From Bacillus sp. EAC (GTDB lineage Bacteria; Bacillota; Bacilli; Bacillales; Bacillaceae_G), in NCBI RefSeq assembly GCF_002156875.1, contig NZ_NCSY01000002.1, forward strand, positions 310,001 through 374,000: DNA of 64,000 nt. Direction: 5' to 3'. Positions 1 through 64,000 of the stretch are shown one piece after another. Numbering within the stretch: position 1 is the first letter of the stretch; every line of letters begins with the position of its first letter. The notes under the pieces are model-generated. The model made no database searches, had not been told where the DNA came from, and was given only the letters and a program-made list of their open reading frames with translations. Position numbers and translations under genes: made by a program.

Positions 1-1832
1 GCCATGGATGTTCCACTCATCATTTCATAATCATTTCCTGGTACAGTAGAATAAATATTTCCACCAGGAGCAGAAATCTCTGGTTTAAAATCTAATGTAC
101 TTGGAGATCCAACTGATGAAAAATAGGACATTGTGTCTTTTAATGGGTTATCTACATAAGTATCTTCTGATAATTTCATACTTAGATATTGGCCATTTGG
201 TAGAGCGCTCATTTTACTTAACAATGCTTCACCTACCGCTTTACTTGTTGAAGCTGCTGGTGTTGCAGTTGCTGTTACTGGTAGAGAAGTATAATCATTC
301 CAAACTGTAGGTGGTATCATAATAATAGCCTTTACTCCTGCACTCTTTGCAGTAAACTGAATAGATGAAACAGTACTATATGGATTTAATAGTTTAACTA
401 CGGCAATGTAGTTAGTTTTTCCTTTAGGATAATCAGTTGCTTTACTTCCTTCACCTACGTATACCATATCATAGCTTACGTCTGGTGAAAGAGCCTTAGT
501 AAGTTTAAAATTATAGGATGCAGGGAATTGCGTTTGATTTCTAAACGGTAGTGAAAAACCATCTGCTGCAGCTAGTGTATTCACATGATATTTAGTATTT
601 TCATAGGAAGCAACCGATAGAGCAAATGGACTTACACCTGGTGCACCAACTGTTCCAATATCAGGATTTTCTGCAAATGGTTTTAATGACGACATAGTAA
701 TGTTATTCTTCGTACTGTAGGCTGAATTACCTGCTGCCACGACAACAAGAGTACCCTGTTCTGTAGCTTGTCGGATGGCTTTTTGGATCGGATCAAACGC
801 TTCATCAACATAGCCCGCATCTACACCTAAACTCATGTTGATCACATCTGCACCCATTGTGACAGCATGCTCAATTCCTGCAATAATATCGTCTTCAGAG
901 GCACCGCCACCTTTATCTGAAAATACTTTCTCAGCTAAAAGCTGTACACCAGGTGCAATACCAGCTACTCCACCCTTCGTTTCGTCTCCGTTTGCTCCAA
1001 TTGTTCCAGACACGTGTGTACCATGCGGACTACCAGTTGATCCAGGAATGACATCCGTATCGTTGTCAGCCCAATCATAGCCTGTTGGAACTTTATCGGT
1101 ATACCAGATTTCGTTTACATCTGTCCCAGCCATTTTTTGATCCATTTTTTCATGAGTCCATCTTTCTTTCGTTTTTGCTGCATCTGATAGCTTCAAATCC
1201 TTGTGAGTATAATCAATTCCAGAATCAACAACTCCGACTACTAAGCCTTCTCCTTTATATCCGTATTGTTCCCATACTTTTTGAGCTTGTACTAATTCCT
1301 TGCTAGTTGCCATTGTTTCCTCAAATGTTCTAGCAACATGAACGTGCGTAACACCTGGAATGGATTTGATATCTTTTAAATTTTGGAACTCAGTTTCGAC
1401 ACTGAATCCGTTAAACCCTTCAAAATAACGATGTTTGACTTTAATCGAATCATTGGATTTAGAATGTTTTTCATTTGAGATTTGCTCGATTACTTTATCT
1501 TGCTTTTGCTTCATTAATGATTTTTTATTTTCAGATGTATTATCCACATCTGTTGGCTGTTCTACTTCGACAATAAATCGAACAGTCTCATTCGGTTTAT
1601 ATGCTTTAGCTAAACCTTTTTCATATACATCTTTATACATAGTTTCGTCACTACTAGTATCAGCCTGATCTCTATTTAATAATTGTCTTCCTTGCTCCAC
1701 TATTTCTTCGATTCCCGATGGTTCACTAGAATTGTCATAACTCTCAGCAAAAGCTGTAAATGATGTGACAAACAATGAGGCTAAAGCAGCAGTGGACAGT
1801 ACCTTAAATGCAATTACTTTTCTTTTTTTCAT
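1..1832 (-). CDS. S8 subtilisin-like serine protease, cut off by the window edge
   Basis: Secreted subtilase, read from the reverse complement because the stop lies outside the window. A start at 1832 follows AAGGAG, and residues 1-30 form a signal peptide (KK-R start, hydrophobic core, cleavage after AFA). Residues about 80-170 look like an inhibitor I9-type propeptide. The catalytic Asp is D203 in VVDSGID and the catalytic His is H270 in PHGTHVSG. About 200 residues follow that resemble an inserted PA domain, as in Vpr-type minor extracellular proteases. The nucleophile motif SGTSM (Ser about 609) falls on the last codons before the window ends, so the C-terminus is unseen. All catalytic motifs visible are intact. 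The substrate is unknown. Confidence 0.9.
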   Translation of the reverse strand, partial: MKKRKVIAFKVLSTAALASLFVTSFTAFAESYDNSSEPSGIEEIVEQGRQLLNRDQADTSSDETMYKDVYEKGLAKAYKPNETVRFIVEVEQPTDVDNTSENKKSLMKQKQDKVIEQISNEKHSKSNDSIKVKHRYFEGFNGFSVETEFQNLKDIKSIPGVTHVHVARTFEETMATSKELVQAQKVWEQYGYKGEGLVVGVVDSGIDYTHKDLKLSDAAKTKERWTHEKMDQKMAGTDVNEIWYTDKVPTGYDWADNDTDVIPGSTGSPHGTHVSGTIGANGDETKGGVAGIAPGVQLLAEKVFSDKGGGASEDDIIAGIEHAVTMGADVINMSLGVDAGYVDEAFDPIQKAIRQATEQGTLVVVAAGNSAYSTKNNITMSSLKPFAENPDIGTVGAPGVSPFALSVASYENTKYHVNTLAAADGFSLPFRNQTQFPASYNFKLTKALSPDVSYDMVYVGEGSKATDYPKGKTNYIAVVKLLNPYSTVSSIQFTAKSAGVKAIIMIPPTVWNDYTSLPVTATATPAASTSKAVGEALLSKMSALPNGQYLSMKLSEDTYVDNPLKDTMSYFSSVGSPSTLDFKPEISAPGGNIYSTVPGNDYEMMSGTSM

Positions 1833-2381
1833 TTAGATAGCTCCTTTTTCATCTTTTCAAATTAAAAACTAGAAATTGAAAGACCAGTAATTTCATTTTT
1901 ATTACTAAAATTAGTATTTTTATTTTAGTAGTTAGTGAGATTGGTAGCTTCTATCCCTAGTTATCTACGCAATATTCATTATTAAGAATTTATTAAACTC
2001 TGTAAATTGGGGAAATTCCGAATATTTTATTGGTTCTAAAGACTTATGGCTCATATCAGTTATTTTGAAATAAATTGTAAATTCAATAAATATTTTGGAG
2101 AATTTCCACATAATTGGTGTATATTTTTTCCTAACTTATGTCTGAATTTGATTTATTTTGAAGGGGAAAAGCAGCAGATAATTGTGGGAAACAGAGGTAA
2201 TCTATAAAAAATGAGAGATATCTAATAGGAAATTAATTTTATTTAATTAAAAAAATGAGCAAAATTTATTACTTTTTGAACGTTCAAAATAACATCCTGA
2301 TCTATTTATTTATTCAAAGTATCTTCGACTTTAGTGACGTAAAAATTTTCATGGTAGTTGTACAAAAAAAGTAAATGATCC
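1833..2381. other. Non-coding stretch upstream of the S8 protease
   Basis: AT-rich, with no convincing ORF on either strand. It holds the leader of the protease and a perfect 14-bp palindrome TACTAAAATTAGTA at 1903-1916, 71 bases before the start codon. I see nothing else I can name. Confidence 0.5.
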
Positions 2382-2415
2382 AAAAATTAAGAGCCCTCTT
2401 AAAATTGAGGACTCT
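2382..2415 (-). terminator. Rho-independent terminator of the TcaA-like gene
   Basis: On the minus strand a 9-bp stem (AGAGUCCUC paired with GAGGGCUCU, one G-U) with an 8-nt loop is followed by UUAAUUUUU, just after the stop of the 2424-3731 gene. Confidence 0.8.
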
Positions 2416-2423
2416 GTTCACAT

Positions 2424-3731
2424 TTATTCGATTTCTTTTACTTCTTCAATTCGATCCATTTGTAATTCATCATTTACTCTTGTGAAATGATACGTAATTT
2501 CAAATGATTTTGTTTTTGTTTTTCCTTTTTTATCAGTAATTTCATATGTCTCATTCGTAACGATACTCATTCCTGAGTCATCTTGCTTTGAGCTTTTCAT
2601 TGCAAAGCCGACAAGCTTTTGAGTGGTATTTTTTTTCTTAATTTTATGCTGATACTCTTTTGATTCTAAAAATGCCTGACCATTTTGGTTAAATAACCCA
2701 TCAATAAATTGTTTCTCTTCTAGATTATTTTCTGGCTTAGGATTTGGTAGATATTTGTCTAAAAATCCTTTTATACCTGCAAAAAATCCACCGTCATCCT
2801 TAGTTGTTTCCTCTTGTGGTGTAGGTGTATCAAACATTAAATCGATATACTTTCCGTTAACTGGAACCTCACTTGTTTTTACTACTTCTCCATTCATATC
2901 GATTTCAGCATGAATAGTCGTTTGGCCATTTAATAAGAATGGACCAAACTTATCGACTTCACTAATTAATTTGCCTGAATCTTTGCCATCAACGAAAATT
3001 CTAGCATCTGGTTCATTAGAGTAAATTTGAACGTAACTAACATTAAATGTTAATTCTTGATCCAATTTATTTTTAGATGCCTTTGTAAAATCTAAATCAA
3101 TTGTATCTTCAACATCACTGTATTGTCCTTCATATTTCACCTTTAATGCATATTTACCTGGTAAGATTTTTTTAAATGATTTTTCATACTCGTCCTTATT
3201 TAAACGAGCATTGTTTTTATTCAAACTTAATTCTATTTCGTCAATTGGAGATGTTACTTTTAACTCAAATGGCTCTGCGCTAATTAAATAAGTTTGGTAA
3301 ATCCCTAAAAATTTATTGCCTTTTTTAATCGATAATACATGATTACCATGACGATCAATTAGTTCACTTTTTTGTACTTTACCATTACTCACTAAATCCT
3401 CAACATGATTTACTAAATCAGAACTATTCATGTACTCCATAAATGCTTTGACTGATCCTACATCAAGTGTGGCACGTGTACCACCTTCTTCTAGAATTTG
3501 AGTTACTTCTTTATAGTTATTTTCAGTTATCGCTTTTTCAAATGATTTTGCCATTCGCTCAGGTGTATAGAATGATTTTATGATTAAATGAACAATGAAT
3601 AGTGTAACGATTGATACACCAAAGATTAGTCCTAATTTTTTATAGTTTCGAGGTATATGTTTATTTTTATTATTTCTGATACTCGTTCGAGAAAACAAAT
3701 TTTTTTCCTGTTCTCTAAGTTGGCTGCTCAT
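2424..3731 (-). CDS. TcaA/YvbJ-like single-pass membrane protein
   Basis: A 435-aa protein with a basic N-terminal cytoplasmic tail, one membrane segment at about residues 33-51, and a long extracellular part. The early extracellular section (YTPERMAKSFEKAI, then the EEGG region) and the later beta-rich repeats resemble TcaA/YvbJ family proteins, which are linked to cell-wall stress and glycopeptide susceptibility in staphylococci. The usual N-terminal CxxC zinc ribbon of that family is absent; there is no cysteine in the tail. Residues about 300-330 (PTPQEETTKDDGG) look like a linker before a C-terminal NTF2-like segment. AAGGGG lies 8 bases before the ATG. It is monocistronic with its own terminator. 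Family assignment is by resemblance, not alignment. Confidence 0.65.
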   Translation of the reverse strand: MSSQLREQEKNLFSRTSIRNNKNKHIPRNYKKLGLIFGVSIVTLFIVHLIIKSFYTPERMAKSFEKAITENNYKEVTQILEEGGTRATLDVGSVKAFMEYMNSSDLVNHVEDLVSNGKVQKSELIDRHGNHVLSIKKGNKFLGIYQTYLISAEPFELKVTSPIDEIELSLNKNNARLNKDEYEKSFKKILPGKYALKVKYEGQYSDVEDTIDLDFTKASKNKLDQELTFNVSYVQIYSNEPDARIFVDGKDSGKLISEVDKFGPFLLNGQTTIHAEIDMNGEVVKTSEVPVNGKYIDLMFDTPTPQEETTKDDGGFFAGIKGFLDKYLPNPKPENNLEEKQFIDGLFNQNGQAFLESKEYQHKIKKKNTTQKLVGFAMKSSKQDDSGMSIVTNETYEITDKKGKTKTKSFEITYHFTRVNDELQMDRIEEVKEIE

Positions 3732-3828
3732 TTATAGTTTTTCCCCTTATTTAAAATCTTAATAGAGTCATATTTATTGATTTTAAAATTCTCTTATTTT
3801 CAGTGTCTGTTACAAAACATTATTGTTG

Positions 3829-3960
3829 ATTTCCACTTCAGGATGCTCGCTTTCCGTGGGGCGTACGTTGAGCCTCCTCGGCGCCATACGCCTTGCGTGA
3901 ATCTCAATTGTCCCGCATCTCCCACAGGAGTCGACCACCTTACGTTACAATCAAATTCTT
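3829..3960 (+). repeat. Interspersed GC-rich repeat, copy A
   Basis: Shares its left end (TTTCCACTTCAGGATGCTCG) and internal GAGCCTCCTCGGCGC with copies at 13401, 13628 and, inverted, 29693. Internal arms are self-complementary, so the RNA would fold into hairpins. This copy is the most diverged. A 61-aa reading frame running through it is not a gene. Confidence 0.8.
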
Positions 3961-4253
3961 AGATTTATTGATTGTTTTCTTTCGTCACCCAATAATAATC
4001 CATCTTGTATAGTAAGCCTTTATTTAAATACCAACAATGTACATAAAAAAAGCCTATTTTTAAAATAGCTAATAACTATCATACTAAATTTTCCGAGAAC
4101 GGTAAAAAGAAATTATTGTGAACACGTTGAAATAAAGTAAATTAGTATCTTTTAACATGACATTAATTGGTTTAATTTAATTTTAATATTTCAATGACAG
4201 AACATATTCTTACTTGCTAAACTTAAGGAATGAAAGACAGAGGAGGAACTTGC
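3961..4253. other. Non-coding region between repeat A and the M48 gene
   Basis: AT-rich leader of the M48-ankyrin gene. AGGAGG at 4241-4246 is the only clear signal. No promoter stands out. Confidence 0.4.
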
Positions 4254-5645
4254 TTGAAGCCGTTAATTCATCGGAAAGAAACAATCTATTTTATTTTACT
4301 TTTAATTACGAGTATACCTTTATATGCACTTCTAGTTATTAGTGGTTTAGGACTTATTATATTAGGAATTTTAGTATTTATACCAATCATTGCTCAAATG
4401 GTTTTCACAGCCCATATTCGTACGAATGGCGTAAAAATGACGAGCAATCAGTTTCCAGAGGTTTTCGAAAGAACAAAGGAGATTGCAAAAGATATGGGAT
4501 TCTACTTCGTACCTGATGTGTACGTTATTGAATCTGGTGGAATGTTAAATGCTTTTGCTACGCGCTTTTTTGGGCGCAGTATGATTGTGTTATATGCTGA
4601 CCTATTTGAAATGAAAGATTCTGATCCTAAGGCTATTGATTTCGTGATTGCTCATGAGTTAGCGCATATTAAACGTAATCATATTATTAAACATGCACTA
4701 ATCTTACCTGCCAATTGGATTCCTTTTTTAGGATCTGCTTATTCTCGTGCTTGTGAATATACATGCGATCGAATGGCCACTCATTATACGAATGATTTTG
4801 AAGCTTCAACTCGCGCACTAACAATGCTAGCTGTTGGTAGAAAGTTTTATCAAACGATCGACCAGCATGAATATATGCTTAATAGTAGTAAAGAGAAAGG
4901 CTTTATCATTTGGTTAAGTGAAAAACTTATGTCACATCCTACACTGCCTAAACGTATTGCTGCATTATATCATTTTAATGATGTCGAAAATTCAGTTGTA
5001 TTCAAAACACCAAAACGTGTTTTTGCAATTGGTATTTTAGCAGTTGTCGTTGTCTTTGGAGGCATTATTTCAGTTTCAATGGCAGCAGATAAAATTATTT
5101 CATTTGTTGCGGATGCATATAATAATGTGGAAGAAAACACATCAGATACTGTGGAAATTGAACCTGATCAAGAAACTCCACTTACGCTTGCTATTTTAGA
5201 TAATGATATTGATAAAGCAAAGCAATTAATTGATAAAGGTGCCGACGTAAACAAAAAGAATAAATTAGGCGAATCGCCACTTATTTCAACATCTTATTAT
5301 GATGATAAAACGATCGACTTAGATATGCTAAAGCTTCTTCTTAAAAACGGGGCTAATCCAGCAATCGGTGATGAACAAGATTATACTGTTCTACATGCAG
5401 CTGTTTCGATGGGAGATATAAAAGCAATCGATTTATTATTAAAATATAAGGCAGACATTAATATGAAAGATTCTTACGGAGAATCTCCAATTTTTGAAGC
5501 GATATATACAGATGATGCATATACTTTTCAACACTTAGTTGATAAAGGTGCCGATCTAAAGATAAAAAATAAAGATGGTCTTTCCATTGACGATATAGCA
5601 AAAGAAGAAGTAGCTACTAAAATTTTAATCGTATTAAATCAATAA
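4254..5645 (+). CDS. M48-family membrane metalloprotease fused to ankyrin repeats
   Basis: I choose the TTG at 4254 because AGGAGG ends 7 bases before it; the ATG at 4230 lies upstream of that ribosome site. The 463-aa product has two membrane segments (about residues 10-50), then an M48 zinc protease domain with HELAH at 134-138 (zinc ligands and catalytic Glu) and the third ligand Glu near 168 in the CEYTCD segment. A further membrane segment lies at about 260-280. The last ~150 residues are ankyrin repeats (KGADVNKKNKLGESPL, NGANPAIGDEQDYTVLHAA, YKADINMKDSYGESPI, KGADLKIKNKDGLS). M48 enzymes such as HtpX degrade damaged membrane proteins. The ankyrin tail probably binds a partner or substrate (inference). 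Stop is followed at once by a terminator. Confidence 0.85.
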   Translation: MKPLIHRKETIYFILLLITSIPLYALLVISGLGLIILGILVFIPIIAQMVFTAHIRTNGVKMTSNQFPEVFERTKEIAKDMGFYFVPDVYVIESGGMLNAFATRFFGRSMIVLYADLFEMKDSDPKAIDFVIAHELAHIKRNHIIKHALILPANWIPFLGSAYSRACEYTCDRMATHYTNDFEASTRALTMLAVGRKFYQTIDQHEYMLNSSKEKGFIIWLSEKLMSHPTLPKRIAALYHFNDVENSVVFKTPKRVFAIGILAVVVVFGGIISVSMAADKIISFVADAYNNVEENTSDTVEIEPDQETPLTLAILDNDIDKAKQLIDKGADVNKKNKLGESPLISTSYYDDKTIDLDMLKLLLKNGANPAIGDEQDYTVLHAAVSMGDIKAIDLLLKYKADINMKDSYGESPIFEAIYTDDAYTFQHLVDKGADLKIKNKDGLSIDDIAKEEVATKILIVLNQ

Positions 5646-5646
5646 A

Positions 5647-5686
5647 CAAAAAGGGATATGAGTCTATTCATATCCCTTTTTGTTTG
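5647..5686. terminator. Bidirectional terminator
   Basis: A perfect 15-bp stem (CAAAAAGGGATATGA and its complement) around a 6-nt loop, with T-runs on both sides. It serves the M48 gene (+) and the convergent 5716-6201 gene (-). Confidence 0.93.
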
Positions 5687-5715
5687 GCTAATTTTCTATG
5701 AATCTATTATTCTTT

Positions 5716-6201
5716 TTACTGGTTACTTGTCCAACTTACCCAAACATTTGAACTAGAACCTGAGATTTTGTCATAATCGGCTGGATTATTTAGATTTAAC
5801 TTTCTTCCATTTTGAGAAAATGAAATAACTGTTTTTTGATTTCCTACGCTTAAACCTGCTGTAATACCTCTTTCAGCTAATGTTTCATCTGGATTGGCAC
5901 TTGCTGTAATAATCGGAGCGACTGCTTCTGTTATGATTTCTAGTTGGCCTTTATGATTAATGTATGCAGTAATGATACCGACGCTATGATGTGTTTCGTT
6001 TGCATGGAGATATATGCCTTTTGGATCAAAACGGATGACTCCGCCTCTTTGTTTTATTTGGCTTTGAGGGACTTGTGATGAAAGGAAACTAAAGCTGCTA
6101 TATCCTGAAACTTTCTCTGTTACATAAAATACTGAAGTGATTGCCATAAAACTTATACCAACTAACTTCACGCTCTTACTAATTTTGCGAAAATCTATCA
6201 T
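5716..6201 (-). CDS. Putative exported protein of unknown function
   Basis: 161 aa. I do not recognise the family. Residues about 12-30 are hydrophobic (VKLVGISFMAITSVFYVTE) after a basic start, so it is either anchored by one N-terminal helix or exported. The rest is soluble, rich in Ile/Ser/Asn, with no cysteine and one Trp-containing C-terminal motif (WVSWTS). The middle (GVIRFDPKGIYLHANE, then HHSVGIITAYINHKGQLEI) suggests beta strands. Only a weak AAAGG precedes the ATG, so the start is less certain. It converges on the M48 gene and shares its terminator. Confidence 0.6.
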   Translation of the reverse strand: MIDFRKISKSVKLVGISFMAITSVFYVTEKVSGYSSFSFLSSQVPQSQIKQRGGVIRFDPKGIYLHANETHHSVGIITAYINHKGQLEIITEAVAPIITASANPDETLAERGITAGLSVGNQKTVISFSQNGRKLNLNNPADYDKISGSSSNVWVSWTSNQ

Positions 6202-6389
6202 TTCTATCGAAAACCTTTCAGTATATAGAAAATTTTACCAACTAAAGTGTAACATAAGTCTTTCAAATCTTTCAATAATATTAAGAATCGTTTGTTAATT
6301 GTTAACAATTTCATTCAATTATGGTTAATCTTTCGCCCTAAATGTTACTAATACTAATAGAAACAAAATTCATCGAATTCACTTACATT

Positions 6390-6398
6390 TGGTATAAT
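6390..6398 (+). promoter_or_regulatory. Extended -10 promoter of the LTA-synthase-family gene
   Basis: TGGTATAAT, a TGn-extended consensus -10, with no good -35. It places the transcript start at about 6405, after the ATG at 6403, which supports the downstream start at 6472. Confidence 0.6.
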
Positions 6399-6471
6399 AT
6401 CAATGTTAGCAATCTTATATAAAGAGAAAAAATCAACTACTATCTTGGATGATAAAAATATGGGGGAAATA

Positions 6472-8562
6472 ATGAAGGACGATCATTTTAGAATACATTT
6501 TAAAATACTATTTGCGTTTCTTGTACCATTCATTACATTACTATTTATTGAAAGTATTTATAGAGAACATGTTTTGTTAGTTTTCGAGTGGATAAAGGAG
6601 TACCCATTACTCTTCACTTTTGAATATTTAATTTTAATTGTAAGCATGAATTGCTTCTATTTTTTAAAGCAGAGATATTATTTAATTGTACAAATGCTAT
6701 TATTTCTAGTACTTTGTCTCTTTGCACTAGCGAGTCTAGTTAAAACACAAAAAAGAGGAGAACCTATTGTCCCGAGTGATTTTTTACTCCGAAATGAGGC
6801 ATTAGACATCTCACAATATATTTCTGTTGATGGACTCTTTTTCACAATTGGTATACTTGCTTTTGTTATGATTATCGGAATTGTTATTAGCTTTTTACTT
6901 AAAAGTAGAAAAGAAAATACGAAGATGAATTTGTTTACTTCCATTCTTTCTCTTTTAATGGCATGTTGGCTTATTGGTGGAGTTCCATACAATCTGTATT
7001 CATATTTTAAAATTGAATCGATCGGTTGGAGTCAAAAAGTAAACTCAATGACAAATGGTAGTGTCCTTGGTTTTGTGCTTAACAACATCAATTCATCAAT
7101 TAAGAAACCAGCAAATTATTCTCAAGTTAAGATTCAATCTATACTTGAGTCGAATGAAACTGCTGCTAAAAGCGAAAGCACACAAACAAAGCCAAACATA
7201 CTATTTATCCAAAGTGAAGCATTTTTTGACCCTACTGTTTTTGGGCCGAATTCGTTTAAAAAAGACCCTTTAGCGTTTTATCACTCTTTACAAAAAGAGA
7301 GTACAACTGGACATTTGATTTCACCAGTATATGGCGGTGGAACGATCAATACAGAGTTAGAAATTCAAACAGGTCTTTCAACTGATTTTATTCCATCAGT
7401 CTCGTTAGGATTTCAAAACTATATTGATAAGCCCGTGAATTCTGGTGCACGAATGGTGCGTGATCAAGGATATACAGCGACTAGTATTCACACGTATCAT
7501 TCTTGGTTTTATCACCGTGATGAACTTTATAAAAAGTTAGGATTTAATTCATTCCAAACGATGAATACATTTACAAAGGCTAAATTATCCGATACAACTA
7601 AGTTCATTTCTGATGTTGAAATAAGTAACCGTATTGTTCAGACATTGAAAGAAACACCTACACCTGATTATATTTATTCGGTTACAATGGAAAACCATGG
7701 TCCGTATGATAAACCGAAAAAACAATTTAACGATTATGGGACAACTCTAGATTTAAACGAGAGCAATAAAAAGATTCTAAATACGTATGCCCATAATTTA
7801 GTAAACGTTGATCATGCACTTAAAATGCTAATTGAATCATTGAAACAATTAGATGAACCAACTATTTTAGTATTTTATGGAGATCATCTACCTATGCTTG
7901 GCGATGAGATGAGTGTCTATTTAGATGCAAACTATATTAAAAATCCTGAAACTAAAAAGGATTATATAAAAATGCATAATGTCCCATTGCTAGTTTGGAG
8001 TAATTATTTACCTAAACAACCGGATATTACTTTAAGTAGTAATTTCTTAACGCCATATGTGTTTCAATTAGCAAATGTCAAAATGAATACTAATTTTTCG
8101 TATTTAGCTAATTCACTATCTAAAGGTGAATCCATCATGCTTCCATCTAAATTCCAAGATCAAACTAAGGAATCGAAGAAATTTAGTAAAGACTATGAGC
8201 TTTTACAATATGACGTGTTAAAAGGTAACCAGTATAGTTATAAAAATGATCATATCGTTAAAAATTCATCTTACTTTTTAGGGAATCCGAATTACACTAT
8301 AAGTAACATTTCTCCTGAAATACTTCAAAAAGGAGACGATAAACAATTAATAACGATTCAAGGTAAAGGCTTCTCCTACTTAACACAAGTAAAGGTAAAT
8401 AACGAAGTAGTAGCTTTATCAAAACGTTCACCAACAAAGCTTCAATTCTTTTTACCTAAAGACCTAATTGATCAATCTACAGAATTAACCGTTAATGTTT
8501 TTATGAAGGATTCTTTAAAGAATATAGAGAATGATCAGAAGCTTAAGGTTACGATAAAGTAA
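6472..8562 (+). CDS. LTA synthase family phosphoglycerol transferase (sulfatase fold)
   Basis: The start at 6472 is chosen because GGGGG lies 5 bases before it and the likely promoter overlaps the earlier ATG. The 696-aa protein has about five membrane helices in the first ~190 residues and then an extracellular alkaline-phosphatase/sulfatase domain. Signature elements are PNILFIQSEAFFDP (metal-binding Glu), GGGTINTELE (catalytic Thr), VTMENHGPY and FYGDHLPMLG (metal Asp/His). This is the MdoB-like branch with GGGTxNxE rather than canonical LtaS. About 100 C-terminal residues (ITIQGKGFSYLTQVKVNNEVV) look like an IPT/TIG Ig-like domain, which is not usual in LtaS. It probably moves glycerol-phosphate from lipid onto a wall polymer; the acceptor is unknown. 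Confidence 0.85.
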   Translation: MKDDHFRIHFKILFAFLVPFITLLFIESIYREHVLLVFEWIKEYPLLFTFEYLILIVSMNCFYFLKQRYYLIVQMLLFLVLCLFALASLVKTQKRGEPIVPSDFLLRNEALDISQYISVDGLFFTIGILAFVMIIGIVISFLLKSRKENTKMNLFTSILSLLMACWLIGGVPYNLYSYFKIESIGWSQKVNSMTNGSVLGFVLNNINSSIKKPANYSQVKIQSILESNETAAKSESTQTKPNILFIQSEAFFDPTVFGPNSFKKDPLAFYHSLQKESTTGHLISPVYGGGTINTELEIQTGLSTDFIPSVSLGFQNYIDKPVNSGARMVRDQGYTATSIHTYHSWFYHRDELYKKLGFNSFQTMNTFTKAKLSDTTKFISDVEISNRIVQTLKETPTPDYIYSVTMENHGPYDKPKKQFNDYGTTLDLNESNKKILNTYAHNLVNVDHALKMLIESLKQLDEPTILVFYGDHLPMLGDEMSVYLDANYIKNPETKKDYIKMHNVPLLVWSNYLPKQPDITLSSNFLTPYVFQLANVKMNTNFSYLANSLSKGESIMLPSKFQDQTKESKKFSKDYELLQYDVLKGNQYSYKNDHIVKNSSYFLGNPNYTISNISPEILQKGDDKQLITIQGKGFSYLTQVKVNNEVVALSKRSPTKLQFFLPKDLIDQSTELTVNVFMKDSLKNIENDQKLKVTIK

Positions 8563-8574
8563 TATATAAAATAA

Positions 8575-8604
8575 AACACCGTAATTCATGTTACGGTGTT
8601 TTTC
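8575..8604 (+). terminator. Rho-independent terminator
   Basis: 10-bp stem AACACCGTAA with its complement around TTCATG, then TTTCTT, 12 bases after the stop at 8562. Confidence 0.9.
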
Positions 8605-8613
8605 TTATACGTA

Positions 8614-8642
8614 TTGTAAGCGCATACGCTAAATCGTATAAT
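8614..8642 (+). promoter_or_regulatory. Sigma-A promoter
   Basis: TTGTAA (8614-8619), a 17-base spacer, then TATAAT (8637-8642). It stands 58 bases before the start of the 8700 gene. Confidence 0.8.
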
Positions 8643-8699
8643 ATACATATCTAGTAATCTATACATATAAACATTTAAACTAAAAACGGAGGTCAGTTC

Positions 8700-9107
8700 A
8701 TGTTAAAACAACTACATTTCTTTTTATCAACATCTAGTTTTGCAACTCAGATGCCAGGTTTTAGGACAAGAACAACTTGGAAGCAATTCGCTGCGATGAT
8801 CGGTTACCCAATCCTTATGGTTCTTATTTATGTCTATATGAGGTACCAAATGGATCTAACCTCTACCGCTAAAGATGTTATTTTTTTAGGTCTTAATAAT
8901 TTCGTAGTTGTTTTATGTATGATTATTCTTCCGTTTATTTTAATTACGAATGTAAGGGATATTCGTAAAAAATTACCTTTGTTCAATTCAGGGCGCCAAA
9001 TACTTGGCATTATACTTACAGTATTTCTATTATTTTCAATTATGGGTATTGGGACAACTTCTATTAGTAAACTTTACTCGGATGCTTTTAGTGAGAAGCT
9101 TAAATAA
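8700..9107 (+). CDS. Small integral membrane protein, unknown function
   Basis: 135 aa with three hydrophobic segments at about residues 33-50, 60-85 and 100-120. Basic loops (RDIRKKL, FRTRTTWKQ) suggest the N-terminus and the second loop face the cytoplasm. No catalytic motif or known domain is visible. GGAGG lies 9 bases before the ATG, and a consensus promoter and a strong terminator frame it as a single-gene unit, so it is very likely expressed. Confidence 0.75.
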   Translation: MLKQLHFFLSTSSFATQMPGFRTRTTWKQFAAMIGYPILMVLIYVYMRYQMDLTSTAKDVIFLGLNNFVVVLCMIILPFILITNVRDIRKKLPLFNSGRQILGIILTVFLLFSIMGIGTTSISKLYSDAFSEKLK

Positions 9108-9122
9108 AACTTTGAGTTTTAT

Positions 9123-9143
9123 AAATTTCCGCTTCGGGATGCT
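9123..9143 (+). repeat. Left-end remnant of the interspersed repeat
   Basis: ATTTCCGCTTCGGGATGCT differs at two of 19 positions from the left end of copy A (ATTTCCACTTCAGGATGCT). Homology stops there, as if the rest had been deleted. Confidence 0.45.
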
Positions 9144-9202
9144 GTTGATTGAAAGGAAAGTTCTTTACTGAAAGTAACATTTTTATGAATAAATTTTGTA
9201 GA

Positions 9203-9238
9203 CCTCTAATGCTAAATTGCAGCATTAGAGGTTTTTTT
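9203..9238 (+). terminator. Rho-independent terminator
   Basis: 11-bp perfect stem CCTCTAATGCT and complement, 7-nt loop, then seven T. Confidence 0.93.
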
Positions 9239-9365
9239 GGTAAATAGTCTTTTTCAACTATATGACAGTTTAGTTTAACAAGAGAAATGACTCATTTATA
9301 ACGGGCAGTTTGTACAATCGCTCCTTCATTTCGAGCATATATTTGATATAAAGGAGTGAATGTTA

Positions 9366-9554
9366 ATGAAAAAGCGAAACTGTAAATGCTCTTGTGGAAA
9401 TGAGGTGACAAAGGTAGAAATGCAACGAGTACAACGAATACTTAGTAAGCTAGATGAAGACGATATTGAAGAAATATCGCCTGGTGATTGTTTTAGGCAA
9501 GGAAATTTAATTTGTTGTCGTGTGGATGGTCGAACAATTTGTATTGAGGAATAA
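9366..9554 (+). CDS. Small cysteine-rich protein of unknown function
   Basis: 62 aa from the ATG at 9366, which has AAGGAG at the proper distance (about 9 bases); the ATG at 9360 is too close. Six cysteines lie in two groups: three near the start (NCKCSCGNE) and three later (GDCF, LICCRVDGRTICIEE), a pattern that suits metal binding or disulfides. The middle is acidic and helical. No signal peptide is seen, so it is cytosolic or a spore/surface component. I do not recognise it. The rest of the intergenic region lacks partners. Confidence 0.65.
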   Translation: MKKRNCKCSCGNEVTKVEMQRVQRILSKLDEDDIEEISPGDCFRQGNLICCRVDGRTICIEE

Positions 9555-10008
9555 TCAGTGTTTTATTGCCTAGTCAAGGATGAAGGTATGAAGGGCTGTA
9601 ACCATATAAATCTTTAATTAATGCAAGGTACGAGCATTATTTGCAATAGAAAAGAAGGTCGCTTCTTCAACTTTCGCATGCGTTAGTTCAATATCAAAAC
9701 AGGCTACTATCGTAGCTTTTATTTATTCCACTAAAATTTCCCCTAGAGAAATTGGTCATTTAAGACATTGATTATTTTTAAAAAAAATACATTTTTCATT
9801 TAACTTTCCTGCCATATAATGCAAAAAAAGACCGCCGAAGCAGTCTATGATTCTTTATGTTGTATATATGTAGTTGTAGTAAAAGCAATAGTACAACTAC
9901 ATTTTTTTTAAATTAGATATGTTTTTGGGGCGATTTTTTCACATTTCTACTCATAGTTCCTCTAAATAGGACATGGGTGAAAAGATAAGTTTATCATCAT
10001 TCGATCCG
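9555..10008. other. Intergenic region with one terminator
   Basis: No reading frame with a ribosome site on either strand. It holds the minus-strand terminator at 9823-9846 and otherwise nothing I can identify. Confidence 0.5.
9823..9846 (-). terminator. Rho-independent terminator with UUCG loop
   Basis: On the minus strand AGACUGC-UUCG-GCGGUCU followed by seven U. It lies 160 bases past the prolyl hydroxylase stop and is the likely end of that transcript. Confidence 0.85.
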
Positions 10009-10659
10009 TTACTTTGTTCTTTGCCTTCTCATCCACTGTGTCGCGACCCATTTTTCACCAACGCTAACTGGTGCACCAGCATGCAAGGTTAACTTGTTTA
10101 AGTTTTCATCTTCGTAGAAATATTCGAAATAGACTGCTGTTCCTTTTTGTGGTGTTACTGAAAGCTTCAGCTGAGGAAAAACCGTTTCCCCACCTTGTTC
10201 CACATCATTTAAATAGATCACGATTGTACTAATTCGGTTATTCTTCGCTGCTTGACTAGTCGGTAAAAAGTAATCAGTGTGCGCTTTGTATTCTTGGCCA
10301 GGTAAGTATTGTAGAACTTGAAGTCCATCCCCATGCTCAACAGGCACGTTCATGATTTTTGTAATCCTCTTTTCGATGGTCGCAATAAGGTCATTTTCAT
10401 TGTTCGCAAAAAACATCCCACTGCTTGTTCGAATCGCGTCTACTTCCCGAGTTGAACCAATTTTTGAGCGCTTCATGCGGTCTTTTGACAATTGAATCAA
10501 TTCATCACATTCAGCATCACTTAGTACGTTCCCTAGCAGCACAACTAGAGGTTCTTCGTACTTTGCAAGAATTCGGATGTTCCGACCTTCTGCTTGAAAC
10601 GTATTCCCATTCTGTTGAAAAATCGTTTGTTCGGTTAATCCATTCACGGTCACGATCAT
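10009..10659 (-). CDS. Prolyl 4-hydroxylase, 2-oxoglutarate/Fe(II) oxygenase
   Basis: 216 aa from the ATG at 10659. The double-stranded beta-helix dioxygenase fold carries the iron facial triad H127, D129 (YKAHTDYF) and H193 (TLHAGAPV), and K203 (GEKWVATQW) to bind the 2-oxoglutarate carboxylate. Length and all four positions fit the B. anthracis prolyl 4-hydroxylase that acts on proline-rich and collagen-like peptides. No collagen-like gene is in the window, so its substrate lies elsewhere. Near the start, TAGGGG abuts a TTG at 10662 and is 3 bases from the ATG, but 9 bases from a GTG at 10653, so the exact start could be GTG. Monocistronic. Confidence 0.92.
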   Translation of the reverse strand: MIVTVNGLTEQTIFQQNGNTFQAEGRNIRILAKYEEPLVVLLGNVLSDAECDELIQLSKDRMKRSKIGSTREVDAIRTSSGMFFANNENDLIATIEKRITKIMNVPVEHGDGLQVLQYLPGQEYKAHTDYFLPTSQAAKNNRISTIVIYLNDVEQGGETVFPQLKLSVTPQKGTAVYFEYFYEDENLNKLTLHAGAPVSVGEKWVATQWMRRQRTK

Positions 10660-11002
10660 CAACCCCTAAAGTATTTAATTTTCAGAAAATAGTTTCTATT
10701 ACCAGTATATCAGATAAATTCCTCAGCACTCGATAGATTGTACTTCTTTTTCCATATCGCGAACGTTTCTTCTATAAACTAGACATGTAACTAAGCGTAG
10801 CAGAGAGGATGACAATCCATCCATGTACCACAGATTCTTTTCTGTGAAAGTTAAAGAATTTATCAAATTTAGATTTAATAAGCTAATTTAAAGCCCTTTT
10901 CTTATTAAACTATTCTTCTAGATGGCACAAAAAAAGACTGCCAACGCAGCCCAACCGTACTCAACTAACAGAATCGTAGTTCAATATGAATATATATAAA
11001 AC
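10660..11002. other. Intergenic region upstream of the prolyl hydroxylase
   Basis: Contains the hydroxylase leader and the terminator of the amine oxidase gene at 10929-10951. No ORF is supported. Confidence 0.4.
10929..10951 (-). terminator. Rho-independent terminator of the amine oxidase gene
   Basis: On the minus strand GGCUGC-GUUG-GCAGUC followed by seven U, 51 bases after the stop at 11003. Confidence 0.8.
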
Positions 11003-12457
11003 TTATAAATTATTAACTTCATTAGCAGTACGGATTCCTGCTTCTATTGCCCCTTGTATCCATCCAGGTGTAGATGATGCGTGAGAACCCCCAAAATGAA
11101 TTCTACCTTCTGGTGTCCCAATATACGGGCCAAGTTCTCTTTGTTGATTTGGTTTAAACATAATAAATGCGCCGCCTGCAAATGTAAATTGCGTCCAACT
11201 ATGCGAATATCCTACTAAAAATTCTTTATAAACAATATCGCCAAAAATAATTGATAGATTAGATAATGCCATATTAATACGCTCATTATTTTCCATATGA
11301 TCCCAAATAGTCGCATCGTCTTCCCATGTGTAGCTCGCCAATAAAACCCCTGTCTCATAGCCTAAATCATGACTAGGAAAATATGAAAACTTTATAGGTA
11401 AATCAGTTGTTAATTTCCCACCAAACAAACCTAACTTCTCCCAAAATTTTGTTCTGAACTGTAGAGCAATTTTAGTTGAATCAGCATAATGCAATTCTCT
11501 AATCACTTTCCATTTATTATAAGAAATAGACTCGTACGGCAAAACATCTACAAAGTTAAATAAAGAAAAAGGAATCGTGGAAATAACATAATCACATTCA
11601 TATTGATTTTGTTTTGTAAGTATCTCATTTTCTGTATGGATTGTTACCTTGGAATCTCCTTGTATAATTTTTTTTACCCTTTCATTCAGTATAATATTCT
11701 CCCTCATTTGTGGTAAAAATGCTCTTACAAGGTAGTCGGTTCCTCCTGTAATTTCATAAAGTTTCAGATTTGGTGTTAAGAGTACAACAATTTCTCGTAG
11801 TATTGCCGTGAATGCAAGCTCTGGAAAACCTTCTATTCCCACAATTGTCTTGATCATATCAACTGCCCCTATAGATAAAGAAGCACCAACGGGATTATAT
11901 TTCAAAAAATTTTCCATTGAGTATTGATCATACTTATCAATAATAATATCCCAGTTTTTTAATGGATCTTGATTTATAAAGTCAATCACTGGACCAATTG
12001 CAGATGTAAGTAGTTCTGTTGCAGTTTTTCCTTTTTCATTTGGAGCAACAGGATATTTTAATATATCTGGATTTGAATCATAACTTTTTTGATTAGTTAA
12101 AACATTATTAATGTAAATTAAATCATTAGGAGTGCTATTTATAAATTCGTTTACTTGTAATTTAAATTTATTAATTAATGCGAATGTTAACTGATGTAAA
12201 GTAGGGATACGCATAGCACCAAGGTCAATATATTGGTAATCAAGAAACGGTTCTCTTCTTGTGTAAATCCGTCCCCCTATTCTATTATTTGCTTCTATAA
12301 TAGTAACCTGATGTCCCGCTTCTTTTAAAAGTGACGCAGAAACTAAACCTGATATTCCACCACCTATAATTGTGACACGCTTTGGTGTACTCGTTTTTGA
12401 TAATCCATTTTGAATGATGTGAATCATTTGATCCATTGTAAGGACTACTTGTACCAA
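11003..12457 (-). CDS. FAD-dependent flavin amine oxidase
   Basis: A TTG at 12457 is preferred: AAGGTGG stands 6 bases before it, whereas the ATG at 12502 has no ribosome site. The product is 484 aa. A dinucleotide-binding fold opens the protein (VTIIGGGISGLVSASLL, then the acidic end IIEANNRIGGR), and the C-terminus carries the closing FAD motif (GRIHFGGSHASSTPGWIQGAIEAG). This is the flavin monoamine oxidase / L-amino-acid oxidase family (B. subtilis YobN type). It would oxidise an amine or amino acid, giving the imine and hydrogen peroxide. There is no signal peptide, so it is cytosolic unless exported by an unusual route. The substrate cannot be read from sequence. Confidence 0.85.
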   Translation of the reverse strand: MVQVVLTMDQMIHIIQNGLSKTSTPKRVTIIGGGISGLVSASLLKEAGHQVTIIEANNRIGGRIYTRREPFLDYQYIDLGAMRIPTLHQLTFALINKFKLQVNEFINSTPNDLIYINNVLTNQKSYDSNPDILKYPVAPNEKGKTATELLTSAIGPVIDFINQDPLKNWDIIIDKYDQYSMENFLKYNPVGASLSIGAVDMIKTIVGIEGFPELAFTAILREIVVLLTPNLKLYEITGGTDYLVRAFLPQMRENIILNERVKKIIQGDSKVTIHTENEILTKQNQYECDYVISTIPFSLFNFVDVLPYESISYNKWKVIRELHYADSTKIALQFRTKFWEKLGLFGGKLTTDLPIKFSYFPSHDLGYETGVLLASYTWEDDATIWDHMENNERINMALSNLSIIFGDIVYKEFLVGYSHSWTQFTFAGGAFIMFKPNQQRELGPYIGTPEGRIHFGGSHASSTPGWIQGAIEAGIRTANEVNNL

Positions 12458-12570
12458 AGGAATTCCACCTTCTCTTGTATAAAAATAACTTTCTATACAC
12501 ATTATTCAATTGCAAGATGAAGTAGAATTTTAACTAAGGTTTAATTCTAAATGATATTATCTAAGATCAA

Positions 12571-12600
12571 TGCTCGCATTCCGTTTCAATCATTTTCTAT
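12571..12600 (+). repeat. Right-end remnant of the interspersed repeat
   Basis: TGCTCGCATT followed by CCGTTTCAATCATTTTCTA matches the right end of copy D at 13502-13531. The body is missing, so it is a decayed or recombined copy. Confidence 0.5.
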
Positions 12601-12619
12601 AGTTTGATAAAACAAGATT

Positions 12620-12660
12620 AAAAAAGCAAAGTTCATTTATAGTGAACTTTGCTTTTTTAC
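12620..12660. terminator. Rho-independent terminator
   Basis: 16-bp perfect stem AAAAAAGCAAAGTTCA and complement, 7-nt loop, T-runs on both strands. It ends the YARHG gene (-). Confidence 0.92.
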
Positions 12661-12664
12661 TAAC

Positions 12665-13216
12665 TTAATTCATTGAATCTTCTCTTGCTTTAATTAGGCT
12701 CAAATTATATTTTTCAAATTCATTTAAAGTACCTTGATATGTAGGATCTTGGCTGTACCATGATTTTGTAGCAAAATAATTATTTAAATCGGCGGACTTA
12801 AAAACGAAACCATGTCTCGCATAGATTTCATTCCTCGCTATACGCAAATCGCTCGGTGTCAGTCTTTCTATATCTCCATTCGTTAAATTCTTAAGATTGC
12901 TATCTGGTAATATAAAATCTGTTGAATTAGTCGCTTCTTCTGTATCCTCTGTTCCACTAGTTGTAGTTTGTTCAGCTGGTTTTTCTGTTACTTCTACTTT
13001 GTTTTCATCTTTTTTTACTTCTTTGACTGCTTTAGTAGCAACACTTTTTGTATGTTTCTCTCCACCATTAGTAATTTTCGGATAAACATAAAAAATGGCT
13101 GTTGTTCCCAATATAATTACTCCTGCTATTGGAATTAATATTGTTAAGAGTTGTTTTATTTTACTGTTATTAAACTTTCGTTTATCTATACGACTTTCAA
13201 CTTTTTTATAGGCCAA
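12665..13216 (-). CDS. YARHG-domain membrane-anchored protein
   Basis: Start TTG at 13216, with AGGAGTG 9 bases upstream. The 183-aa product has a lysine-rich cytoplasmic tail, one membrane segment (about residues 24-45), a low-complexity spacer rich in Lys, Glu and Thr (about 50-110), and a C-terminal YARHG domain (LRIARNEIYARHGFVF, then YFATKSWYSQD). YARHG is an extracellular domain presumed to bind peptidoglycan or other wall material. The type II topology puts it outside. It is a single-gene unit ended by a strong terminator. Biochemical role unknown. Confidence 0.8.
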   Translation of the reverse strand: MAYKKVESRIDKRKFNNSKIKQLLTILIPIAGVIILGTTAIFYVYPKITNGGEKHTKSVATKAVKEVKKDENKVEVTEKPAEQTTTSGTEDTEEATNSTDFILPDSNLKNLTNGDIERLTPSDLRIARNEIYARHGFVFKSADLNNYFATKSWYSQDPTYQGTLNEFEKYNLSLIKAREDSMN

Positions 13217-13400
13217 ACTTTTTCACTCCTCTGATAATTAATAAAATATGTCAGTTTATACTATTATCTAATTTATTATTTTAAATCCTGTAATTTTAAC
13301 TGAAGTTTAATATGTTATTAATACAATTGAAATGACTTTTAAACAAAGATATTTTGCCGTAGTAAATGTATTTTTTATTTTACAAATAAAGTATTATCTA

Positions 13401-13532
13401 AATTTACACTACAGGATGCTCGCTTTCCGTGGGGCGGGGGGTGAGCCTCCTCGGTGCAGTTGCGCCTGCGGGGTCTCTCCTTCCCACTACTCCCATAGGA
13501 GTCTCGCACCTTCCGTTTCAATCATTTTCTTA
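13401..13532 (+). repeat. Interspersed GC-rich repeat, copy D
   Basis: Full-length copy with the same left end (TACAGGATGCTCGCTTTCCG) and right end (CACCTTCCGTTTCAATCATT). It lies 96 bases from copy E in the same orientation. The flanks are AT-rich, so the GC contrast is sharp. Confidence 0.85.
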
Positions 13533-13627
13533 GTTTAAAGTTTAATTTTATAAGACCTTTATCAAAAGCTCATCATTCCTTTTGAGACTTTTTTCAAATC
13601 TTATTTCTAGTAAACATGGAAATTTGT

Positions 13628-13760
13628 AGATCTCTGCTCCAGGATGTTCGCTTTCCGTGGGGCGGGTGGTGAGCCTCCTCGGCGCATTTGCGCCTGTTGG
13701 GTCTCACCTTCCCGCTACTCTCACAGGGGTCTCGCTCCTTCCGCTCCAATCGTTTTCAGA
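13628..13760 (+). repeat. Interspersed GC-rich repeat, copy E
   Basis: Full-length copy, tandem to copy D. GAGCCTCCTCGGCGCATTTG followed by CGCCTG and a GGGTCTC arm gives a potential hairpin. Confidence 0.85.
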
Positions 13761-13847
13761 TTTTCGGTTGATTTAACAAAATCTAAAAAAATAAAGCATT
13801 CTATTAGAAGGTTACATGAAAATACCCAGTTGTAATAAATACATGAG

Positions 13848-13882
13848 AAAGGCAGAGAGCCACTTTTTGGCCCCCTGCCTTT
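13848..13882. terminator. Rho-independent terminator
   Basis: 14-bp stem (AAAGGCAGAGAGCC against GGCCCCCTGCCTTT, two G-U pairs on the minus strand) directly after the stop of the propeller gene; the minus transcript ends in UCUC and A/U-rich sequence. Confidence 0.75.
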
Positions 13883-13893
13883 TCTACGATATC

Positions 13894-15495
13894 TTATTGT
13901 AACTTAACACTTGTGTATACTCCGCCTCTAGTTCCAACAATTATTTGTTGACCAATTATAATTGGTGATGCTTCAATATTTGCTCCTAAGTTAATTTTAT
14001 TAACTATTTTACCTTTAGCATTTATTAAATAAAGATTACCAACCGAATCACCCTGAATGAAATATGCTTTATGGTTTTGTGTATAAACAGCGACAGTCGA
14101 TGACCATGCATAATTTGATAATTGTAGTCGCCATTTTTCTTTTCCCGTAGCTGTGTCAAAGCTAATTAGTAATCCACCATTCATTGTTTTATATCTTGAG
14201 ATGTTATAAATGACTTGTCCTTTTAATGGACCAGTTCCAAGAATTGGAGTAGCTAGTACTCCTCCATTTACAGGATGATCACCTTTAACCGAAAAGCCTG
14301 GGATTTTCTTCTCCCAAATCACTTTACCAGTTTTGCCATTTAATTTCTGTATTCGAGCATAGCCTTTTGTACCTTGTTTATCTATTTCAGAACCTGTGTA
14401 TAGATATGGCATTCCATTTGAATCTTCAATAACGATTGAGGCATCTGTGTCATCATAAGCATTATTAGCCCAAATCAATTTTTTCTTAATTATATCCAGC
14501 GCTTGGATGCCGCCTCCGTTATCAGAAAAATAAGCCATGTTCTTATATACCGCTAATGAGTTTTCAATGCCCTGATACGAATTATTCTTTTGCTTATATC
14601 GATATTTAGAAATGATAGGAGCTATTTTAATCTTCTTTGATTTTGGGTTGTATTTAGTATTTAATTTTATGAAATAGACAAGCCCATTTTCTCCTCCAAT
14701 TAACATTGAATCATCTTCACGATTAATAAGGGCTGAACTATCAAAAGCACCCCAACCTCGGAAAGAGAACGAATCAATTCCAGGGATAAATGCCAATAAT
14801 GATTGGTCTATTAAACTATAAATACGTAAACCTATTTTTCCAGTTTGAGGTATTCCTTGTCCAACATAAAGAAGTGGATAGCCACGTGGATCAAGCGCTA
14901 CGCTCCCTTTAATGGAATTCTTAATATTAATTGGATTCCTAGTTTTCTTACCAGTTGCTAAATCTAAAAAATAAATTCTGCCATCTAATGAACCGTAAAC
15001 CACCTCTTTCAAATTTGGCTTTGATTTAAATTGAGGATACAAATTCATTATTTGTTGCTCTTGCTTCTTCCACTCAATCACACTTGGTTGACCAGTCCAA
15101 CCTGAGCCACCACCCCATCTTGGTAAAGAAGACGTATGAAAAGTCCAGCTCCTTACTAATTTCTCCTTTGAAATGACTGGAGATCCCATCACAGCATTAT
15201 TTCGAAAAGGTCCACCTCGAAAACTCAAAATACCATTTACAGTTTGATATTGCTGTGGGAAAGGCTTTGTAAAAATCTTTGCATTATTACTAAAATTATA
15301 TGAGACGTTTTTACTGCTAGGTAGTGGGTTTAATTGTAGAGGCATCCATTTATCTTGTAGGTTAGTTGCTGCATTTACTTCATTATTATGTAACCAAGAA
15401 AATTTTTTACTTTTATTTTGATTTATTGTTGATAAATTAAAAAGACTAATTAGTAGAATGATAGCTACACAGATTATTTTTATTTTTTTATTCAA
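13894..15495 (-). CDS. Secreted PQQ-like beta-propeller protein
   Basis: Start TTG at 15495 with GGAGG 9 bases before it. The 533-aa product has a signal peptide (residues 1-25, KKIKI then a long hydrophobic run). The remainder is a chain of propeller blades of the PQQ/quinoprotein-like type: VVYGSLDGRIYFLDLATGKK, LNGKTGKVIWEKK, SFDTATGKEKWRLQL and NLYLINAKGKI are typical blade endings. No metal or quinone site can be assigned, so it is more likely a binding or scaffolding propeller than a dehydrogenase. It lies next to the giant beta-helix surface gene on the same strand, 243 bases downstream of it, and may be part of the same surface assembly (inference). Confidence 0.75.
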   Translation of the reverse strand: MNKKIKIICVAIILLISLFNLSTINQNKSKKFSWLHNNEVNAATNLQDKWMPLQLNPLPSSKNVSYNFSNNAKIFTKPFPQQYQTVNGILSFRGGPFRNNAVMGSPVISKEKLVRSWTFHTSSLPRWGGGSGWTGQPSVIEWKKQEQQIMNLYPQFKSKPNLKEVVYGSLDGRIYFLDLATGKKTRNPINIKNSIKGSVALDPRGYPLLYVGQGIPQTGKIGLRIYSLIDQSLLAFIPGIDSFSFRGWGAFDSSALINREDDSMLIGGENGLVYFIKLNTKYNPKSKKIKIAPIISKYRYKQKNNSYQGIENSLAVYKNMAYFSDNGGGIQALDIIKKKLIWANNAYDDTDASIVIEDSNGMPYLYTGSEIDKQGTKGYARIQKLNGKTGKVIWEKKIPGFSVKGDHPVNGGVLATPILGTGPLKGQVIYNISRYKTMNGGLLISFDTATGKEKWRLQLSNYAWSSTVAVYTQNHKAYFIQGDSVGNLYLINAKGKIVNKINLGANIEASPIIIGQQIIVGTRGGVYTSVKLQ

Positions 15496-15633
15496 GTAGA
15501 TTTACCTCCTTTTTATGGTTAATAGATTGAAACTATTAAAATTATATATAATACTAGGTGCATATTTTGTATATTTTTGTTACTAAATCAAAAAAAATGA
15601 TATTCTATACCCATTTTAGATTACACTGTAACG

Positions 15634-15676
15634 CAAAGAAGATGAGTCCTGGAAAACACAGAAATCATCTTCTTTG
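15634..15676. repeat. Inverted repeat between two surface-protein genes
   Basis: Perfect 12-bp arms CAAAGAAGATGA and TCATCTTCTTTG around a 19-nt loop, 63 bases past the stop of the 15739 gene. No T-run follows on the minus strand, so it is a weak terminator or an mRNA-end stabiliser. Confidence 0.55.
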
Positions 15677-15738
15677 TTTGGCTTTAACCTTTATCAAATA
15701 CCCTTAACTTAAGGTGAAATTTCTTTCCTTTTTACTAT

Positions 15739-18700
15739 TTACCTATTACTCCAAATAGTAAAGGGAATCGGTGGTGTAGGTGTATATCCATCTGCAACAA
15801 CTGTTACACCTGTTGTTTTATCAGAAAAAATTTGAATTGGTTCTCCTAAAACTCCAGTACCAGTTAATGTGAAGTGAGCTTCACTTGCTTCGTTTTGATC
15901 AACATTCACACCATACCACCTATTACTACTCGTATTTAAATTATGAGCTGTTACAGTCGAACTATTTACAATTAATCCGGCAGCTTCATTCCCTATAGAA
16001 CTCACATTGTTTAATGATACATCCGATGAGCTAACAATATTTATACCACTTCCATAATCAATACCATTTCCAGAACCAGTCATAGTAATATTTTTCGCAC
16101 CAGTTACAGTGAAGTTTTCCAATTTCACTTTGTTACTACCGCTAACAACAGTGATAAGCGCTGCATGGCCTTTTGATCCTGTATCGTTAGTCCACGCCGT
16201 ATTACCTTTTGTGATGACCGTTGAATCACCTGCTCCTATAATACTAATTTCTTTATTGATTCGAATCTGGCTATTTAATTTGTATGTTCCTTCGCCAATA
16301 CGTACTTCGTCACCTTGTACTGCCGCACTTACTGCCGTTTCAAGATTTGTATAATATCTAGTCGAGTTTGCATGCGTTAAAGCTACGACATTTTTTAATG
16401 ATTTATTGTTCCATATTGTTGAAGGTGAATCTTCTAGTTTGTATGTGTTGTATCTGTTTGCATCAACTTGAACATTTCCGACCGTACCAGTAATGATTTG
16501 AATATCTTCACCGATTACACCATTTCCAGTCAGTGTGAAACTAGCATCAACACTATCTTTTTTCTCTACGTTGACACCATACCATTTATTTTCACTTGTA
16601 TTTAAATTCTCAGCAGTTACTTTTGAACTGTTAACAATTAATCCGGCTGCATCATTTTTTGTTGATGTCACGTTTTTCAATGTAACATTTGATGAACTAA
16701 CTATATTAATACCACTACCATAATCTGTTCCACTACCTGGTGGTGTCATGCTGATATTTTTTGCTCCAGTTACTTTAAGATTCTCAATGTGAACTTCATT
16801 ATCGCCACTTAGTACTGTAATTAAAGCTGCATAGCCTTTTGATCCCGTTGCATTAGTCCAATCTGCATCACTTTTTGTGATGATTGTATTTTCTCCTGAA
16901 CCTATAATACTAATTTCTTTCGTAATACGTATTTGGCTATTTAATTTGTACGTTCCTTCACCAATCGAAACTAAATCTCCATCATCCGCTGCTTGTACTG
17001 CCGCTTGAAGATTTGTATAATATTTAGTCGAGTTTGCATGCGTTAAAGCTACAACATTTTTTAACGCTTTATTACTCCAAATTGTTTTTGTAGAATTCTC
17101 TAATTTATAAACATCGTAATAAGGAGCAGTTACATGGACATTTTCTGATGAATCAGAGATAATTTGAACGTCTTCCTCGAGTACATTATGTCCAGTCAAC
17201 GAGAAGTAAGCATCTGTGCTATCCTTCTGATCGACGTTAACTCCATACCAACTATTACCACTCGTTTTTAGTCCTGACGCTGTTACCGTCGAGCTATTCA
17301 CAATTAATCCTGCAGCATCATTGTCAGTTGAAGTTACATTGTTTAATGTAACGTTTGATGAACTGACTACATTGATCCCACTACCATAATCAGTTCCACT
17401 GTCTGGAGATGTCATTGTGATATTTTTTGCTCCAGTTACTTTTAGATTTTCTAAATTTACAGCATTATTACCACTATTAACTGTAATTAATGATGCATAG
17501 CCTTTTGAACCTGTAGCATTCGACCAATCTGAATTACCTTTTGTAATAACAGTTGAATCGCCTTTACCAATTAAATTAAGCTTTTTATCAATTCTTAATT
17601 GGGAATCAAGTGCATATGTTCCAGCTGCTAAATAGATTGAATCACCATCTTTTGCGTTTGCAACTGCTGATGTTAATTCACTAGCATTTGAGACAAATTT
17701 AGCTCCTGCTGGATATTCATTTTTATAACTAACTGTTGGTACTTGCCATTTAGTTGTATAAGCTTCTCCAAATGTGCGAGATTGAATAATTAAATGTGAC
17801 GGAGCTGTTTCTGTGAAACCTTCATCTGTATCTATAGTATATTCGTTAACAAGAGTACCATTAATGTATTGTGATAACTTCCCACCATTATAAGTCATTG
17901 TTAATGTGTAAATACCTGTTTCAGTTGATACACCTGTTAAAGCGACCCATGCACCAGTTGTACTATTCCATGCTTCCCAGCCTTTTTGCTTCGAATGAGA
18001 ATCATATTTATATTGTAGAATAGCCCAATCTACTACATTGTTTTGTGTAGCGGCGTCTCCATTGATACCATCTACTTGAACCCACATTGACGTTCTTACG
18101 CCTTTACCAGCATTTAATTCAGTAGTTAGATCAATCTTAGATTCTACTTTCCATTTATCAGTTAAACCTACATTCGTATGGGCACCTTTACCTTGCCAGT
18201 CATACCAATTATTTGCATTTTGTTGGTCCGTAGTCGAGTTTGTAATCCATCCATTATTCGAGATTACCCAACTATCAGGGGCAGTACGATCTATTTCCCA
18301 CGACCCAAGTGTTGCATTACTATCATAAGCCGATACCCATACAACCTGTTTATTTGAATAAGTAACAAAACCCGCCTTCTCAATCGTTAATTCGTTTTTC
18401 TTAGTTGATTCGACCAATGGTACAGTTACACTATTTGTCCCTTGAACAGTTTTTTGTGGTAGAAGTTCACCATTCCATTTAATTGTTGCATCAGCTACAT
18501 TACTGTTAAAAGAAACAGTTCTTTCATTTAATACAACAACTGCACTTAAAGTTATAGGTGATACGATTACACCACCGCCACCAGAAGTACCACCAGGAAT
18601 TCTGTTTAAGTTTTCTCCATTCTCTTTATTAACTTGAGCTAATTGATTTGGATCTTTTAACAAGCCTCTATTTTGAATATTATCAACTTTTGTGTCTTTA

Positions 18701-20097
18701 CCAAGAGTAACTTTCCCTTTATTACTACCACTTGCCGTCAAAGTCGTCACATTTGGCACATTTACAAGTACATTTGAATTTGTATTTAGATTTAACTCTT
18801 CAATCTTGCTAGATCCATCAATTGTAAGATCAGTATTACTATTTACTTGCAAATAGTTAATTGGAGTATTAATTGTAAGATTAGGTACGTTTCCATTTAT
18901 TATTAATTGGCCAATATCATCCAAACTATTAATCTCAAATTCTTTCGTTACGACCATTTTTTCTATATTTGTATCATTACCAACTGAAAGGTTACCACCT
19001 AATGAATCTGCATTAATTGTTTGAATGACTCCATTAATATTCAATTCAACTGAAGTACCATTAGCAGTTATACGAAGTGTAGAGATTGACCCGTTTCCAC
19101 TTAATTGAACGGAACCACCATTGCTAACGTTAACTGTTCCAATATTTCCATTCAAAGAAACTTCATCTGCTCCATTTTGTAAATTAACATTTGAGATCGT
19201 TGAAGTATTTCCATTTTGAACTGTAGAATTTCCAGCTAGAGAAAGATCAGTAATTGTTGTATTTCCAACTGTTTGAACTGTCGTATCATTCGATTTAATT
19301 TCAATCTTACTTAATTTAGAACCATCAAACACTAGGACTAATTTTGCTGAAGTAGTTTGTTGTGTAGTAGTAGCAGTTGGAAGGAATGATGTAGGCACGA
19401 CATAAGATAATGATTTATAAAAAGCTTGTCCTAGAGATTTCTTTCCACCATCAGCATTATTTGAAGATGCAGTTTTAACTACATCCGAGCTTGATACGAG
19501 TGTTTTTCCTTTAACTGTCACTTTACTTGTATAGAAAGCATGTTTCACTTTGCTCGTAAGCTCTAAATCTTTTGTTGCCGTAATATTTTTAAGCGTTATG
19601 TAGTCGGCATTTACTTTAATCTTTCCATTAATAACAGCGCCTTTACCATCTAAAACACTATTATTTTTAAATATTTTATCGTCTGATTTAGAGGCTTTAC
19701 CCGGTGAATTAATTTCTAAGTACATTAACTGTTTGATCACTTTATTGCTATCATATGTAAATTGAATTTTCGCACTTTTTAAAGCATTACTATTTGAAAA
19801 GAAACCATTCAATGATTTATCATACTTAAATATTTTCTTACCGAGTACTACTGAACCTTTTGAAATTTTCGTGATTGTTTCAATGGCCGAAGTTGTAACC
19901 TTCGAGGAAGCTGCGTTCACTTTAACAGAAGAAACTGAAACACTATCCTTGCTATTAGTTTTAGAAGTTGTTTGTAATAGATTACTAGCAGCCTCTACGC
20001 TCAAAGTATTTAGTGGTAGATTAACAACTAATGATGATGCCACTAAAACTGAGCTAACGGTCATTTTAACATACTTTTTACCTATCTTTTCATCCAA
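15739..20097 (-). CDS. Giant secreted surface protein with three parallel beta-helix repeats
   Basis: 1452 aa. Start TTG at 20097 after GAGGAG. A signal peptide ends near residue 37 (LSVEAAS). Residues about 40-230 are Ser/Thr/Lys-rich. About 250-490 is a beta-solenoid of short Asn-rich repeats (TISNVNLQNGADEVSLNG). About 600-800 looks like a concanavalin/laminin-G-type sugar-binding domain (WEIDRTAPDSWVISNNGW, then YINGTLVNEY). About 805-1445 holds three consecutive ~210-residue right-handed beta-helix units, each with AGTY or EGTYKLNSQIRI, DYGSGINVVSSSNV and WYGVNV motifs and ending near TIWSN. No LPxTG, SLH or LysM anchor is visible. Pectate-lyase-like helices usually bind or cut polysaccharide. 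It sits beside the S-layer gene, so it may coat the same surface (inference). Confidence 0.85.
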   Translation of the reverse strand: MDEKIGKKYVKMTVSSVLVASSLVVNLPLNTLSVEAASNLLQTTSKTNSKDSVSVSSVKVNAASSKVTTSAIETITKISKGSVVLGKKIFKYDKSLNGFFSNSNALKSAKIQFTYDSNKVIKQLMYLEINSPGKASKSDDKIFKNNSVLDGKGAVINGKIKVNADYITLKNITATKDLELTSKVKHAFYTSKVTVKGKTLVSSSDVVKTASSNNADGGKKSLGQAFYKSLSYVVPTSFLPTATTTQQTTSAKLVLVFDGSKLSKIEIKSNDTTVQTVGNTTITDLSLAGNSTVQNGNTSTISNVNLQNGADEVSLNGNIGTVNVSNGGSVQLSGNGSISTLRITANGTSVELNINGVIQTINADSLGGNLSVGNDTNIEKMVVTKEFEINSLDDIGQLIINGNVPNLTINTPINYLQVNSNTDLTIDGSSKIEELNLNTNSNVLVNVPNVTTLTASGSNKGKVTLGKDTKVDNIQNRGLLKDPNQLAQVNKENGENLNRIPGGTSGGGGVIVSPITLSAVVVLNERTVSFNSNVADATIKWNGELLPQKTVQGTNSVTVPLVESTKKNELTIEKAGFVTYSNKQVVWVSAYDSNATLGSWEIDRTAPDSWVISNNGWITNSTTDQQNANNWYDWQGKGAHTNVGLTDKWKVESKIDLTTELNAGKGVRTSMWVQVDGINGDAATQNNVVDWAILQYKYDSHSKQKGWEAWNSTTGAWVALTGVSTETGIYTLTMTYNGGKLSQYINGTLVNEYTIDTDEGFTETAPSHLIIQSRTFGEAYTTKWQVPTVSYKNEYPAGAKFVSNASELTSAVANAKDGDSIYLAAGTYALDSQLRIDKKLNLIGKGDSTVITKGNSDWSNATGSKGYASLITVNSGNNAVNLENLKVTGAKNITMTSPDSGTDYGSGINVVSSSNVTLNNVTSTDNDAAGLIVNSSTVTASGLKTSGNSWYGVNVDQKDSTDAYFSLTGHNVLEEDVQIISDSSENVHVTAPYYDVYKLENSTKTIWSNKALKNVVALTHANSTKYYTNLQAAVQAADDGDLVSIGEGTYKLNSQIRITKEISIIGSGENTIITKSDADWTNATGSKGYAALITVLSGDNEVHIENLKVTGAKNISMTPPGSGTDYGSGINIVSSSNVTLKNVTSTKNDAAGLIVNSSKVTAENLNTSENKWYGVNVEKKDSVDASFTLTGNGVIGEDIQIITGTVGNVQVDANRYNTYKLEDSPSTIWNNKSLKNVVALTHANSTRYYTNLETAVSAAVQGDEVRIGEGTYKLNSQIRINKEISIIGAGDSTVITKGNTAWTNDTGSKGHAALITVVSGSNKVKLENFTVTGAKNITMTGSGNGIDYGSGINIVSSSDVSLNNVSSIGNEAAGLIVNSSTVTAHNLNTSSNRWYGVNVDQNEASEAHFTLTGTGVLGEPIQIFSDKTTGVTVVADGYTPTPPIPFTIWSNR

Positions 20098-20328
20098 AAC
20101 AAAACATCTCCTCTAACTATATAATCATTTCATATTTAAAAAAAACATGACTATTATAGTATACAGTAGACAAAGTTTGGTATAAAATCATAATTTTCTT
20201 ACTTTTCTTACAAATTACGACAAAAATACCTCTTAATTTATTTTAATATAAAAAAACTCAAAAGTCTCAGTGTTCGAAAACATTCAAACTTTCATGCTAT
20301 AAAATTTATATTTAGTATTTTGTAAAAC

Positions 20329-20362
20329 AAAAAAAGCCTGCGTGTATACGCAGGCTTTTTTT
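20329..20362 (-). terminator. Terminator of the S-layer gene
   Basis: GCCTGCGT-GTAT-ACGCAGGC flanked by A- and T-runs of seven. It is placed 29 bases after the stop at 20391. Confidence 0.95.
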
Positions 20363-20390
20363 AATAATATATTTTAATCTATCGACTAAA

Positions 20391-22832
20391 TTATTGAGTT
20401 ACAGTAATGTTAGCTGGAATTGAAACTTTGTTTCCAGAAGCATCTACAAGATCAAGTGTAGATAATGCTTTTAAAGATAGACCTTTTGATAATTTAGTAG
20501 CATCTACATTAGCGATTGTAAATTCAACAGTTGTTACACCAGTTGTACCAACGTTAGAATCAACGCTCTCCACCACTGCTTGTGATAATCCACCAACTAA
20601 CACTTCAAAGTCAAGACCTAATTTATCAGCTTGTGATACAGCTTCAGAGAAAGTAATTGTAACTTTGTTTGTTGCAGTTAATCTAGCAGAAGTTACTGCT
20701 GGAGCAACGTTTTCAGTTAAAGATAATGTATTAGTAAAGTATGTGTTCATTACTTTAGTAGAACCTAAAGCTTTGATTCCTGAAATATTGATGTTACGAG
20801 TACCAGTAAATCCATTTGAACCAGCCTTTAAGTTAAGAACTGCAACTTGAGTTCCACCAACAGCAGCTGGATTTAATGTTACTGACTCAACGATAGCACC
20901 GTCAATTTTATAGTTAGCAACATTCGTTGCTGTAGCTCCATCAACAGCTCTGTCGAAAGTTACTACTACTTTGTTGTTGTCAGTTCCACGAGCTACACTG
21001 TTTACATTTAAAACGTCAACGTTAGCAGGAACGCCATCTTTTCCACGAGTAAATGTTACTTTAGTTCCTTCAGCATCTACTGCAGCGGCACTAGCAACAC
21101 CAGCAAATGTTAAGTCAAGTGTGTAAGCTGCACCTTCAACATCAGTTCCAACTCCACCTAATAATGTAGCTAATTCTACACGAACAACTTTTTTATTGTT
21201 AGCATCTTTATATGCAACAGGAGTTGCAGCAAAAGCAGCAGTATTTGTAACAAAGTCTTTAACGAATGAACCAGCACCAGCAACTGTCGGAGTTGCTCCT
21301 AAAAGTACATCTTTATCAAATGTTACTTCAAGATATTGCTTGTTATTGTTTGCATCTGCAACTACAGCACTTGATACTACTTTTGGAGCTGCAGTTTCTT
21401 TAACAAAAGTAACAACTCGAGTAAGATCAGTTCCTACTTCACCACTTAAATCAGTAATTGAAGAAACTGCAATTGTAGCAGCGCCATCAAGTACTGCAGT
21501 AGTTGTTACATTATATTTAGTCGGGTCAGTAGAATCTTTAACGATACTTGCAGCTGCAGTTCCATTAATTGTTACAACTGGGTTAGAAATTAATTCTTCA
21601 GAGAATTTAACTGCAAAAGTTTTAGCACCTGTTTGAGTGATTGAAGATACTGTTGGAACAGCACCATCTTTAGCACCTTTTACAAATGAAGCAGTTGCAG
21701 GGTTTGGAGTTAATAAGTTACCAGCTTGGTCTTGAGCTCCGATAAATGTAGCAATTACTTCTTTACCAGCAGCAACATCAGAACCAACTGTGAAAGTTAC
21801 CGATTTTGCTCCAGCTACGAAATCATTAGAAATTCCTGTTCCACCAGCTACAACTACAGTGCCATCTGCTAATTTATAGCTAACTGCACCTAAAGATTTA
21901 ATTGGCTCTGAGAAGTTAACTGTAAATGAACCAGCAGAATTTTTTACAGTAGATAAAATTGCAGGAGCAACTGTATCTGAAGCAAATGTTACAACATCAT
22001 TATATTTAGTAGCAGTTTTACCGTCTTTAGCAACTACTCCATCAACTACTACATCATATCTCTTAGAAAGAGGATTTGCAGAAGTTACTGTTAAAGTTTT
22101 TCCATCTGAGCTAAGTGTTCCAGTAAGAGCACCAGAAACTACTCCATCAATTGTTGTAAATGTTACAGTTGCTTTAAACGCGCCACTTGTACCATTTGTA
22201 AATACTGATGCTGGATCAACAGCTTTGTTGAATTTCACTTCTACTTGAGTAGCGTTAATTGCAGTTATGCTAGCAACTTTAGGAACTGCTAATTCTTCAA
22301 TTTTCTTTAATACTTCTGCTTTAAGATCAGTAGCTTGTTTAATTAAGTCAGCTTTTACAGAAGCAGTTTTAATTTTGTTAACTAAAACCATTCCATCAGC
22401 GAACATTTTTTCTACGTCTTCTACTTTAGTGTCAGCAGTAACAACGTATGCTTTTGCAGCTTCTAAAGCAGCTTTTGCAGTAGCGATGTTTTTAGCTTCT
22501 GTTTCAGCAACTACGATAACTGTTTTGTAGTATTTGTTGATTGCAGCTGATTTTGTAGTTACTTTTTTAGTTAAAGAAGCTTTTAATTTAGCGTCTTTTT
22601 TGCTTGTTAATTTAGCGATAGCTTTTTGAGCTGCTACTTTAACTTTAGCAGAGTTTGAAACGTCCGCTCTTGTTTTTACTGATAATTTGTAATAAGCGTC
22701 TACTGCTTTAGTTGCAGCTTGAGCTGGTGTTACAGTTTTTGTTGCAGCAGCTACTGGAGCCACCGCAGATGCTACCATTGCAGCTGTAAGCGCAGTAGTA
22801 ACGATTTTTTTGTTGTTTTTGTTAAATGCCAT
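20391..22832 (-). CDS. S-layer protein without SLH domains
   Basis: Start ATG at 22832, with GGGAGG 9 bases before; an in-frame upstream extension to 22946 lies in the leader. 813 aa with signal peptide (AFNKNNKKIVTTALTAAMVA, cleavage after VAAA). Residues about 35-190 are Lys/Ala-rich alpha-helix with no SLH motif, as in SbsC-type S-layer proteins that bind the wall through a helical N-terminal domain. From about 195 a string of Ig-like domains (SbsA_Ig type) follows: VEVKFNKAVDPASV, SFTVNFSEPIKSL, TFAVKFSEELIS, YLEVTFDKDVLL, KVVVTFDRAVDG, KVTITFSEAVSQ. Strongly biased codon use, a strong ribosome site and a strong terminator indicate very high expression. Divergent to secA2-slaP, its likely export machinery. 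Confidence 0.9.
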   Translation of the reverse strand: MAFNKNNKKIVTTALTAAMVASAVAPVAAATKTVTPAQAATKAVDAYYKLSVKTRADVSNSAKVKVAAQKAIAKLTSKKDAKLKASLTKKVTTKSAAINKYYKTVIVVAETEAKNIATAKAALEAAKAYVVTADTKVEDVEKMFADGMVLVNKIKTASVKADLIKQATDLKAEVLKKIEELAVPKVASITAINATQVEVKFNKAVDPASVFTNGTSGAFKATVTFTTIDGVVSGALTGTLSSDGKTLTVTSANPLSKRYDVVVDGVVAKDGKTATKYNDVVTFASDTVAPAILSTVKNSAGSFTVNFSEPIKSLGAVSYKLADGTVVVAGGTGISNDFVAGAKSVTFTVGSDVAAGKEVIATFIGAQDQAGNLLTPNPATASFVKGAKDGAVPTVSSITQTGAKTFAVKFSEELISNPVVTINGTAAASIVKDSTDPTKYNVTTTAVLDGAATIAVSSITDLSGEVGTDLTRVVTFVKETAAPKVVSSAVVADANNNKQYLEVTFDKDVLLGATPTVAGAGSFVKDFVTNTAAFAATPVAYKDANNKKVVRVELATLLGGVGTDVEGAAYTLDLTFAGVASAAAVDAEGTKVTFTRGKDGVPANVDVLNVNSVARGTDNNKVVVTFDRAVDGATATNVANYKIDGAIVESVTLNPAAVGGTQVAVLNLKAGSNGFTGTRNINISGIKALGSTKVMNTYFTNTLSLTENVAPAVTSARLTATNKVTITFSEAVSQADKLGLDFEVLVGGLSQAVVESVDSNVGTTGVTTVEFTIANVDATKLSKGLSLKALSTLDLVDASGNKVSIPANITVTQ

Positions 22833-23331
22833 TCTAGTGTTCCTCCCTGTGATCTTATGTAGTATTTTACTAGAATAAAAGATGCATTCTCCTACTCTAG
22901 GTATTAACTCAAACCGTAGGTCAATATCTCTACTGCCTACTATCAAATTTACAAATTTTGTATAAATTTGACATAATTTACTAAATGGTTAACAACGCTA
23001 GTATACAACAACTGAATCGAAATTTGTATAAAAAATTTTAAATATTAATAATAATTTTTAATTACAAAGTTTTCAGTAATGTTACAGACAGTTTGCTGTA
23101 CACATAATACATCGTCATTAATAGTCATATTTGTAGTCTTTTTTTAAACTTTTTTATTAAATTCTAAAAGATAAGACAAATCTCCTACTTTTGTCGAAAA
23201 GTATATGTGAAAACAGTTCCGATTTTCATTCTTTTCTATTAATTCTAACTTTTACTAGTTCGAGAAGAGCATAAGTTATGGTACATTAATAGAATAGAAA
23301 CGATAGATTACCATCTTAGGAGGGAACACCC
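22833..23331. other. Divergent control region between the S-layer gene and secA2
   Basis: 499 bases without a gene. It contains the long S-layer leader, an inverted repeat CAAATTTA/TAAATTTG (22944-22951, 22963-22970) that could be an operator or leader hairpin, and a Spo0A-type box at 23192. I cannot assign -35/-10 elements with confidence on either strand. Confidence 0.5.
23192..23198 (+). promoter_or_regulatory. Putative Spo0A box upstream of secA2
   Basis: TGTCGAA inside TTTTGTCGAAAAG, 134 bases before the secA2 start. It matches the consensus 0A box core exactly, but a 7-base match can arise by chance. Confidence 0.4.
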
Positions 23332-25713
23332 TTGATCCAGTCATTGCAAAAAATAATTGGCAATCGAAAATTAAAAGAATATGAAAAGTTAGTTTCGGAG
23401 ATAAACGCCCTAGAATCTTTCTATGAAAAGCAATCAGATGAAGCTTTAAAAGAATTTACTTATACATGGAAGCAAAAAATTACTAATAATGAAGTAACAG
23501 TAGATGAACTAAGAGTAGAAGCTTTTGCATTAGTACGTGAAGCCTCAAAACGTGTACTTGGCATGAGACATTATGATGTACAGTTAATTGGTGGACTTAC
23601 ACTATTTGACGGAAATATTGCTGAAATGCCAACTGGTGAAGGAAAAACATTAGTTTCTTCATTACCAGCGTATACACGTGCACTTGAAGGAAAAGGTGTG
23701 CATATCATAACAGTTAATGACTATTTGGCTCGTCGTGACTCAGAGCAAATTGGTCAAATTCATGAATTTTTAGGACTAACTGTTGGTTTAAATATTCCTG
23801 ACCATTCTATAGAAGAAAAAAAATCTGCATACAACGCTGACATAACATATGGAATCGGAACAGAATTTGGTTTTGACTATTTACGAGATAATATGGTTGA
23901 TGCAGGTGAAGATCAAGTTCAACGTCCATTTCACTACTCAATCATTGATGAAATTGATTCAGTTTTAATTGATGAAGCAAAAACACCATTAATTATCGCA
24001 GGTAAAAAATCAGCACAATCACATTTATATTTACTATGTGCTAGATTTATTCGTACTTTTAAAAAAGAAGTGGATTTTTTATATGATGAAGAATCAAAAG
24101 CAATTGCTTTAACAGAGGAAGGAATTACAAAAGTAGAAAGAGCTTTTACGATTGATAATTTATATGATCTTGAGCATGCAACTCTTTTCCACTTTGTTCA
24201 CAACGCTTTACGTGCTGAAGTATTATTCCAACGTGATGTTGATTACATTGTGCATGAAGGAGAAATTCAATTAATAGACTTATTTACAGGGCGTATTATG
24301 GAAGGTCGTTCTTTAAGTAATGGCTTGCATCAAGCAATTGAAGCAAAAGAGGGACTAAAATCAACTGAAGAAAATCATACAGTAGCTTCTGTAACGATTC
24401 AAAACTATTTCCGTATGTATCCAATTCTTTCTGGAATGACTGGAACAGGTAAAACGGAGGAAAAAGAATTTTTACAAGTTTATAATATGGAAGTTATTCA
24501 AGTTCCAACAAATAAACCGGTTATTCGTATTGATCATGAAGATATTATCTTTGAAAAAACTTCTCAAAAACTTCAGGCTGTTTTAGAGGATGTAAAGCTT
24601 CGCCATGAAAAAGGACAACCAATTCTAATTGGAACAACTTCAATCCGTCAGTCTGAAATTATAGCTGATTTACTAGAAAAGGCTGACATTGAATTCCAAT
24701 TATTAAATGCTAAGCATGTTGAAAAAGAAGCAGAAATGATCGCTTTAGCTGGTCAAAAAGGTATGATTACCATTTCAACCAATATGGCTGGACGTGGTAC
24801 AGATATTTTATTAGGTGAAGGAGTTCCTGAATTAGGTGGTTTACATGTAATCGGAACAGAGCGTCATGAAAGTGAACGAATTGATCTTCAATTAAGAGGA
24901 CGTGCAGGGCGACAAGGGGATCCTGGTTCAACTCAATTCTATTTATCACTTGAGGATGAGTTATTTGTACGCTATAACCCAGATAAACTTGAGAAGTTAA
25001 TGAAGAATTTACAAGTAAATCAATCTGGTAGAGTGTTAAATCATAATATCCAAGAGTTTGTCACAACTACACAACGTTTATGTGAAGGAAATCAATTTAC
25101 AATTCGTGAATGGCAATTGAAATTAGACGGCGTTGCAAATGAACATCGTCGAGTAATGTATGAATTCCGAAACAACTTATTAGTTAACGAAATTGATGTA
25201 GATTGGTTAATTAAACAAGTGGACGACACAATTGCAAAAGCACTTACTTTATACTATCCAGAAAACAGTGTACCTGAAGACTGGAACCAACTTGAAGGAA
25301 AAACTGCTCTTGAACAGTTAATTCCACCATTACGTATAGATGAAGAGTATTTTAATGATGAGCAAGATGTATGGCGTGTCGTAAACGAAGCATTATCAGT
25401 TTATAAAGAATTGCTTCTAGCAATGGATGAAGAGAAAAAAGCTGAACTGATCACGATAATGAAATTGACTTCACTTGGAGTAGTAGATTTATATTGGACA
25501 GAGCATATCGAGCATTTACAACATTTAATAGAAGGAATTCACTTGCGTCAATATCAACAAGAAGATCCAATTCGTTTATATGAATTTGATGGTTTCACGT
25601 TATTTGAACACACTTTCTATACAATACAACGAGAAATTACATCAAATCTTGCTGCTTTATTTCAAGAAATTACTTGTCCAACGGAGGTAGAAGAACATGT
25701 TTTCATCGATTAA
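23332..25713 (+). CDS. secA2: Accessory Sec translocase ATPase SecA2
   Basis: Start TTG at 23332 with AGGAGGG 7 bases before. 793 aa. Motor motifs: Walker A MPTGEGKT (99-106), Walker B DEID (206-209), GTEFGFDYLRDN, SGMTGTGKTEE and the helicase motif TNMAGRGTDI followed by LQLRGRAGRQGD. The C-terminal zinc-binding Cys cluster of housekeeping SecA is absent, which fits a SecA2. It drives ATP-dependent export of a subset of proteins through the SecYEG channel. The next gene overlaps it by 17 bases and encodes SlaP; in B. anthracis this pair exports the S-layer proteins. The S-layer gene is adjacent and divergent, so it is the obvious client. Confidence 0.95.
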   Translation: MIQSLQKIIGNRKLKEYEKLVSEINALESFYEKQSDEALKEFTYTWKQKITNNEVTVDELRVEAFALVREASKRVLGMRHYDVQLIGGLTLFDGNIAEMPTGEGKTLVSSLPAYTRALEGKGVHIITVNDYLARRDSEQIGQIHEFLGLTVGLNIPDHSIEEKKSAYNADITYGIGTEFGFDYLRDNMVDAGEDQVQRPFHYSIIDEIDSVLIDEAKTPLIIAGKKSAQSHLYLLCARFIRTFKKEVDFLYDEESKAIALTEEGITKVERAFTIDNLYDLEHATLFHFVHNALRAEVLFQRDVDYIVHEGEIQLIDLFTGRIMEGRSLSNGLHQAIEAKEGLKSTEENHTVASVTIQNYFRMYPILSGMTGTGKTEEKEFLQVYNMEVIQVPTNKPVIRIDHEDIIFEKTSQKLQAVLEDVKLRHEKGQPILIGTTSIRQSEIIADLLEKADIEFQLLNAKHVEKEAEMIALAGQKGMITISTNMAGRGTDILLGEGVPELGGLHVIGTERHESERIDLQLRGRAGRQGDPGSTQFYLSLEDELFVRYNPDKLEKLMKNLQVNQSGRVLNHNIQEFVTTTQRLCEGNQFTIREWQLKLDGVANEHRRVMYEFRNNLLVNEIDVDWLIKQVDDTIAKALTLYYPENSVPEDWNQLEGKTALEQLIPPLRIDEEYFNDEQDVWRVVNEALSVYKELLLAMDEEKKAELITIMKLTSLGVVDLYWTEHIEHLQHLIEGIHLRQYQQEDPIRLYEFDGFTLFEHTFYTIQREITSNLAALFQEITCPTEVEEHVFID

Positions 25714-26602
25714 GCGTTTTTTACAAAAGGGTAAAGATTCTACTGTTTCATCGAATGATTTATTACAACAAGCTTCTACTGAAGAAACTGTACAAACTGA
25801 AGAAGTGGAAGTAAAAGAAGTTTATCCAAAAATCTCTTTCCATCCATTAATGCATATTGAGGATGAAAGTCGCTATGTTTACCAATTTTTAAATAATGAG
25901 TTACCACCTTTACTGCCTAACCAATTATCTTTATCAGCAATTGATATTGAAGTGGATGAAGAAGGGGCAATGGTAACTGCATTTGTTCGAAACAGCTTAG
26001 AAAAATCAGTTCTCTTAGAAGATGTAGTTCTTCTATTAATAAGTGAAGAAAGAGAACTATTGGCTAGAAAAGAGTTTAGCCTAGAAGATCTTGGAGAATT
26101 ACCAGCATGCAGTAGTCGCCCATGGCGTTTTTACTTCGAGCGTGAGTTCTTAACAAAAGAGGAATTACCTGCAACTGGATTCCAATTAGCATTTGATTTA
26201 TCTAAAAATGAACATAAATTAGATTTAAATCCGGAATGGGAAGAACAGCTTACAGAGGAACAAAAAGAAGAATTACGTAAGCTAGTTAGTACGTTACCTA
26301 AACTTGGACCGAATGAAATTAGTTTACATGCTGTATCAGCTAGATCACGTGATGATGGAAACTTATCAGCAACACTACTAATTAGAAATGGATCAAAACA
26401 AGCTGTAAATCTTGAGCAATTACCGCTTGAAGTGATCGACGAAAATGGAGAACTAATTGCTAGAGGTTCCTTTACATTACCTCCATTAACGATACACCCA
26501 AATACAAGCAAACCTTGGACATTCATTTTTCCGGAAAGTCTTGTTGAAAATCCAACATTTAATCGTTTTAGCGTTAGAGTTCCAAATCAAGAAATTATGT
26601 AA
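25697..26602 (+). CDS. slaP: Accessory Sec system S-layer assembly protein SlaP
   Basis: 301 aa, overlapping the secA2 end by 17 bases; GGAGG lies 9 bases before the ATG, so the two are translationally coupled. No signal peptide. The protein has two copies of a beta-rich SLAP domain of about 110 residues (about 50-150 and 185-300), recognised by paired motifs PNQLSLSAIDIEV / PNEISLHAVSARS, VTAFVRNSLEKSV / ATLLIRNGSKQAV, and SRPWRFYFERE / SKPWTFIFPES. An acidic linker with the helical stretch EEQLTEEQKEELRKL joins them. In B. anthracis SlaP assists SecA2-dependent secretion of S-layer proteins from the cytoplasm/membrane face. A terminator follows directly. Confidence 0.93.
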   Translation: MFSSIKRFLQKGKDSTVSSNDLLQQASTEETVQTEEVEVKEVYPKISFHPLMHIEDESRYVYQFLNNELPPLLPNQLSLSAIDIEVDEEGAMVTAFVRNSLEKSVLLEDVVLLLISEERELLARKEFSLEDLGELPACSSRPWRFYFEREFLTKEELPATGFQLAFDLSKNEHKLDLNPEWEEQLTEEQKEELRKLVSTLPKLGPNEISLHAVSARSRDDGNLSATLLIRNGSKQAVNLEQLPLEVIDENGELIARGSFTLPPLTIHPNTSKPWTFIFPESLVENPTFNRFSVRVPNQEIM

Positions 26603-26605
26603 ACC

Positions 26606-26645
26606 AAAGAAGCTAGGGACAAATTGTTCCCTAGCTTCTTTCTTT
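26606..26645. terminator. Terminator after slaP
   Basis: 14-bp perfect stem AAAGAAGCTAGGGA with complement, 8-nt loop, then CTTTTATTTC. On the minus strand it could also serve the ComK gene. Confidence 0.9.
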
Positions 26646-26649
26646 TATT

Positions 26650-27186
26650 TCAACCTATATTTTTCTTCAAATACTCCACCATAAATTCTTTCAATTGTAT
26701 TAGCTTCTCTTCTTCTGTTTTTACTTTATATTCAGCTGTTTGACTTAGGTAAATGCCAAGTAATTTCGTTGCCTTACTCATTTGGCGATCGAATATGTAA
26801 TAAGAAACAGGCACTTCAATTTCAGCTCCATTTCTGAAGTGTACTTTTGTCACTTCATTCATTTTTCGATAGTGCTTAATTTGAATAAAGTTTAGCCATT
26901 TACATGAACTGCCATTTGGAGATGTAGTGGGAATCATGAGTATTGACAATGCGGTATTGATCATAAGTGGAATCTTTTTCATATTTGGATAGCTGTTTTT
27001 CACAATTTCAAGATGCCCTTTTATTGAATGGTTATTAGCAAGAGCAGAACCTTTAATTAAGGTTCTAGCTGGTCGTGTTGAATAAACAACACCATTTGTA
27101 TCAGTAATTTTTGTTAAATATTCTGGGTGGCTTGCGGTTTCTAGCATCATTGTTTCATATGAGATGACATAATCTAATTTTGACAT
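26650..27186 (-). CDS. ComK-family competence transcription factor
   Basis: 178 aa, AGGGAGG before the ATG. Resembles B. subtilis ComK along its length: the segment VVYSTRPARTLIKGSALAN aligns with the CRFFGSSYAGRK region, ILMIPTTSPNGSSCKWLNF with LFLFPTLSSTRPQCGWISH, and VHFRNGAEIEVPVSYYIFDRQ with VTFSNGKTMELPISYNSFENQ. ComK is the master activator of DNA-uptake genes and binds paired AT-boxes as a tetramer. Many Bacillales carry two ComK paralogues; which one this is cannot be told here. It is divergent from a sigma factor gene 313 bases away. Confidence 0.85.
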   Translation of the reverse strand: MSKLDYVISYETMMLETASHPEYLTKITDTNGVVYSTRPARTLIKGSALANNHSIKGHLEIVKNSYPNMKKIPLMINTALSILMIPTTSPNGSSCKWLNFIQIKHYRKMNEVTKVHFRNGAEIEVPVSYYIFDRQMSKATKLLGIYLSQTAEYKVKTEEEKLIQLKEFMVEYLKKNIG

Positions 27187-27499
27187 AGGTACCTCCCTAA
27201 TGATATTTCTACACCTTAAATTATATCAAAACCAATTTAACTTATTTTTGACAATTATATGACCAGGCCTGCTTACCTTACGAAAAACATTTTAATTACT
27301 CAAATATTGTTCTTATTTTTGAATTTCACCTAACTATAAAGTTAGTAAACATGAATTATGATGCTTAAAATTTAAAGTTTAATTATTTCTTCCATTCTAT
27401 TTATAACCTTTATAAAAGTGCAGTACTCGATTTGATTTCGTATAGTTACCTCACCGCGGAATATAAGTAGATGGCGCGCCACTATGAAGGGCGAAACTG
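27187..27499. other. Divergent intergenic region comK / sigma factor
   Basis: 313 bases, AT-rich. AAGGG at 27488-27492 serves the sigma gene. I looked for AAAA-N5-TTTT ComK boxes and found no clean pair. Confidence 0.4.
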
Positions 27500-28015
27500 A
27501 TGCAACGAAATCAAAATAAAGATAACATTTTTTCTGGAGAAATAAAGCCAGCAACATTTGAAGACTGCCTTAAACAGTACGAACGGATGATTAAATCCAT
27601 TATGAAAAAACTAGGGATTTTTAAAATGCATGAAGAGTATTACCAAATAGGCCAAATCGCTTTATGGGTTGCTTACGAAAAACATCAAAGTGAAAAAGGA
27701 AGCTTTTCAAATTATGCATTTTTAACTGTTAGAGGACATTTACTTAATGAGTTATCAAAAGAAAGTAAATACGAAGATCGATTTGTTGTTGTGGATCAAC
27801 AGAAAGAAGAAAAGTATTATACAGACGAAGCATGTTTATTTGAAGATTTTATAAGTCATCTTGATGGCATATCACCTATTCAACAAAAAATCCTTATTGA
27901 GCGTTTCTATTTAAATAAGTCGTTTTCCGAAATTGCTACAAAGTTTAATATGCAAGAGCCTAGTATTCGCTCAAGTTATCGCTACGCGTTAAAAAGATTA
28001 AGAAATAAACTGTAA
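27500..28015 (+). CDS. Sigma-70 family alternative sigma factor
   Basis: 171 aa. Residues about 20-90 match sigma region 2 (CLKQYERMIKSIMKKL, then YYQIGQIALWVAYEKH and FSNYAFLTVRGHLLNEL), and about 115-170 match region 4 with a helix-turn-helix (FYLNKSFSEIATKFNMQEPS, then SYRYALKRLRNKL). Regions 1 and 3 are missing, as in small SigH/ECF-like factors. No anti-sigma gene is next to it. Its divergent neighbour is a ComK homologue; in Staphylococcus aureus, SigH and ComK act together on competence genes, so a role in competence is a fair guess but not shown here. Confidence 0.8.
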   Translation: MQRNQNKDNIFSGEIKPATFEDCLKQYERMIKSIMKKLGIFKMHEEYYQIGQIALWVAYEKHQSEKGSFSNYAFLTVRGHLLNELSKESKYEDRFVVVDQQKEEKYYTDEACLFEDFISHLDGISPIQQKILIERFYLNKSFSEIATKFNMQEPSIRSSYRYALKRLRNKL

Positions 28016-28023
28016 AAAAAATG

Positions 28024-28057
28024 ATAGAGTAATCAACGGTATAATTGATTACTCTAT
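28024..28057. terminator. Bidirectional terminator
   Basis: 12-bp perfect stem ATAGAGTAATCA with complement around a 10-nt loop. Eight U follow on the minus strand (cheX end); weaker on the plus strand. Confidence 0.85.
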
Positions 28058-28075
28058 TGCTTACTAACTATGTAT

Positions 28076-28525
28076 TTATGCTACTGAAATAACTAGAGAC
28101 ATTTCTCCTGCACCTTCAAAATTTAACGCTAGTTCAATAGGTGCTTTAATATTATGCAAAGTTGTGTTGCCTTCAAAAACGGTTGGAGGTGTAATATCCA
28201 TTTCAATTCCTTGTTCTGATGCAAAAGTAGTTAAGTTTCCAGCTATCATATTTCCTAATTCACCAGTAAAAGATATTAAAATTTCATTTTCAACAGGCAT
28301 TCCAAACATTGCTTGAGCAAGCTGACTAAAGGTAGATGATGGTCCTTTTAATACTGTTTGACCTTTGCAACTTCCCGTCATCCCAACAAGAACACCTAAA
28401 TGTCCTTCTACAATATTTCCTTTAAGTATTTTCGGTTCACCTAAAGTAAAGTTTAGCGGAATAACAGTTTTAATAGATTGAATTGCACTATTTAGTAATT
28501 TAGTAATAATCAATGAATCACTCAT
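28076..28525 (-). CDS. cheX: CheX-like CheY-P phosphatase
   Basis: 149 aa, AAGGAGAG before the ATG. The helix SFTGELGNMIAGNL carries the ExxN phosphatase signature (Glu and Asn) of the CheC/CheX/FliY family, and the surrounding strand pattern (VEGHLGVLVGMTG; IELALNFEGAGEMSLVIS) fits CheX. These proteins dephosphorylate CheY or a related receiver domain. No other chemotaxis gene is nearby; it stands beside the sinI riboswitch region, so the receiver it works on may not be CheY. Single-gene unit with terminator. Confidence 0.8.
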   Translation of the reverse strand: MSDSLIITKLLNSAIQSIKTVIPLNFTLGEPKILKGNIVEGHLGVLVGMTGSCKGQTVLKGPSSTFSQLAQAMFGMPVENEILISFTGELGNMIAGNLTTFASEQGIEMDITPPTVFEGNTTLHNIKAPIELALNFEGAGEMSLVISVA

Positions 28526-28907
28526 CTATCTCTCTCCTTTTAGTAGGACTATTATCTTATTTTCCCAGGCTTCTCATTCATACTTTTTATATCGGCACTT
28601 TCCTTAAAATTAACAATATAAAAAATAGTCAAAATTATTTTTTTCGATTTCAAGTACTTATTTCCTATTACCTTAACTCTATTATCGCTTAATTCGAGTA
28701 TCTTTTTAACTAGTGTCGAAAACTTATTTTCTGAATATTTTTAATCTTATTACAAAAATAACAAAAAACCCTTTATTTATCACTAGATTATAATCAAATT
28801 GAAATGTTTTTAATTTAATTAATTTTAATAGACAATTACAAATTACAACAAACTATGAATCTATTTCAGTATATACTAATTACTAAGAACAGATTTTATC
28901 CATACAA
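28526..28907. other. Upstream region of the sinI transcript
   Basis: Non-coding between divergent cheX and sinI. It carries a Spo0A box at 28714-28720. TATACT at 28872-28877 is a possible -10, without a clear -35. Confidence 0.4.
28714..28720 (+). promoter_or_regulatory. Putative Spo0A box upstream of sinI
   Basis: TGTCGAA, exact core. In B. subtilis sinI is switched on by phosphorylated Spo0A through such boxes, which makes the context persuasive. Confidence 0.5.
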
Positions 28908-29062
28908 TTACCCTCCAGAAAAAGGCAAACCAGTTGAAAGATTGGGACGCAAAGCCACTGATCTTCCGTTCGTTACGATGAATAATAGAAGAGTTTATAC
29001 ATCTTCATCTTTATTTTCATACAGTACTGAACAAAGATAGCAGGGTTACCTGGTATCATATA
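28908..29062 (+). ncRNA. Cyclic di-GMP-I (GEMM-I) riboswitch in the sinI leader
   Basis: Conserved GEMM-I elements appear in order: GGCAAACC (28924-28931); a hairpin CAGTT-GAAA-GATTG with the GAAA tetraloop at 28936-28939; GGGACGCAAAGCC (28944-28956); the closing stem ATCTT/AAGAT around a longer than usual P3 arm (about 28961-29039); then GCAGGGTTACC (29040-29050). CCAG (28915-28918) can pair with CTGG (29050-29053) as P1. CCTCC at 28912-28916 could instead pair with the sinI ribosome site GGAGG (29074-29078), so ligand binding may free the site; this switching model is inference. Confidence 0.9.
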
Positions 29063-29087
29063 CCTAATTTTTGGGAGGTTACTATCC

Positions 29088-29225
29088 ATGCAAGCAGAGT
29101 TAAAAGAATACAATCTTGAAATGAGTTGGACAGATTTATTGTTAGAATGTATTGATGCAGGGATTACTCCTGAGGAAGTTCGTTCTTTTCTTTACAATTA
29201 CATTAAAGATCCATGTCAAATCTAG
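29088..29225 (+). CDS. sinI: SinI-like anti-repressor
   Basis: 45 aa, too short for a standard ORF list. GGGAGG stands 9 bases before the ATG. Residues 13-38 (SWTDLLLECIDAGITPEEVR) match the SinI helix that displaces SinR dimers (EWVELMVEAKEANISPEEIR in B. subtilis). It should bind the C-terminal helices of SinR and lift repression of matrix genes. sinR follows 62 bases downstream in the same direction. Its mRNA leader carries a c-di-GMP-I riboswitch and a Spo0A box stands further upstream, so its level probably reports both signals. Confidence 0.9.
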   Translation: MQAELKEYNLEMSWTDLLLECIDAGITPEEVRSFLYNYIKDPCQI

Positions 29226-29287
29226 AAGTATAACTTCTCGTTATGATATACTTTTTGTAATAGTTCAAAAAAGATATGGAGTAGCCT

Positions 29288-29608
29288 ATGATCGGAGAAC
29301 GCATAAAAAAACTACGTTTACAACATGGAATGTCTTTAACAGAGCTTGCTGAACGTGCAGGCATAGCAAAATCCTATATAAGCTCAATTGAGCGCAATCT
29401 ACAAAGCAATCCATCAATTCAGGTGCTTGAAAAAATTGCAGGGGTTTTTAATACAACAGCTGAAAACCTTCTAAAAGAAGACCTTAATCCAGAGAAAATG
29501 ATTGACTCTGAGTGGATGAATATTCTTCAGGAAGCGATTAATTCGGGGATTCCTAAAGAAGAATTAATCAGGTTTATTGAATTTAATAAGTATAAACAAG
29601 GAAAATAA
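29288..29608 (+). CDS. sinR: SinR-like biofilm master repressor
   Basis: 106 aa. Residues 1-62 form an Xre/Cro-type helix-turn-helix (IGERIKKLRLQHGMSLTELA, then AKSYISSIERNLQSNPSIQV). Residues about 73-103 (DSEWMNILQEAINSGIPKEE, LIRFIEFNKYKQ) are the SinI-type oligomerisation helices. B. subtilis SinR represses eps and tapA-sipW-tasA by binding GTTCTYT motifs. Here a matching palindrome lies at 33283 in the promoter of the facing operon. A perfect terminator ends the pair. Confidence 0.95.
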   Translation: MIGERIKKLRLQHGMSLTELAERAGIAKSYISSIERNLQSNPSIQVLEKIAGVFNTTAENLLKEDLNPEKMIDSEWMNILQEAINSGIPKEELIRFIEFNKYKQGK

Positions 29609-29652
29609 CCCTTGAAATTAAGTCATTAGCCACTTAATTTCAAGGGTTTTTG
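29607..29652 (+). terminator. Terminator of sinI-sinR
   Basis: 17-bp stem AACCCTTGAAATTAAGT with complement, 8-nt loop, then TTTTT. It overlaps the sinR stop codon. Confidence 0.93.
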
Positions 29653-29692
29653 AATTGTTTCTTAAAGATTTTTTATAAGAATATCGTTACTA

Positions 29693-29826
29693 TTGAAATT
29701 GATTGGAACGGAAGGTGCGAGACTCCTGTGGGAGTAGCGGGAAGGTGAGACCCCTCAAGGCGCATTTCCGCTGAGGAGGCTCACCGCCCGCCCCACTAAA
29801 AAGCGAGCATCCTGTAGTGGAAATTA
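29693..29826 (-). repeat. Interspersed GC-rich repeat, copy F (inverted)
   Basis: Reverse-complement copy of the 13401 and 13628 elements: CGGAAGGTGCGAGACTCCTG, then GAGGAGGCTCACCGCCCGCC and AGCGAGCATCCTGTAGTGG. It sits in the convergent gap between sinR and the coiled-coil operon. Confidence 0.88.
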
Positions 29827-29877
29827 GATAGTTTCCTGTTGAATAGATTAAAAAAGAAAACAGACTCGATTAAAAAT

Positions 29878-29927
29878 GAAGGGACGTCTCTTAATTCGAT
29901 GTTCGACTTAGAGACGCCCCTTCATTT
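29878..29927 (-). terminator. Terminator of the coiled-coil matrix-like operon
   Basis: 14-bp stem (GAAGGGGCGTCTCT pairing with AGAGACGTCCCTTC, one G-U), 18-nt loop, then ATTTTTAA on the minus strand. Confidence 0.85.
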
Positions 29928-30012
29928 TATGATGGTTTACTATTTCATGATTATCAACTGTAATCATTTTTAAATATCAACCTATCTTGGTAGTCCAATT
30001 ACTTAAACTACT

Positions 30013-31194
30013 TTATTTTGTTTGGTCATACGTTAATAAAATATTATCTACAAATCCAGCATCTTTGTTTGCACTGCCAGACTTATCCTTTGAATAAGAA
30101 AGTGTTAAAGTATGTGTTCCTGGTTGGATCGCTTGTTTTAAATTTGTCCAATGACCACCCGCACCAGAATCAGATACTAATACAGTTCCATCTAATGAAA
30201 TCGTTAAGAAATCTTTATTTTGTTGTGAACGAACTAAGTAATCAAATGATAAGTATGAATTATAAGCATTGTTTGGAACAGTAATCGTCACATTTGATGT
30301 AGACGTTTGATCATTCGTAATATTATTACTAATCGTATAGTAATCAGACTCTCCATCAATTCTCTCGTTACTTCTTACCCAATCACCAACCATTGGAAAC
30401 GCATAGCTCGTATCTTCAAAATCCTCTAATACCGATTTTTGTGCAGTGTATAATGTGTTTGCTATATTTGCCATATCAGTAACTGCTGAATCTTTAATTG
30501 AGCTAGCTTTATCACCTAAAGCTCGAGCTTTCTTAAATTCTAATTCTTCAGTTGCTTGATTGATTAACTGTTGTACGACAGCAATTTGGTTTGTTAAATA
30601 TGTTTTAACTTGAGAATCTGCTGTTCCTTTTTGCAAATCAATTAATTGTGTCAGAGAAGCTTTTGCATCATTTATTGCTTTTTCAAGCGCTTGAAGAGCT
30701 TTTGCTTTCTCATTATTAATTGATTGTTGTCCATTTGATACTTGCGTACTAAAATCAGGTTTTAGTCCTGCTACTTGACCTTCAACTCCCGCTGTCGTTT
30801 TTGCATTTAATTGTTCAATTAAAGCTGAAAATTGACCTGGAGTACTGCTATTGATACTTTGTAGAGCAGCATTTAACTCACTTTGATGGTCATTATATTG
30901 CCCATTAATCGTACTTGCTCCACTTGTAGCAAGTTCTCCCGCCTTGTTATTAATAGCAGTTCCAGTATCTCCAACGTAAGTATTTAATCGGTTTTGCATT
31001 GAATTGATTTTATCAGTTGTCTGCGTACCAAGTGTCTTACTTACTGTAGATTTTGCATCATTTAAAATTGTATTAGCATATTTAGTAAATAAATCACCTG
31101 CATTCGATGATGCAAATGCAGTTCCTGCTGATGAAACTAAACCGGCAATAATTAAGCCTGCTACGATTTTCTTTTTAGCGAATTTTTTCTTCAT
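30013..31194 (-). CDS. Secreted coiled-coil protein with C-terminal beta-sandwich, in the TasA position
   Basis: 393 aa, GGAGG before the ATG. Signal peptide residues 1-29 (KKKFAKKKIVAGLIIAGLVS, cleavage after AFA). The mature start SSNAGDLFTKYANTILNDAK is shared with the 32468 protein (SSNAGTLLTNWANTKTNNAK), and the two are paralogous to about residue 255: long Ala/Gln/Asn-rich helices likely to coil. The last ~130 residues (from about 262) form a separate domain (DSSYAFPMVGDWV-like start, VTITVPNNAYNSYLSFDYLV, GTHTLTLSYSKDKSGS), resembling a carbohydrate-binding jelly roll. Last gene of an operon with a dedicated signal peptidase, convergent with sinIR exactly where tasA lies in B. subtilis, yet it is not a TasA/camelysin homologue. 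Probable matrix or fibre protein (inference). Confidence 0.75.
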   Translation of the reverse strand: MKKKFAKKKIVAGLIIAGLVSSAGTAFASSNAGDLFTKYANTILNDAKSTVSKTLGTQTTDKINSMQNRLNTYVGDTGTAINNKAGELATSGASTINGQYNDHQSELNAALQSINSSTPGQFSALIEQLNAKTTAGVEGQVAGLKPDFSTQVSNGQQSINNEKAKALQALEKAINDAKASLTQLIDLQKGTADSQVKTYLTNQIAVVQQLINQATEELEFKKARALGDKASSIKDSAVTDMANIANTLYTAQKSVLEDFEDTSYAFPMVGDWVRSNERIDGESDYYTISNNITNDQTSTSNVTITVPNNAYNSYLSFDYLVRSQQNKDFLTISLDGTVLVSDSGAGGHWTNLKQAIQPGTHTLTLSYSKDKSGSANKDAGFVDNILLTYDQTK

Positions 31195-31222
31195 TATCTT
31201 CCCTTGCCTCCATTAGATCAAA

Positions 31223-31804
31223 TTACACTTTTAGTATTTTTGCAATTTTATGAAAAGGTAGTACTGAAAATATCACGTAACCTTTTAATTTCGATATTGG
31301 TATAAATCCAAATTCCTTACTTCGGCTATCGTAACTGATGCCTGGTTCTCTATTGTCTCCTACAACAAACAAGCTGTTTTTAGGGACAATCACTTTTTCC
31401 ATATCCTCAGATACTCCATATGTAGAAATTTCCGGGACTGCTAGGTCATTCACATAAATAACCCCTTTTGTAATTTGAACAGTGTCTCCAGGAACTCCAA
31501 CTATGCGCTTCACAATATCAAAATTCTTACTATCTAAATGAAGGATGGCAACATCACCAAGCACCGGTTCATGGTAATATCTAGCTAATTTATTAACAAA
31601 TACTAGATCCCTATCATTTAAAGTAGGAAACATCGATACTCCACTTACTCTAGTAAAACCAATCGTATTTAGTACAATGATTAAAGATGTAATAAGTACA
31701 AGAAAGAATTTTCCCCATTCGATCAAAGATTTGTTAATCGATTTTGAGTTAACATTCTCTACTTTATTAGGTTCGATTCGTTCATCAATATGGATCATAC
31801 TCAT
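31223..31804 (-). CDS. Type I signal peptidase of the coiled-coil operon
   Basis: 193 aa with one N-terminal membrane helix (about residues 32-50) and the S26A catalytic core outside. Nucleophile S57 in GVSMFPTL, general base K99 in DIVKRIVGVPGD, and the later box VVGDNREPGISYDSR are all present. The Lys general base marks the bacterial (P) type, not the ER-type SipW with His. Its ATG overlaps the stop of the upstream coiled-coil gene by 4 bases and the downstream secreted protein starts 28 bases after it. This enclosed position suggests that it processes the operon's own exported proteins, as SipW does for TasA and TapA. Confidence 0.92.
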   Translation of the reverse strand: MSMIHIDERIEPNKVENVNSKSINKSLIEWGKFFLVLITSLIIVLNTIGFTRVSGVSMFPTLNDRDLVFVNKLARYYHEPVLGDVAILHLDSKNFDIVKRIVGVPGDTVQITKGVIYVNDLAVPEISTYGVSEDMEKVIVPKNSLFVVGDNREPGISYDSRSKEFGFIPISKLKGYVIFSVLPFHKIAKILKV

Positions 31805-32373
31805 TTCTGTTTCTCAACGTTAGAATCAGTATCAGTAGAATCTGTTTTGTTGCCGGAATCTGTATCACTTGAATCTACTTTGTTAGAATCAGTAACAGGA
31901 TTGCTTTCACTTTGTCCATCTTGCTTTTCAGCTGTTTCTTTAATTTGATCCATTGCATTTTGTATAATTTCATCAATTTGTTCTTTTGTAGCTTCTACAT
32001 CCTTGTCGCTTTTCTCATCAATTTGTTTAATCATTTCATCCGCATATTTTTGCAATTCTGCTTGCGATTCAGCGTTTTTTTCAATAGCATACTGCTGGAT
32101 TTCTTCAGCTGATTGCTTTGCTTTTAGCTGAACCTCCTCTATTAAACGAGCTTTTTGTTTAATTGATTCCGCTTCAGTCATGCCAATGATATAATCATTT
32201 GATTGTTGAATTTGCTGGCTTGTCCAAGAGGTTATTGCCGCAGGTAGATTAGTATCGGCAAACGAAAATGTAGTTGCTGCAATTAATCCACCATTTAATG
32301 TAACAAATCCAATTACTAGTTTTTTAGCATTTCTTTTTATCCAAGATTGTTTTTTTTCAATACTATTCTGCAT
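31801..32373 (-). CDS. Secreted acidic coiled-coil protein, in the TapA position
   Basis: 190 aa, AGGAGG 6 bases before the ATG. Signal peptide to about residue 39 (KKLVIGFVTLNGGLIAATTF, then SFA). Residues about 45-150 are a long heptad-rich helix (IEEVQLKAKQSAEEIQQYAI, then EIIQNAMDQIKETAEK). The final ~35 residues are a low-complexity Ser/Thr/Asp tail (SNPVTDSNKVDSSDTDSGNK). No TapA or known adhesin motif is recognised. Translationally coupled to the signal peptidase gene by an ATGA overlap. Likely an accessory component that binds the two larger coiled-coil proteins (inference). Confidence 0.75.
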   Translation of the reverse strand: MQNSIEKKQSWIKRNAKKLVIGFVTLNGGLIAATTFSFADTNLPAAITSWTSQQIQQSNDYIIGMTEAESIKQKARLIEEVQLKAKQSAEEIQQYAIEKNAESQAELQKYADEMIKQIDEKSDKDVEATKEQIDEIIQNAMDQIKETAEKQDGQSESNPVTDSNKVDSSDTDSGNKTDSTDTDSNVEKQK

Positions 32374-32416
32374 AGTTACCTCCTACGGCCGCAATTCAAA
32401 ATCAAACTTTTTAATA

Positions 32417-32454
32417 GGGCTGTCCTAAAATCGGTGGTATTTATGAAACAGCCC
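32417..32454 (-). promoter_or_regulatory. Hairpin between operon genes 1 and 2
   Basis: GGGCTGT paired with ACAGCCC around a 24-nt loop, in the 94-base gap. There is no T-run, so it is probably an mRNA processing or stability element that lets the first gene be made in excess. Confidence 0.5.
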
Positions 32455-32467
32455 ATTCATTTTTTAC

Positions 32468-33238
32468 TTATTTATTGATCGCATCTACTAACTCTTGCAT
32501 TTCAGCTTTTGCATCATTTGTAGCTTGTGTTTGTGTAGCTTCTAACGTTCCAATCGCTTCTGCTTTTTTAGCATCAATTTCTGATTTTAAAGCCGTTTCA
32601 ATACGATTGATTTCAGACTCTAAATGACCTAGTACAGCAGATTGAGCTGCAGTTTGTTGTGTTGAAATCAAGCTTTCAATTGAAGCCTTAGCTTCTTGAA
32701 TTTTTGCAATTAACTTATTAACTGCATCAGAACGTGATGCACCTAGATCAGTTTGAAGTTTAGTGTCTGCACTTTTCGCAACAGCAGATAATTGTGTATT
32801 AAAGCTGCTATTTAATGTATTTTTTAAGTTATTAAGGTTAGTTGTTGTGTCGCCGTTTGTTTTCGTAACATATGCAGCGAAATCAGATGGAACACTCATA
32901 TTTAAAGCTGTTAATGCATTAGAGATAGCAGTTAAATGCTCTTGTAATGCAGCATTAATTTGTGTGTTTGCTGTATTCGTTTGTGCAGTTCCAACAGCTT
33001 CAATGTTGTCTGCAGCTCCAACTTTATATGCATTTACATTTGACGTCATTGTAGCAACGTCAGTATTGTATTTCGCATTGTAAGCAGTTGTCACATCAGT
33101 TTTTGCGTTATTAGTTTTCGTATTAGCCCAATTAGTTAATAATGTACCTGCATTACTACTAGCAAAAGCAACTCCCCCAGAGATTAATAGACCAGCAGAT
33201 ACTACGCTAATTACGATTTTACTTTTAATCTTTTTCAT
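32468..33238 (-). CDS. Secreted coiled-coil protein, first gene of the matrix-like operon
   Basis: 256 aa, GGGAGAG before the ATG. Signal peptide residues 1-26 (KKIKSKIVISVVSAGLLISG, then GVAFA). The mature chain is almost wholly helical, rich in Ala, Thr, Asn and Gln, with no cysteine. It parallels the helical part of the 30013 protein, including SSNAGTLLTNWAN at the mature N-terminus and KIQEAKASIESLISTQQTAA versus AINDAKASLTQLIDLQKGTA. It lacks the C-terminal beta domain. A strong sigma-A promoter and a SinR-type palindrome precede it. Probable fibre or matrix subunit; family unknown to me. Confidence 0.8.
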   Translation of the reverse strand: MKKIKSKIVISVVSAGLLISGGVAFASSNAGTLLTNWANTKTNNAKTDVTTAYNAKYNTDVATMTSNVNAYKVGAADNIEAVGTAQTNTANTQINAALQEHLTAISNALTALNMSVPSDFAAYVTKTNGDTTTNLNNLKNTLNSSFNTQLSAVAKSADTKLQTDLGASRSDAVNKLIAKIQEAKASIESLISTQQTAAQSAVLGHLESEINRIETALKSEIDAKKAEAIGTLEATQTQATNDAKAEMQELVDAINK

Positions 33239-33282
33239 TTAATTCTCTCCCTTTAATCATCTAATAGTATATTTTGTATTTC

Positions 33283-33298
33283 GTTCTTTATGAAGAAC
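33283..33298. promoter_or_regulatory. SinR-type operator in the coiled-coil operon leader
   Basis: GTTCTTTATGAAGAAC: two inverted SinR half-sites with the 16-bp spacing seen in B. subtilis SinR operators (GTTCTYT facing its complement). It lies about 13-28 bases after the -10 of the promoter at 33311-33339, a good position for repression. Confidence 0.75.
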
Positions 33299-33310
33299 AA
33301 CTACGTACTA

Positions 33311-33339
33311 AATATACAAAATATCGAACAAATTGACAA
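33311..33339 (-). promoter_or_regulatory. Sigma-A promoter of the coiled-coil operon
   Basis: On the minus strand TTGTCA, a 17-base spacer, then TATATT. Each hexamer matches five of six consensus bases. Confidence 0.75.
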
Positions 33340-33574
33340 TCCTTTCCAACGCTATAAAATACCCTAAATTGCTACATATTTCAGTGTGTTTCACTCAATT
33401 TCCCTATATTTCTTGTAATGTTTTGTTAGTTCTTGTTTTAATTTAAGTTGTTCTGTATAACGAATAAATCATATGAACTAGCATAAATAAAACTATTACT
33501 TTTTCCCCTGTTTACATACTTAATATCAAAAATATGTCAAATTAAATAATCTTAGGCATCCATGCTGTTGGAAC

Positions 33575-33606
33575 GAAAAAAAGACCAGGTGATAATTCGC
33601 CTGGCC
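33575..33606 (-). terminator. Terminator of the cohesin-dockerin protease
   Basis: 10-base arms with one mismatch and one G-U (GGCCAGGCGA against TCACCTGGTC), then a run of T on the minus strand. Confidence 0.85.
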
Positions 33607-33628
33607 TTTGAAAATAGATTCGGTTTTA

Positions 33629-36600
33629 TTACAGACCTAAATCCTTTAATACATCCTCTAATTTCTTACCTTTGTAAGCTAATTTAGCTTTAGGTGGATT
33701 AGTAGCTGTTGGGTTTTGTGCAGTGTAGTTATTTACTACATATGCCATATCACTTTGATCCACTTTGCCATCAAAATTGATATCTGCTGCACGTTTATTT
33801 GTTGCCCAGTAAGTTTGTAAGTATATTGCATCTTGAACGTCAACTACATTATCCTGGTTAACATCCCCTGCAAGAGTACTTACATCACCTGTACTAACAT
33901 TTAATCCCACTGCCTTACCGTTTTGGTCTTCACCTACAACAACATTTTGAGTGTAAGTAAAATGGCCTGGTACACTGACCGTTAAAGTATACGGTACAGT
34001 TGAAGCAGGTAATTTCGTAGCAACAAATGAACCATTTGCAGATACTGAAACATTAAATGATTGTCCTTGACTATTTTTCAAAGTAACAGTTGCTAGTTTT
34101 GTATAATCCGTATTAGCTTTCGTAGCTCCCGTATCTGATGTAAATGCATTAGCTTTTACATTTCCAGTTAACTTTCCGAAAGTAGGAATTACATTAATAC
34201 TGCTTCCAGCATGAGCTAAATTTACCACTTGGTCACTTGCATTCGTATAGCTTGCAGATTGGCTATCAAATGCTACATTTTTCGTGAAATCATCATCTTT
34301 TACCTTTACATTAATCGTAAATAATGGTTCATTTCCTGATAAAGATTGACCTGTAGCAGCGTTATAATTAACTGTATAAATTGTTTGGCTACCACTTGTT
34401 TGAGTCGTAAATGCTGCTGAACCACTAGCTGCAGTTACATTGTTTACTGCTGCAAATGCAGTTGGTAATGCAAATTTATACGTTGCATTTTTAGCATTTT
34501 GTAAATTGTAACCAGTTACTGCAAAATTAACTGAATCACCAGATTGAACTGACGTTGCAGATGGTTGAGCATATAAGTAAGAGCTTCCTTTTTTCACTAA
34601 AGTGAACGTCTTACTTCCAGCGTAGTTTGATGCAGCATCTGCACCTGAAATTCTAATCGTTGTTACATCTTGATTTGGAAGTGTCACTGAAGCTGAGAAT
34701 GTCCCATCACTATTGACCGCAACAGCTTTACCAGCACCACCATTTACATAATATTTAAGTGTATTTTTAGACTGACTAACTGCCAAGCCAAGAGCTTTTG
34801 CATCTTCAATGTCTTGGTCAAATAACTTACCTGAAATTGTTGTCGAAGTTCCTTCCACTTCTTTAATTGGAATACCAGCATCTAAATTCGTTTCGAAAAC
34901 TGGTTTATTTCCTTCAACAATAAAGTCATCCGTTGTAGTTGTTTGTTTAGAAGATACTTCACTTGTACCAACTAGTTTAATTTTATAATGTCCAGGTTTT
35001 GCATGAACTACTTCATTCGTAATTTGGTTATCTTCAATTTTTAAATAAGTTCCATCGAAGAAATTACTGATTTGTAATGTAGCACCATCACCAATCGCAT
35101 ATCCATCTACTTGACCTAGATATCCAACATCCTTACCATTTTCATCTTGAACAACGAAGTCAATCGTTCTCATCATTGAATTGTTTTGGAAAATTAAGCT
35201 AGCGAATGGATCATAGTATTCAGTTGGCTCTGTACTACTTGTAACTAGAGGATCAAGCACCAGTACGCCTGCGAATCCTTCTGTTACTGTACGAATAGAC
35301 CAAGGGATTTGATATTCCTCTGCAGGATTATCTTTATTTGTTAGCACGATATATCCTTCATAAATTCCTTTTGCTGCTGTACTTGGTACATTAATTGACG
35401 CTTTAATCGTTTTAGTTGAAATGCCTTTTGCTGTAAGTAATTGTTTACCATTTGCATCTGTTGTTAGTCCTGATAATGAAACGGCTACACCATTTGCAGC
35501 TGGATCTAATGAACCTCTTGTTCCAACTTGGTTAACAAAACTCACATTAAATGTTTTTGCTTTCTCACTTCTATTCTTAACTTCAACTGATTTAGTACTT
35601 GTAAAATTACCATCAGTTAAAACATCAAGTCCAAAACTTAGCGCGCCAGTTCGGTCTTTAATTGGTTTCAACCTGTTTTTCACAACGCTATCCGTTTTAT
35701 CAAGAACTTTAACTTCTAATTGAGAATGAATCGCTTCATACGGATCCATTAATCCTGCACCTTGCTCGAATACACTGTACGGAAGGTCTAAATCATCAGA
35801 CGTATTCATTAAGATTGTTTTTACATCTTCTGGTTCTAATCCAGGATTAGCTTGTAATAATAAAGCTGCAGCTCCAGCAACATTTGGTGCTGCCATTGAT
35901 GTTCCTGAAAGTGGTTCATATGCAAAACTATAGTCTGTAGGGTCATTATGATTGCTAATATAAGCAGGAACTGTTGATAAGATACTTTCACCTGGTGCTA
36001 CAATTTCAGGTTTAATATCATAGTTGTAACGAGACGGACCTCGAGAACTAAAATCTGTAATTGTATTACCTTTTGTTTCTTTAACAGCTAAACCACTTAG
36101 CGTAACTTGTGTGCTTCCTGCATCTAATTTTGCTTTCATTGCCATACCGTTTTCGTATGAAGTTGTAAACGTTGGAAGGAAATCAATCCCCTCACCTACA
36201 GAAAGGTTAATATCGCCTTTACCTGCATTTGCAGCACTATTATGAATCAAAACAACTGCAGCACCAGCATCATAAGCATTTTTAATTTTATCTACGAATG
36301 CATATACTCCGCGTGAAATTAAAACGGCTTTCCCTTTTACATCTTTTCCAACAAAATCTCCAGGTGCTCCTAAGCCTGCATAAACTACCTCATAAGACTT
36401 ACCTTCTAAGTCCGTTAGATTATCCTTAATTCCTTTTGCCATTTGTGACCAGCCATTAAGGGTATAAGGATCACCGTTACCTTCTAATTTTGTATTAATA
36501 CTATATCGAGTAGATGGAAGAGAAGACGCACCAACCGTTAATGCAAGTGCAGCTGTACCAGGTGAACCTAGCGTATACATATTTGGTCCACTATTACCAG

Positions 36601-37726
36601 CAGATACAACAGCCGTAACACCAGCTAATACTGCATTGTTAATGGCGATACTCTCAGGAATTAATGGATCATTTACAGCTGATCCTAATGAAAGGTTCAT
36701 AACGTCCATACCTTCTTGTACAGCACGATCGATACCTGCAATTACATTTTCAGACGATCCACTACCATATGGTCCAAGAACACGGTAAACATAAATGTCT
36801 GCATCAGGAGCCATACCAACTGTGCGATAAGCACTATCATTTTTTCCACGACCCGCAATGATACCTGACACGTGTGATCCATGTTCAGTATAATAAGCAC
36901 TTCCTCTTTCATTTAATTCAGGCTCACCTGAATTCTTCCAATCTTCATATGTAGTTTCCATTGGGTCACTATCATTATCTACAAAATCGTATCCGCCTTT
37001 ATATGCATCTCTTAAATCTGGGTGATTATAATCAATACCAGTATCGATTACAGCTACTTTAATTCCTTTTCCTGTAATCTTTTCTTCATGTAGCTTATCA
37101 ATGTTGATTGATGGAATTTGATTACTAGTCGATTGATTTGCTCCAGCCATCTCTTTAATATCTTGCTTATCCTGCTTAATTACAGGCTCACCGTATACCT
37201 TAACACTGCTATAAATTGCTTTAACAGCTTTTGATTTTAATAAAGTCTCAATTTGATTTGCTGGTAGTTTCATAGAAACACCATTTAAAGCATTTTTATA
37301 CGTATTATTAATTTGGTAATTTACTTTATTACTTAATAATGACTGTACATCCTTTTTAAACTCTTGATGACTTGCGTCAACCTTTGCTTGTGCCTCATTT
37401 AGAGACAAATTACCACCTTCAAGCTTTGACTCGAGTTGTGCAACAACAGCTGGCTTCTGATTAAACTCAACAATAATTGAAGTTTGAGCAGAACTATTTA
37501 AATTAACATCAGGTGATAACTGAAGACCAGATACATCTGATGCTTGTAATGTTTTTAATGCTGTACGTTGTGCAGAAGTTAAAGATGCTAAATAATCTTC
37601 TACTTTGCTATAACTCTTTCCCGTTGCAGCGTATGTTGCTTGATTAAATGATGGCAATAGCATTGTAGTTGACATAGCTACTGCGATCGTCCCCCTTAAT
37701 AACTGCTTTTTCTTTTTCTTATTCAT
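33629..37726 (-). CDS. Multidomain S8 protease with cohesin-like and dockerin domains
   Basis: Start ATG at 37726 (AGGAGGAG upstream); a longer in-frame extension lies in the leader. 1365 aa. Signal peptide to about 34; I9-type propeptide about 80-180; S8 domain with D228 (VIDTGID), H282 (EHGSHVSG) and S610 (SGTSMAAP), interrupted by a PA domain near 410-550. Next comes a Fn3-like C5a-peptidase-type region (~700-830), further beta domains, a cohesin-like domain (~1080-1210, YAQPSATSVQSGDSVNFAVT), a carboxypeptidase-regulatory-like domain (~1220-1290), and a type I dockerin (~1290-1345) with two calcium loops (DVNQDNVVDVQDA; DINFDGKVDQSD). No wall anchor, so it may attach by cohesin-dockerin contacts. 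Self-assembly between copies is possible (inference). Confidence 0.9.
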   Translation of the reverse strand: MNKKKKKQLLRGTIAVAMSTTMLLPSFNQATYAATGKSYSKVEDYLASLTSAQRTALKTLQASDVSGLQLSPDVNLNSSAQTSIIVEFNQKPAVVAQLESKLEGGNLSLNEAQAKVDASHQEFKKDVQSLLSNKVNYQINNTYKNALNGVSMKLPANQIETLLKSKAVKAIYSSVKVYGEPVIKQDKQDIKEMAGANQSTSNQIPSINIDKLHEEKITGKGIKVAVIDTGIDYNHPDLRDAYKGGYDFVDNDSDPMETTYEDWKNSGEPELNERGSAYYTEHGSHVSGIIAGRGKNDSAYRTVGMAPDADIYVYRVLGPYGSGSSENVIAGIDRAVQEGMDVMNLSLGSAVNDPLIPESIAINNAVLAGVTAVVSAGNSGPNMYTLGSPGTAALALTVGASSLPSTRYSINTKLEGNGDPYTLNGWSQMAKGIKDNLTDLEGKSYEVVYAGLGAPGDFVGKDVKGKAVLISRGVYAFVDKIKNAYDAGAAVVLIHNSAANAGKGDINLSVGEGIDFLPTFTTSYENGMAMKAKLDAGSTQVTLSGLAVKETKGNTITDFSSRGPSRYNYDIKPEIVAPGESILSTVPAYISNHNDPTDYSFAYEPLSGTSMAAPNVAGAAALLLQANPGLEPEDVKTILMNTSDDLDLPYSVFEQGAGLMDPYEAIHSQLEVKVLDKTDSVVKNRLKPIKDRTGALSFGLDVLTDGNFTSTKSVEVKNRSEKAKTFNVSFVNQVGTRGSLDPAANGVAVSLSGLTTDANGKQLLTAKGISTKTIKASINVPSTAAKGIYEGYIVLTNKDNPAEEYQIPWSIRTVTEGFAGVLVLDPLVTSSTEPTEYYDPFASLIFQNNSMMRTIDFVVQDENGKDVGYLGQVDGYAIGDGATLQISNFFDGTYLKIEDNQITNEVVHAKPGHYKIKLVGTSEVSSKQTTTTDDFIVEGNKPVFETNLDAGIPIKEVEGTSTTISGKLFDQDIEDAKALGLAVSQSKNTLKYYVNGGAGKAVAVNSDGTFSASVTLPNQDVTTIRISGADAASNYAGSKTFTLVKKGSSYLYAQPSATSVQSGDSVNFAVTGYNLQNAKNATYKFALPTAFAAVNNVTAASGSAAFTTQTSGSQTIYTVNYNAATGQSLSGNEPLFTINVKVKDDDFTKNVAFDSQSASYTNASDQVVNLAHAGSSINVIPTFGKLTGNVKANAFTSDTGATKANTDYTKLATVTLKNSQGQSFNVSVSANGSFVATKLPASTVPYTLTVSVPGHFTYTQNVVVGEDQNGKAVGLNVSTGDVSTLAGDVNQDNVVDVQDAIYLQTYWATNKRAADINFDGKVDQSDMAYVVNNYTAQNPTATNPPKAKLAYKGKKLEDVLKDLGL

Positions 37727-37877
37727 GTTTCTCCTCCTAAAAATAATTAAACTGTTTGATGTACATACAAAGACGTACAAACTCAATTCTATGTAAGAAT
37801 TCTTTTTAAAGGACAATATTCCTATTAGAACTATCCGACAGAAAATTTACAAATCTAAAAATAATAAGGAATTTTGC

Positions 37878-37909
37878 AAAAAAGAAACAAATTAGTTTCT
37901 AATTTGTTT
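37878..37909 (-). terminator. Terminator-like hairpin inside the protease leader
   Basis: On the minus strand AAACAAATTAG-AAA-CTAATTTGTTT followed by CTTTTTTG. It lies about 150 bases before the protease start and no gene ends there, so it could be an attenuator. Confidence 0.6.
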
Positions 37910-37995
37910 TCTTTGACACCTTATAAATACTCGATTTATGGCTGTTTAAACCTCATTTTAAGCTTTATTTATACTAGTAGTTTACTAGGGTATAT

Positions 37996-38002
37996 TGTCG
38001 AA
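37996..38002 (+). promoter_or_regulatory. Putative Spo0A box next to a SinR-type site
   Basis: TGTCGAA exact core, 5 bases from the palindrome at 38008. Confidence 0.4.
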
Positions 38003-38007
38003 CGAAT

Positions 38008-38023
38008 GTTCATTATTGAGAAC
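38008..38023. promoter_or_regulatory. SinR-type palindrome upstream of the protease
   Basis: GTTCATTATTGAGAAC, same 16-bp layout as 33283. It is 282 bases before the protease start (minus strand). Confidence 0.5.
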
Positions 38024-38190
38024 TTATTTTCAATTAAAGAAAAAATTATTTAAAATTCAAACAATAAAACAAAGCATTTATTATCTTAATTCTTGAGTTG
38101 TAGAAATATAATTCTTATCTCAACATTTAAGAGTAAGACACAAACTGAAGATCATTATTATTTCTTACGCTAGATTAATAATCTACTCTT

Positions 38191-38197
38191 TGTCGAA
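38191..38197 (+). promoter_or_regulatory. Putative Spo0A box upstream of the second sinI
   Basis: TGTCGAA in CTTTGTCGAAAGA, 395 bases before the sinI2 start. Confidence 0.4.
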
Positions 38198-38592
38198 AGA
38201 TTGATCCTACTAAAATATACTAAAAAAACACAAAGTGTATAATTCCCGTTAGCCTATCACCTTTTTGGGCTTTTTTATTATGTTACAATAGTTGAAAAAA
38301 ATTTATAAATTACAATTTATAACAATACTTTCTTAAGTGAATATGTATAATGTGAAATACAATAAAGTAATTTAAAAATAAATTTTTAAACTAGTAAATA
38401 AACTGAATAACGTCATCCTATCTTTCTCACAAATTATGGACAATAATTTTACTTGATACTACATTTTTTAAGCATAAAATGAAATAATTTATCGTAATTT
38501 TAAATAAGGTATATTCTTGTACCATTTCATTACTTTAGTAGTACCGTGCAAAATACCTAGTCTTATAACCGGATTTTAGGAGGGAATTATTC

Positions 38593-38730
38593 ATGCAAGA
38601 AAGTTTATTGGACAACATTAAGGAATTAAGTTGGTTGGATCTTCTATTAGAATGTATTGAAGTTGGAATGTCGCCATCTGAAGTCCAACAATTCATAAAA
38701 GAATCAGCATCTAGAGCAAAACAGGTCTAG
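38593..38730 (+). CDS. Second SinI-like anti-repressor
   Basis: 45 aa, the same length as the first SinI; TAGGAGGGA precedes the ATG. Residues 13-33 (SWLDLLLECIEVGMSPSEVQ) match the SinR-binding helix. It lacks an intact sinR directly after it: a broken sinR remnant follows, and the next intact sinR is 2.9 kb away beyond a beta-helix gene. Unlike the first sinI, its leader has no c-di-GMP riboswitch, so the two copies should respond to different inputs. It could antagonise any of the SinR-type proteins of this locus. Confidence 0.85.
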   Translation: MQESLLDNIKELSWLDLLLECIEVGMSPSEVQQFIKESASRAKQV

Positions 38731-38749
38731 GTTTCTATTTCCAATAAAA

Positions 38750-38848
38750 CTTGACGAACTTGCTAGCATTGCATAATCCTATATTAGTACAATAGAACAA
38801 CTACAACAAAGTAATCTATTTAAGTCCATGATAAAATTGATAGTATAA
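38750..38848 (+). pseudogene. Broken sinR fragment
   Basis: Read in one frame it gives LDELASIA, a stop, then SYISTIEQLQQSNLFKSMIK, which lines up with LAERAGVAKSYISSIERQLQSNPSIQVLDKIA of the intact SinR at 41594. The conserved Lys codon AAA has become TAA at 38774. The first ~17 residues, the start codon and the C-terminal helices are gone. It follows sinI2 just where sinR should be. Confidence 0.8.
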
Positions 38849-38887
38849 AAAATAATTAATTTGTTAAGAATAATAAAACTTTAAATA

Positions 38888-38940
38888 AAAACCCTATCAA
38901 CTGTTTCCTTTAAAGGAAACAGTTGATAGGGTTTTTATAC
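38888..38940 (+). terminator. Very strong terminator after the sinI2 / broken sinR unit
   Basis: About 21-bp perfect stem starting AAAACCCTATCAACTGTTTC with its complement, centred on TTTAAA, then TTTTT. Confidence 0.95.
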
Positions 38941-38976
38941 TTTTATTACCTCTATATTTAATTTTGTAAATTTCCA

Positions 38977-39018
38977 CTAATCTACTATCACGGCGATAGA
39001 TTAGCTCCATACTATAAT
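38977..39018 (+). promoter_or_regulatory. -10 element with overlapping palindrome for the beta-helix gene
   Basis: CTAATCTA (38977) and TAGATTAG (38997) form an inverted repeat, with a nested CTATC/GATAG, ending 9 bases before TATAAT at 39013-39018. No -35 match is seen; the palindrome occupies that place, which suits an activator or repressor site. Confidence 0.5.
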
Positions 39019-39050
39019 ATATAAATAAATAAATTGGAGATGTTAACTAT

Positions 39051-41288
39051 TTGAAAAAAATGCTTCTACTTTTCATAAGCGCCTTATTACTATTAGCTAT
39101 TGTAGTAGTACAAGTTGTCGCAATTAAAAACCCACAAAGTTACTCACCTGGAATCTCTAAATTAGCCATAACTAAAGGGAATACAGTAAAATCTCTCTCA
39201 CTAAATTTACCCACCTATTCTTTCACCAATATCAACCAAACTGCCCAAGTAAAAGTTACAGCTACTTATACTAATCTGACAAAAAAAGATGTCACAAATA
39301 CTGCAAAATATTCTATCTTGAACCAAACAATTGCAACGATTAGTAATACTGGTCTCATTACATCAAAAAGTAATGGATCAACCACATTAACTGTTAGTTT
39401 AGATGGTGTGAAAACAACTAGTACTATTAAGGTAAACAGCACTTTACCCGTCAAAACACTCGTTTCCTTAAGTGTTGTTCCTAATTCTCTTGATTTAACT
39501 ATCAATGAATCCAAAACACTTGCTGTTCAAGCAAATTATTCCGATCAATCAGTAGCAAATGTAACTTCTCAAAGCCAATTTTCTTCCTCTAATCCAAGCG
39601 TTGCAACAATTAATTCTATAGGAGCTGTTACAGCTATCAATCCTGGTACTACTACGCTCTCTGTTACTTACGGAAATATAACACAATCAGTAGTGGTAAC
39701 AGTATCAGCTTCGGTAAATCAAGTAAATGTTAAAAATTATGGTGCGATTGGTAATGGTACAAAAGATGATACGGCTGCCTTTCAATCCGCAATCGATTAT
39801 TTAGGATCCAGAGGCGGTGGTAATGTATATATTCCTGCGGGAACCTACAGTTTGAATCCAATTTTTCTTAAACCATTTGTCAATTTAGTCGGTGAAAATC
39901 GTGATACAGTTACTTTAAAATTATCTGACACTAGTGGATCTGGTTATTACCGTGTTATTACTATGGCAAATGATACAAAAATACAAAACATCACATGTGA
40001 TGGGAATGCTCAAAAACATCCAGATGGGATCGAGCACATGCATTGTATCTTTGCATACGATGCGGATCGTATTGTTATTGACAACAATCTTTTAAAAAAT
40101 GCAGTAGCAGATGGTATCTCAATTTCGGGTTCAACAGATGCTAGCAATAATGTCATTATTTCAAACAATATTTTAGAAAATAATGGACGCTCTAATATTG
40201 TCATTGAGCAAGTGAATCATTTAAAAATCTTCAATAATATTAGTACAAATACGTTAGGACGCCCGGCTTTACACTTCGAACCATGGGAAGAAATGAATTT
40301 TGATGATGCGAAAATATACAATAATACCTTTACTTCAAATGCATCTAACGGAGATTACTGTATTCAACTTGAAGGTGGAAAAAGTGATAATAATTATTTT
40401 AACCACGTCGAGTTCAATAACAATACAGTTAACTGTCCAAATGGTGGGTTCCTAGTGATGGAGACAAATGGAGCGAAAATTTTTGATAATACTCTAAACG
40501 TTAATCAAATTTTCGTTTGGATAAAAAATAAAGATCTTGAAATCTACCATAATACTATCAACTCTGTAGCGGGTTTTAAAATCGAGGGTACTTGGGGAAT
40601 AAATTCAATTAATACTCAAATTTACGATAACATTGTAACGACAAAAGACGATGCGGTTTCTATTATTGCCGGATCAGAAGATACAAAATTCTCGAGAAAC
40701 ACTTTCACCGGTAATGGTCAGGGTGCTGCCGTTTATACTTTCGCTACTGTAACAGACATCAAAAATACGTCATTCATTGATAATACCTTTACAAATTTTG
40801 ATGTTGGAATCATTACAGATTATAACTATTATGACGTTTTAAAAATAGATGGTTTACTAGTTCGGGGCAATACGTTTAAGAATTTTAATTATTTTGCTCT
40901 TTATGTCAAAGGAACGACGAAAAATGTAACAGTTGATCAAAACACCTTCACTAATGCTTCCGCTGTTTCAATTACAGTTCAAGATGGGCCAATGACAAAC
41001 ATCTCAATTACAAATAATACAATTTCAGGGGGCTTCAATGGAATTGTTCAAAGTCAAAATGGGAAAACAGGCTCCTTAGACGGTTTCTTGATTTCGGGAA
41101 ATCGCATTTCAAACACAACTGATCCAGGTGACGCATGGCATACTGGTGCAGCGATTGAATTAATCAAAGGAGCAAAAACTCCAACAAATGTGTCTATAAT
41201 AAATAATACGTTAACTGGAAATGCCGTGAATAAAATTACTGTACCAACTGCATTGCTTCCTTATGTTAAAAATAATATTTTTAATTAA
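39051..41288 (+). CDS. Exported protein with two Big2 Ig-like domains and a pectate-lyase-type beta-helix
   Basis: 745 aa, start TTG at 39051 after GGAG; the ATG at 39060 is a possible alternative. Signal peptide or anchor at residues 3-24. Residues about 55-135 and 140-225 are bacterial Ig-like (Big2) domains (ISNTGLITSKSNGSTTLTVS; INSIGAVTAINPGTTTLSVT). From about 230 the pectate lyase 3 / glycosyl hydrolase 28-type start VNVKNYGAIGNGTKDDTAAF opens a right-handed beta-helix with many NNT/DNTF turns up to the end. Catalytic residues cannot be assigned. Polysaccharide lyase or hydrolase is the usual role; acting on the organism's own exopolysaccharide is possible. It stands between sinI2 and sinR2 as if inserted. 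Confidence 0.85.
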   Translation: MKKMLLLFISALLLLAIVVVQVVAIKNPQSYSPGISKLAITKGNTVKSLSLNLPTYSFTNINQTAQVKVTATYTNLTKKDVTNTAKYSILNQTIATISNTGLITSKSNGSTTLTVSLDGVKTTSTIKVNSTLPVKTLVSLSVVPNSLDLTINESKTLAVQANYSDQSVANVTSQSQFSSSNPSVATINSIGAVTAINPGTTTLSVTYGNITQSVVVTVSASVNQVNVKNYGAIGNGTKDDTAAFQSAIDYLGSRGGGNVYIPAGTYSLNPIFLKPFVNLVGENRDTVTLKLSDTSGSGYYRVITMANDTKIQNITCDGNAQKHPDGIEHMHCIFAYDADRIVIDNNLLKNAVADGISISGSTDASNNVIISNNILENNGRSNIVIEQVNHLKIFNNISTNTLGRPALHFEPWEEMNFDDAKIYNNTFTSNASNGDYCIQLEGGKSDNNYFNHVEFNNNTVNCPNGGFLVMETNGAKIFDNTLNVNQIFVWIKNKDLEIYHNTINSVAGFKIEGTWGINSINTQIYDNIVTTKDDAVSIIAGSEDTKFSRNTFTGNGQGAAVYTFATVTDIKNTSFIDNTFTNFDVGIITDYNYYDVLKIDGLLVRGNTFKNFNYFALYVKGTTKNVTVDQNTFTNASAVSITVQDGPMTNISITNNTISGGFNGIVQSQNGKTGSLDGFLISGNRISNTTDPGDAWHTGAAIELIKGAKTPTNVSIINNTLTGNAVNKITVPTALLPYVKNNIFN

Positions 41289-41593
41289 GGAACATTTTAG
41301 ACAAGCCTATCATCTTCACTTTATATAAATGAACAAGCGAATCCTATATGGAATCGCTTGTTTACTTTATATTTAGTTCATGATGTATTAAGGTAAAGAT
41401 TTTCTCTTTAAGAATCCTATTATTCAAATTGGTTGGAAACTTAATTGATTGACTGAAATTTGAATGTCACTTCCACTTATTGATTCTATGAATTACTTTC
41501 CAATTGTACAAAAGATTCATTTCTAAACTAGGAGAACACTAAACTAATATGATATACTTTTTAAAATAGTCAAAAAGATGTGGGGTAACATGT
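41289..41593. other. Gap between the beta-helix gene and sinR2
   Basis: 305 bases holding a terminator (41332-41366) and the sinR2 leader. I see no sinI-like frame here. Confidence 0.45.
41332..41366 (+). terminator. Rho-independent terminator
   Basis: 13-base arms (one mismatch) AACAAGCGAATCC and GGAATCGCTTGTT around TATAT, then TTACTTTAT. Confidence 0.75.
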
Positions 41594-41914
41594 ATGATCG
41601 GAGAACGCATTAAAAAACTACGTTTACAACATGGAATATCTTTAACGGAGCTTGCCGAACGTGCAGGTGTTGCAAAATCTTATATTAGTTCAATTGAACG
41701 CCAACTTCAAAGCAATCCTTCTATTCAGGTACTAGATAAAATAGCAGATGTCTTTAATACAACAGCTGAATATCTACTTAAGGAAGATAATGACGTAACG
41801 AATCAAATAGATTCTGAGTGGATGAAAATATTACAGGAAGCTATAGAATCAGGAATTCCAAAAGAGGAATTAATTAAATTTATTGAATTCAACAAGTTTA
41901 AAAAAGGTATATGA
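41594..41914 (+). CDS. Second intact SinR-like repressor
   Basis: 106 aa, about 80 percent identical by eye to the SinR at 29288: same helix-turn-helix (IGERIKKLRLQHGISLTELA, AKSYISSIERQLQSNPSIQV) and C-terminal oligomerisation helices (SEWMKILQEAIESGIPKEEL). GGGG lies 9 bases before the ATG. It has no sinI directly upstream; the second sinI is 2.9 kb away beyond the beta-helix gene. In B. subtilis the paralogue SlrR pairs with SinR to make a bistable switch, so two near-identical SinR copies could form mixed dimers. It converges with the LCP gene and shares a terminator. Confidence 0.93.
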   Translation: MIGERIKKLRLQHGISLTELAERAGVAKSYISSIERQLQSNPSIQVLDKIADVFNTTAEYLLKEDNDVTNQIDSEWMKILQEAIESGIPKEELIKFIEFNKFKKGI

Positions 41915-41947
41915 TAAATTAAATTAAGTTTTTAGTATTAAAATAGT

Positions 41948-41989
41948 CCATAAAAAACCTACTATCCGTTTATAGTAGGCTTTTTATGG
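41948..41989. terminator. Bidirectional terminator
   Basis: 17-base arms starting CCATAAAAA with one G-U pair on the minus strand; shared by sinR2 (+) and the LCP gene (-). Confidence 0.9.
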
Positions 41990-42037
41990 ACTATTTAGTT
42001 TAAGAAGTTTTTAAACTTTAAAATATTATTTGTATTA

Positions 42038-42949
42038 CTATTTTGATTCTAATTGAAGTTGATTACGTAACTCATTTGAAAGTGATAAACGGTTTTTTTC
42101 TGGAACAAGATAATAATAAATTCCTTTGATTAGCTCTCCACTTCCTTGCAATTGTTCTTGTTCAATATTTCCGCTTGCTTCACGATATTCCTTTTGAATA
42201 TTATAGATTTCTTGTATTGTAAAGTTTGTTACTAAATTTTTCTTAATCGATTTTAATATATCACCATAACCTATTAAATTTTCGATTTTGGATCCTTGAT
42301 TAATTACGGCTTCAATGATTTGTCGTTGCCTTGCTTCTCTTCCAAAGTCACCATTCGGATCATCGTGGCGCATACGCGTAAAACTAAGTGCATCGCTACC
42401 GTTAAGAAAGAGAGTTCCTTTTTTAAAATGAACATCGTCATTTGTAAAATCTAACGTATTATTAACCTTTACACCGCCAATTGCATCAACAACATCTTTA
42501 AATCCTTCCATATTAACTTCCATATAGTAATCTATAGGTATATTTAGAAATTTTTCAACTGTATTAACAGTCATTTGTACTCCACCAAACGCATACGCGT
42601 GATTAATTTTATCTATACGATTTTTACCAACGATTAACGTTCTAGTATCACGTGGAATACTAATTATCTTAGTGGTGTTATTATTTGGATTGACCGTTAA
42701 TAACATTAAAGAATCAGAGCGTCCTCTATCTCCTTCTCGTTTATCAACCCCTAAAAGTAATACAGAAAATGGATCCTTTTCAACTACATTTATGGGTTCA
42801 ATTCGTCTATCTGACTTCTTAATTGGCTGGTAAACTACTTTTGATGTACTCACAACTTCATGATATACAAATAGACCAACTACCCCAACCAATAATGCTA
42901 AGCTTATTAAAACTATAGCTGCTTTTAACATGATCTTTTTCCACTTCAC
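42038..42949 (-). CDS. LytR-CpsA-Psr (LCP) family glycopolymer ligase
   Basis: GTG at 42949 is preferred, since AAGGGG is 8-9 bases before it. 303 aa: short cytoplasmic tail, one membrane helix (about residues 6-28), extracellular LCP domain. Family motifs: LLLGVDKREGDRGRSDSLML (polyprenyl-phosphate and metal binding Arg/Asp), ISIPRDTRTLI, KINHAYAFGG, and the C-terminal RMRHDDPNGDFGREARQRQI. LCP enzymes move lipid-linked wall teichoic acid, capsule or secondary wall polymer onto peptidoglycan. Located at the end of the glycan locus, it likely anchors the locus product or the S-layer-binding wall polymer. A SinR-type palindrome lies over its presumed transcription start. Confidence 0.92.
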   Translation of the reverse strand: MKWKKIMLKAAIVLISLALLVGVVGLFVYHEVVSTSKVVYQPIKKSDRRIEPINVVEKDPFSVLLLGVDKREGDRGRSDSLMLLTVNPNNNTTKIISIPRDTRTLIVGKNRIDKINHAYAFGGVQMTVNTVEKFLNIPIDYYMEVNMEGFKDVVDAIGGVKVNNTLDFTNDDVHFKKGTLFLNGSDALSFTRMRHDDPNGDFGREARQRQIIEAVINQGSKIENLIGYGDILKSIKKNLVTNFTIQEIYNIQKEYREASGNIEQEQLQGSGELIKGIYYYLVPEKNRLSLSNELRNQLQLESK

Positions 42950-43030
42950 GATCACATTCCCCTTTGTCACTTAAAATTAAATGAAAATAACCACTTTACT
43001 ATTTTAGAAGTGGCATTGTCATTAAAACAT

Positions 43031-43055
43031 ATTCTTTATTAAGAACCTTAGTATA
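43031..43055 (-). promoter_or_regulatory. Promoter with SinR-type palindrome, LCP gene
   Basis: Minus-strand -10 TATACT (43055-43050) followed 3 bases later by GTTCTTAATAAAGAAT (43046-43031), the reverse of ATTCTTTATTAAGAAC. One half-site is perfect, the other has a single change. No good -35 is visible. Confidence 0.55.
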
Positions 43056-43071
43056 AGAGACTTCTTTTTGC

Positions 43072-43725
43072 TTATAGATTTAAGTATTTTATAATCTCTT
43101 CAACGCTATCTGCGATAAAAACATTATTAGTTGTATTGACCTCTTCTTTATTTTTAAACCCATATCCATACGTTACAGCAATGAAGTCAATTCCAACTTG
43201 TTCAGCACCTAGGGCATCATGAACACTATCACCTATTAAGACTACTTTTGATAGATCCTTTTCTTGCAAATCATTTAGACACATTAAGATAATGTCAGAT
43301 TTGCTAAGTGTATCCATCTCATCAATTCCATTTATTGAGTCAAAGTACAACGATAATTCGAAATTCCCTAGAATTTCTTTCGCCAAATCATCTCTTTTTA
43401 GAGTTGCTACTGCCGTCTTATATTCTTTTTCCTTTAAGGAACCTAATAAATCTTGTATAAACTCATAATGTTTCGCCTCATAGAGACCTTTTTCTTTATA
43501 ACGTTGTCTATAAATTTCAACTGCTTCCCTTGCCTTACTTTCTGTAAAACCACATTCCCTCATAAAAGAGTGATATGGTGATGGACCGATAAAACTCTTT
43601 TGTTGTTCACTTGTTAGTTCTGGTACACCCATTTTACTTGCCGTATAATTAGCACCTACCATAATGCCCTCGGATGTATCTAATAATGTTCCATCTAAAT
43701 CAAAAATCACAGTGGAATATTTCAT
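43072..43725 (-). CDS. HAD-superfamily phosphatase
   Basis: 217 aa, GGAGG before the ATG. HAD motif I DLDGTLLDT (residues 9-17), motif II Thr in VATLKRD, and motif IV VLIGDSVHDALGAEQVGID are intact; the helical cap is of the Gph/PpaX (C1) class. It would remove phosphate from a small sugar phosphate. It follows the aldolase and cytidylyltransferase genes in one operon (25-base gap), the place of KdsC in a Kdo-type pathway, so its likely substrate is a phosphorylated 2-keto-3-deoxy acid (inference). Confidence 0.85.
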   Translation of the reverse strand: MKYSTVIFDLDGTLLDTSEGIMVGANYTASKMGVPELTSEQQKSFIGPSPYHSFMRECGFTESKAREAVEIYRQRYKEKGLYEAKHYEFIQDLLGSLKEKEYKTAVATLKRDDLAKEILGNFELSLYFDSINGIDEMDTLSKSDIILMCLNDLQEKDLSKVVLIGDSVHDALGAEQVGIDFIAVTYGYGFKNKEEVNTTNNVFIADSVEEIIKYLNL

Positions 43726-43750
43726 TTTGCCTCCAATTTTTTATTAAAAA

Positions 43751-45370
43751 TTAAGTTCTACTAACTAAATCCAAGTCATTATAAATCGTTGTCGTTACGA
43801 AATGTATTTTCATGGATTTTTCAACGTAAGCTAAATGCTTTCTTATATCTTCATTTTTCTTCACAAGTTCATCCATTTCAATATTATTAATCAATTCAGT
43901 TGAAAAATAATTTACATTTTTATCTAAACTAAAACCATCAAAGCCTGCAAGATAAACCTTACTTATTGATAATCGGTTCAATAGATTTAATAACATTAAG
44001 CCAGCATTATCAGATATTGTTGGATTGTTTAGAAGTAAATCAGAATAGTTTACAACTAAAGAATTATATTCAATTGATTTAGTAATATTTGAGGTTGTTA
44101 TCAGTGTTGTATTATTTGTAATTTCACTAATGACGTCCGACATATTATCAAATCTTTTTAAATTACTAATAAATACAGCATCACTCTTATAAGTTTCTGG
44201 GATAAAATTCACACAAAAAACAAAAGGATCGTATTCATTTATAAAATTTTTAATTCTCTCTACTTGTGTTTCAATAGATTTGCCAGGTGCAATTATAAGT
44301 ACTTTTTTATGACTAATTAGATGCTTTAACGCTTCAAGTTCATCTGAATCATCAACTAAATGGATTTGGTGATTGATATATAAATCTTCAATATATAACT
44401 CATCATAAATATCCCTTTTCTTCACTGGAAGCTGCTTTAAAATTGTATTAATGGATTTTACCGATATCGTTTGTTTATTCATTAAAAATGAGGCATAATT
44501 CGGATGGCAGTTATTTATTGCTGCAATATAATACGGAACTGAATATCCCCATTGCGCGTCAGATGAAAATTTACTTAAATGCTCATCAACGATTTCTAAT
44601 AATGGCACTACATTATATTTTTCTTCTATATTTTCATTGATATATTGAGTTACAAGTTCTGTACATAGATTGCCTGCTCCTCTTCCCATTCCAAATACGG
44701 AAGAATCGATAATAATATTCCTCTTAGTATGTAGCCTTAATAATTCCTGAGCATTTGAAAAAGATAATTGGAGATTATTATGTGAATGAAATCCTATACA
44801 AATTGCATCATCGAGGTTATGGTCGATTAGATGATACATTCTTAAAAGATCATTTTTATACATGATTCCAAGTGTATCAACTAGATAAAAAGCGTATGGC
44901 TTTAGTTTGTTAACTTTATTAATAAGTGCAAGGAGGCTTGCATCCGAATAGCTTGCAGTCCCGACAGGTTGAATAAAAACTTTGTACCCTTTTTCCATTA
45001 ATATTTTGCCATAAGCTAACGCTTCTTCAATTTCTTTTTCATTTTCATGAAACGTTAGGCGAAATCCATCAATTGAAGAACCATCATAATCTTTTATTCT
45101 ATCAATTGAAATATATGGTTGATCGATCATACCAACATAAGTAATATTTCTATTCTTTGGGTTAATAAATCCCTTAATTTTCTCTACGTCATTAAAAATC
45201 GACTGATTGTTATTAAACTCAACATCTCGAACAAATCCACATTCAATAATATCAATATTCGAAATAGCTAACTTTTCAACAATTTTTTTAATGCTTCTTT
45301 GTCCAAAATTCCAATTATTTATATAACCACCATCACGTAAAGTACAATCGAGCAATCTAATATTATTCAT
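43751..45370 (-). CDS. HMGL-like (DRE-TIM) aldolase fused to a DUF115-like domain
   Basis: 539 aa from the ATG at 45370, 2 bases after the stop of the previous gene; the in-frame ATG at 45385 would overlap it. Residues 1-290 form a DRE-TIM metallolyase barrel: LLDCTLRDGGYINNW (metal Asp and Arg), GFHSHNNLQLSFSNA (metal His residues) and VFGMGRGAGNL. This is the 4-hydroxy-2-oxovalerate aldolase / isopropylmalate synthase group. Residues about 345-530 (KKVLIIAPGKSIETQVERIK, VYLAGFDGFSL) resemble the GPS-type DUF115/MptE-like fold found in surface-glycan loci. Together with a KdsB-like and a HAD enzyme it should make a pyruvate-derived keto-deoxy acid (inference). Confidence 0.82.
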   Translation of the reverse strand: MNNIRLLDCTLRDGGYINNWNFGQRSIKKIVEKLAISNIDIIECGFVRDVEFNNNQSIFNDVEKIKGFINPKNRNITYVGMIDQPYISIDRIKDYDGSSIDGFRLTFHENEKEIEEALAYGKILMEKGYKVFIQPVGTASYSDASLLALINKVNKLKPYAFYLVDTLGIMYKNDLLRMYHLIDHNLDDAICIGFHSHNNLQLSFSNAQELLRLHTKRNIIIDSSVFGMGRGAGNLCTELVTQYINENIEEKYNVVPLLEIVDEHLSKFSSDAQWGYSVPYYIAAINNCHPNYASFLMNKQTISVKSINTILKQLPVKKRDIYDELYIEDLYINHQIHLVDDSDELEALKHLISHKKVLIIAPGKSIETQVERIKNFINEYDPFVFCVNFIPETYKSDAVFISNLKRFDNMSDVISEITNNTTLITTSNITKSIEYNSLVVNYSDLLLNNPTISDNAGLMLLNLLNRLSISKVYLAGFDGFSLDKNVNYFSTELINNIEMDELVKKNEDIRKHLAYVEKSMKIHFVTTTIYNDLDLVSRT

Positions 45371-45372
45371 GC

Positions 45373-46113
45373 TTACACCACGCATTCAAGTCGATTTTTT
45401 ATGATCATTTTAACTTTTTCAAGATCTTTTGGAGTATCAACAGATAAGGTAGTAACGTTAGTTTCAATAAATTTAATTTTTTGACCGTTCTCCAGAAATC
45501 TAAATTCATCGATATCTTCTGCTTCCTCAATCGGACCCCTTTTCGCACTATGGCAAAAATCTAGTGCACTTTTAGTAAAGCATTGCACACCAACAAATTT
45601 TTTGTAGGTAAATTCATAAGTGCCCTTTGGATAAGGTATTGGACTTCTAGCCATATATAATCCATATCCATTTACATCAGTCGTAATTTTTATCTTTGAA
45701 TAATCTACTGCTTCTAACGGATTCTTTAACTCTGTCATAAGATTCGATATATAGATGGAATTTGGATCAACGTCTTTTGGTAATATTTTTAAAATTGCTT
45801 CGGATTCAATTAATGGTTCATCTCCATTAACGTTTACATAAAAGTCTGCATTTACCTTTGTAGAAACCTCATATAGTCGATCCAAATGTGTCTTATGACT
45901 ATCAAGTGTCATTATCGTTTTAATTCCATATTCTTCACAGACATTTTTAATTCTGAAATCATCTGTTGCTACATAAACCTCAGAAAGCTCATTAACCAGT
46001 TTCAATTGTTGATGCACCCACCAGACCATAGGTTTTCCACATATATCTGCTAACGGTTTCCCTTTAAATCTAGAAGAATTAAACCTAGCTGGAATAACTC
46101 CAACAATTTTCAT
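45373..46113 (-). CDS. KdsB-like CMP-sugar-acid cytidylyltransferase
   Basis: 246 aa, AGGAGGAG before the ATG. Nucleotidyltransferase start IGVIPARFNSSRFKGKPL-type (here VIPARFNSSRFKGKPLADIC) and the metal site VNVNGDEPLI are characteristic of CMP-Kdo synthetase. Later motifs (MARSPIPYPKG, GVQCFTKSAL, SVDTPKDLEKV) follow the KdsB plan. Kdo itself is rare in Gram-positive bacteria and no KdsA is present; the neighbouring aldolase and phosphatase suggest that a related 2-keto-3-deoxy acid is activated with CTP. First gene of a three-gene operon behind a SinR-type site. Confidence 0.88.
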   Translation of the reverse strand: MKIVGVIPARFNSSRFKGKPLADICGKPMVWWVHQQLKLVNELSEVYVATDDFRIKNVCEEYGIKTIMTLDSHKTHLDRLYEVSTKVNADFYVNVNGDEPLIESEAILKILPKDVDPNSIYISNLMTELKNPLEAVDYSKIKITTDVNGYGLYMARSPIPYPKGTYEFTYKKFVGVQCFTKSALDFCHSAKRGPIEEAEDIDEFRFLENGQKIKFIETNVTTLSVDTPKDLEKVKMIIKNRLECVV

Positions 46114-46250
46114 AACTTCTCCTCCTACTTTACTGAATATTTGTTTCTTATAACGAACAGAAACATAAAAAAAACAGGCTTTTATTCATTCTTAACACTA
46201 ATATCAATCACTATTTCAAGAGTATAATTATCCGAAAACTAATCTCTTTT

Positions 46251-46307
46251 GTTCGCAATAAAGAACATTTGTAAAATAAAATTAACACTTATTTAAGAGC
46301 ATGTCAA
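46251..46307 (-). promoter_or_regulatory. Promoter region with SinR-type palindrome for the CMP-sugar operon
   Basis: Minus-strand -35 TTGACA (46307-46302); the -10 17 bases on (TAATTT) is poor. The palindrome GTTCTTTATTGCGAAC (46266-46251) follows: one perfect SinR half-site and one with changes. The -35 lies in an inverted repeat ACTTATTTAA/TTAAATAAGT (46287-46317). Confidence 0.55.
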
Positions 46308-46389
46308 TTAAATAAGTTTGAATTTTCTAACTTTATTTTCTACTACTATTAATAGTTCTGCCTCAGTTGAACATATTTGAAAAGATTCA

Positions 46390-47256
46390 CTAAATCGTTT
46401 TTTTACTTGCTAGATCTAATCCTTTACTCTCATCACATAATACGTCATCTAGATTTATTCGTTCAAATACTTCAAGCATGCCACCTCTTGTTGCATTATA
46501 GATTTTGATTTGATTACGATCTGCAAATTTCTTTGCCTCAGTATAAGCACTAGTCATTCTTTTGACAGCTAACGATGACTTTTCTATGAATCCGTAATCT
46601 TTAAAATGTTGTGCACTATTAGTTGAATAATTACAGTCAACACCTACTAAATAAATTTCAGTAAATCCCATATAAACTGCTAATTGAATCATTGAATAAG
46701 TAATTGAATATCCATCGTAAACTACCTTAAATGCATCATCACTAAATTTCGTTCCATATTTTTCATGAAAAACCATATGGTTCAGTAGATTTAATGGAAA
46801 AACTAGATAGCCTTCTGATATATCATTTTGTTTTGAAATTGAACTACTTATGAACTTATATTGCATATCAGAACTTTCGATCGATTGTTGTAGCAGATTA
46901 AAAACGCCTACGTCTTGAACACCGTAATATGTAGGTCTCCAGTCAGTTTCATCAAATGCTAAACAAATCGAATTCATACTTAATGTTACTTCGTTTTTTA
47001 ATTTTTCCAGGTCTTCATTCGTTAAACTTGGACCAGTGGCTACAATAAAGCATCTCTCGCCTTTATGTTTATTTTTAAGTAATTTCAATTTTTCATATGG
47101 GCTTTTTTTATCTAAGCGTATTACTCGAGCCAATTTTTTTAAGTTAAAATTAATTCTAGGTATTACATGATCAAGGATATTAGTTTTCGTTTTACTTATA
47201 TGATAAATAAAAAAATATGTAACCTTATTTTGGATTAAAGTAGTTTTAAGCGTCAT
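46390..47256 (-). CDS. DUF115 / 6-hydroxymethylpterin diphosphokinase MptE-like protein
   Basis: 288 aa, GAGGTG before the ATG. The core CFIVATGPSLTNEDLEKL (GPSL loop), LSMNSICLAFDETDWRPTYY and YLVGVDCNYSTN fits the DUF115 family, whose bacterial members sit in flagellin, capsule and LPS glycosylation loci and are related to Maf proteins and CMP-sialic-acid-using transferases. Residues 1-50 are basic and may contact the membrane. Given the CMP-sugar genes next door, transfer of a CMP-activated sugar acid is a plausible role, but the family's activity is not settled. Confidence 0.75.
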   Translation of the reverse strand: MTLKTTLIQNKVTYFFIYHISKTKTNILDHVIPRINFNLKKLARVIRLDKKSPYEKLKLLKNKHKGERCFIVATGPSLTNEDLEKLKNEVTLSMNSICLAFDETDWRPTYYGVQDVGVFNLLQQSIESSDMQYKFISSSISKQNDISEGYLVFPLNLLNHMVFHEKYGTKFSDDAFKVVYDGYSITYSMIQLAVYMGFTEIYLVGVDCNYSTNSAQHFKDYGFIEKSSLAVKRMTSAYTEAKKFADRNQIKIYNATRGGMLEVFERINLDDVLCDESKGLDLASKKTI

Positions 47257-47309
47257 TATTAATCACCTCTTTTTTTTAGTCATTCTTTTAATCTAGTTAA
47301 ACCCAATTA

Positions 47310-48491
47310 TCATTCGGCAATTTTTTTCGAATAATATTCGTTATCTTTATGTGCGTTATTTCTACAATCTACATTACTTAATTTTGTTAGTTTATCTAAT
47401 AGTCTAAAGTCTGAGATATTATTATCACTAAGATTAAGTTTTTCTAGATTCAAAAAATATTGTATGCCATCTAAATTAGAAATGTTTTTTCCACTTAAAT
47501 CTAGTTCTGTTATCTTGCTTAATTCTACGATAGAAATCCATTGTTCAAATGGATCTGATATTAATTCTCTTATTGCTCTTTCCATGTTTGGATCTATAAA
47601 GGTAGCTACCCCAGCGATTTCAGATGTAGTATAAAATTCTAAATCCATTTTTTTTGCTTCCTCAATAATCGATTGCATTGTTTTTGGTGAAACTCTCCAT
47701 TTACCACTTTCCTCAGACTGTTTTTCCCAACCAAAATCATTCCAATCTATTTCATCAGGTAATATCGAATGACACATAAAAATTACATTCTTGCCTGATT
47801 CTTTTACAATTTTTAAGATCTCTTTTACGAATTTAGGATCATCTAATTTAACTTTATCTATACAAATAGAAGGTGCGAATCCTGAATGATCAAATGACAC
47901 TAGATTATTGTTAGTTAATTCTCCTCTCACAGTCTTAAAATATTTAGGAGCTATTTCTGAAACAAGACTGTCAGTATAACCTGTGTATGGAAAAGCAAAT
48001 GTTACTGGTTTTTTTAATTTTTCACCCGTTTTAGAGTGAATTTGATTATCTATCCAGCTAAATAAAGGTTTTATTTCATTTTCTATCCACGGATTTACCC
48101 CATATTCATTAGTATAATTCGCAGCATTTTCGTGGTTGTAGCCGTGGTGTGCCATTTCATGTCCATTTGACTGTAGCTCAATCAACATATCAATTTCTTC
48201 TTGCGTATGTTCTCTTTGCCCTTCGTAATGATGAAAAGTATTAATATTAAAAGTAGCCTTTACATCATAATATCCAAACAAATCTTTTCCGTATTTGTAC
48301 CAATCATTTATTCTAAAGCTATCATCGAATGAGAATGCTATACCTGGTTTATTAATAAATGGAATGGATTGATCTCCATTTTGTATTTTAGGGTTTTTAA
48401 TTTTAATATCTTTAATTAATCTTTTCCAAAACTTTCTTTTGTAATATTTTGATATAAGTTCACTTAGATTTTGTACAATTATTTTTCTCAT
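47310..48491 (-). CDS. Polysaccharide deacetylase fused to leucine-rich repeats
   Basis: ATG at 48491, with GTGGGG 6 bases before it; the GTG at 48503 is inside that site. 393 aa. Residues about 50-300 are a NodB-type carbohydrate esterase 4 domain: AFSFDDSFR (catalytic base/metal Asp), EMAHHGYNH (metal HxxxH) and the later VIFMCHSILP strand. The C-terminal ~80 residues are three short leucine-rich repeats (ITELDLSGKNISNLDGI, LEKLNLSDNNISDFRLL). No signal peptide, so it may work on the lipid-linked glycan in the cytoplasm, or be peripheral. N-deacetylation of an amino sugar of the local glycan is the expected reaction. The LRR tail is unusual for this family. Confidence 0.85.
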   Translation of the reverse strand: MRKIIVQNLSELISKYYKRKFWKRLIKDIKIKNPKIQNGDQSIPFINKPGIAFSFDDSFRINDWYKYGKDLFGYYDVKATFNINTFHHYEGQREHTQEEIDMLIELQSNGHEMAHHGYNHENAANYTNEYGVNPWIENEIKPLFSWIDNQIHSKTGEKLKKPVTFAFPYTGYTDSLVSEIAPKYFKTVRGELTNNNLVSFDHSGFAPSICIDKVKLDDPKFVKEILKIVKESGKNVIFMCHSILPDEIDWNDFGWEKQSEESGKWRVSPKTMQSIIEEAKKMDLEFYTTSEIAGVATFIDPNMERAIRELISDPFEQWISIVELSKITELDLSGKNISNLDGIQYFLNLEKLNLSDNNISDFRLLDKLTKLSNVDCRNNAHKDNEYYSKKIAE

Positions 48492-48523
48492 TTGATACCC
48501 CACTTTTCTCTTTATTTAACTCC

Positions 48524-50305
48524 CTAAATTGCCGGCATCCCTAACTTATTCTCAACTGATACTAATCTACCTTTATTAATTTTAAAAACCATATCGCAAT
48601 TTTTAATTGTACTTAATCTGTGCGCTATAATAATTAAGGTCTTCTCTCCTTTTAACCCATCAATTGCTCTCATTATGTCCTTTTCAGTCTCATTATCTAA
48701 GGCCGAAGTTGCCTCATCCATAAAAATAATTTCGGGATTATGATATAAAGCTCTAGCAATCCCAATTCGTTGACGTTGTCCTCCGGAAAGTCTGATTCCA
48801 CGTTCTCCAACAGTTGTATCTAGTAGATTTGGTTGGCCCTCAATAAAGTCTTTCAACTGAGCTTGCTCTAATGCTCTCCACACTGCATGATCATCAATTT
48901 GATCACTAGGAACTCCAAATGCAACGTTCTCTCGAATAGAATCATCTGTTAAAAAAATAGATTGCGGGATATAACCTATCTTCTGCTGCCATAGAGATTT
49001 AAGATTAAATATATTTTCATTGTCTATTAAAATGCTACCTTTTTCTGGTTGAAATAATCCAAGAATCATATCAACTAGTGTCGTCTTACCAGCACCCGAC
49101 TCACCAATAAATGCTACTGAATTACCAATTGGAATCGTTAACGAAATATCTTTTAATGAATATTCGTGTTGATTTGGATAGCGAAATGATACTTCATTTA
49201 ATTTAATGGAATCAGTAAATTGTCTAATATTATGACTATTTGTGCCTGATTCGATGGTCATTTCAGTTGAATTCGTCTCATTATTTGTAAATAAATCCTC
49301 ATAAACAACTGTTAAAGCTGGTTTACTAAAACGAATGGCTGTTATTGCATTCATTACACGATTAATAGATGGCATTAAGCGAAATGCGGCCATTCCAAAC
49401 AAAGCCATCGTAGAAACTATATTAGATGTATTTTTCCCTTGGAAAATTATGATAAGTACCATTATGAGTACAATCATAACCAGAATTGTCTCAATAAAGA
49501 GCCTAGGAGATTGTTCTAACATCATTCGATATCGTTTAATATTTGAGTTTATTTGACTTTTACTTGTATAGGCATTTACAAAATAACTTTCTTTACCTGA
49601 TACCTTTACTTCCTTACTTGCACCAAGGCCTTGGTTGACCCATTTAATCATCATTCCATCAACTACCTGCTGCTGTTTTGCTAGTTCTCCCATTTTTTTT
49701 CTGAAAATCTTAAAAAATAGGTAAACACTTCCCCCTAATAGTACTGAAGCAACAATTGTTGAAATAGCTGTAGTGTATAACAGCAAACTCATTATGCAAG
49801 TAATGACTAATACTTCTGTTAATAGCATAAATGCTGACATAACCATTCCTTGAAACAAATTAGGTACTTCTATATTTACATTTCTAAGTAAATCTGCAGT
49901 GTTTCTTTGTAAATGGAAAGTGTATGGTTTAGATAAATATGCTTCAAATAATCTTTTAGATAGCTTGACTTGTTGATTTAGAATGATTCTATTTTGTGAA
50001 TATAGAAAGAGGAGAATATATAAATTTTTTAATAAAAAAATTAACAGTAACGCGATTACAGAGAATATCATAAAAGCTGTGGTAGATTGAAAATTGAACA
50101 ATTTATATAAAAAATAAATGCTAGGTTGATCCTTAATCATGGATGGATTTGTTACAATTCCTACAAAAGGTACAATTACCCCAATACCAAAAGTTTCGAA
50201 AAGCGCTGAGATGATCATCATAAAAAATAATAATATTAATTTTTTCTTTTCGCCTTTATTGAATAACAAAAGTAACTTTTTTGTATTATCAATCACTTTA
50301 TTCAC
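48524..50305 (-). CDS. ABC transporter, PglK-type lipid-oligosaccharide flippase
   Basis: 593 aa from a GTG at 50305 with AAGGA just upstream. One polypeptide joins a six-helix membrane domain (about residues 20-330) and an ATPase domain (about 370-590). Walker A GESGAGKTTLV, Q-loop PQSIFL, signature LSGGQRQRIGIARAL, Walker B IIFMDEATSALD and H-loop IIAHRLST are all intact. The MsbA/PglK-like half-transporter flips lipid-linked sugars when found in glycan loci; the close presence of PglC/D/E-like enzymes supports a PglK role over drug export. The cargo would be the undecaprenyl-linked oligosaccharide built by this locus. Confidence 0.88.
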   Translation of the reverse strand: MNKVIDNTKKLLLLFNKGEKKKLILLFFMMIISALFETFGIGVIVPFVGIVTNPSMIKDQPSIYFLYKLFNFQSTTAFMIFSVIALLLIFLLKNLYILLFLYSQNRIILNQQVKLSKRLFEAYLSKPYTFHLQRNTADLLRNVNIEVPNLFQGMVMSAFMLLTEVLVITCIMSLLLYTTAISTIVASVLLGGSVYLFFKIFRKKMGELAKQQQVVDGMMIKWVNQGLGASKEVKVSGKESYFVNAYTSKSQINSNIKRYRMMLEQSPRLFIETILVMIVLIMVLIIIFQGKNTSNIVSTMALFGMAAFRLMPSINRVMNAITAIRFSKPALTVVYEDLFTNNETNSTEMTIESGTNSHNIRQFTDSIKLNEVSFRYPNQHEYSLKDISLTIPIGNSVAFIGESGAGKTTLVDMILGLFQPEKGSILIDNENIFNLKSLWQQKIGYIPQSIFLTDDSIRENVAFGVPSDQIDDHAVWRALEQAQLKDFIEGQPNLLDTTVGERGIRLSGGQRQRIGIARALYHNPEIIFMDEATSALDNETEKDIMRAIDGLKGEKTLIIIAHRLSTIKNCDMVFKINKGRLVSVENKLGMPAI

Positions 50306-50344
50306 CTTTTCCTTCTTAAATCGAGATATAAAATTTTATTTCTA

Positions 50345-50707
50345 CTAATTATCAGCCTCTTTTTTCATATCACTACTAAATAAATTATTTTGCCATTTGA
50401 CGAATTCAAATACTGATCTGTATTCATGCAATTTTTCAATTTCAATTCCTGATTCTTTTAGTACTTTTACTAATTCAACCCATTCACTTTCGGGAAGTAT
50501 TGGGTTTTCAGGTTTTGTAGCTAAGAGGTTTTTTAAATCTACCCCTAACACTGTCGAAATTTTTTCCATTACATGTATCGAAGGATTATCGTTAATTTCA
50601 CGTTCAATATTACTTAAATAAGATTTAGAAATATTCGCTTGTTCAGCTAACTGAGTCAAAGTAAGTCCTTTTTTCTTACGAATTTTAAGTATATTTTTTC
50701 CGATCAT
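50345..50707 (-). CDS. SinR/SlrR-like regulator inside the glycan locus
   Basis: 120 aa. The Xre helix-turn-helix (IGKNILKIRKKKGLTLTQLA, SKSYLSNIEREINDNPSIHV) is SinR-like but clearly diverged from the two close SinR copies (about half identical in the HTH). The C-terminal part keeps a SinR-type helix (ESEWVELVKVLKESGIEIEK) and adds a lysine-rich tail. GAGG stands 11 bases before the ATG; the epsN-like gene ends 24 bases upstream, so it is co-transcribed with epsLMN. A locus-specific, SlrR-like partner or target of SinI is likely (inference). Confidence 0.85.
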   Translation of the reverse strand: MIGKNILKIRKKKGLTLTQLAEQANISKSYLSNIEREINDNPSIHVMEKISTVLGVDLKNLLATKPENPILPESEWVELVKVLKESGIEIEKLHEYRSVFEFVKWQNNLFSSDMKKEADN

Positions 50708-50730
50708 TAATCAAAACCTCATTCTTTCCG

Positions 50731-51900
50731 TCATTTAACGTCTTGTTTAAGCATACTTTGATAGATTGTATTTTTAAGACAACTAATGACTTTATTTTGT
50801 TCGTTCTCCGAAAGACTAGAACCGGAAGGAAGACACATTCCCGTTTCAAATAACTTCTCAGCAATATGCTCGTTTTCAGTATGGGAATAATATCGAGTAT
50901 TTTGGAAGATAGGTTGAAGGTGAAGTGGTTTCCACACATGACGGGCTTCAATATTGTTTTCGTTTAATATTTCTAACAGTCTTTTTGATGATATTCCTGT
51001 TTTCTTTTCGTTAATAGTCAAAGTTGACAGCCAACGATTGCTTCTAGTGTCCTTTAATTCAGGCATAAATGTAATACCTGGTATGTTTGCTAATTCTTGA
51101 AAATAACGCTCAAAAATTTGTCTTCTTGCTACAACACGTTCCTCTAAAACTTGTAATTGAGCCCTTCCAACACCTGCTAATATATTGCTCATTCGGTAAT
51201 TAAAACCAGTAACACTATGTTGATAATGTGGAGCTGGATCCCTAGCTTGGGTTGCTAAAAACCTCGCTCTTTTTATGGCCTCGGCATTCTCAGATATAAG
51301 TGCTCCTCCACCTGATGTAGTAATAATTTTATTACCATTAAAAGAGAAGATACCAAATTGTCCAAAAGTACCGCTTGGTCTGCCTTTGTAAGTGGAACCC
51401 ATCGATTCCGCTGCATCCTCAATCATTGGCACTCCATATTCAGTACATAAGGTTAAAATTTCATCCATCTTTGCCACTTGACCATATAGATTCACTACAA
51501 TAACTGCTTTCGGTAATTCATTCTCTAAAAATGCATCACGTAAAGCTCTTTCAAGTGCTTGTGGAGACATATTCCATGTCTCTGGTTCTGAGTCTATGAA
51601 AACAGGCTCTGCTCCTTGATAGATAATTGGATTTGCACTTGCTACAAACGTAAGACTTGAGCAAAATACTTTATCACCTTTCGAGATTCCTAATAAAGAA
51701 AGAGCCAAATGAATAGCTGCCGTTCCTGAACTCACGGCTATTGCTTCACTGGCTCCTAAATATGCAACTATTTCTTTTTCAAATTCATCAACATTAGGTC
51801 CCAATGGAGCAACCCAATTTGTATCGAATGCTTCTTTAATATATTTTTGTTCGTTACCACTCATATGTGGTGGAGATAAATAAATTCTAGATAATGACAC
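50731..51900 (-). CDS. epsN: DegT/DnrJ/EryC1/StrS aminotransferase (EpsN/PglE-like)
   Basis: 389 aa from a GTG at 51900 (AAGGTGG upstream). PLP-dependent sugar aminotransferase: opening RIYLSPPHMSGNEQKYI, the SSGTAAIHLAL phosphate-binding site, the EDAAESMGSTYKG motif with the ring-stacking Asp, and the Schiff-base Lys in FSFNGNKIITTSGGG. It would turn a UDP-4-keto-6-deoxy-GlcNAc into the 4-amino sugar on the way to N,N'-diacetylbacillosamine. It follows epsM- and epsL-like genes in the B. subtilis epsL-M-N order. The 4,6-dehydratase (EpsC/PglF) that should supply its substrate is not in the window. Confidence 0.92.
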   Translation of the reverse strand: MSLSRIYLSPPHMSGNEQKYIKEAFDTNWVAPLGPNVDEFEKEIVAYLGASEAIAVSSGTAAIHLALSLLGISKGDKVFCSSLTFVASANPIIYQGAEPVFIDSEPETWNMSPQALERALRDAFLENELPKAVIVVNLYGQVAKMDEILTLCTEYGVPMIEDAAESMGSTYKGRPSGTFGQFGIFSFNGNKIITTSGGGALISENAEAIKRARFLATQARDPAPHYQHSVTGFNYRMSNILAGVGRAQLQVLEERVVARRQIFERYFQELANIPGITFMPELKDTRSNRWLSTLTINEKKTGISSKRLLEILNENNIEARHVWKPLHLQPIFQNTRYYSHTENEHIAEKLFETGMCLPSGSSLSENEQNKVISCLKNTIYQSMLKQDVK

Positions 51901-51918
51901 TTTAAAATAACCACCTTT

Positions 51919-52563
51919 TTAGGAAATTTCTACGCCTAAATCTACTTTCTTAATAATTCTTGCTGGACTCCCAACCGCAGTACTAAATGAGGGAATATGG
52001 TGAATGACTGTCGATCCTGCACCCACTATCGACCAATTTCCAACTTTAATCCCAGGAATGATTGTTGCTGAAGCACCAATATGGGCTCCTTCTTCTATTA
52101 AAACGTTCCCAGTTAATGTCGTGTTTGGTGAGAGGTGAGTATAATGACCGATCATATTGTCATGTTCTATAATTGCACCTGTATTAATAATACAGTGTTC
52201 GCCGATTGTTGCATCTGCGTTTATTATTGCCTTTGGCATAACAACTGTTCCATTTCCAATTTTAGATGACGAACTAATAACCGCCGAAGGGTGAACAACT
52301 GTCACATATTTTTCATTGTTTAAATTTATCGTATAAACAATTTGTTTTCGAATCGAATTGTCCCCGACAGCAATTACAACTTTGACATCATCAACTAAAA
52401 ATTTTTGCAAATAAGAAATTGGAGCATAGAATATTCCATTTTCTTGTTTTTCCTCTAAATACTTCTCATCTAAAATCGCAATAATTTCGTGATTTTTTAA
52501 AGAAGAAATCATATCTTGGATAACTTTGCTATGACCACCATTACCTAAAATAATTATTTTCAT
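51919..52563 (-). CDS. epsM: Sugar O/N-acetyltransferase (EpsM/PglD/NeuD-like)
   Basis: 214 aa. N-terminal Rossmann-like cap (IIILGNGGHSKVIQDMI) and a C-terminal left-handed beta-helix of hexapeptide repeats (IGNGTVVMPKAIINADATIG, through IGASATIIPGIKVGNWSIVG). This is the NeuD/PglD family. It would acetylate the 4-amino group made by the neighbouring aminotransferase, giving UDP-diacetylbacillosamine. One base separates it from the sugar transferase gene and 18 from epsN, so the three form one unit. Confidence 0.92.
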   Translation of the reverse strand: MKIIILGNGGHSKVIQDMISSLKNHEIIAILDEKYLEEKQENGIFYAPISYLQKFLVDDVKVVIAVGDNSIRKQIVYTINLNNEKYVTVVHPSAVISSSSKIGNGTVVMPKAIINADATIGEHCIINTGAIIEHDNMIGHYTHLSPNTTLTGNVLIEEGAHIGASATIIPGIKVGNWSIVGAGSTVIHHIPSFSTAVGSPARIIKKVDLGVEIS

Positions 52564-52564
52564 A

Positions 52565-53164
52565 TTACATCACTTCATTTGATCCAGTGAATTTTTCCAT
52601 CGTTACTTGGCCTTGCTGTGAAATTCCTTCTTTCTTTAAAACTTTATGAGCAGTCATCGTTAGGATTTTTAAATCTAAAAGTAGATTATGATTTTCTGCA
52701 TACCATATATCCATTTCAAATTTCTCCTCCCATGTAAGTGTATTTCGACCATTTACTTGAGCCCAACCCGTAATACCCGGTTTCACGTTATGACGTGCCA
52801 TTTGTTCTTTCGTATATAGTGGTAAATATTCCATTAAAAATGGTCTAGGACCTACTAAACTCATCTCGCCTTTTACAACATTAATCAGTTGAGGAAATTC
52901 ATCCAAGCTATATTTTCTTAAAAATTTTCCAAAAGCTGTTAGTCGCATTTCATCTGAAAGAAGATTGCCATGTTTATCTTGTAAATCATGCATCGTGCGA
53001 AATTTGTATAGATAAAATGACTTTCCATGTAATCCAGGTCGTTGTTGAGTAAAAAGTATTGGTGCCCCCATTTTGAATCTCACCATTAATGAAACAGCCA
53101 ATATAATCGGAGAAAACAATATTAAAAGCGTCAGAGAAGTGACTAAATCTATTGATCGTTTCAT
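52565..53164 (-). CDS. epsL: Initiating phosphoglycosyltransferase (EpsL/PglC-like)
   Basis: 199 aa, the short monotopic type. One N-terminal re-entrant helix (about residues 5-27), then the bacterial sugar transferase domain: QQRPGLHGKSFYLYKFRTM, LRKYSLDEFPQLINV with the catalytic Asp-Glu, GEMSLVGPRPFL and KPGITGWAQVNGRN. It moves a sugar-1-phosphate (bacillosamine or a similar sugar in the family) onto undecaprenyl phosphate, the first committed step of glycan assembly. Head of the epsL-M-N trio. Confidence 0.93.
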   Translation of the reverse strand: MKRSIDLVTSLTLLILFSPIILAVSLMVRFKMGAPILFTQQRPGLHGKSFYLYKFRTMHDLQDKHGNLLSDEMRLTAFGKFLRKYSLDEFPQLINVVKGEMSLVGPRPFLMEYLPLYTKEQMARHNVKPGITGWAQVNGRNTLTWEEKFEMDIWYAENHNLLLDLKILTMTAHKVLKKEGISQQGQVTMEKFTGSNEVM

Positions 53165-53188
53165 ATAATCTTTACTCCTACTTATAGT

Positions 53189-53347
53189 CTATTTTGTATT
53201 TACCGCGTTAGTAGTAATAGTTTGTATGTATTGGATCATCTCTTTTAAAAAATCCTTTGTTTTCATTCCATTCTCTTCATTACCTTTTTTATAAAAGTTC
53301 TCGAGTATTTCTTGTAACTCTTTTTGAGTCAAATTAATTGATCCCAA
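53189..53347 (-). CDS. 52-residue helical protein in the glycan operon
   Basis: Not in a standard ORF list. A TTG at 53347 follows GAGGGA by 6 bases, and the frame runs between galE and the sugar transferase with 23- and 24-base gaps. The product is one or two amphipathic helices (SINLTQKELQEILENFYKKG, KTKDFLKEMIQYIQTI), charged, without a signal peptide. It loosely recalls small Sin-type regulators in size, but I see no convincing SinI match. Expression as part of the operon is likely. Confidence 0.55.
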   Translation of the reverse strand: MGSINLTQKELQEILENFYKKGNEENGMKTKDFLKEMIQYIQTITTNAVNTK

Positions 53348-53370
53348 GGTTATCCCTCACTTAAGTAAAC

Positions 53371-54441
53371 CTAAAAATCCGCTGCCTTAGTTAGCACCGG
53401 TTGTTTATTATTACGCTGAATTTCCTTCACTTCACTATATCCATTAGGATTATTCTTCTGCCATCTCCAGGTATCTTCACACATTGCGTCAATACCCCTA
53501 ATTGCTTTCCAGCCAAGTTGAATTCTCGCTTTAGTAGCATCAGCAAAGCAAATAGCCACATCTCCTGGACGTCGATCCATAATTAGATAAGGAATTATTT
53601 CACCCGTAGCTTTCTCAAAAGCTTTCACCATCTCTAGTACGCTATAACCTTTACCCGTTCCAAGATTATATGCTTCTATCCCATGATTACTCTGCACTTT
53701 TTCTAAAGCTTTAAGATGACCTATTGCTAAGTCAACAACATGTATATAATCTCTTATTCCTGTTCCATCTACCGTAGGATAATCATTACCATATACACTT
53801 AAATTCGGCAGTTTACCGACTGCCACCTGTGAAATATATGGCATAAGATTATTTGGAATTCCTTTTGGATCTTCACCTATCAGGCCACTTTCATGAGCGC
53901 CAGTGGGATTGAAATATCGTAATAAAGCAATACTCCAAGATGAATCAGAGCGAAATAAATCTCTTAATATCTCTTCAATCATTTGTTTTGTACGACCATA
54001 CGGATTTACTGCTCCTAATAGAGTTTCTTCAGAGATTGGAACTTGATTTGTTGATCCATATACCGTAGCTGATGAGCTAAATACAAGGTTCTTTACCCCA
54101 TATTTATTCATTATTTCGCAGAGATTAATAGTACCAGTTACATTATTTTGATAATACATGAGAGGGAAAGCATTCGATTCACCTACTGCTTTAAGTCCCG
54201 CGAAATGAATGACTGTACTAATATTATTTTCAGCAAAAATAACCTCTATAGCATCCTTATTTAATAAATCTGCTTCATAATATTTAAAATCTTTACCTGT
54301 AATTTCACAAATTCGATTTAAAGACTCTATGTTACTATTTAAAAAATTATCTACCACTATGATTTCATAGCCTGCATTTAACAATTCTACACAAGTATGA
54401 CTACCAATATAGCCTGAACCACCTGTTATCAAGATTTTCAT
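53371..54441 (-). CDS. galE: UDP-glucose 4-epimerase
   Basis: 356 aa from the ATG at 54441 (AAGGG 9 bases upstream; the earlier ATG at 54450 overlaps the ribosome site). Extended SDR with NAD site [16 protein letters not shown], catalytic Ser in [10 protein letters not shown] and Tyr-Lys in [23 protein letters not shown] and the C-terminal [16 protein letters not shown] are typical GalE. It interconverts UDP-glucose and UDP-galactose (or the GlcNAc/GalNAc pair). Preceded by a terminator, so it seems to start its own transcription unit leading into epsL-M-N. Confidence 0.93.
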
Positions 54442-54510
54442 AACTTTCATCCCTTCAAGGTTTCAGCAATTTCTTATTTTACAACAATCAAGATATAATC
54501 GATCATATAT

Positions 54511-54552
54511 AAAAATGCATCTCAGTTAGATGACTAATTAAGATGCATTTTT
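54511..54552 (-). terminator. Terminator between the CDP-sugar operon and galE
   Basis: 12-bp perfect stem AAAAATGCATCT with complement, 18-nt loop, ending in TTTTT on the minus strand. It splits the locus into two transcription units. Confidence 0.88.
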
Positions 54553-54602
54553 ATAAATAATATTTTTTTACTAGTCGGTAAAATTTTTAAAAAAAATAAA
54601 TG

Positions 54603-55184
54603 TTAGGAGTTTATAGAATATGTAGTAATTTTCTCATTAAACTCTGTGAAACTCTGGAGATTCTTATCCTTTTCAGAAAGATTAATTTTATAGTCCACTA
54701 ATTCTAATGGCCAATTAATTTTCAAGTTTGGATCATTCCACATTATTCCATCGTCAAAATCCCCATAAAATTTTTCGGAACATTTATAAGAAACGATAGA
54801 TGGCTCAATCACCAAGTATCCGTGTCCGAAATTTTCGGGAACATATAACGATTCTTTCGTTTCACCTGAAAGATAAAAACCTCTCCACTTTCCAAAAGTT
54901 GGTGAGGTTTTTCTTAAATCAACAATTACATCAAATATTTTCCCAGTTAAACAACGAACCAGTTTAGCCTGTTCTTTTACTCTTTGAAAATGTATTGCTC
55001 TAATAACCCCCTTTTCGGAGCTAGTATAAAATACTTCTTTTAAATCATGGTCAAGTCCATTCTCCTTAAATACTTCTTCTGAATAATCTTTAATGAAATT
55101 CCCTCTTTCATCTTGTGCTACAAATGGCTTAATCAAATAGGCTCCTTTTAAATCTAACTCCTCAAATGAAAACTTTTGGATCAT
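54603..55184 (-). CDS. RmlC-like sugar 3,5-epimerase
   Basis: 193 aa from the ATG at 55184, with AAAGGAG 9 bases before; the ATG at 55211 lies inside the upstream gene. Cupin epimerase of the dTDP-4-dehydrorhamnose 3,5-epimerase family: FVAQDERGNFIKDYS, GVIRAIHFQR (catalytic His region), KIFDVIVDLRKTSPTFGKW, VPENFGHGYLV and the Tyr in SYKCSEKFYG. Since it follows CDP-glucose enzymes and no dTDP enzymes, its substrate is probably CDP-4-keto-6-deoxyglucose. Last gene of its operon. Confidence 0.85.
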   Translation of the reverse strand: MIQKFSFEELDLKGAYLIKPFVAQDERGNFIKDYSEEVFKENGLDHDLKEVFYTSSEKGVIRAIHFQRVKEQAKLVRCLTGKIFDVIVDLRKTSPTFGKWRGFYLSGETKESLYVPENFGHGYLVIEPSIVSYKCSEKFYGDFDDGIMWNDPNLKINWPLELVDYKINLSEKDKNLQSFTEFNEKITTYSINS

Positions 55185-55188
55185 TCGA

Positions 55189-56121
55189 TTAAACTCCTTT
55201 CGCACTTGCACTCATTTGTACTTTCCGCAGACCTAAAATTGTTTCCTGGATATTCTGTTCAAACGTATTTTTCGCCGTAAACCCAGTATCCCTTTCTAAA
55301 TCAGTTGTATCGAACCAATCTAAATCGTACTTCAAACCATCCTCAGGCTTCTCTCCCAGACCAACTTCAGCATTATTACCATAAATGTCTTTTATAGATA
55401 AAAGATAATCTTTCAGAATTCGTGGGGATCCGCTCCCAATAAAATAACAGGCTTCTTTTGTATCGTCTTTGCCTATAAGGTATAACGCATTCGCTGCATC
55501 ATTAATGTACATTAAATCATATGGTTGCTCAGCTTTGGAAAAGGAAGGCTTCTGACCTTGTTGTAATTCTTTTAGAGTATAGCTAATAATATTACCTGTT
55601 AAGTTATTGCCTCCATAGATGTTTGACAATCTGGCCCAAACGAATGGTAATTCCAGGTTTTTACATAAAATCTCTAATAGACAATGTGTAGTATGTTTAG
55701 CTATACCGTAAATTGTATTCACTGCATTTACATCTATATTTAAGATGTTTTCAGCTATTTTTTCTGTAATTGTTCCTGTACAGATGAATTTTTTACAATT
55801 TAATTTTTTTGCTACAATTGCACTATCACAAGCATACTGAATGTTTAACAACTGTAACTTGTAATTGGCCCTATCATTTCCACTAGTTCCATCCCAAGCT
55901 AAATGATAAAAAACATCAATATCTTTATCTGGCACCAAATCTATTAAAGAAGAAATAGAATTTTGTTCAACATGTAAAATTTTTAAGTTTTCTGGTAGAT
56001 TATTAATCTTTGAGTCTTTGTTCCTTACAACCGCAATAACCTCTACATTGTTTTTTAGTAATTCTTTAATAAGTGCACTCCCAATATATCCATTTGCCCC
56101 AGTAACTATAGCTTTTTTCAT
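55189..56121 (-). CDS. NAD(P)-dependent sugar reductase/epimerase (extended SDR)
   Basis: 310 aa. Rossmann motif VTGANGYIGSALIKEL, a Tyr-Lys pair in YGIAKHTTH and the WARLSNIYGG segment mark an extended short-chain dehydrogenase. Placed between the CDP-glucose 4,6-dehydratase and the RmlC-like epimerase, it is the likely 4-ketoreductase that completes a CDP-6-deoxyhexose. Five bases separate it from each neighbour, so it is translationally coupled. The identity of the final sugar depends on its stereochemistry and cannot be read here. Confidence 0.85.
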   Translation of the reverse strand: MKKAIVTGANGYIGSALIKELLKNNVEVIAVVRNKDSKINNLPENLKILHVEQNSISSLIDLVPDKDIDVFYHLAWDGTSGNDRANYKLQLLNIQYACDSAIVAKKLNCKKFICTGTITEKIAENILNIDVNAVNTIYGIAKHTTHCLLEILCKNLELPFVWARLSNIYGGNNLTGNIISYTLKELQQGQKPSFSKAEQPYDLMYINDAANALYLIGKDDTKEACYFIGSGSPRILKDYLLSIKDIYGNNAEVGLGEKPEDGLKYDLDWFDTTDLERDTGFTAKNTFEQNIQETILGLRKVQMSASAKGV

Positions 56122-56126
56122 TCACA

Positions 56127-57206
56127 TCACCTACTCGCAATTTTCAGATATTTTTGTTTATCAGTTGTCATAAACTCTACGATTTGCTCTTCCATAATAT
56201 GAGCTATATTTCCCTCATTTGAATATACTTTTGCCCACTCAATTGTTTTCTCTATTGCTTTTTCTATATCCCATCTCGGTTCCCAGTTAAATGTATTTCT
56301 CATCTTCGAGCAATCCAACTTTAAAAAATTTGCTTCATGTGGTCCTTCATCAGACTGATTGATCCAAATTAAACCATCACCCCATATTTCACAAAACAAA
56401 TTTGTTAATTTTTCTGTTGATACGCAATCACTATCATTTGGTCCTACATTATAATAGCCTTCGTAATTTTTGTTTTGAAACTGTTTTTTACAAATTAATA
56501 AATATGCGTTAAGTGGTTCTAAAACATGTTGATATGGTCTGATAGATGCGGGATTCCTTACAATAATACTTTTTTTGTTCATTGCTGCTCGTATACAATC
56601 TGGAATAATACGTGCATTCGCAAAATCTCCTCCTCCTATCACATTTCCTGCTCTTGCAGTCGATATTGATATTTCTATATTAGAAAAGAAGGAGTTTTTA
56701 TAACATTGAGTTATAATTTCTGAACAGGATTTACTATTAGAATAAGGATCATACCCATTTAGAGTATCAACCTCTCTATATCCCCAATCCCACTCATTGT
56801 TTTGATACACTTTATCTGTCGTCACATTTAATACAGATTTTACAGTTTTACTTTCTCTTACACATTCAAGAAAGTTAACCGTCCCCATAACATTTGTCTC
56901 GTAAGTTAAATGAGGATTGCTATAAGAGTCCCTTACAATAGGCTGTGCAGCAAGATGAATAGCAATTTCCGGATCAGCTTTGTGGAAAGTTTGCTTAAGC
57001 AATTTTAAATCTCTTATATCACCAATAACTGAATTCATTTGGCATTCTATGCCACTAAGTGTAAATAAATTCGGTTCAGTTGGTGGCTGTAAAGCATATC
57101 CTGTTACCTTTGCTCCTGCATTAATGAGCATTTTACATAACCATGTCCCCTTAAAACCTGTATGTCCAGTAACAAATACATTCTTATCCTTGTAAAAATC
57201 CAGCAT
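56127..57206 (-). CDS. rfbG: CDP-glucose 4,6-dehydratase
   Basis: ATG at 57206 chosen (GTGGGA upstream), overlapping the rfbF end by 23 bases; 359 aa, the normal length. Motifs: NVFVTGHTGFKGTWLCKML (NAD), NVTTDKVYQ (catalytic Thr-Asp-Lys), YDPYSNSKSCSE (Tyr-Lys), and ARAGNVIGGGDFANARIIPD characteristic of RfbG. It converts CDP-glucose to CDP-4-keto-6-deoxyglucose, first step to CDP-deoxyhexoses. The usual next enzyme for 3,6-dideoxy sugars (RfbH) is absent. Confidence 0.94.
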   Translation of the reverse strand: MLDFYKDKNVFVTGHTGFKGTWLCKMLINAGAKVTGYALQPPTEPNLFTLSGIECQMNSVIGDIRDLKLLKQTFHKADPEIAIHLAAQPIVRDSYSNPHLTYETNVMGTVNFLECVRESKTVKSVLNVTTDKVYQNNEWDWGYREVDTLNGYDPYSNSKSCSEIITQCYKNSFFSNIEISISTARAGNVIGGGDFANARIIPDCIRAAMNKKSIIVRNPASIRPYQHVLEPLNAYLLICKKQFQNKNYEGYYNVGPNDSDCVSTEKLTNLFCEIWGDGLIWINQSDEGPHEANFLKLDCSKMRNTFNWEPRWDIEKAIEKTIEWAKVYSNEGNIAHIMEEQIVEFMTTDKQKYLKIASR

Positions 57207-57984
57207 ACATATCCCACACTTTCCACGGTGCATTTCCATTTTCCCATAAACTTTCTAATAGCTCTTTATCTCGCAATGTATCCATACACTGCCAAAATCC
57301 ATAATGTCTATAAGCCTTTAATTCTCCTATATTAGCTAAAGTCTCTAATGGATCGTTTTCGAAAACTGTCGAATCACCAGCAATGTAATCAATCACCTCT
57401 GGATCTAACACCATAAATCCTCCGTTTATCCAACCACCATCTTCTTTGGATTTTTCTTTAAATTTATTTATCTGTTCTTCATTGTCAATATCGAGCATCC
57501 CGAAGCGCCCACCCGGTTGTATTGCAGTAATTGTAGCCATTTTTCCACTCGTTTTATGAAACTGGACTAACCCTCGGATATCAACATTTGCTACTCCATC
57601 TCCATAAGTAAGCATAAATGGCTCATTTCCAATGTACTCTTTAACTCTTTTAATACGTCCACCTGTCATTGTATTAATACCCGTATCCACTAAAGTAACT
57701 TTCCATGGTTCTGTATTATTATTATGAATAATCATTTTGTTTTCTGCGGTAAAATCAAATGTAACATCCGACATATGCAAGTAATAGTCAGCAAAAAACT
57801 CTTTTATTACATACTGTTTATAACCACAGCAAACAATAAAATCATTATAGCCAAAAGAAGCATAGTATTTCATAATATGCCAAAGAATTGGCTTTCCTCC
57901 TATTTCAATCATTGGTTTTGGTCTTAGGTGACTCTCTTCACTGATTCTAGTTCCAAGTCCACCTGCTAAAATTACAACTTTCAT
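57184..57984 (-). CDS. rfbF: Glucose-1-phosphate cytidylyltransferase
   Basis: ATG at 57984 follows GGAGG; 266 aa. Nucleotidyltransferase start VVILAGGLGTRISEESHLRP, then PMIEIGGKPILWHIMKYY, metal site TYGDGVANVD and GGRFGMLD. The pattern is that of RfbF, which makes CDP-glucose from CTP and glucose-1-phosphate. It overlaps rfbG, so the pair is coupled. Starts the CDP-sugar block downstream of the glycosyltransferase genes. Confidence 0.95.
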   Translation of the reverse strand: MKVVILAGGLGTRISEESHLRPKPMIEIGGKPILWHIMKYYASFGYNDFIVCCGYKQYVIKEFFADYYLHMSDVTFDFTAENKMIIHNNNTEPWKVTLVDTGINTMTGGRIKRVKEYIGNEPFMLTYGDGVANVDIRGLVQFHKTSGKMATITAIQPGGRFGMLDIDNEEQINKFKEKSKEDGGWINGGFMVLDPEVIDYIAGDSTVFENDPLETLANIGELKAYRHYGFWQCMDTLRDKELLESLWENGNAPWKVWDMYAGFLQG

Positions 57985-58071
57985 TTTATTTCCTCCATTC
58001 TTAACTTTGTATAAGATGTAGAACAATTGGTTAGCTGCAGTTAGTTTATAAATTCGATAAAAAAAGAAAGG

Positions 58072-59103
58072 TTAGTCAACTAGCTTTCCTTTCTTTAAAA
58101 AAAAATAGACTCTAAAAATAGAATCTGTTGTGTTTATTGATTTATATAGTTTGTACTTTATTAATTTAGTTAAAAAACCACTATAGGAGAAATATCGCAA
58201 TGCTTTTTGTGTCCAGCGATCATCTAATATACTTTTTATATAATCTAATCTTACTTTTTTCGGTACTTCCACACTAGTAATATAAGCTTGAGCAACTAGG
58301 GAAAACATTGTAACTGCATATTGGTGTTCTAAATACATCTCGTTACTATGGTATACTCCCTGTTCATTTAAGTAATCACGTATTCGATCATAAGTCATAT
58401 TTTGAATTGCTACATCTTTTATTTGAAAACTCTTAGTTATTGAATTAACATTCGAACGGTTATAAACATAGAACGGTTCTTTTATAAAGCTAAAACTTTC
58501 CGCACATTTTATATATTCTAAATTGAAAAGAATATCCTCACTTCTTGTAATCGATTCATCAAACCAAATGCCATTATTTTTTATAATTTCAGCTCGATAA
58601 AGTTTATTCCATACAAAATAAAGAATAAAATTTTGACAATATTTTGCGCAAACTGATAAAAATTCTGATTTGCTATAGGTTTGATCATCAACAACGCATT
58701 TAACAAAGTACTCTTCATTGTTTTCATTTAAATACATTTTTCGATATCCACATGTGATTAAATCTGAATTACTTTGAATGCAAGAATCGTACATTTTTTG
58801 TAACATTTCAGAATCTATCCAGTCATCAGAGTCTATAAATTGAATAAACTCTCCCGTAGCAAAACTTAAACCGAAGTTGCGCCCAGATGAAATCGAACCA
58901 TAATTTTTTTTGACAAATTTAATCCTAGCATCTTTTTTCTTGTATTTATCGCAAATCTCAGTTGAACCATCAGTAGATCCATTATCAACCAAGATTAATT
59001 CAAAATCTTTAAAAGTTTGATTAAGAATTGACTGGATACAACGCTCTAGATACTTTTCAACTTGATAGATTGTGACAATAATACTAACCTTAGGACTATT
59101 CAT
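58072..59103 (-). CDS. Family 2 glycosyltransferase
   Basis: 343 aa. GT-A fold start VSIIVTIYQVEKYLERCIQS, nucleotide Asp in VDNGSTDGSTEIC, and the metal DxD region FIDSDDWIDSEM. The C-terminal half (about 200-330) is helical and of the EpsJ/EpsH type. No membrane helix, so it adds a sugar to the lipid-linked chain at the cytoplasmic face. It overlaps the next upstream gene by 8 bases and resembles it, pointing to duplication. Confidence 0.9.
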   Translation of the reverse strand: MNSPKVSIIVTIYQVEKYLERCIQSILNQTFKDFELILVDNGSTDGSTEICDKYKKKDARIKFVKKNYGSISSGRNFGLSFATGEFIQFIDSDDWIDSEMLQKMYDSCIQSNSDLITCGYRKMYLNENNEEYFVKCVVDDQTYSKSEFLSVCAKYCQNFILYFVWNKLYRAEIIKNNGIWFDESITRSEDILFNLEYIKCAESFSFIKEPFYVYNRSNVNSITKSFQIKDVAIQNMTYDRIRDYLNEQGVYHSNEMYLEHQYAVTMFSLVAQAYITSVEVPKKVRLDYIKSILDDRWTQKALRYFSYSGFLTKLIKYKLYKSINTTDSIFRVYFFLKKGKLVD

Positions 59104-60127
59104 ATAACCAGCCTTTCATTAAGTATCTAAGTTTGAATACCGTATAATATATAATTGGCCATTGATACTTTAAACAGTAAAAAGCCAATCGATTAAATTT
59201 ATATCTATTTTTGCTACTTAAAACCGTACGAACTTCCTTATCACTAATATACTTTTTTAATTCCATAATTTTTTGTTTTAAACTCAGTTTATTTTCCTTC
59301 TTTGCTATTTCAAACATAGCTCTTAAAACACCGCTTAAATAAGATTCTTCCACAAAATTACGCGACGAGGCATCGTGTATGTTTAAATCTTTTAATAGCT
59401 TTAAGGACTCTTCATAAACCGTTTTGGCAATTTCAAATCGATTATAAAACACTCTAGAGGTCAAGCTATTCTCATATTGCACATAATTATAATAGGGAAA
59501 ATTAAATAAAATCCCTGATTGGGACTCACGATAAAAATGTAAATTAAATAAATAATCCTCTGCGATGTAAAAGTTATTATTAAAACTTAACTCGTTTTTT
59601 TGAACAATTGTAAGTTTGAACCACTTATTCCCACAACTACCAAACAAGGGTTCACCCAACCAAATTCCTCTCAAAAAATCTTCTTTTTTTTCATTCCTTA
59701 AAAACGATTTTTCTTTATAATGATGAAGTTGAATTGCTTCTTGATTTTTATTTACAATAGTAAAGGGTACTACGATTAAGTCGTAATCATGAATTATAAC
59801 TTTGTTTGCAGTTTCTGAGAAATAGTCGTTTATATAGTCATCAGCATCAATGAATGTTATATATTTCCCTACCGCATGAATCATACCGTGGTTTCGTGCA
59901 TGTGAAGGACCTCCGTTTTTCAAATGATAAACTTGAACACGTTCATCTTGTTTACTGTAAAAGTCACAAATCTCATCACTACCATCTGTCGATCCATCAT
60001 TTACAAGAATTAATTCCAAGTCTTTGAAACTCTGGTTTAAAACAGAATCTACACAACGTTTAAGGTACCTCTCAGCATTATACACAGGAATAATTATCGA
60101 TATTAGGGGTTTATTTATAAACGCCAT
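59096..60127 (-). CDS. Family 2 glycosyltransferase
   Basis: 343 aa. GT-A motifs ISIIIPVYNAERYLKRCVDS, VNDGSTDGSDEIC and TFIDADDYINDY. Its ATG overlaps the stop of the 60127 gene by one base (TAATG), with GGAG just upstream, so translation is coupled. Same architecture as its two neighbours, with a helical C-terminal half and a basic end (YLMKGWLYE) that may touch the membrane. Donor and acceptor unknown. Confidence 0.9.
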   Translation of the reverse strand: MAFINKPLISIIIPVYNAERYLKRCVDSVLNQSFKDLELILVNDGSTDGSDEICDFYSKQDERVQVYHLKNGGPSHARNHGMIHAVGKYITFIDADDYINDYFSETANKVIIHDYDLIVVPFTIVNKNQEAIQLHHYKEKSFLRNEKKEDFLRGIWLGEPLFGSCGNKWFKLTIVQKNELSFNNNFYIAEDYLFNLHFYRESQSGILFNFPYYNYVQYENSLTSRVFYNRFEIAKTVYEESLKLLKDLNIHDASSRNFVEESYLSGVLRAMFEIAKKENKLSLKQKIMELKKYISDKEVRTVLSSKNRYKFNRLAFYCLKYQWPIIYYTVFKLRYLMKGWLYE

Positions 60128-61134
60128 TATAAATATCTCCTTCTGAATGTTCTTAAAAACATATCCATTATTGTTACACTTTTAATTCGAACTAGCATTC
60201 TAATCATTTTTTGTAAATTACTTCGGGTATTACGCATTTTATAAATTTCTTGTACTGTGTCATCTTGTATCATTGTATTTATCATTTTTTTTCTTTCAGA
60301 AGAGTTCATAGGGCAGTCTGGTAAGTAGTAATTGATGAAGACAAATGTAAATTCATATTGATAATAAAGATACATGCTTTCATTTGAATTGATACTTGTT
60401 ACTTCCTTAACGAGCTTTTTCAAGTTTTCATAAAGTATAGTTTGTATTTCAAATTTATTATGCAAATAGCTTCGAATAAGGCTACCATCATTTTGGTGGT
60501 ATTCATAAAAAACACTATCCTCAAATGAAAAGCTTTTTGATTGCTTAATATATGAAATGTTAAATATTGCATCTTCTCCTAATTTAAAGTTCGTGCCGAA
60601 TTGAATATTGTTATTTTGAATAATTTCGTTTCGATATAATTTGTTACACGGTGAATAAGCTAGCCCTTTTTCTAGCAAACTAACAAATAACTCAATAATT
60701 GGCTTTTTATGAATGTTCATTTCTTCCTGAACTGTAAGTATATCTACTTTATTATTATTTTTTAAATTTTTAATACCGCAAATGACCAAATCAGATTTTT
60801 CGTCTTCAATCCTTTGGACCATTGCTTCTAAATAATTAACTGGTAACGTATCATCGCTGTCTGTATACTGAATATATTTCCCTTTTGCGTTTTGCAAACC
60901 AATGTTTCGAGCATATCCAGGTCCATGATTTTCAATATTTATTACTTTTAATCTTTCATCCTGAGAAGCATATGCATTACAAATTTCATCACTGTTATCT
61001 GTTGAACCATCATTTATAAGAATTACCTCAAATGAAGTGAGTGATTGGTTAAGAATACTTTCAATACATCTTGATATGTAATTCTCCGCATTGTAAATCG
61101 GTATGATTACAGATACTAAAATATTATATTTCAT
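60127..61134 (-). CDS. Family 2 glycosyltransferase
   Basis: 335 aa. GT-A motifs VSVIIPIYNAENYISRCIES, INDGSTDNSDEIC and QYTDSDDTLPVNY. C-terminal helices include RKKMINTMIQDDTVQEIYKM and an arginine-rich end (RTFRRRYL), a likely membrane-surface patch. Separated by 37 bases from the GT4 gene upstream. It is a paralogue of the other GT2 enzymes here; each probably adds a different residue of one repeating unit. Confidence 0.9.
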   Translation of the reverse strand: MKYNILVSVIIPIYNAENYISRCIESILNQSLTSFEVILINDGSTDNSDEICNAYASQDERLKVINIENHGPGYARNIGLQNAKGKYIQYTDSDDTLPVNYLEAMVQRIEDEKSDLVICGIKNLKNNNKVDILTVQEEMNIHKKPIIELFVSLLEKGLAYSPCNKLYRNEIIQNNNIQFGTNFKLGEDAIFNISYIKQSKSFSFEDSVFYEYHQNDGSLIRSYLHNKFEIQTILYENLKKLVKEVTSINSNESMYLYYQYEFTFVFINYYLPDCPMNSSERKKMINTMIQDDTVQEIYKMRNTRSNLQKMIRMLVRIKSVTIMDMFLRTFRRRYL

Positions 61135-61171
61135 GTCTTTCTTCCCTTAATAATATTTTTATATTGTGATT

Positions 61172-62281
61172 CTATACTTCTTCAATTAATCTATAAATCT
61201 GTTCCATCATGACATTCATTCCAAAATCATTAGCTCGTAATTTTGATGTTTTATTATACTCAAGGAACTTTTCATGATCTATTGCAATACTTCTTAATGT
61301 CTCATTTAAACCTTCTTGGGAATTTTCAATTAGTAACCCATATTTTCCATTTCCCAGAATTTCCTCAGGTCCACCACTTTTAGTCGCTACGACTGGAAGT
61401 CCCATATATAATGCTTCAAGTAAGACAATGCCGAAAGCTTCACTTCTGGCAGAGTGAATATAAATGCTTGCTTCTCTCAAATAAACATATGGATTAAATT
61501 GTTTGCCTAGAAGATATACAGCTTCATTTAAGTTGAGCTCTTGTACCATTTTCTTAAGTTCATCTTCCTCAGGGCCATTACCGATTATATGCAATCGGAG
61601 CATATTATTAATTTTGTACCCTTCAGAAAACGCTCTAATTAATCGATCGATTCCTTTATCTTTATGTAGTCGAGCGATTGTAATTAGATTTACCATATTT
61701 TTATCCATCGTTATATTCTTATCTTCATCCAATTTCCTTACTATTTTTTCAGGCTTAATGGCGTTGTAGATTTTTTCGACATTTGTTTCTGTTTTCGTTA
61801 CATTTTGAAATGCTGTTTTACATTTTTCCGACACAGTAATTATTCGATCGAATTTGTTATAACAATCCGTTTGCCTTTTTTTAGTTCTATGGCTTTCTAA
61901 TCCAAAATTTTGATAATCCATATCACCATGAATCCATGCAATCTTCTTTGACTGAGAATTTCGGGACGCGGCTACAATTTTTTCAGGCATTCCCGTTTTA
62001 AATGATATTTCAATGTCATATTCCTCACTAATCAATTTTTTATAGATTATGCGGGGACTAATAAATCGTAAAACCCTATAAATTCCTTTATATTGTTTTG
62101 CAAATAAAAAAACATGTTTTACCGTCTTAGGTAACTCATGTTTAAGCTCTCCACCGTCAAATAAAGTCATAACGGTTATATTGTATTTTTTGGAATCAAG
62201 ACTATTTAATATGTCGAGTAATAGTACTTCAACTCCACCCATTACCATCCGATCAAGTACAAATAATACCTTTTTTTTCAT
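61172..62281 (-). CDS. Family 4 glycosyltransferase
   Basis: 369 aa with two Rossmann domains (GT-B). KVLFVLDRMVMGGVEVLLLD carries the acceptor-side glycine-rich loop; donor-side motifs are LITIARLHKDKGIDRLIRAF and ARSEAFGIVLLEALYMGLPV, with the Glu residues of the E-x7-E signature, then GGPEEILGNGKYG. It is the only retaining-type (GT4) enzyme among the six in view. Its ATG overlaps the stop of the upstream GT2 gene by one base (TAATG). Confidence 0.92.
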   Translation of the reverse strand: MKKKVLFVLDRMVMGGVEVLLLDILNSLDSKKYNITVMTLFDGGELKHELPKTVKHVFLFAKQYKGIYRVLRFISPRIIYKKLISEEYDIEISFKTGMPEKIVAASRNSQSKKIAWIHGDMDYQNFGLESHRTKKRQTDCYNKFDRIITVSEKCKTAFQNVTKTETNVEKIYNAIKPEKIVRKLDEDKNITMDKNMVNLITIARLHKDKGIDRLIRAFSEGYKINNMLRLHIIGNGPEEDELKKMVQELNLNEAVYLLGKQFNPYVYLREASIYIHSARSEAFGIVLLEALYMGLPVVATKSGGPEEILGNGKYGLLIENSQEGLNETLRSIAIDHEKFLEYNKTSKLRANDFGMNVMMEQIYRLIEEV

Positions 62282-63282
62282 TACTTTAATCCTACCCTTC
62301 TTTCTATTAAGTTTTTAATAGGATAAAAACTCATGGTCAGTTGAACTAACCAATACCCAGGTAGAGATAACATAATTATAAATTTACTCAGCAATGAAAT
62401 TCTTTGATTCAGTAGATTATGATTTGACTTCTTTAGAATACTTTTAGCAAGGGCTTTTGCTGTTTCTTTATGAAGTGTTGTTTTATTAATTGCATTTCCA
62501 GCGCTAATGTCAAATAACATCCTACATTTTACATTTAAAAGCCTTGCTTCTAAAGCTTCATTGTACATTGTTATTTGCCTTTCTCCAAGAAATCCTTTAA
62601 TCTCTTCTAATGCATCAATTTGATCAAACTGTTTTTCACTAAATCCTTTTCTTAAAATACTTCCATCACGCTGAATGTAATAGTATAAAGGTTCATCAAG
62701 ATAGACAACTCTATTGGCCTTAAAAAATAATTTATAAGTAGTAAATACATCTTCATACATTTTACCAATAGGGTATCTAATGTCTTCAAATAACTCTGTT
62801 TTATAGAGTTTATTCCATGCATAGTCATGTAATTTTTTACTTGAGATCAGTTCCTCTAATGCCCCTTGAGTTGAATAATGAATTATTTCCTTAGAGTTTG
62901 ATAAAACTTCCCTATTAGAATATTTTCTAATATATCCACAAACTGCTATATCACATTGGTTATCATTGCTGATTTCATATAATTTTTCATACATTTCCTC
63001 TTTTATATAATCATCACCATCAACAAATCCAATGTAATCGCCGGTTACTATTTCTAATCCTGCATTCCTTGCAGAACTTAGTCCACCGTTTGGTTTATCA
63101 ATCACAACAATTCGATTATTATTTTTCGAGAAATTTTTGATTAAGTTAAGAGTATTATCAGTAGACCCATCATTGACAACTATTATTTCTAAATCTTTAT
63201 ACGTCTGTGAAATAATAGATTCCAAACATTTTTCTATATATTTTTCAACATTATATGCTGCTATTATTACACTTATTTTCAT
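62281..63282 (-). CDS. Family 2 glycosyltransferase
   Basis: 333 aa. GT-A motifs ISVIIAAYNVEKYIEKCLES, VNDGSTDNTLNLI and GFVDGDDYIKEEM, followed by the helical C-terminal part with a hydrophobic end (KFIIMLSLPGYWLVQLTMSF) that probably rests on the membrane. It shares ATGA (4 bases) with the upstream partial gene and one base with the GT4 gene, so all are read from one mRNA. Confidence 0.9.
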   Translation of the reverse strand: MKISVIIAAYNVEKYIEKCLESIISQTYKDLEIIVVNDGSTDNTLNLIKNFSKNNNRIVVIDKPNGGLSSARNAGLEIVTGDYIGFVDGDDYIKEEMYEKLYEISNDNQCDIAVCGYIRKYSNREVLSNSKEIIHYSTQGALEELISSKKLHDYAWNKLYKTELFEDIRYPIGKMYEDVFTTYKLFFKANRVVYLDEPLYYYIQRDGSILRKGFSEKQFDQIDALEEIKGFLGERQITMYNEALEARLLNVKCRMLFDISAGNAINKTTLHKETAKALAKSILKKSNHNLLNQRISLLSKFIIMLSLPGYWLVQLTMSFYPIKNLIERRVGLK

Positions 63283-64000
63283 CTAAACCCTCTTTTCAAG
63301 CTTAATATTCTTGCAAATAATAATATTATTACACTATTTTTTGTCCTCATTATTGCTTTCAAAATATAGGTCATTGGATCAGAAGCACTGCATTTCTTTA
63401 ATTTTTTATCTTCCTTTATCAAAACGTTTTTAATGAATAATATTTTTTCTTTATTTGATAACTTACAAGTTTTTTTATATAAATCAATAAAACTTGCCAT
63501 AAAATCTCTTACAAACAATCGATCTAGCATAGATTGGTTTTCAGATAGTACTCCCCAATAATCTAGCGTTTCCTTTATTTGATTCAACAGGGAGATACGT
63601 ATTTCTAATCTATTAGGTCTAAACCTGGATACGAGACCTTCTCCTTTTTTTACCGTGTAATTTACTAAAGCTTGATTACACACCTTAACAAAACTTATTG
63701 ACTTAACAACTAATAAATTAAAGCTTAAATCCTCACCTATATCTATCTCTGTTGGAAATTTTATTTTGTTATTCTTTATATAACTTGTTAAGTAAACTTT
63801 ATTCCAAGGAGCATTAATCATTTCATTACCGATAAGAGATACTGCAGTATTTCTAAATTCATATTCATTACTAAAATTTGCACTCTCATTAAGAGGAATT
63901 CTACTAGCTTTAAAAACTCCATCACGAACTATGTTATAGCCAAATATAAGTAACTGCGTATCCTTTTCAATTTCAGAAGTTATTACGTTAAAGAAATTAA
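63279..64000 (-). CDS. Family 2-type glycosyltransferase, 5' end outside the window
   Basis: The frame stays open to the window edge: before the internal ATG at 63821 it reads on through NFFNVITSEIEKDTQLLIFG and NEYEFRNTAVSLIG. Only the C-terminal ~240 residues are visible: APWNKVYLTSYIKNNKIKFP, DIGEDLSFNLLVVKSISFVK (the catalytic-base ED region of this GT2 subfamily) and helical tail. The N-terminal nucleotide-binding half is cut off. It is the most upstream glycan gene seen; the operon continues to the right. Confidence 0.85.
   Translation of the reverse strand, partial: NFFNVITSEIEKDTQLLIFGYNIVRDGVFKASRIPLNESANFSNEYEFRNTAVSLIGNEMINAPWNKVYLTSYIKNNKIKFPTEIDIGEDLSFNLLVVKSISFVKVCNQALVNYTVKKGEGLVSRFRPNRLEIRISLLNQIKETLDYWGVLSENQSMLDRLFVRDFMASFIDLYKKTCKLSNKEKILFIKNVLIKEDKKLKKCSASDPMTYILKAIMRTKNSVIILLFARILSLKRGFR

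Follow-up and report, generated by a model that had tools for sequence, protein, structure and literature searches.

The window analysed here is a stretch of 64,000 nt from the soil bacterium Bacillus sp. EAC (assembly GCF_002156875.1, contig NZ_NCSY01000002.1, positions 310,001–374,000 of the forward strand), whose genome belongs to Gottfriedia. It contains a sinI-sinR pair that converges on a four-gene operon, ccA-ccMid-sip-ccB; this layout had been proposed in a preliminary description of the locus, and every gene named there was found where it had been placed. The features, in window coordinates, are:

29088–29225, + strand: sinI, anti-repressor, 45 aa, matching PF08671 and the solved SinI
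29288–29608, + strand: sinR, repressor, 106 aa, matching 1b0n_A
29873–29928, − strand: strong hairpin 3′ of ccB, probably the terminator that separates the two convergent units, from the fold of 29860–29960
30013–31194, − strand: ccB, putative exported protein, 393 aa; a ccA-related part (residues 1–240) precedes a C-terminal domain; no family over cut-off
31223–31804, − strand: sip, bacterial-type (Ser-Lys) signal peptidase I, 193 aa (TIGR02227; Ser57/Lys99; 4nv4)
31801–32373, − strand: ccMid, putative exported helical protein with a hydrophilic C-terminal tail, 190 aa
32468–33238, − strand: ccA, putative exported helical protein, 256 aa, core family member
33283–33298, no strand (inverted repeat): candidate SinR operator GTTCTTCATAAAGAAC, from the sequence and its presence in 9/9 Gottfriedia ccA operons of the same order
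33311–33339, − strand: sigma-A type promoter TTGTCA-17-TATATT, read from the sequence

RNA folding of 29860–29960 yields a stem of 19 pairs (−34.6 kcal/mol), and the start of sip overlaps the stop of ccMid by 4 bases. A conserved attenuator hairpin in the ccA-ccMid gap was considered and rejected, its −16.7 kcal/mol being no stronger than in shuffled sequences and the structure being absent from eight orthologous gaps. SinR matched the solved SinR of B. subtilis (1b0n_A) with 102 bits (E 1.5e-28), and SinI matched the solved SinI (1b0n_B) with 24.7 bits. Against PF08671, SinI scored 31.1 bits (E 2e-7, region 29106–29225), slightly below the 31.4 cut-off. Homologs of both partners of the SinR/SinI switch are thus encoded here by adjoining genes.

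The product of sip exceeded the cut-off (47) of TIGR02227, the model of bacterial signal peptidase I, with 118.9 bits, but stayed below that of TIGR02228 (SipW type; 51.85) with 22.4 bits; its closest solved relative is 4nv4. Residues Ser57 and Lys99, which we take to be the catalytic pair, are invariant in 11/11 aligned relatives. SipW of B. subtilis is a signal peptidase of the ER/archaeal type, whereas the peptidase of the window is of the bacterial Ser-Lys type, as originally suggested.

The N-termini of CcA, CcMid and CcB suggest that all three are exported. None of them scored over a curated cut-off in Pfam or NCBIfam, the top Pfam score being that of dCache_2 on CcB (18.3 bits, cut-off 26.5), so that the search of these collections for a described non-matrix family returned none over cut-off. 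Likewise, the TasA/camelysin models PF12389 and NF046066 matched none of the three at E values up to 1, in agreement with the claim that they do not resemble TasA or camelysin. Weak matches to ATP-synthase subunits and similar proteins were below cut-off and were taken as pattern matches, a defence function was discarded (best PADLOC score, 15.5 bits), and two ccA queries gave no plasmid match at E up to 1e-5, which led us to reject plasmid-borne genes. The preliminary description had called these coiled-coil proteins unrelated; if this was meant mutually, it does not hold, since CcA is 35% identical to residues 4–240 of CcB (E 7.9e-20) and a CcMid profile matches CcA of the window (E 6.8e-10), although the kinship of CcMid with CcA may in part be a shared pattern instead. 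The C-terminal domain of CcB, of ca. 135 aa, reads as beta-rich and matched no known fold in the PDB (best E 0.65). A shared motif behind the cleavage site was discarded, the regular expression written for it recovering only 40 of 86 members. Searches of open-licence PubMed Central listed no article that deals with the family or the operon in its title or opening abstract lines, and a survey of hendecads (Martinez-Goikoetxea and Lupas 2023), cited in PMC11676326, may list the family; the family is, apparently, undescribed.

The hydrophobic residues of CcA recur every 96.5 degrees, that is, 3.73 residues per turn, as judged against shuffles and 648 background segments, and their phase runs smoothly along 229 columns. 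A peak at 94–99 degrees was found in 34/34 proteins of the CcA class, 11/11 long proteins, 33/33 CcMid and 10/11 leader proteins, compared with 0/21 signal peptidases. A straight helix has a period of 3.63 residues per turn. The coherent period of CcA exceeds this value, and the period of ca. 3.73 common to the exported proteins is as expected for right-handed coiled coils, although an in-register hairpin would give the same periodicity, and the period fixes neither the oligomer state nor the formation of fibres. Long helices with repeats of 11 and 15 residues and right-handed coiling, as in the EG peripheral stalk of the A-ATPase (in the accessible text of PMC6131620), offer a parallel that does not imply homology; those stalks are not exported, whereas the window proteins read as exported. 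Tetrabrachion, as it appears in a reference of PMC11676326, is another right-handed coiled-coil stalk to which the module can be likened.

A survey of gene order in related genomes showed that the ccA operon is kept beside sinIR in nine Gottfriedia genomes and rearranged in a tenth. Outside Gottfriedia, full-length ccA was present in 23 order-level genomes and nine fetched class-level loci, always accompanied by ccMid (23/23 and 9/9); sip adjoined the module in 15/32 (11/23 and 4/9) and no adjacent sip was seen in the others (12/23 and 5/9). In most of these other genera the module has no adjoining SinR gene and its order is mostly leader-ccA-ccMid-sip. Neighbours differ among lineages, with SinR-type sites in some and a kinase-regulator-HD-GYP cassette in others: genes for a kinase, a NarL-type regulator and an HD-GYP phosphodiesterase adjoin the module in 5/23 order-level loci, and HD-GYP lies by it in 3/9 class-level loci, all from one genus. 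In one relative (f11) the module sits between genes reading as ribosomal rpsI and a cwlD-like gene, and a GntR regulator lies near that of locus L105.

The promoter of the ccA operon consists of TTGTCA (33339–33334), a spacer of 17 bp and TATATT (33316–33311), followed by GTTCTTCATAAAGAAC at 33298–33283, so that both the sigma-A promoter and the SinR-type palindrome noted earlier can be read upstream of the operon. The pattern GTTCTYNNNNRAGAAC has a single exact occurrence in the 64-kb window, which is the GTTCTTCATAAAGAAC site, against 0.02 expected; GTTCTYT is given as the SinR motif in the consulted portions of PMC3163267 and PMC5733473. The promoter could be aligned by eye in all nine Gottfriedia upstream regions, and the operator lies 52–60 bp upstream of ccA in 9/9 operons of the same order, with the half-sites retained and a diverged centre; a scan for sites that started from the longest ORFs misses it in four loci whose upstream regions show it. 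The conserved GTTCTYT inverted repeat at the promoter is the sequence hallmark of the SinR regulon. The exact site also occurs among exopolysaccharide genes in both gene-listed genomes (L163:7792, L166:5363).

Outside the genus, three exact sites were found in 24 order-level loci, two of them (L104, L117) no more than 250 bp upstream of the first gene of the module, and at L117 a SinR gene converges on it. In a control with random stretches, which can itself draw the true site, 3/24 loci (L104, L107, L117) fell below 0.05, where about one is expected by chance. The five kinase-linked loci carry no SinR-like site (3–4 mismatches). Across 13 genomes the exact site does not outnumber its reversed pattern (39 versus 43), which indicates that most lone sites may be due to chance and that the case rests on conserved position. 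Predicted SinR control of the operon, as first put forward, is thus strongly supported inside the genus, where the operator is conserved, and modestly supported for the module outside it.

In B. subtilis, tapA-sipW-tasA is convergent with sinIR, as is the ccA operon here. The preliminary description had also assigned TapA and TasA positions to the exported proteins, but these analogies are superficial because elsewhere an adjoining SinR gene is mostly lacking, the gene order is mostly a different one, and ccA is present in every lineage, whereas ccB, in the TasA position, is not. The TasA/camelysin family was unmatched (E up to 0.001) in 214 of 394 sampled genomes of the order; it was found in 180/394, and in 16/23 of the ccA genomes outside Gottfriedia. 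The module therefore runs beside TasA, and we rejected it as a general TasA replacement. Both systems combine SinR-controlled exported structural proteins with a signal peptidase of their own, in the window as predicted from sequence and in B. subtilis according to the sections available of PMC9674648, where TasA is a jellyroll protein that polymerises by donor-strand exchange. The window proteins look helical instead and match no TasA model, and a helical period across the whole of mature CcA speaks against a jellyroll fold. The sipW-tasA/calY/CapP system of B. cereus, as outlined in the portions seen of PMC4292775 and PMC13082335, is a further SinR-linked system of exported filaments that has a signal peptidase and at least two subunits, but there the subunits are TasA and CalY, whose models PF12389 and NF046066 leave the window proteins unmatched.

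We consider that the locus is probably a SinR-repressed operon that includes a signal peptidase of its own and encodes a coiled-coil module of the extracellular matrix or the surface. SinR would bind the inverted repeat just 3′ of the −10 box and block transcription; SinI would lift this repression at biofilm commitment, and the operon would then be on alongside the exopolysaccharide genes. CcA, CcMid and CcB would be exported through Sec and cleaved by Sip, as their N-termini and the co-conservation of the peptidase suggest, and the long mature helices could form right-handed coiled coils and, from these, extracellular rods or filaments. The principal rod might be CcA, accompanied by the shorter CcMid with its hydrophilic tail, while CcB might serve as an adapter, binding sugar, the wall or another matrix component through its additional domain. 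A matrix role is plausible given the link to SinR, the co-conserved signal peptidase and the HD-GYP/two-component neighbours.

The exported helices might instead be surface-active or lipid-binding amphipathic proteins, apolipoprotein-like and forming a coat or film, nearer to BslA than to TasA, rather than rods or fibres. The chain is alanine/threonine-rich and amphipathic, and there are weak apolipoprotein profile matches (one of 22 bits, cut-off 90), taken as pattern matches. Lipid-binding repeats of 11 or 18 residues have periods of 98–100 degrees, however, and the peak of CcA at 96.5 degrees lies below this range, with a power of 0.5–0.6 at 98.2 degrees versus 33–41 at the peak; CcMid, a shorter protein, does not tell the two alternatives apart. 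We regard this explanation as unlikely. It is quite unlikely, too, that an exported envelope or stress module (wall stalks, sporulation or adhesion factors) entered the SinR regulon by chance and acts outside the biofilm matrix. The rpsI/cwlD-like genes and the GntR regulator found beside some relatives would fit such a module, as would the control of kinB by B. subtilis SinR mentioned in the part of PMC5733473 consulted, but linkage to a SinR gene or to HD-GYP/two-component genes recurs in separate families.

A TasA operon whose tapA, sipW and tasA were swapped gene by gene would account for the shared convergent layout, and congener G004, without a ccA match, does have sinIR convergent with a SipW-type and camelysin-type operon that carries an exact SinR-type site (L171). 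Nevertheless, the flanks of that locus differ, in congener G011 the sinIR locus is the same (L177) but the ccA operon is simply missing, and the module occurs far beyond the sinIR locus, so this origin is largely refuted and very improbable.

Textbooks present TasA as the protein that scaffolds Bacillus biofilms, and an exported module that is conserved, wired to SinR and distinct from TasA is a concrete candidate for a further scaffold of the matrix. Beyond the operon itself, we tentatively propose, at somewhat short of even confidence, a second class of Gram-positive matrix filaments, widespread in Bacilli alongside TasA, in which right-handed coiled-coil rods from one undescribed secreted family would be combined with a dedicated bacterial-type peptidase and with either SinR or a circuit of kinase, regulator and c-di-GMP phosphodiesterase. 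The module would also be a case of one regulator taking on different building blocks.

The preliminary description had sinI-sinR converging on an operon for exported proteins and a signal peptidase, and gene positions and strands agree with it. The sigma-A promoter and subsequent SinR-type palindrome that it placed before this operon were also both found in the window sequence.

33298-33283: SinR operator GTTCTTCATAAAGAAC, downstream of the sigma-A promoter
33238-32468, minus strand: ccA, first gene of the four-gene operon
32373-31801, minus strand: ccMid, second gene
31804-31223, minus strand: sip, signal peptidase, third gene
31194-30013, minus strand: ccB, fourth gene
29088-29608, plus strand: sinI-sinR, convergent with the ccA operon

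The gene names ccA, ccMid, sip and ccB were coined for this analysis. In the window, the ccMid and sip reading frames share 4 bases and 28 bp lie between sip and ccB; a strong hairpin separates the two convergent units. SinR and SinI each match their solved B. subtilis counterpart, the N-termini of ccA, ccMid and ccB read as signal peptides, and the model score identifies sip as a bacterial signal peptidase I, the type already assigned to it. Just ahead of the operon and in the same orientation is a gene for a large subtilase (33629-37816, minus strand) that carries PA and I9 domains and, at its C-terminus, a type I dockerin domain.

The control region suggests that SinR very probably controls the ccA operon in Gottfriedia. 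The operator is the sole exact occurrence of GTTCTYNNNNRAGAAC in the window (0.02 expected) and is situated 52-60 bp before ccA in all nine Gottfriedia ccA operons that have the window's gene order (the window's and eight others); when these nine operators are aligned, the half-sites are unchanged and the central bases vary. The operon of the tenth carrier, G001, is rearranged, with an exact site before the ccB-like gene and a one-mismatch site before ccMid. Excerpts of published work give a GTTCTYT inverted repeat as the highest-affinity SinR site tested (PMC3163267; also PMC5733473). A lone exact site means little, because the 13 Gottfriedia genomes contain 39 exact sites (1-5 each) versus 43 occurrences of a control pattern, the site read backwards. 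An exact site is likewise present within a set of exopolysaccharide genes in two genomes: in the window's genome it lies between kinase-like and Polysacc_synt_2 genes, and in G005 where a chain-length-type gene begins (apart from Polysacc_synt_2, the gene names are by reading). SinR-type palindromes in the window, operator included, number four versus 0.68 expected, a count reached in 0 of 100 shuffles; the other three, each with one mismatch (38008, 43031 and 46251), perhaps reflect a wider SinR regulon. The window also contains a second sinI-like gene (38593-38730, plus strand, 45 aa) and a second SinR (41594-41914, plus strand, 83% identical to the first), which flank a gene (39051-41288) whose product is a beta-helix protein containing a Big_2 domain. 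A third SinR-like regulator (50345-50707, minus strand, 120 aa) adjoins an ABC-transporter-like gene (by reading).

The exported proteins had been described as unrelated; if this meant unrelated to one another, it has to be abandoned, since sequence comparison places ccA, ccMid and ccB in one protein family. ccA is 35% identical to ccB residues 4-240, the ccMid profile matches the window's ccA (E 6.8e-10), and the ccA profile matches ccMid from other species (e.g. E 1.4e-8 in G002); the window's own ccMid is absent from the ccA-profile match list. A shared helical pattern may contribute part of the ccA-ccMid signal. None of the three proteins reached a Pfam or NCBIfam cut-off, nor did the relatives' module proteins scanned (nine against Pfam, ten against NCBIfam), and by homology the exported proteins of the module (ccA, ccMid and ccB) look like a new family. 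The C-terminal 135 residues of ccB, beta-rich by reading and conserved across nine Gottfriedia proteins, had no credible family or solved-structure match; the ccB-like protein of G001 differs in this region.

Fourier analysis of a 19-row ccA alignment gave a hydrophobicity peak at 96.5 degrees per residue (3.73 residues per turn), with a power of 33-41 versus at most 9.5 in 300 shuffles and a phase that drifts smoothly over 229 columns. Individually, a peak at 94-99 degrees was present in 34/34 ccA-class proteins, 11/11 long members, 33/33 ccMid and 10 of 11 products of leader genes found by profile (that of locus L117 is at 102), and in none of 21 signal peptidases, these counts coming from homologues and hence not being independent. 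Every ccA-class and long protein beats its shuffles at 0.005, and 27 of 33 ccMid fall below 0.05. Among 648 background segments, six reached a power of 11.5, three of them within 94-99 degrees; four came from a single protein, by reading a phage tape measure (97.5-100 degrees, power up to 31.5), one from a chemotaxis-receptor-like protein (by reading; 103.0 degrees), and one peaked at 88.5 degrees. These results indicate that the test separates 7- from 11-residue repeats and that periods of 94-99 degrees are rare, yet found beyond the module family. Since chemotaxis receptors are in-register hairpins, the module proteins may be so too. The last 226 residues of the ccA class contain 0-2 prolines and no cysteine in 32 relatives. 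For ATPase stalks, an excerpt of PMC6131620 describes a mixture of 11- and 15-residue repeats together with right-handed coiling.

The window's genome belongs to Gottfriedia, and the ccA profile matches 10 of 13 genomes of this genus; the named orthologues come from G. luciferensis, G. acidiceleris and strains that keep the label Bacillus sp. The same sinIR locus occurs without the operon in a one-contig genome (G011, L177), and absence from G003 (L176) is unsure because its contig stops just after sinR in an assembly of about 800 contigs. In G004, which has no ccA match, sinIR (L171) converges on a different operon with SipW-type genes and two camelysin-like genes, one above and one below the cut-off of the TasA/camelysin model PF12389; an exact SinR-type site is present and the flanks differ. 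Some PF12389 match exists in all 13 Gottfriedia genomes (in the window's genome a single one, weak and partial, E 3.3e-5) and in 16 of 23 non-Gottfriedia ccA genomes, versus 180/394 in the order; the module runs beside TasA rather than replacing it. It shares the plan of the TasA locus, yet lies outside the TasA family, and by analogy of plan would be a variant on that scheme. An exported structural or matrix role is reasonably likely, and the formation of filaments by its products is a plausible, more tentative proposal.

At the order level, 35 of 397 genomes matched the ccA profile. Ten of these are Gottfriedia; of the other 25, G140 and G175 were dropped for partial, weak matches, leaving 23 with full-length ccA. 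Their loci all contain ccMid, and sip is adjacent in 11; it is missing from L101, L118, L119 and all nine loci of family f11 (L048, L100, L106, L109, L111, L114, L115, L116 and L120). Loci outside Gottfriedia often have a short leader gene ahead of ccA, and the f11 loci consist of a leader-ccA-ccMid set with no signal peptidase, flanked by genes reading as ribosomal proteins and cwlD-like. At the class level 16 of 398 genomes matched, three inside the order; of the 13 beyond it, four weak matches were dropped and nine strong ones fetched, with ccMid in 9/9 and sip in 4/9. Two ccA queries found no match among 72,556 plasmids.

A kinase, a NarL-type regulator and an HD-GYP phosphodiesterase adjoin the module in 5 of the 23 order-level loci (L047, L103, L108, L112 and L121; domain searches covered L121 and one gene of L112), where no SinR-like site was found (best, 3-4 mismatches). 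At the class level, HD-GYP appears among the genes listed in at least three of nine loci, from one genus. Exact SinR-type sites total three in 24 order-level non-Gottfriedia loci, at most 250 bp before the module in L104 and L117 and elsewhere in L110; a one-mismatch site precedes the module in L107 and in seven of the nine f11 loci, which are close relatives of one another. Against 400 random 250-bp stretches per locus, a control that can draw the true site itself, three of 24 loci gave values under 0.05 (L104, 0.015; L107 and L117, 0.03), with about one expected. SinR homologues were found in all 11 ccA genomes tested, out of 23. In L117 a SinR gene is convergent on the module, and the same genome has TasA-family genes flanked by two further SinR genes.
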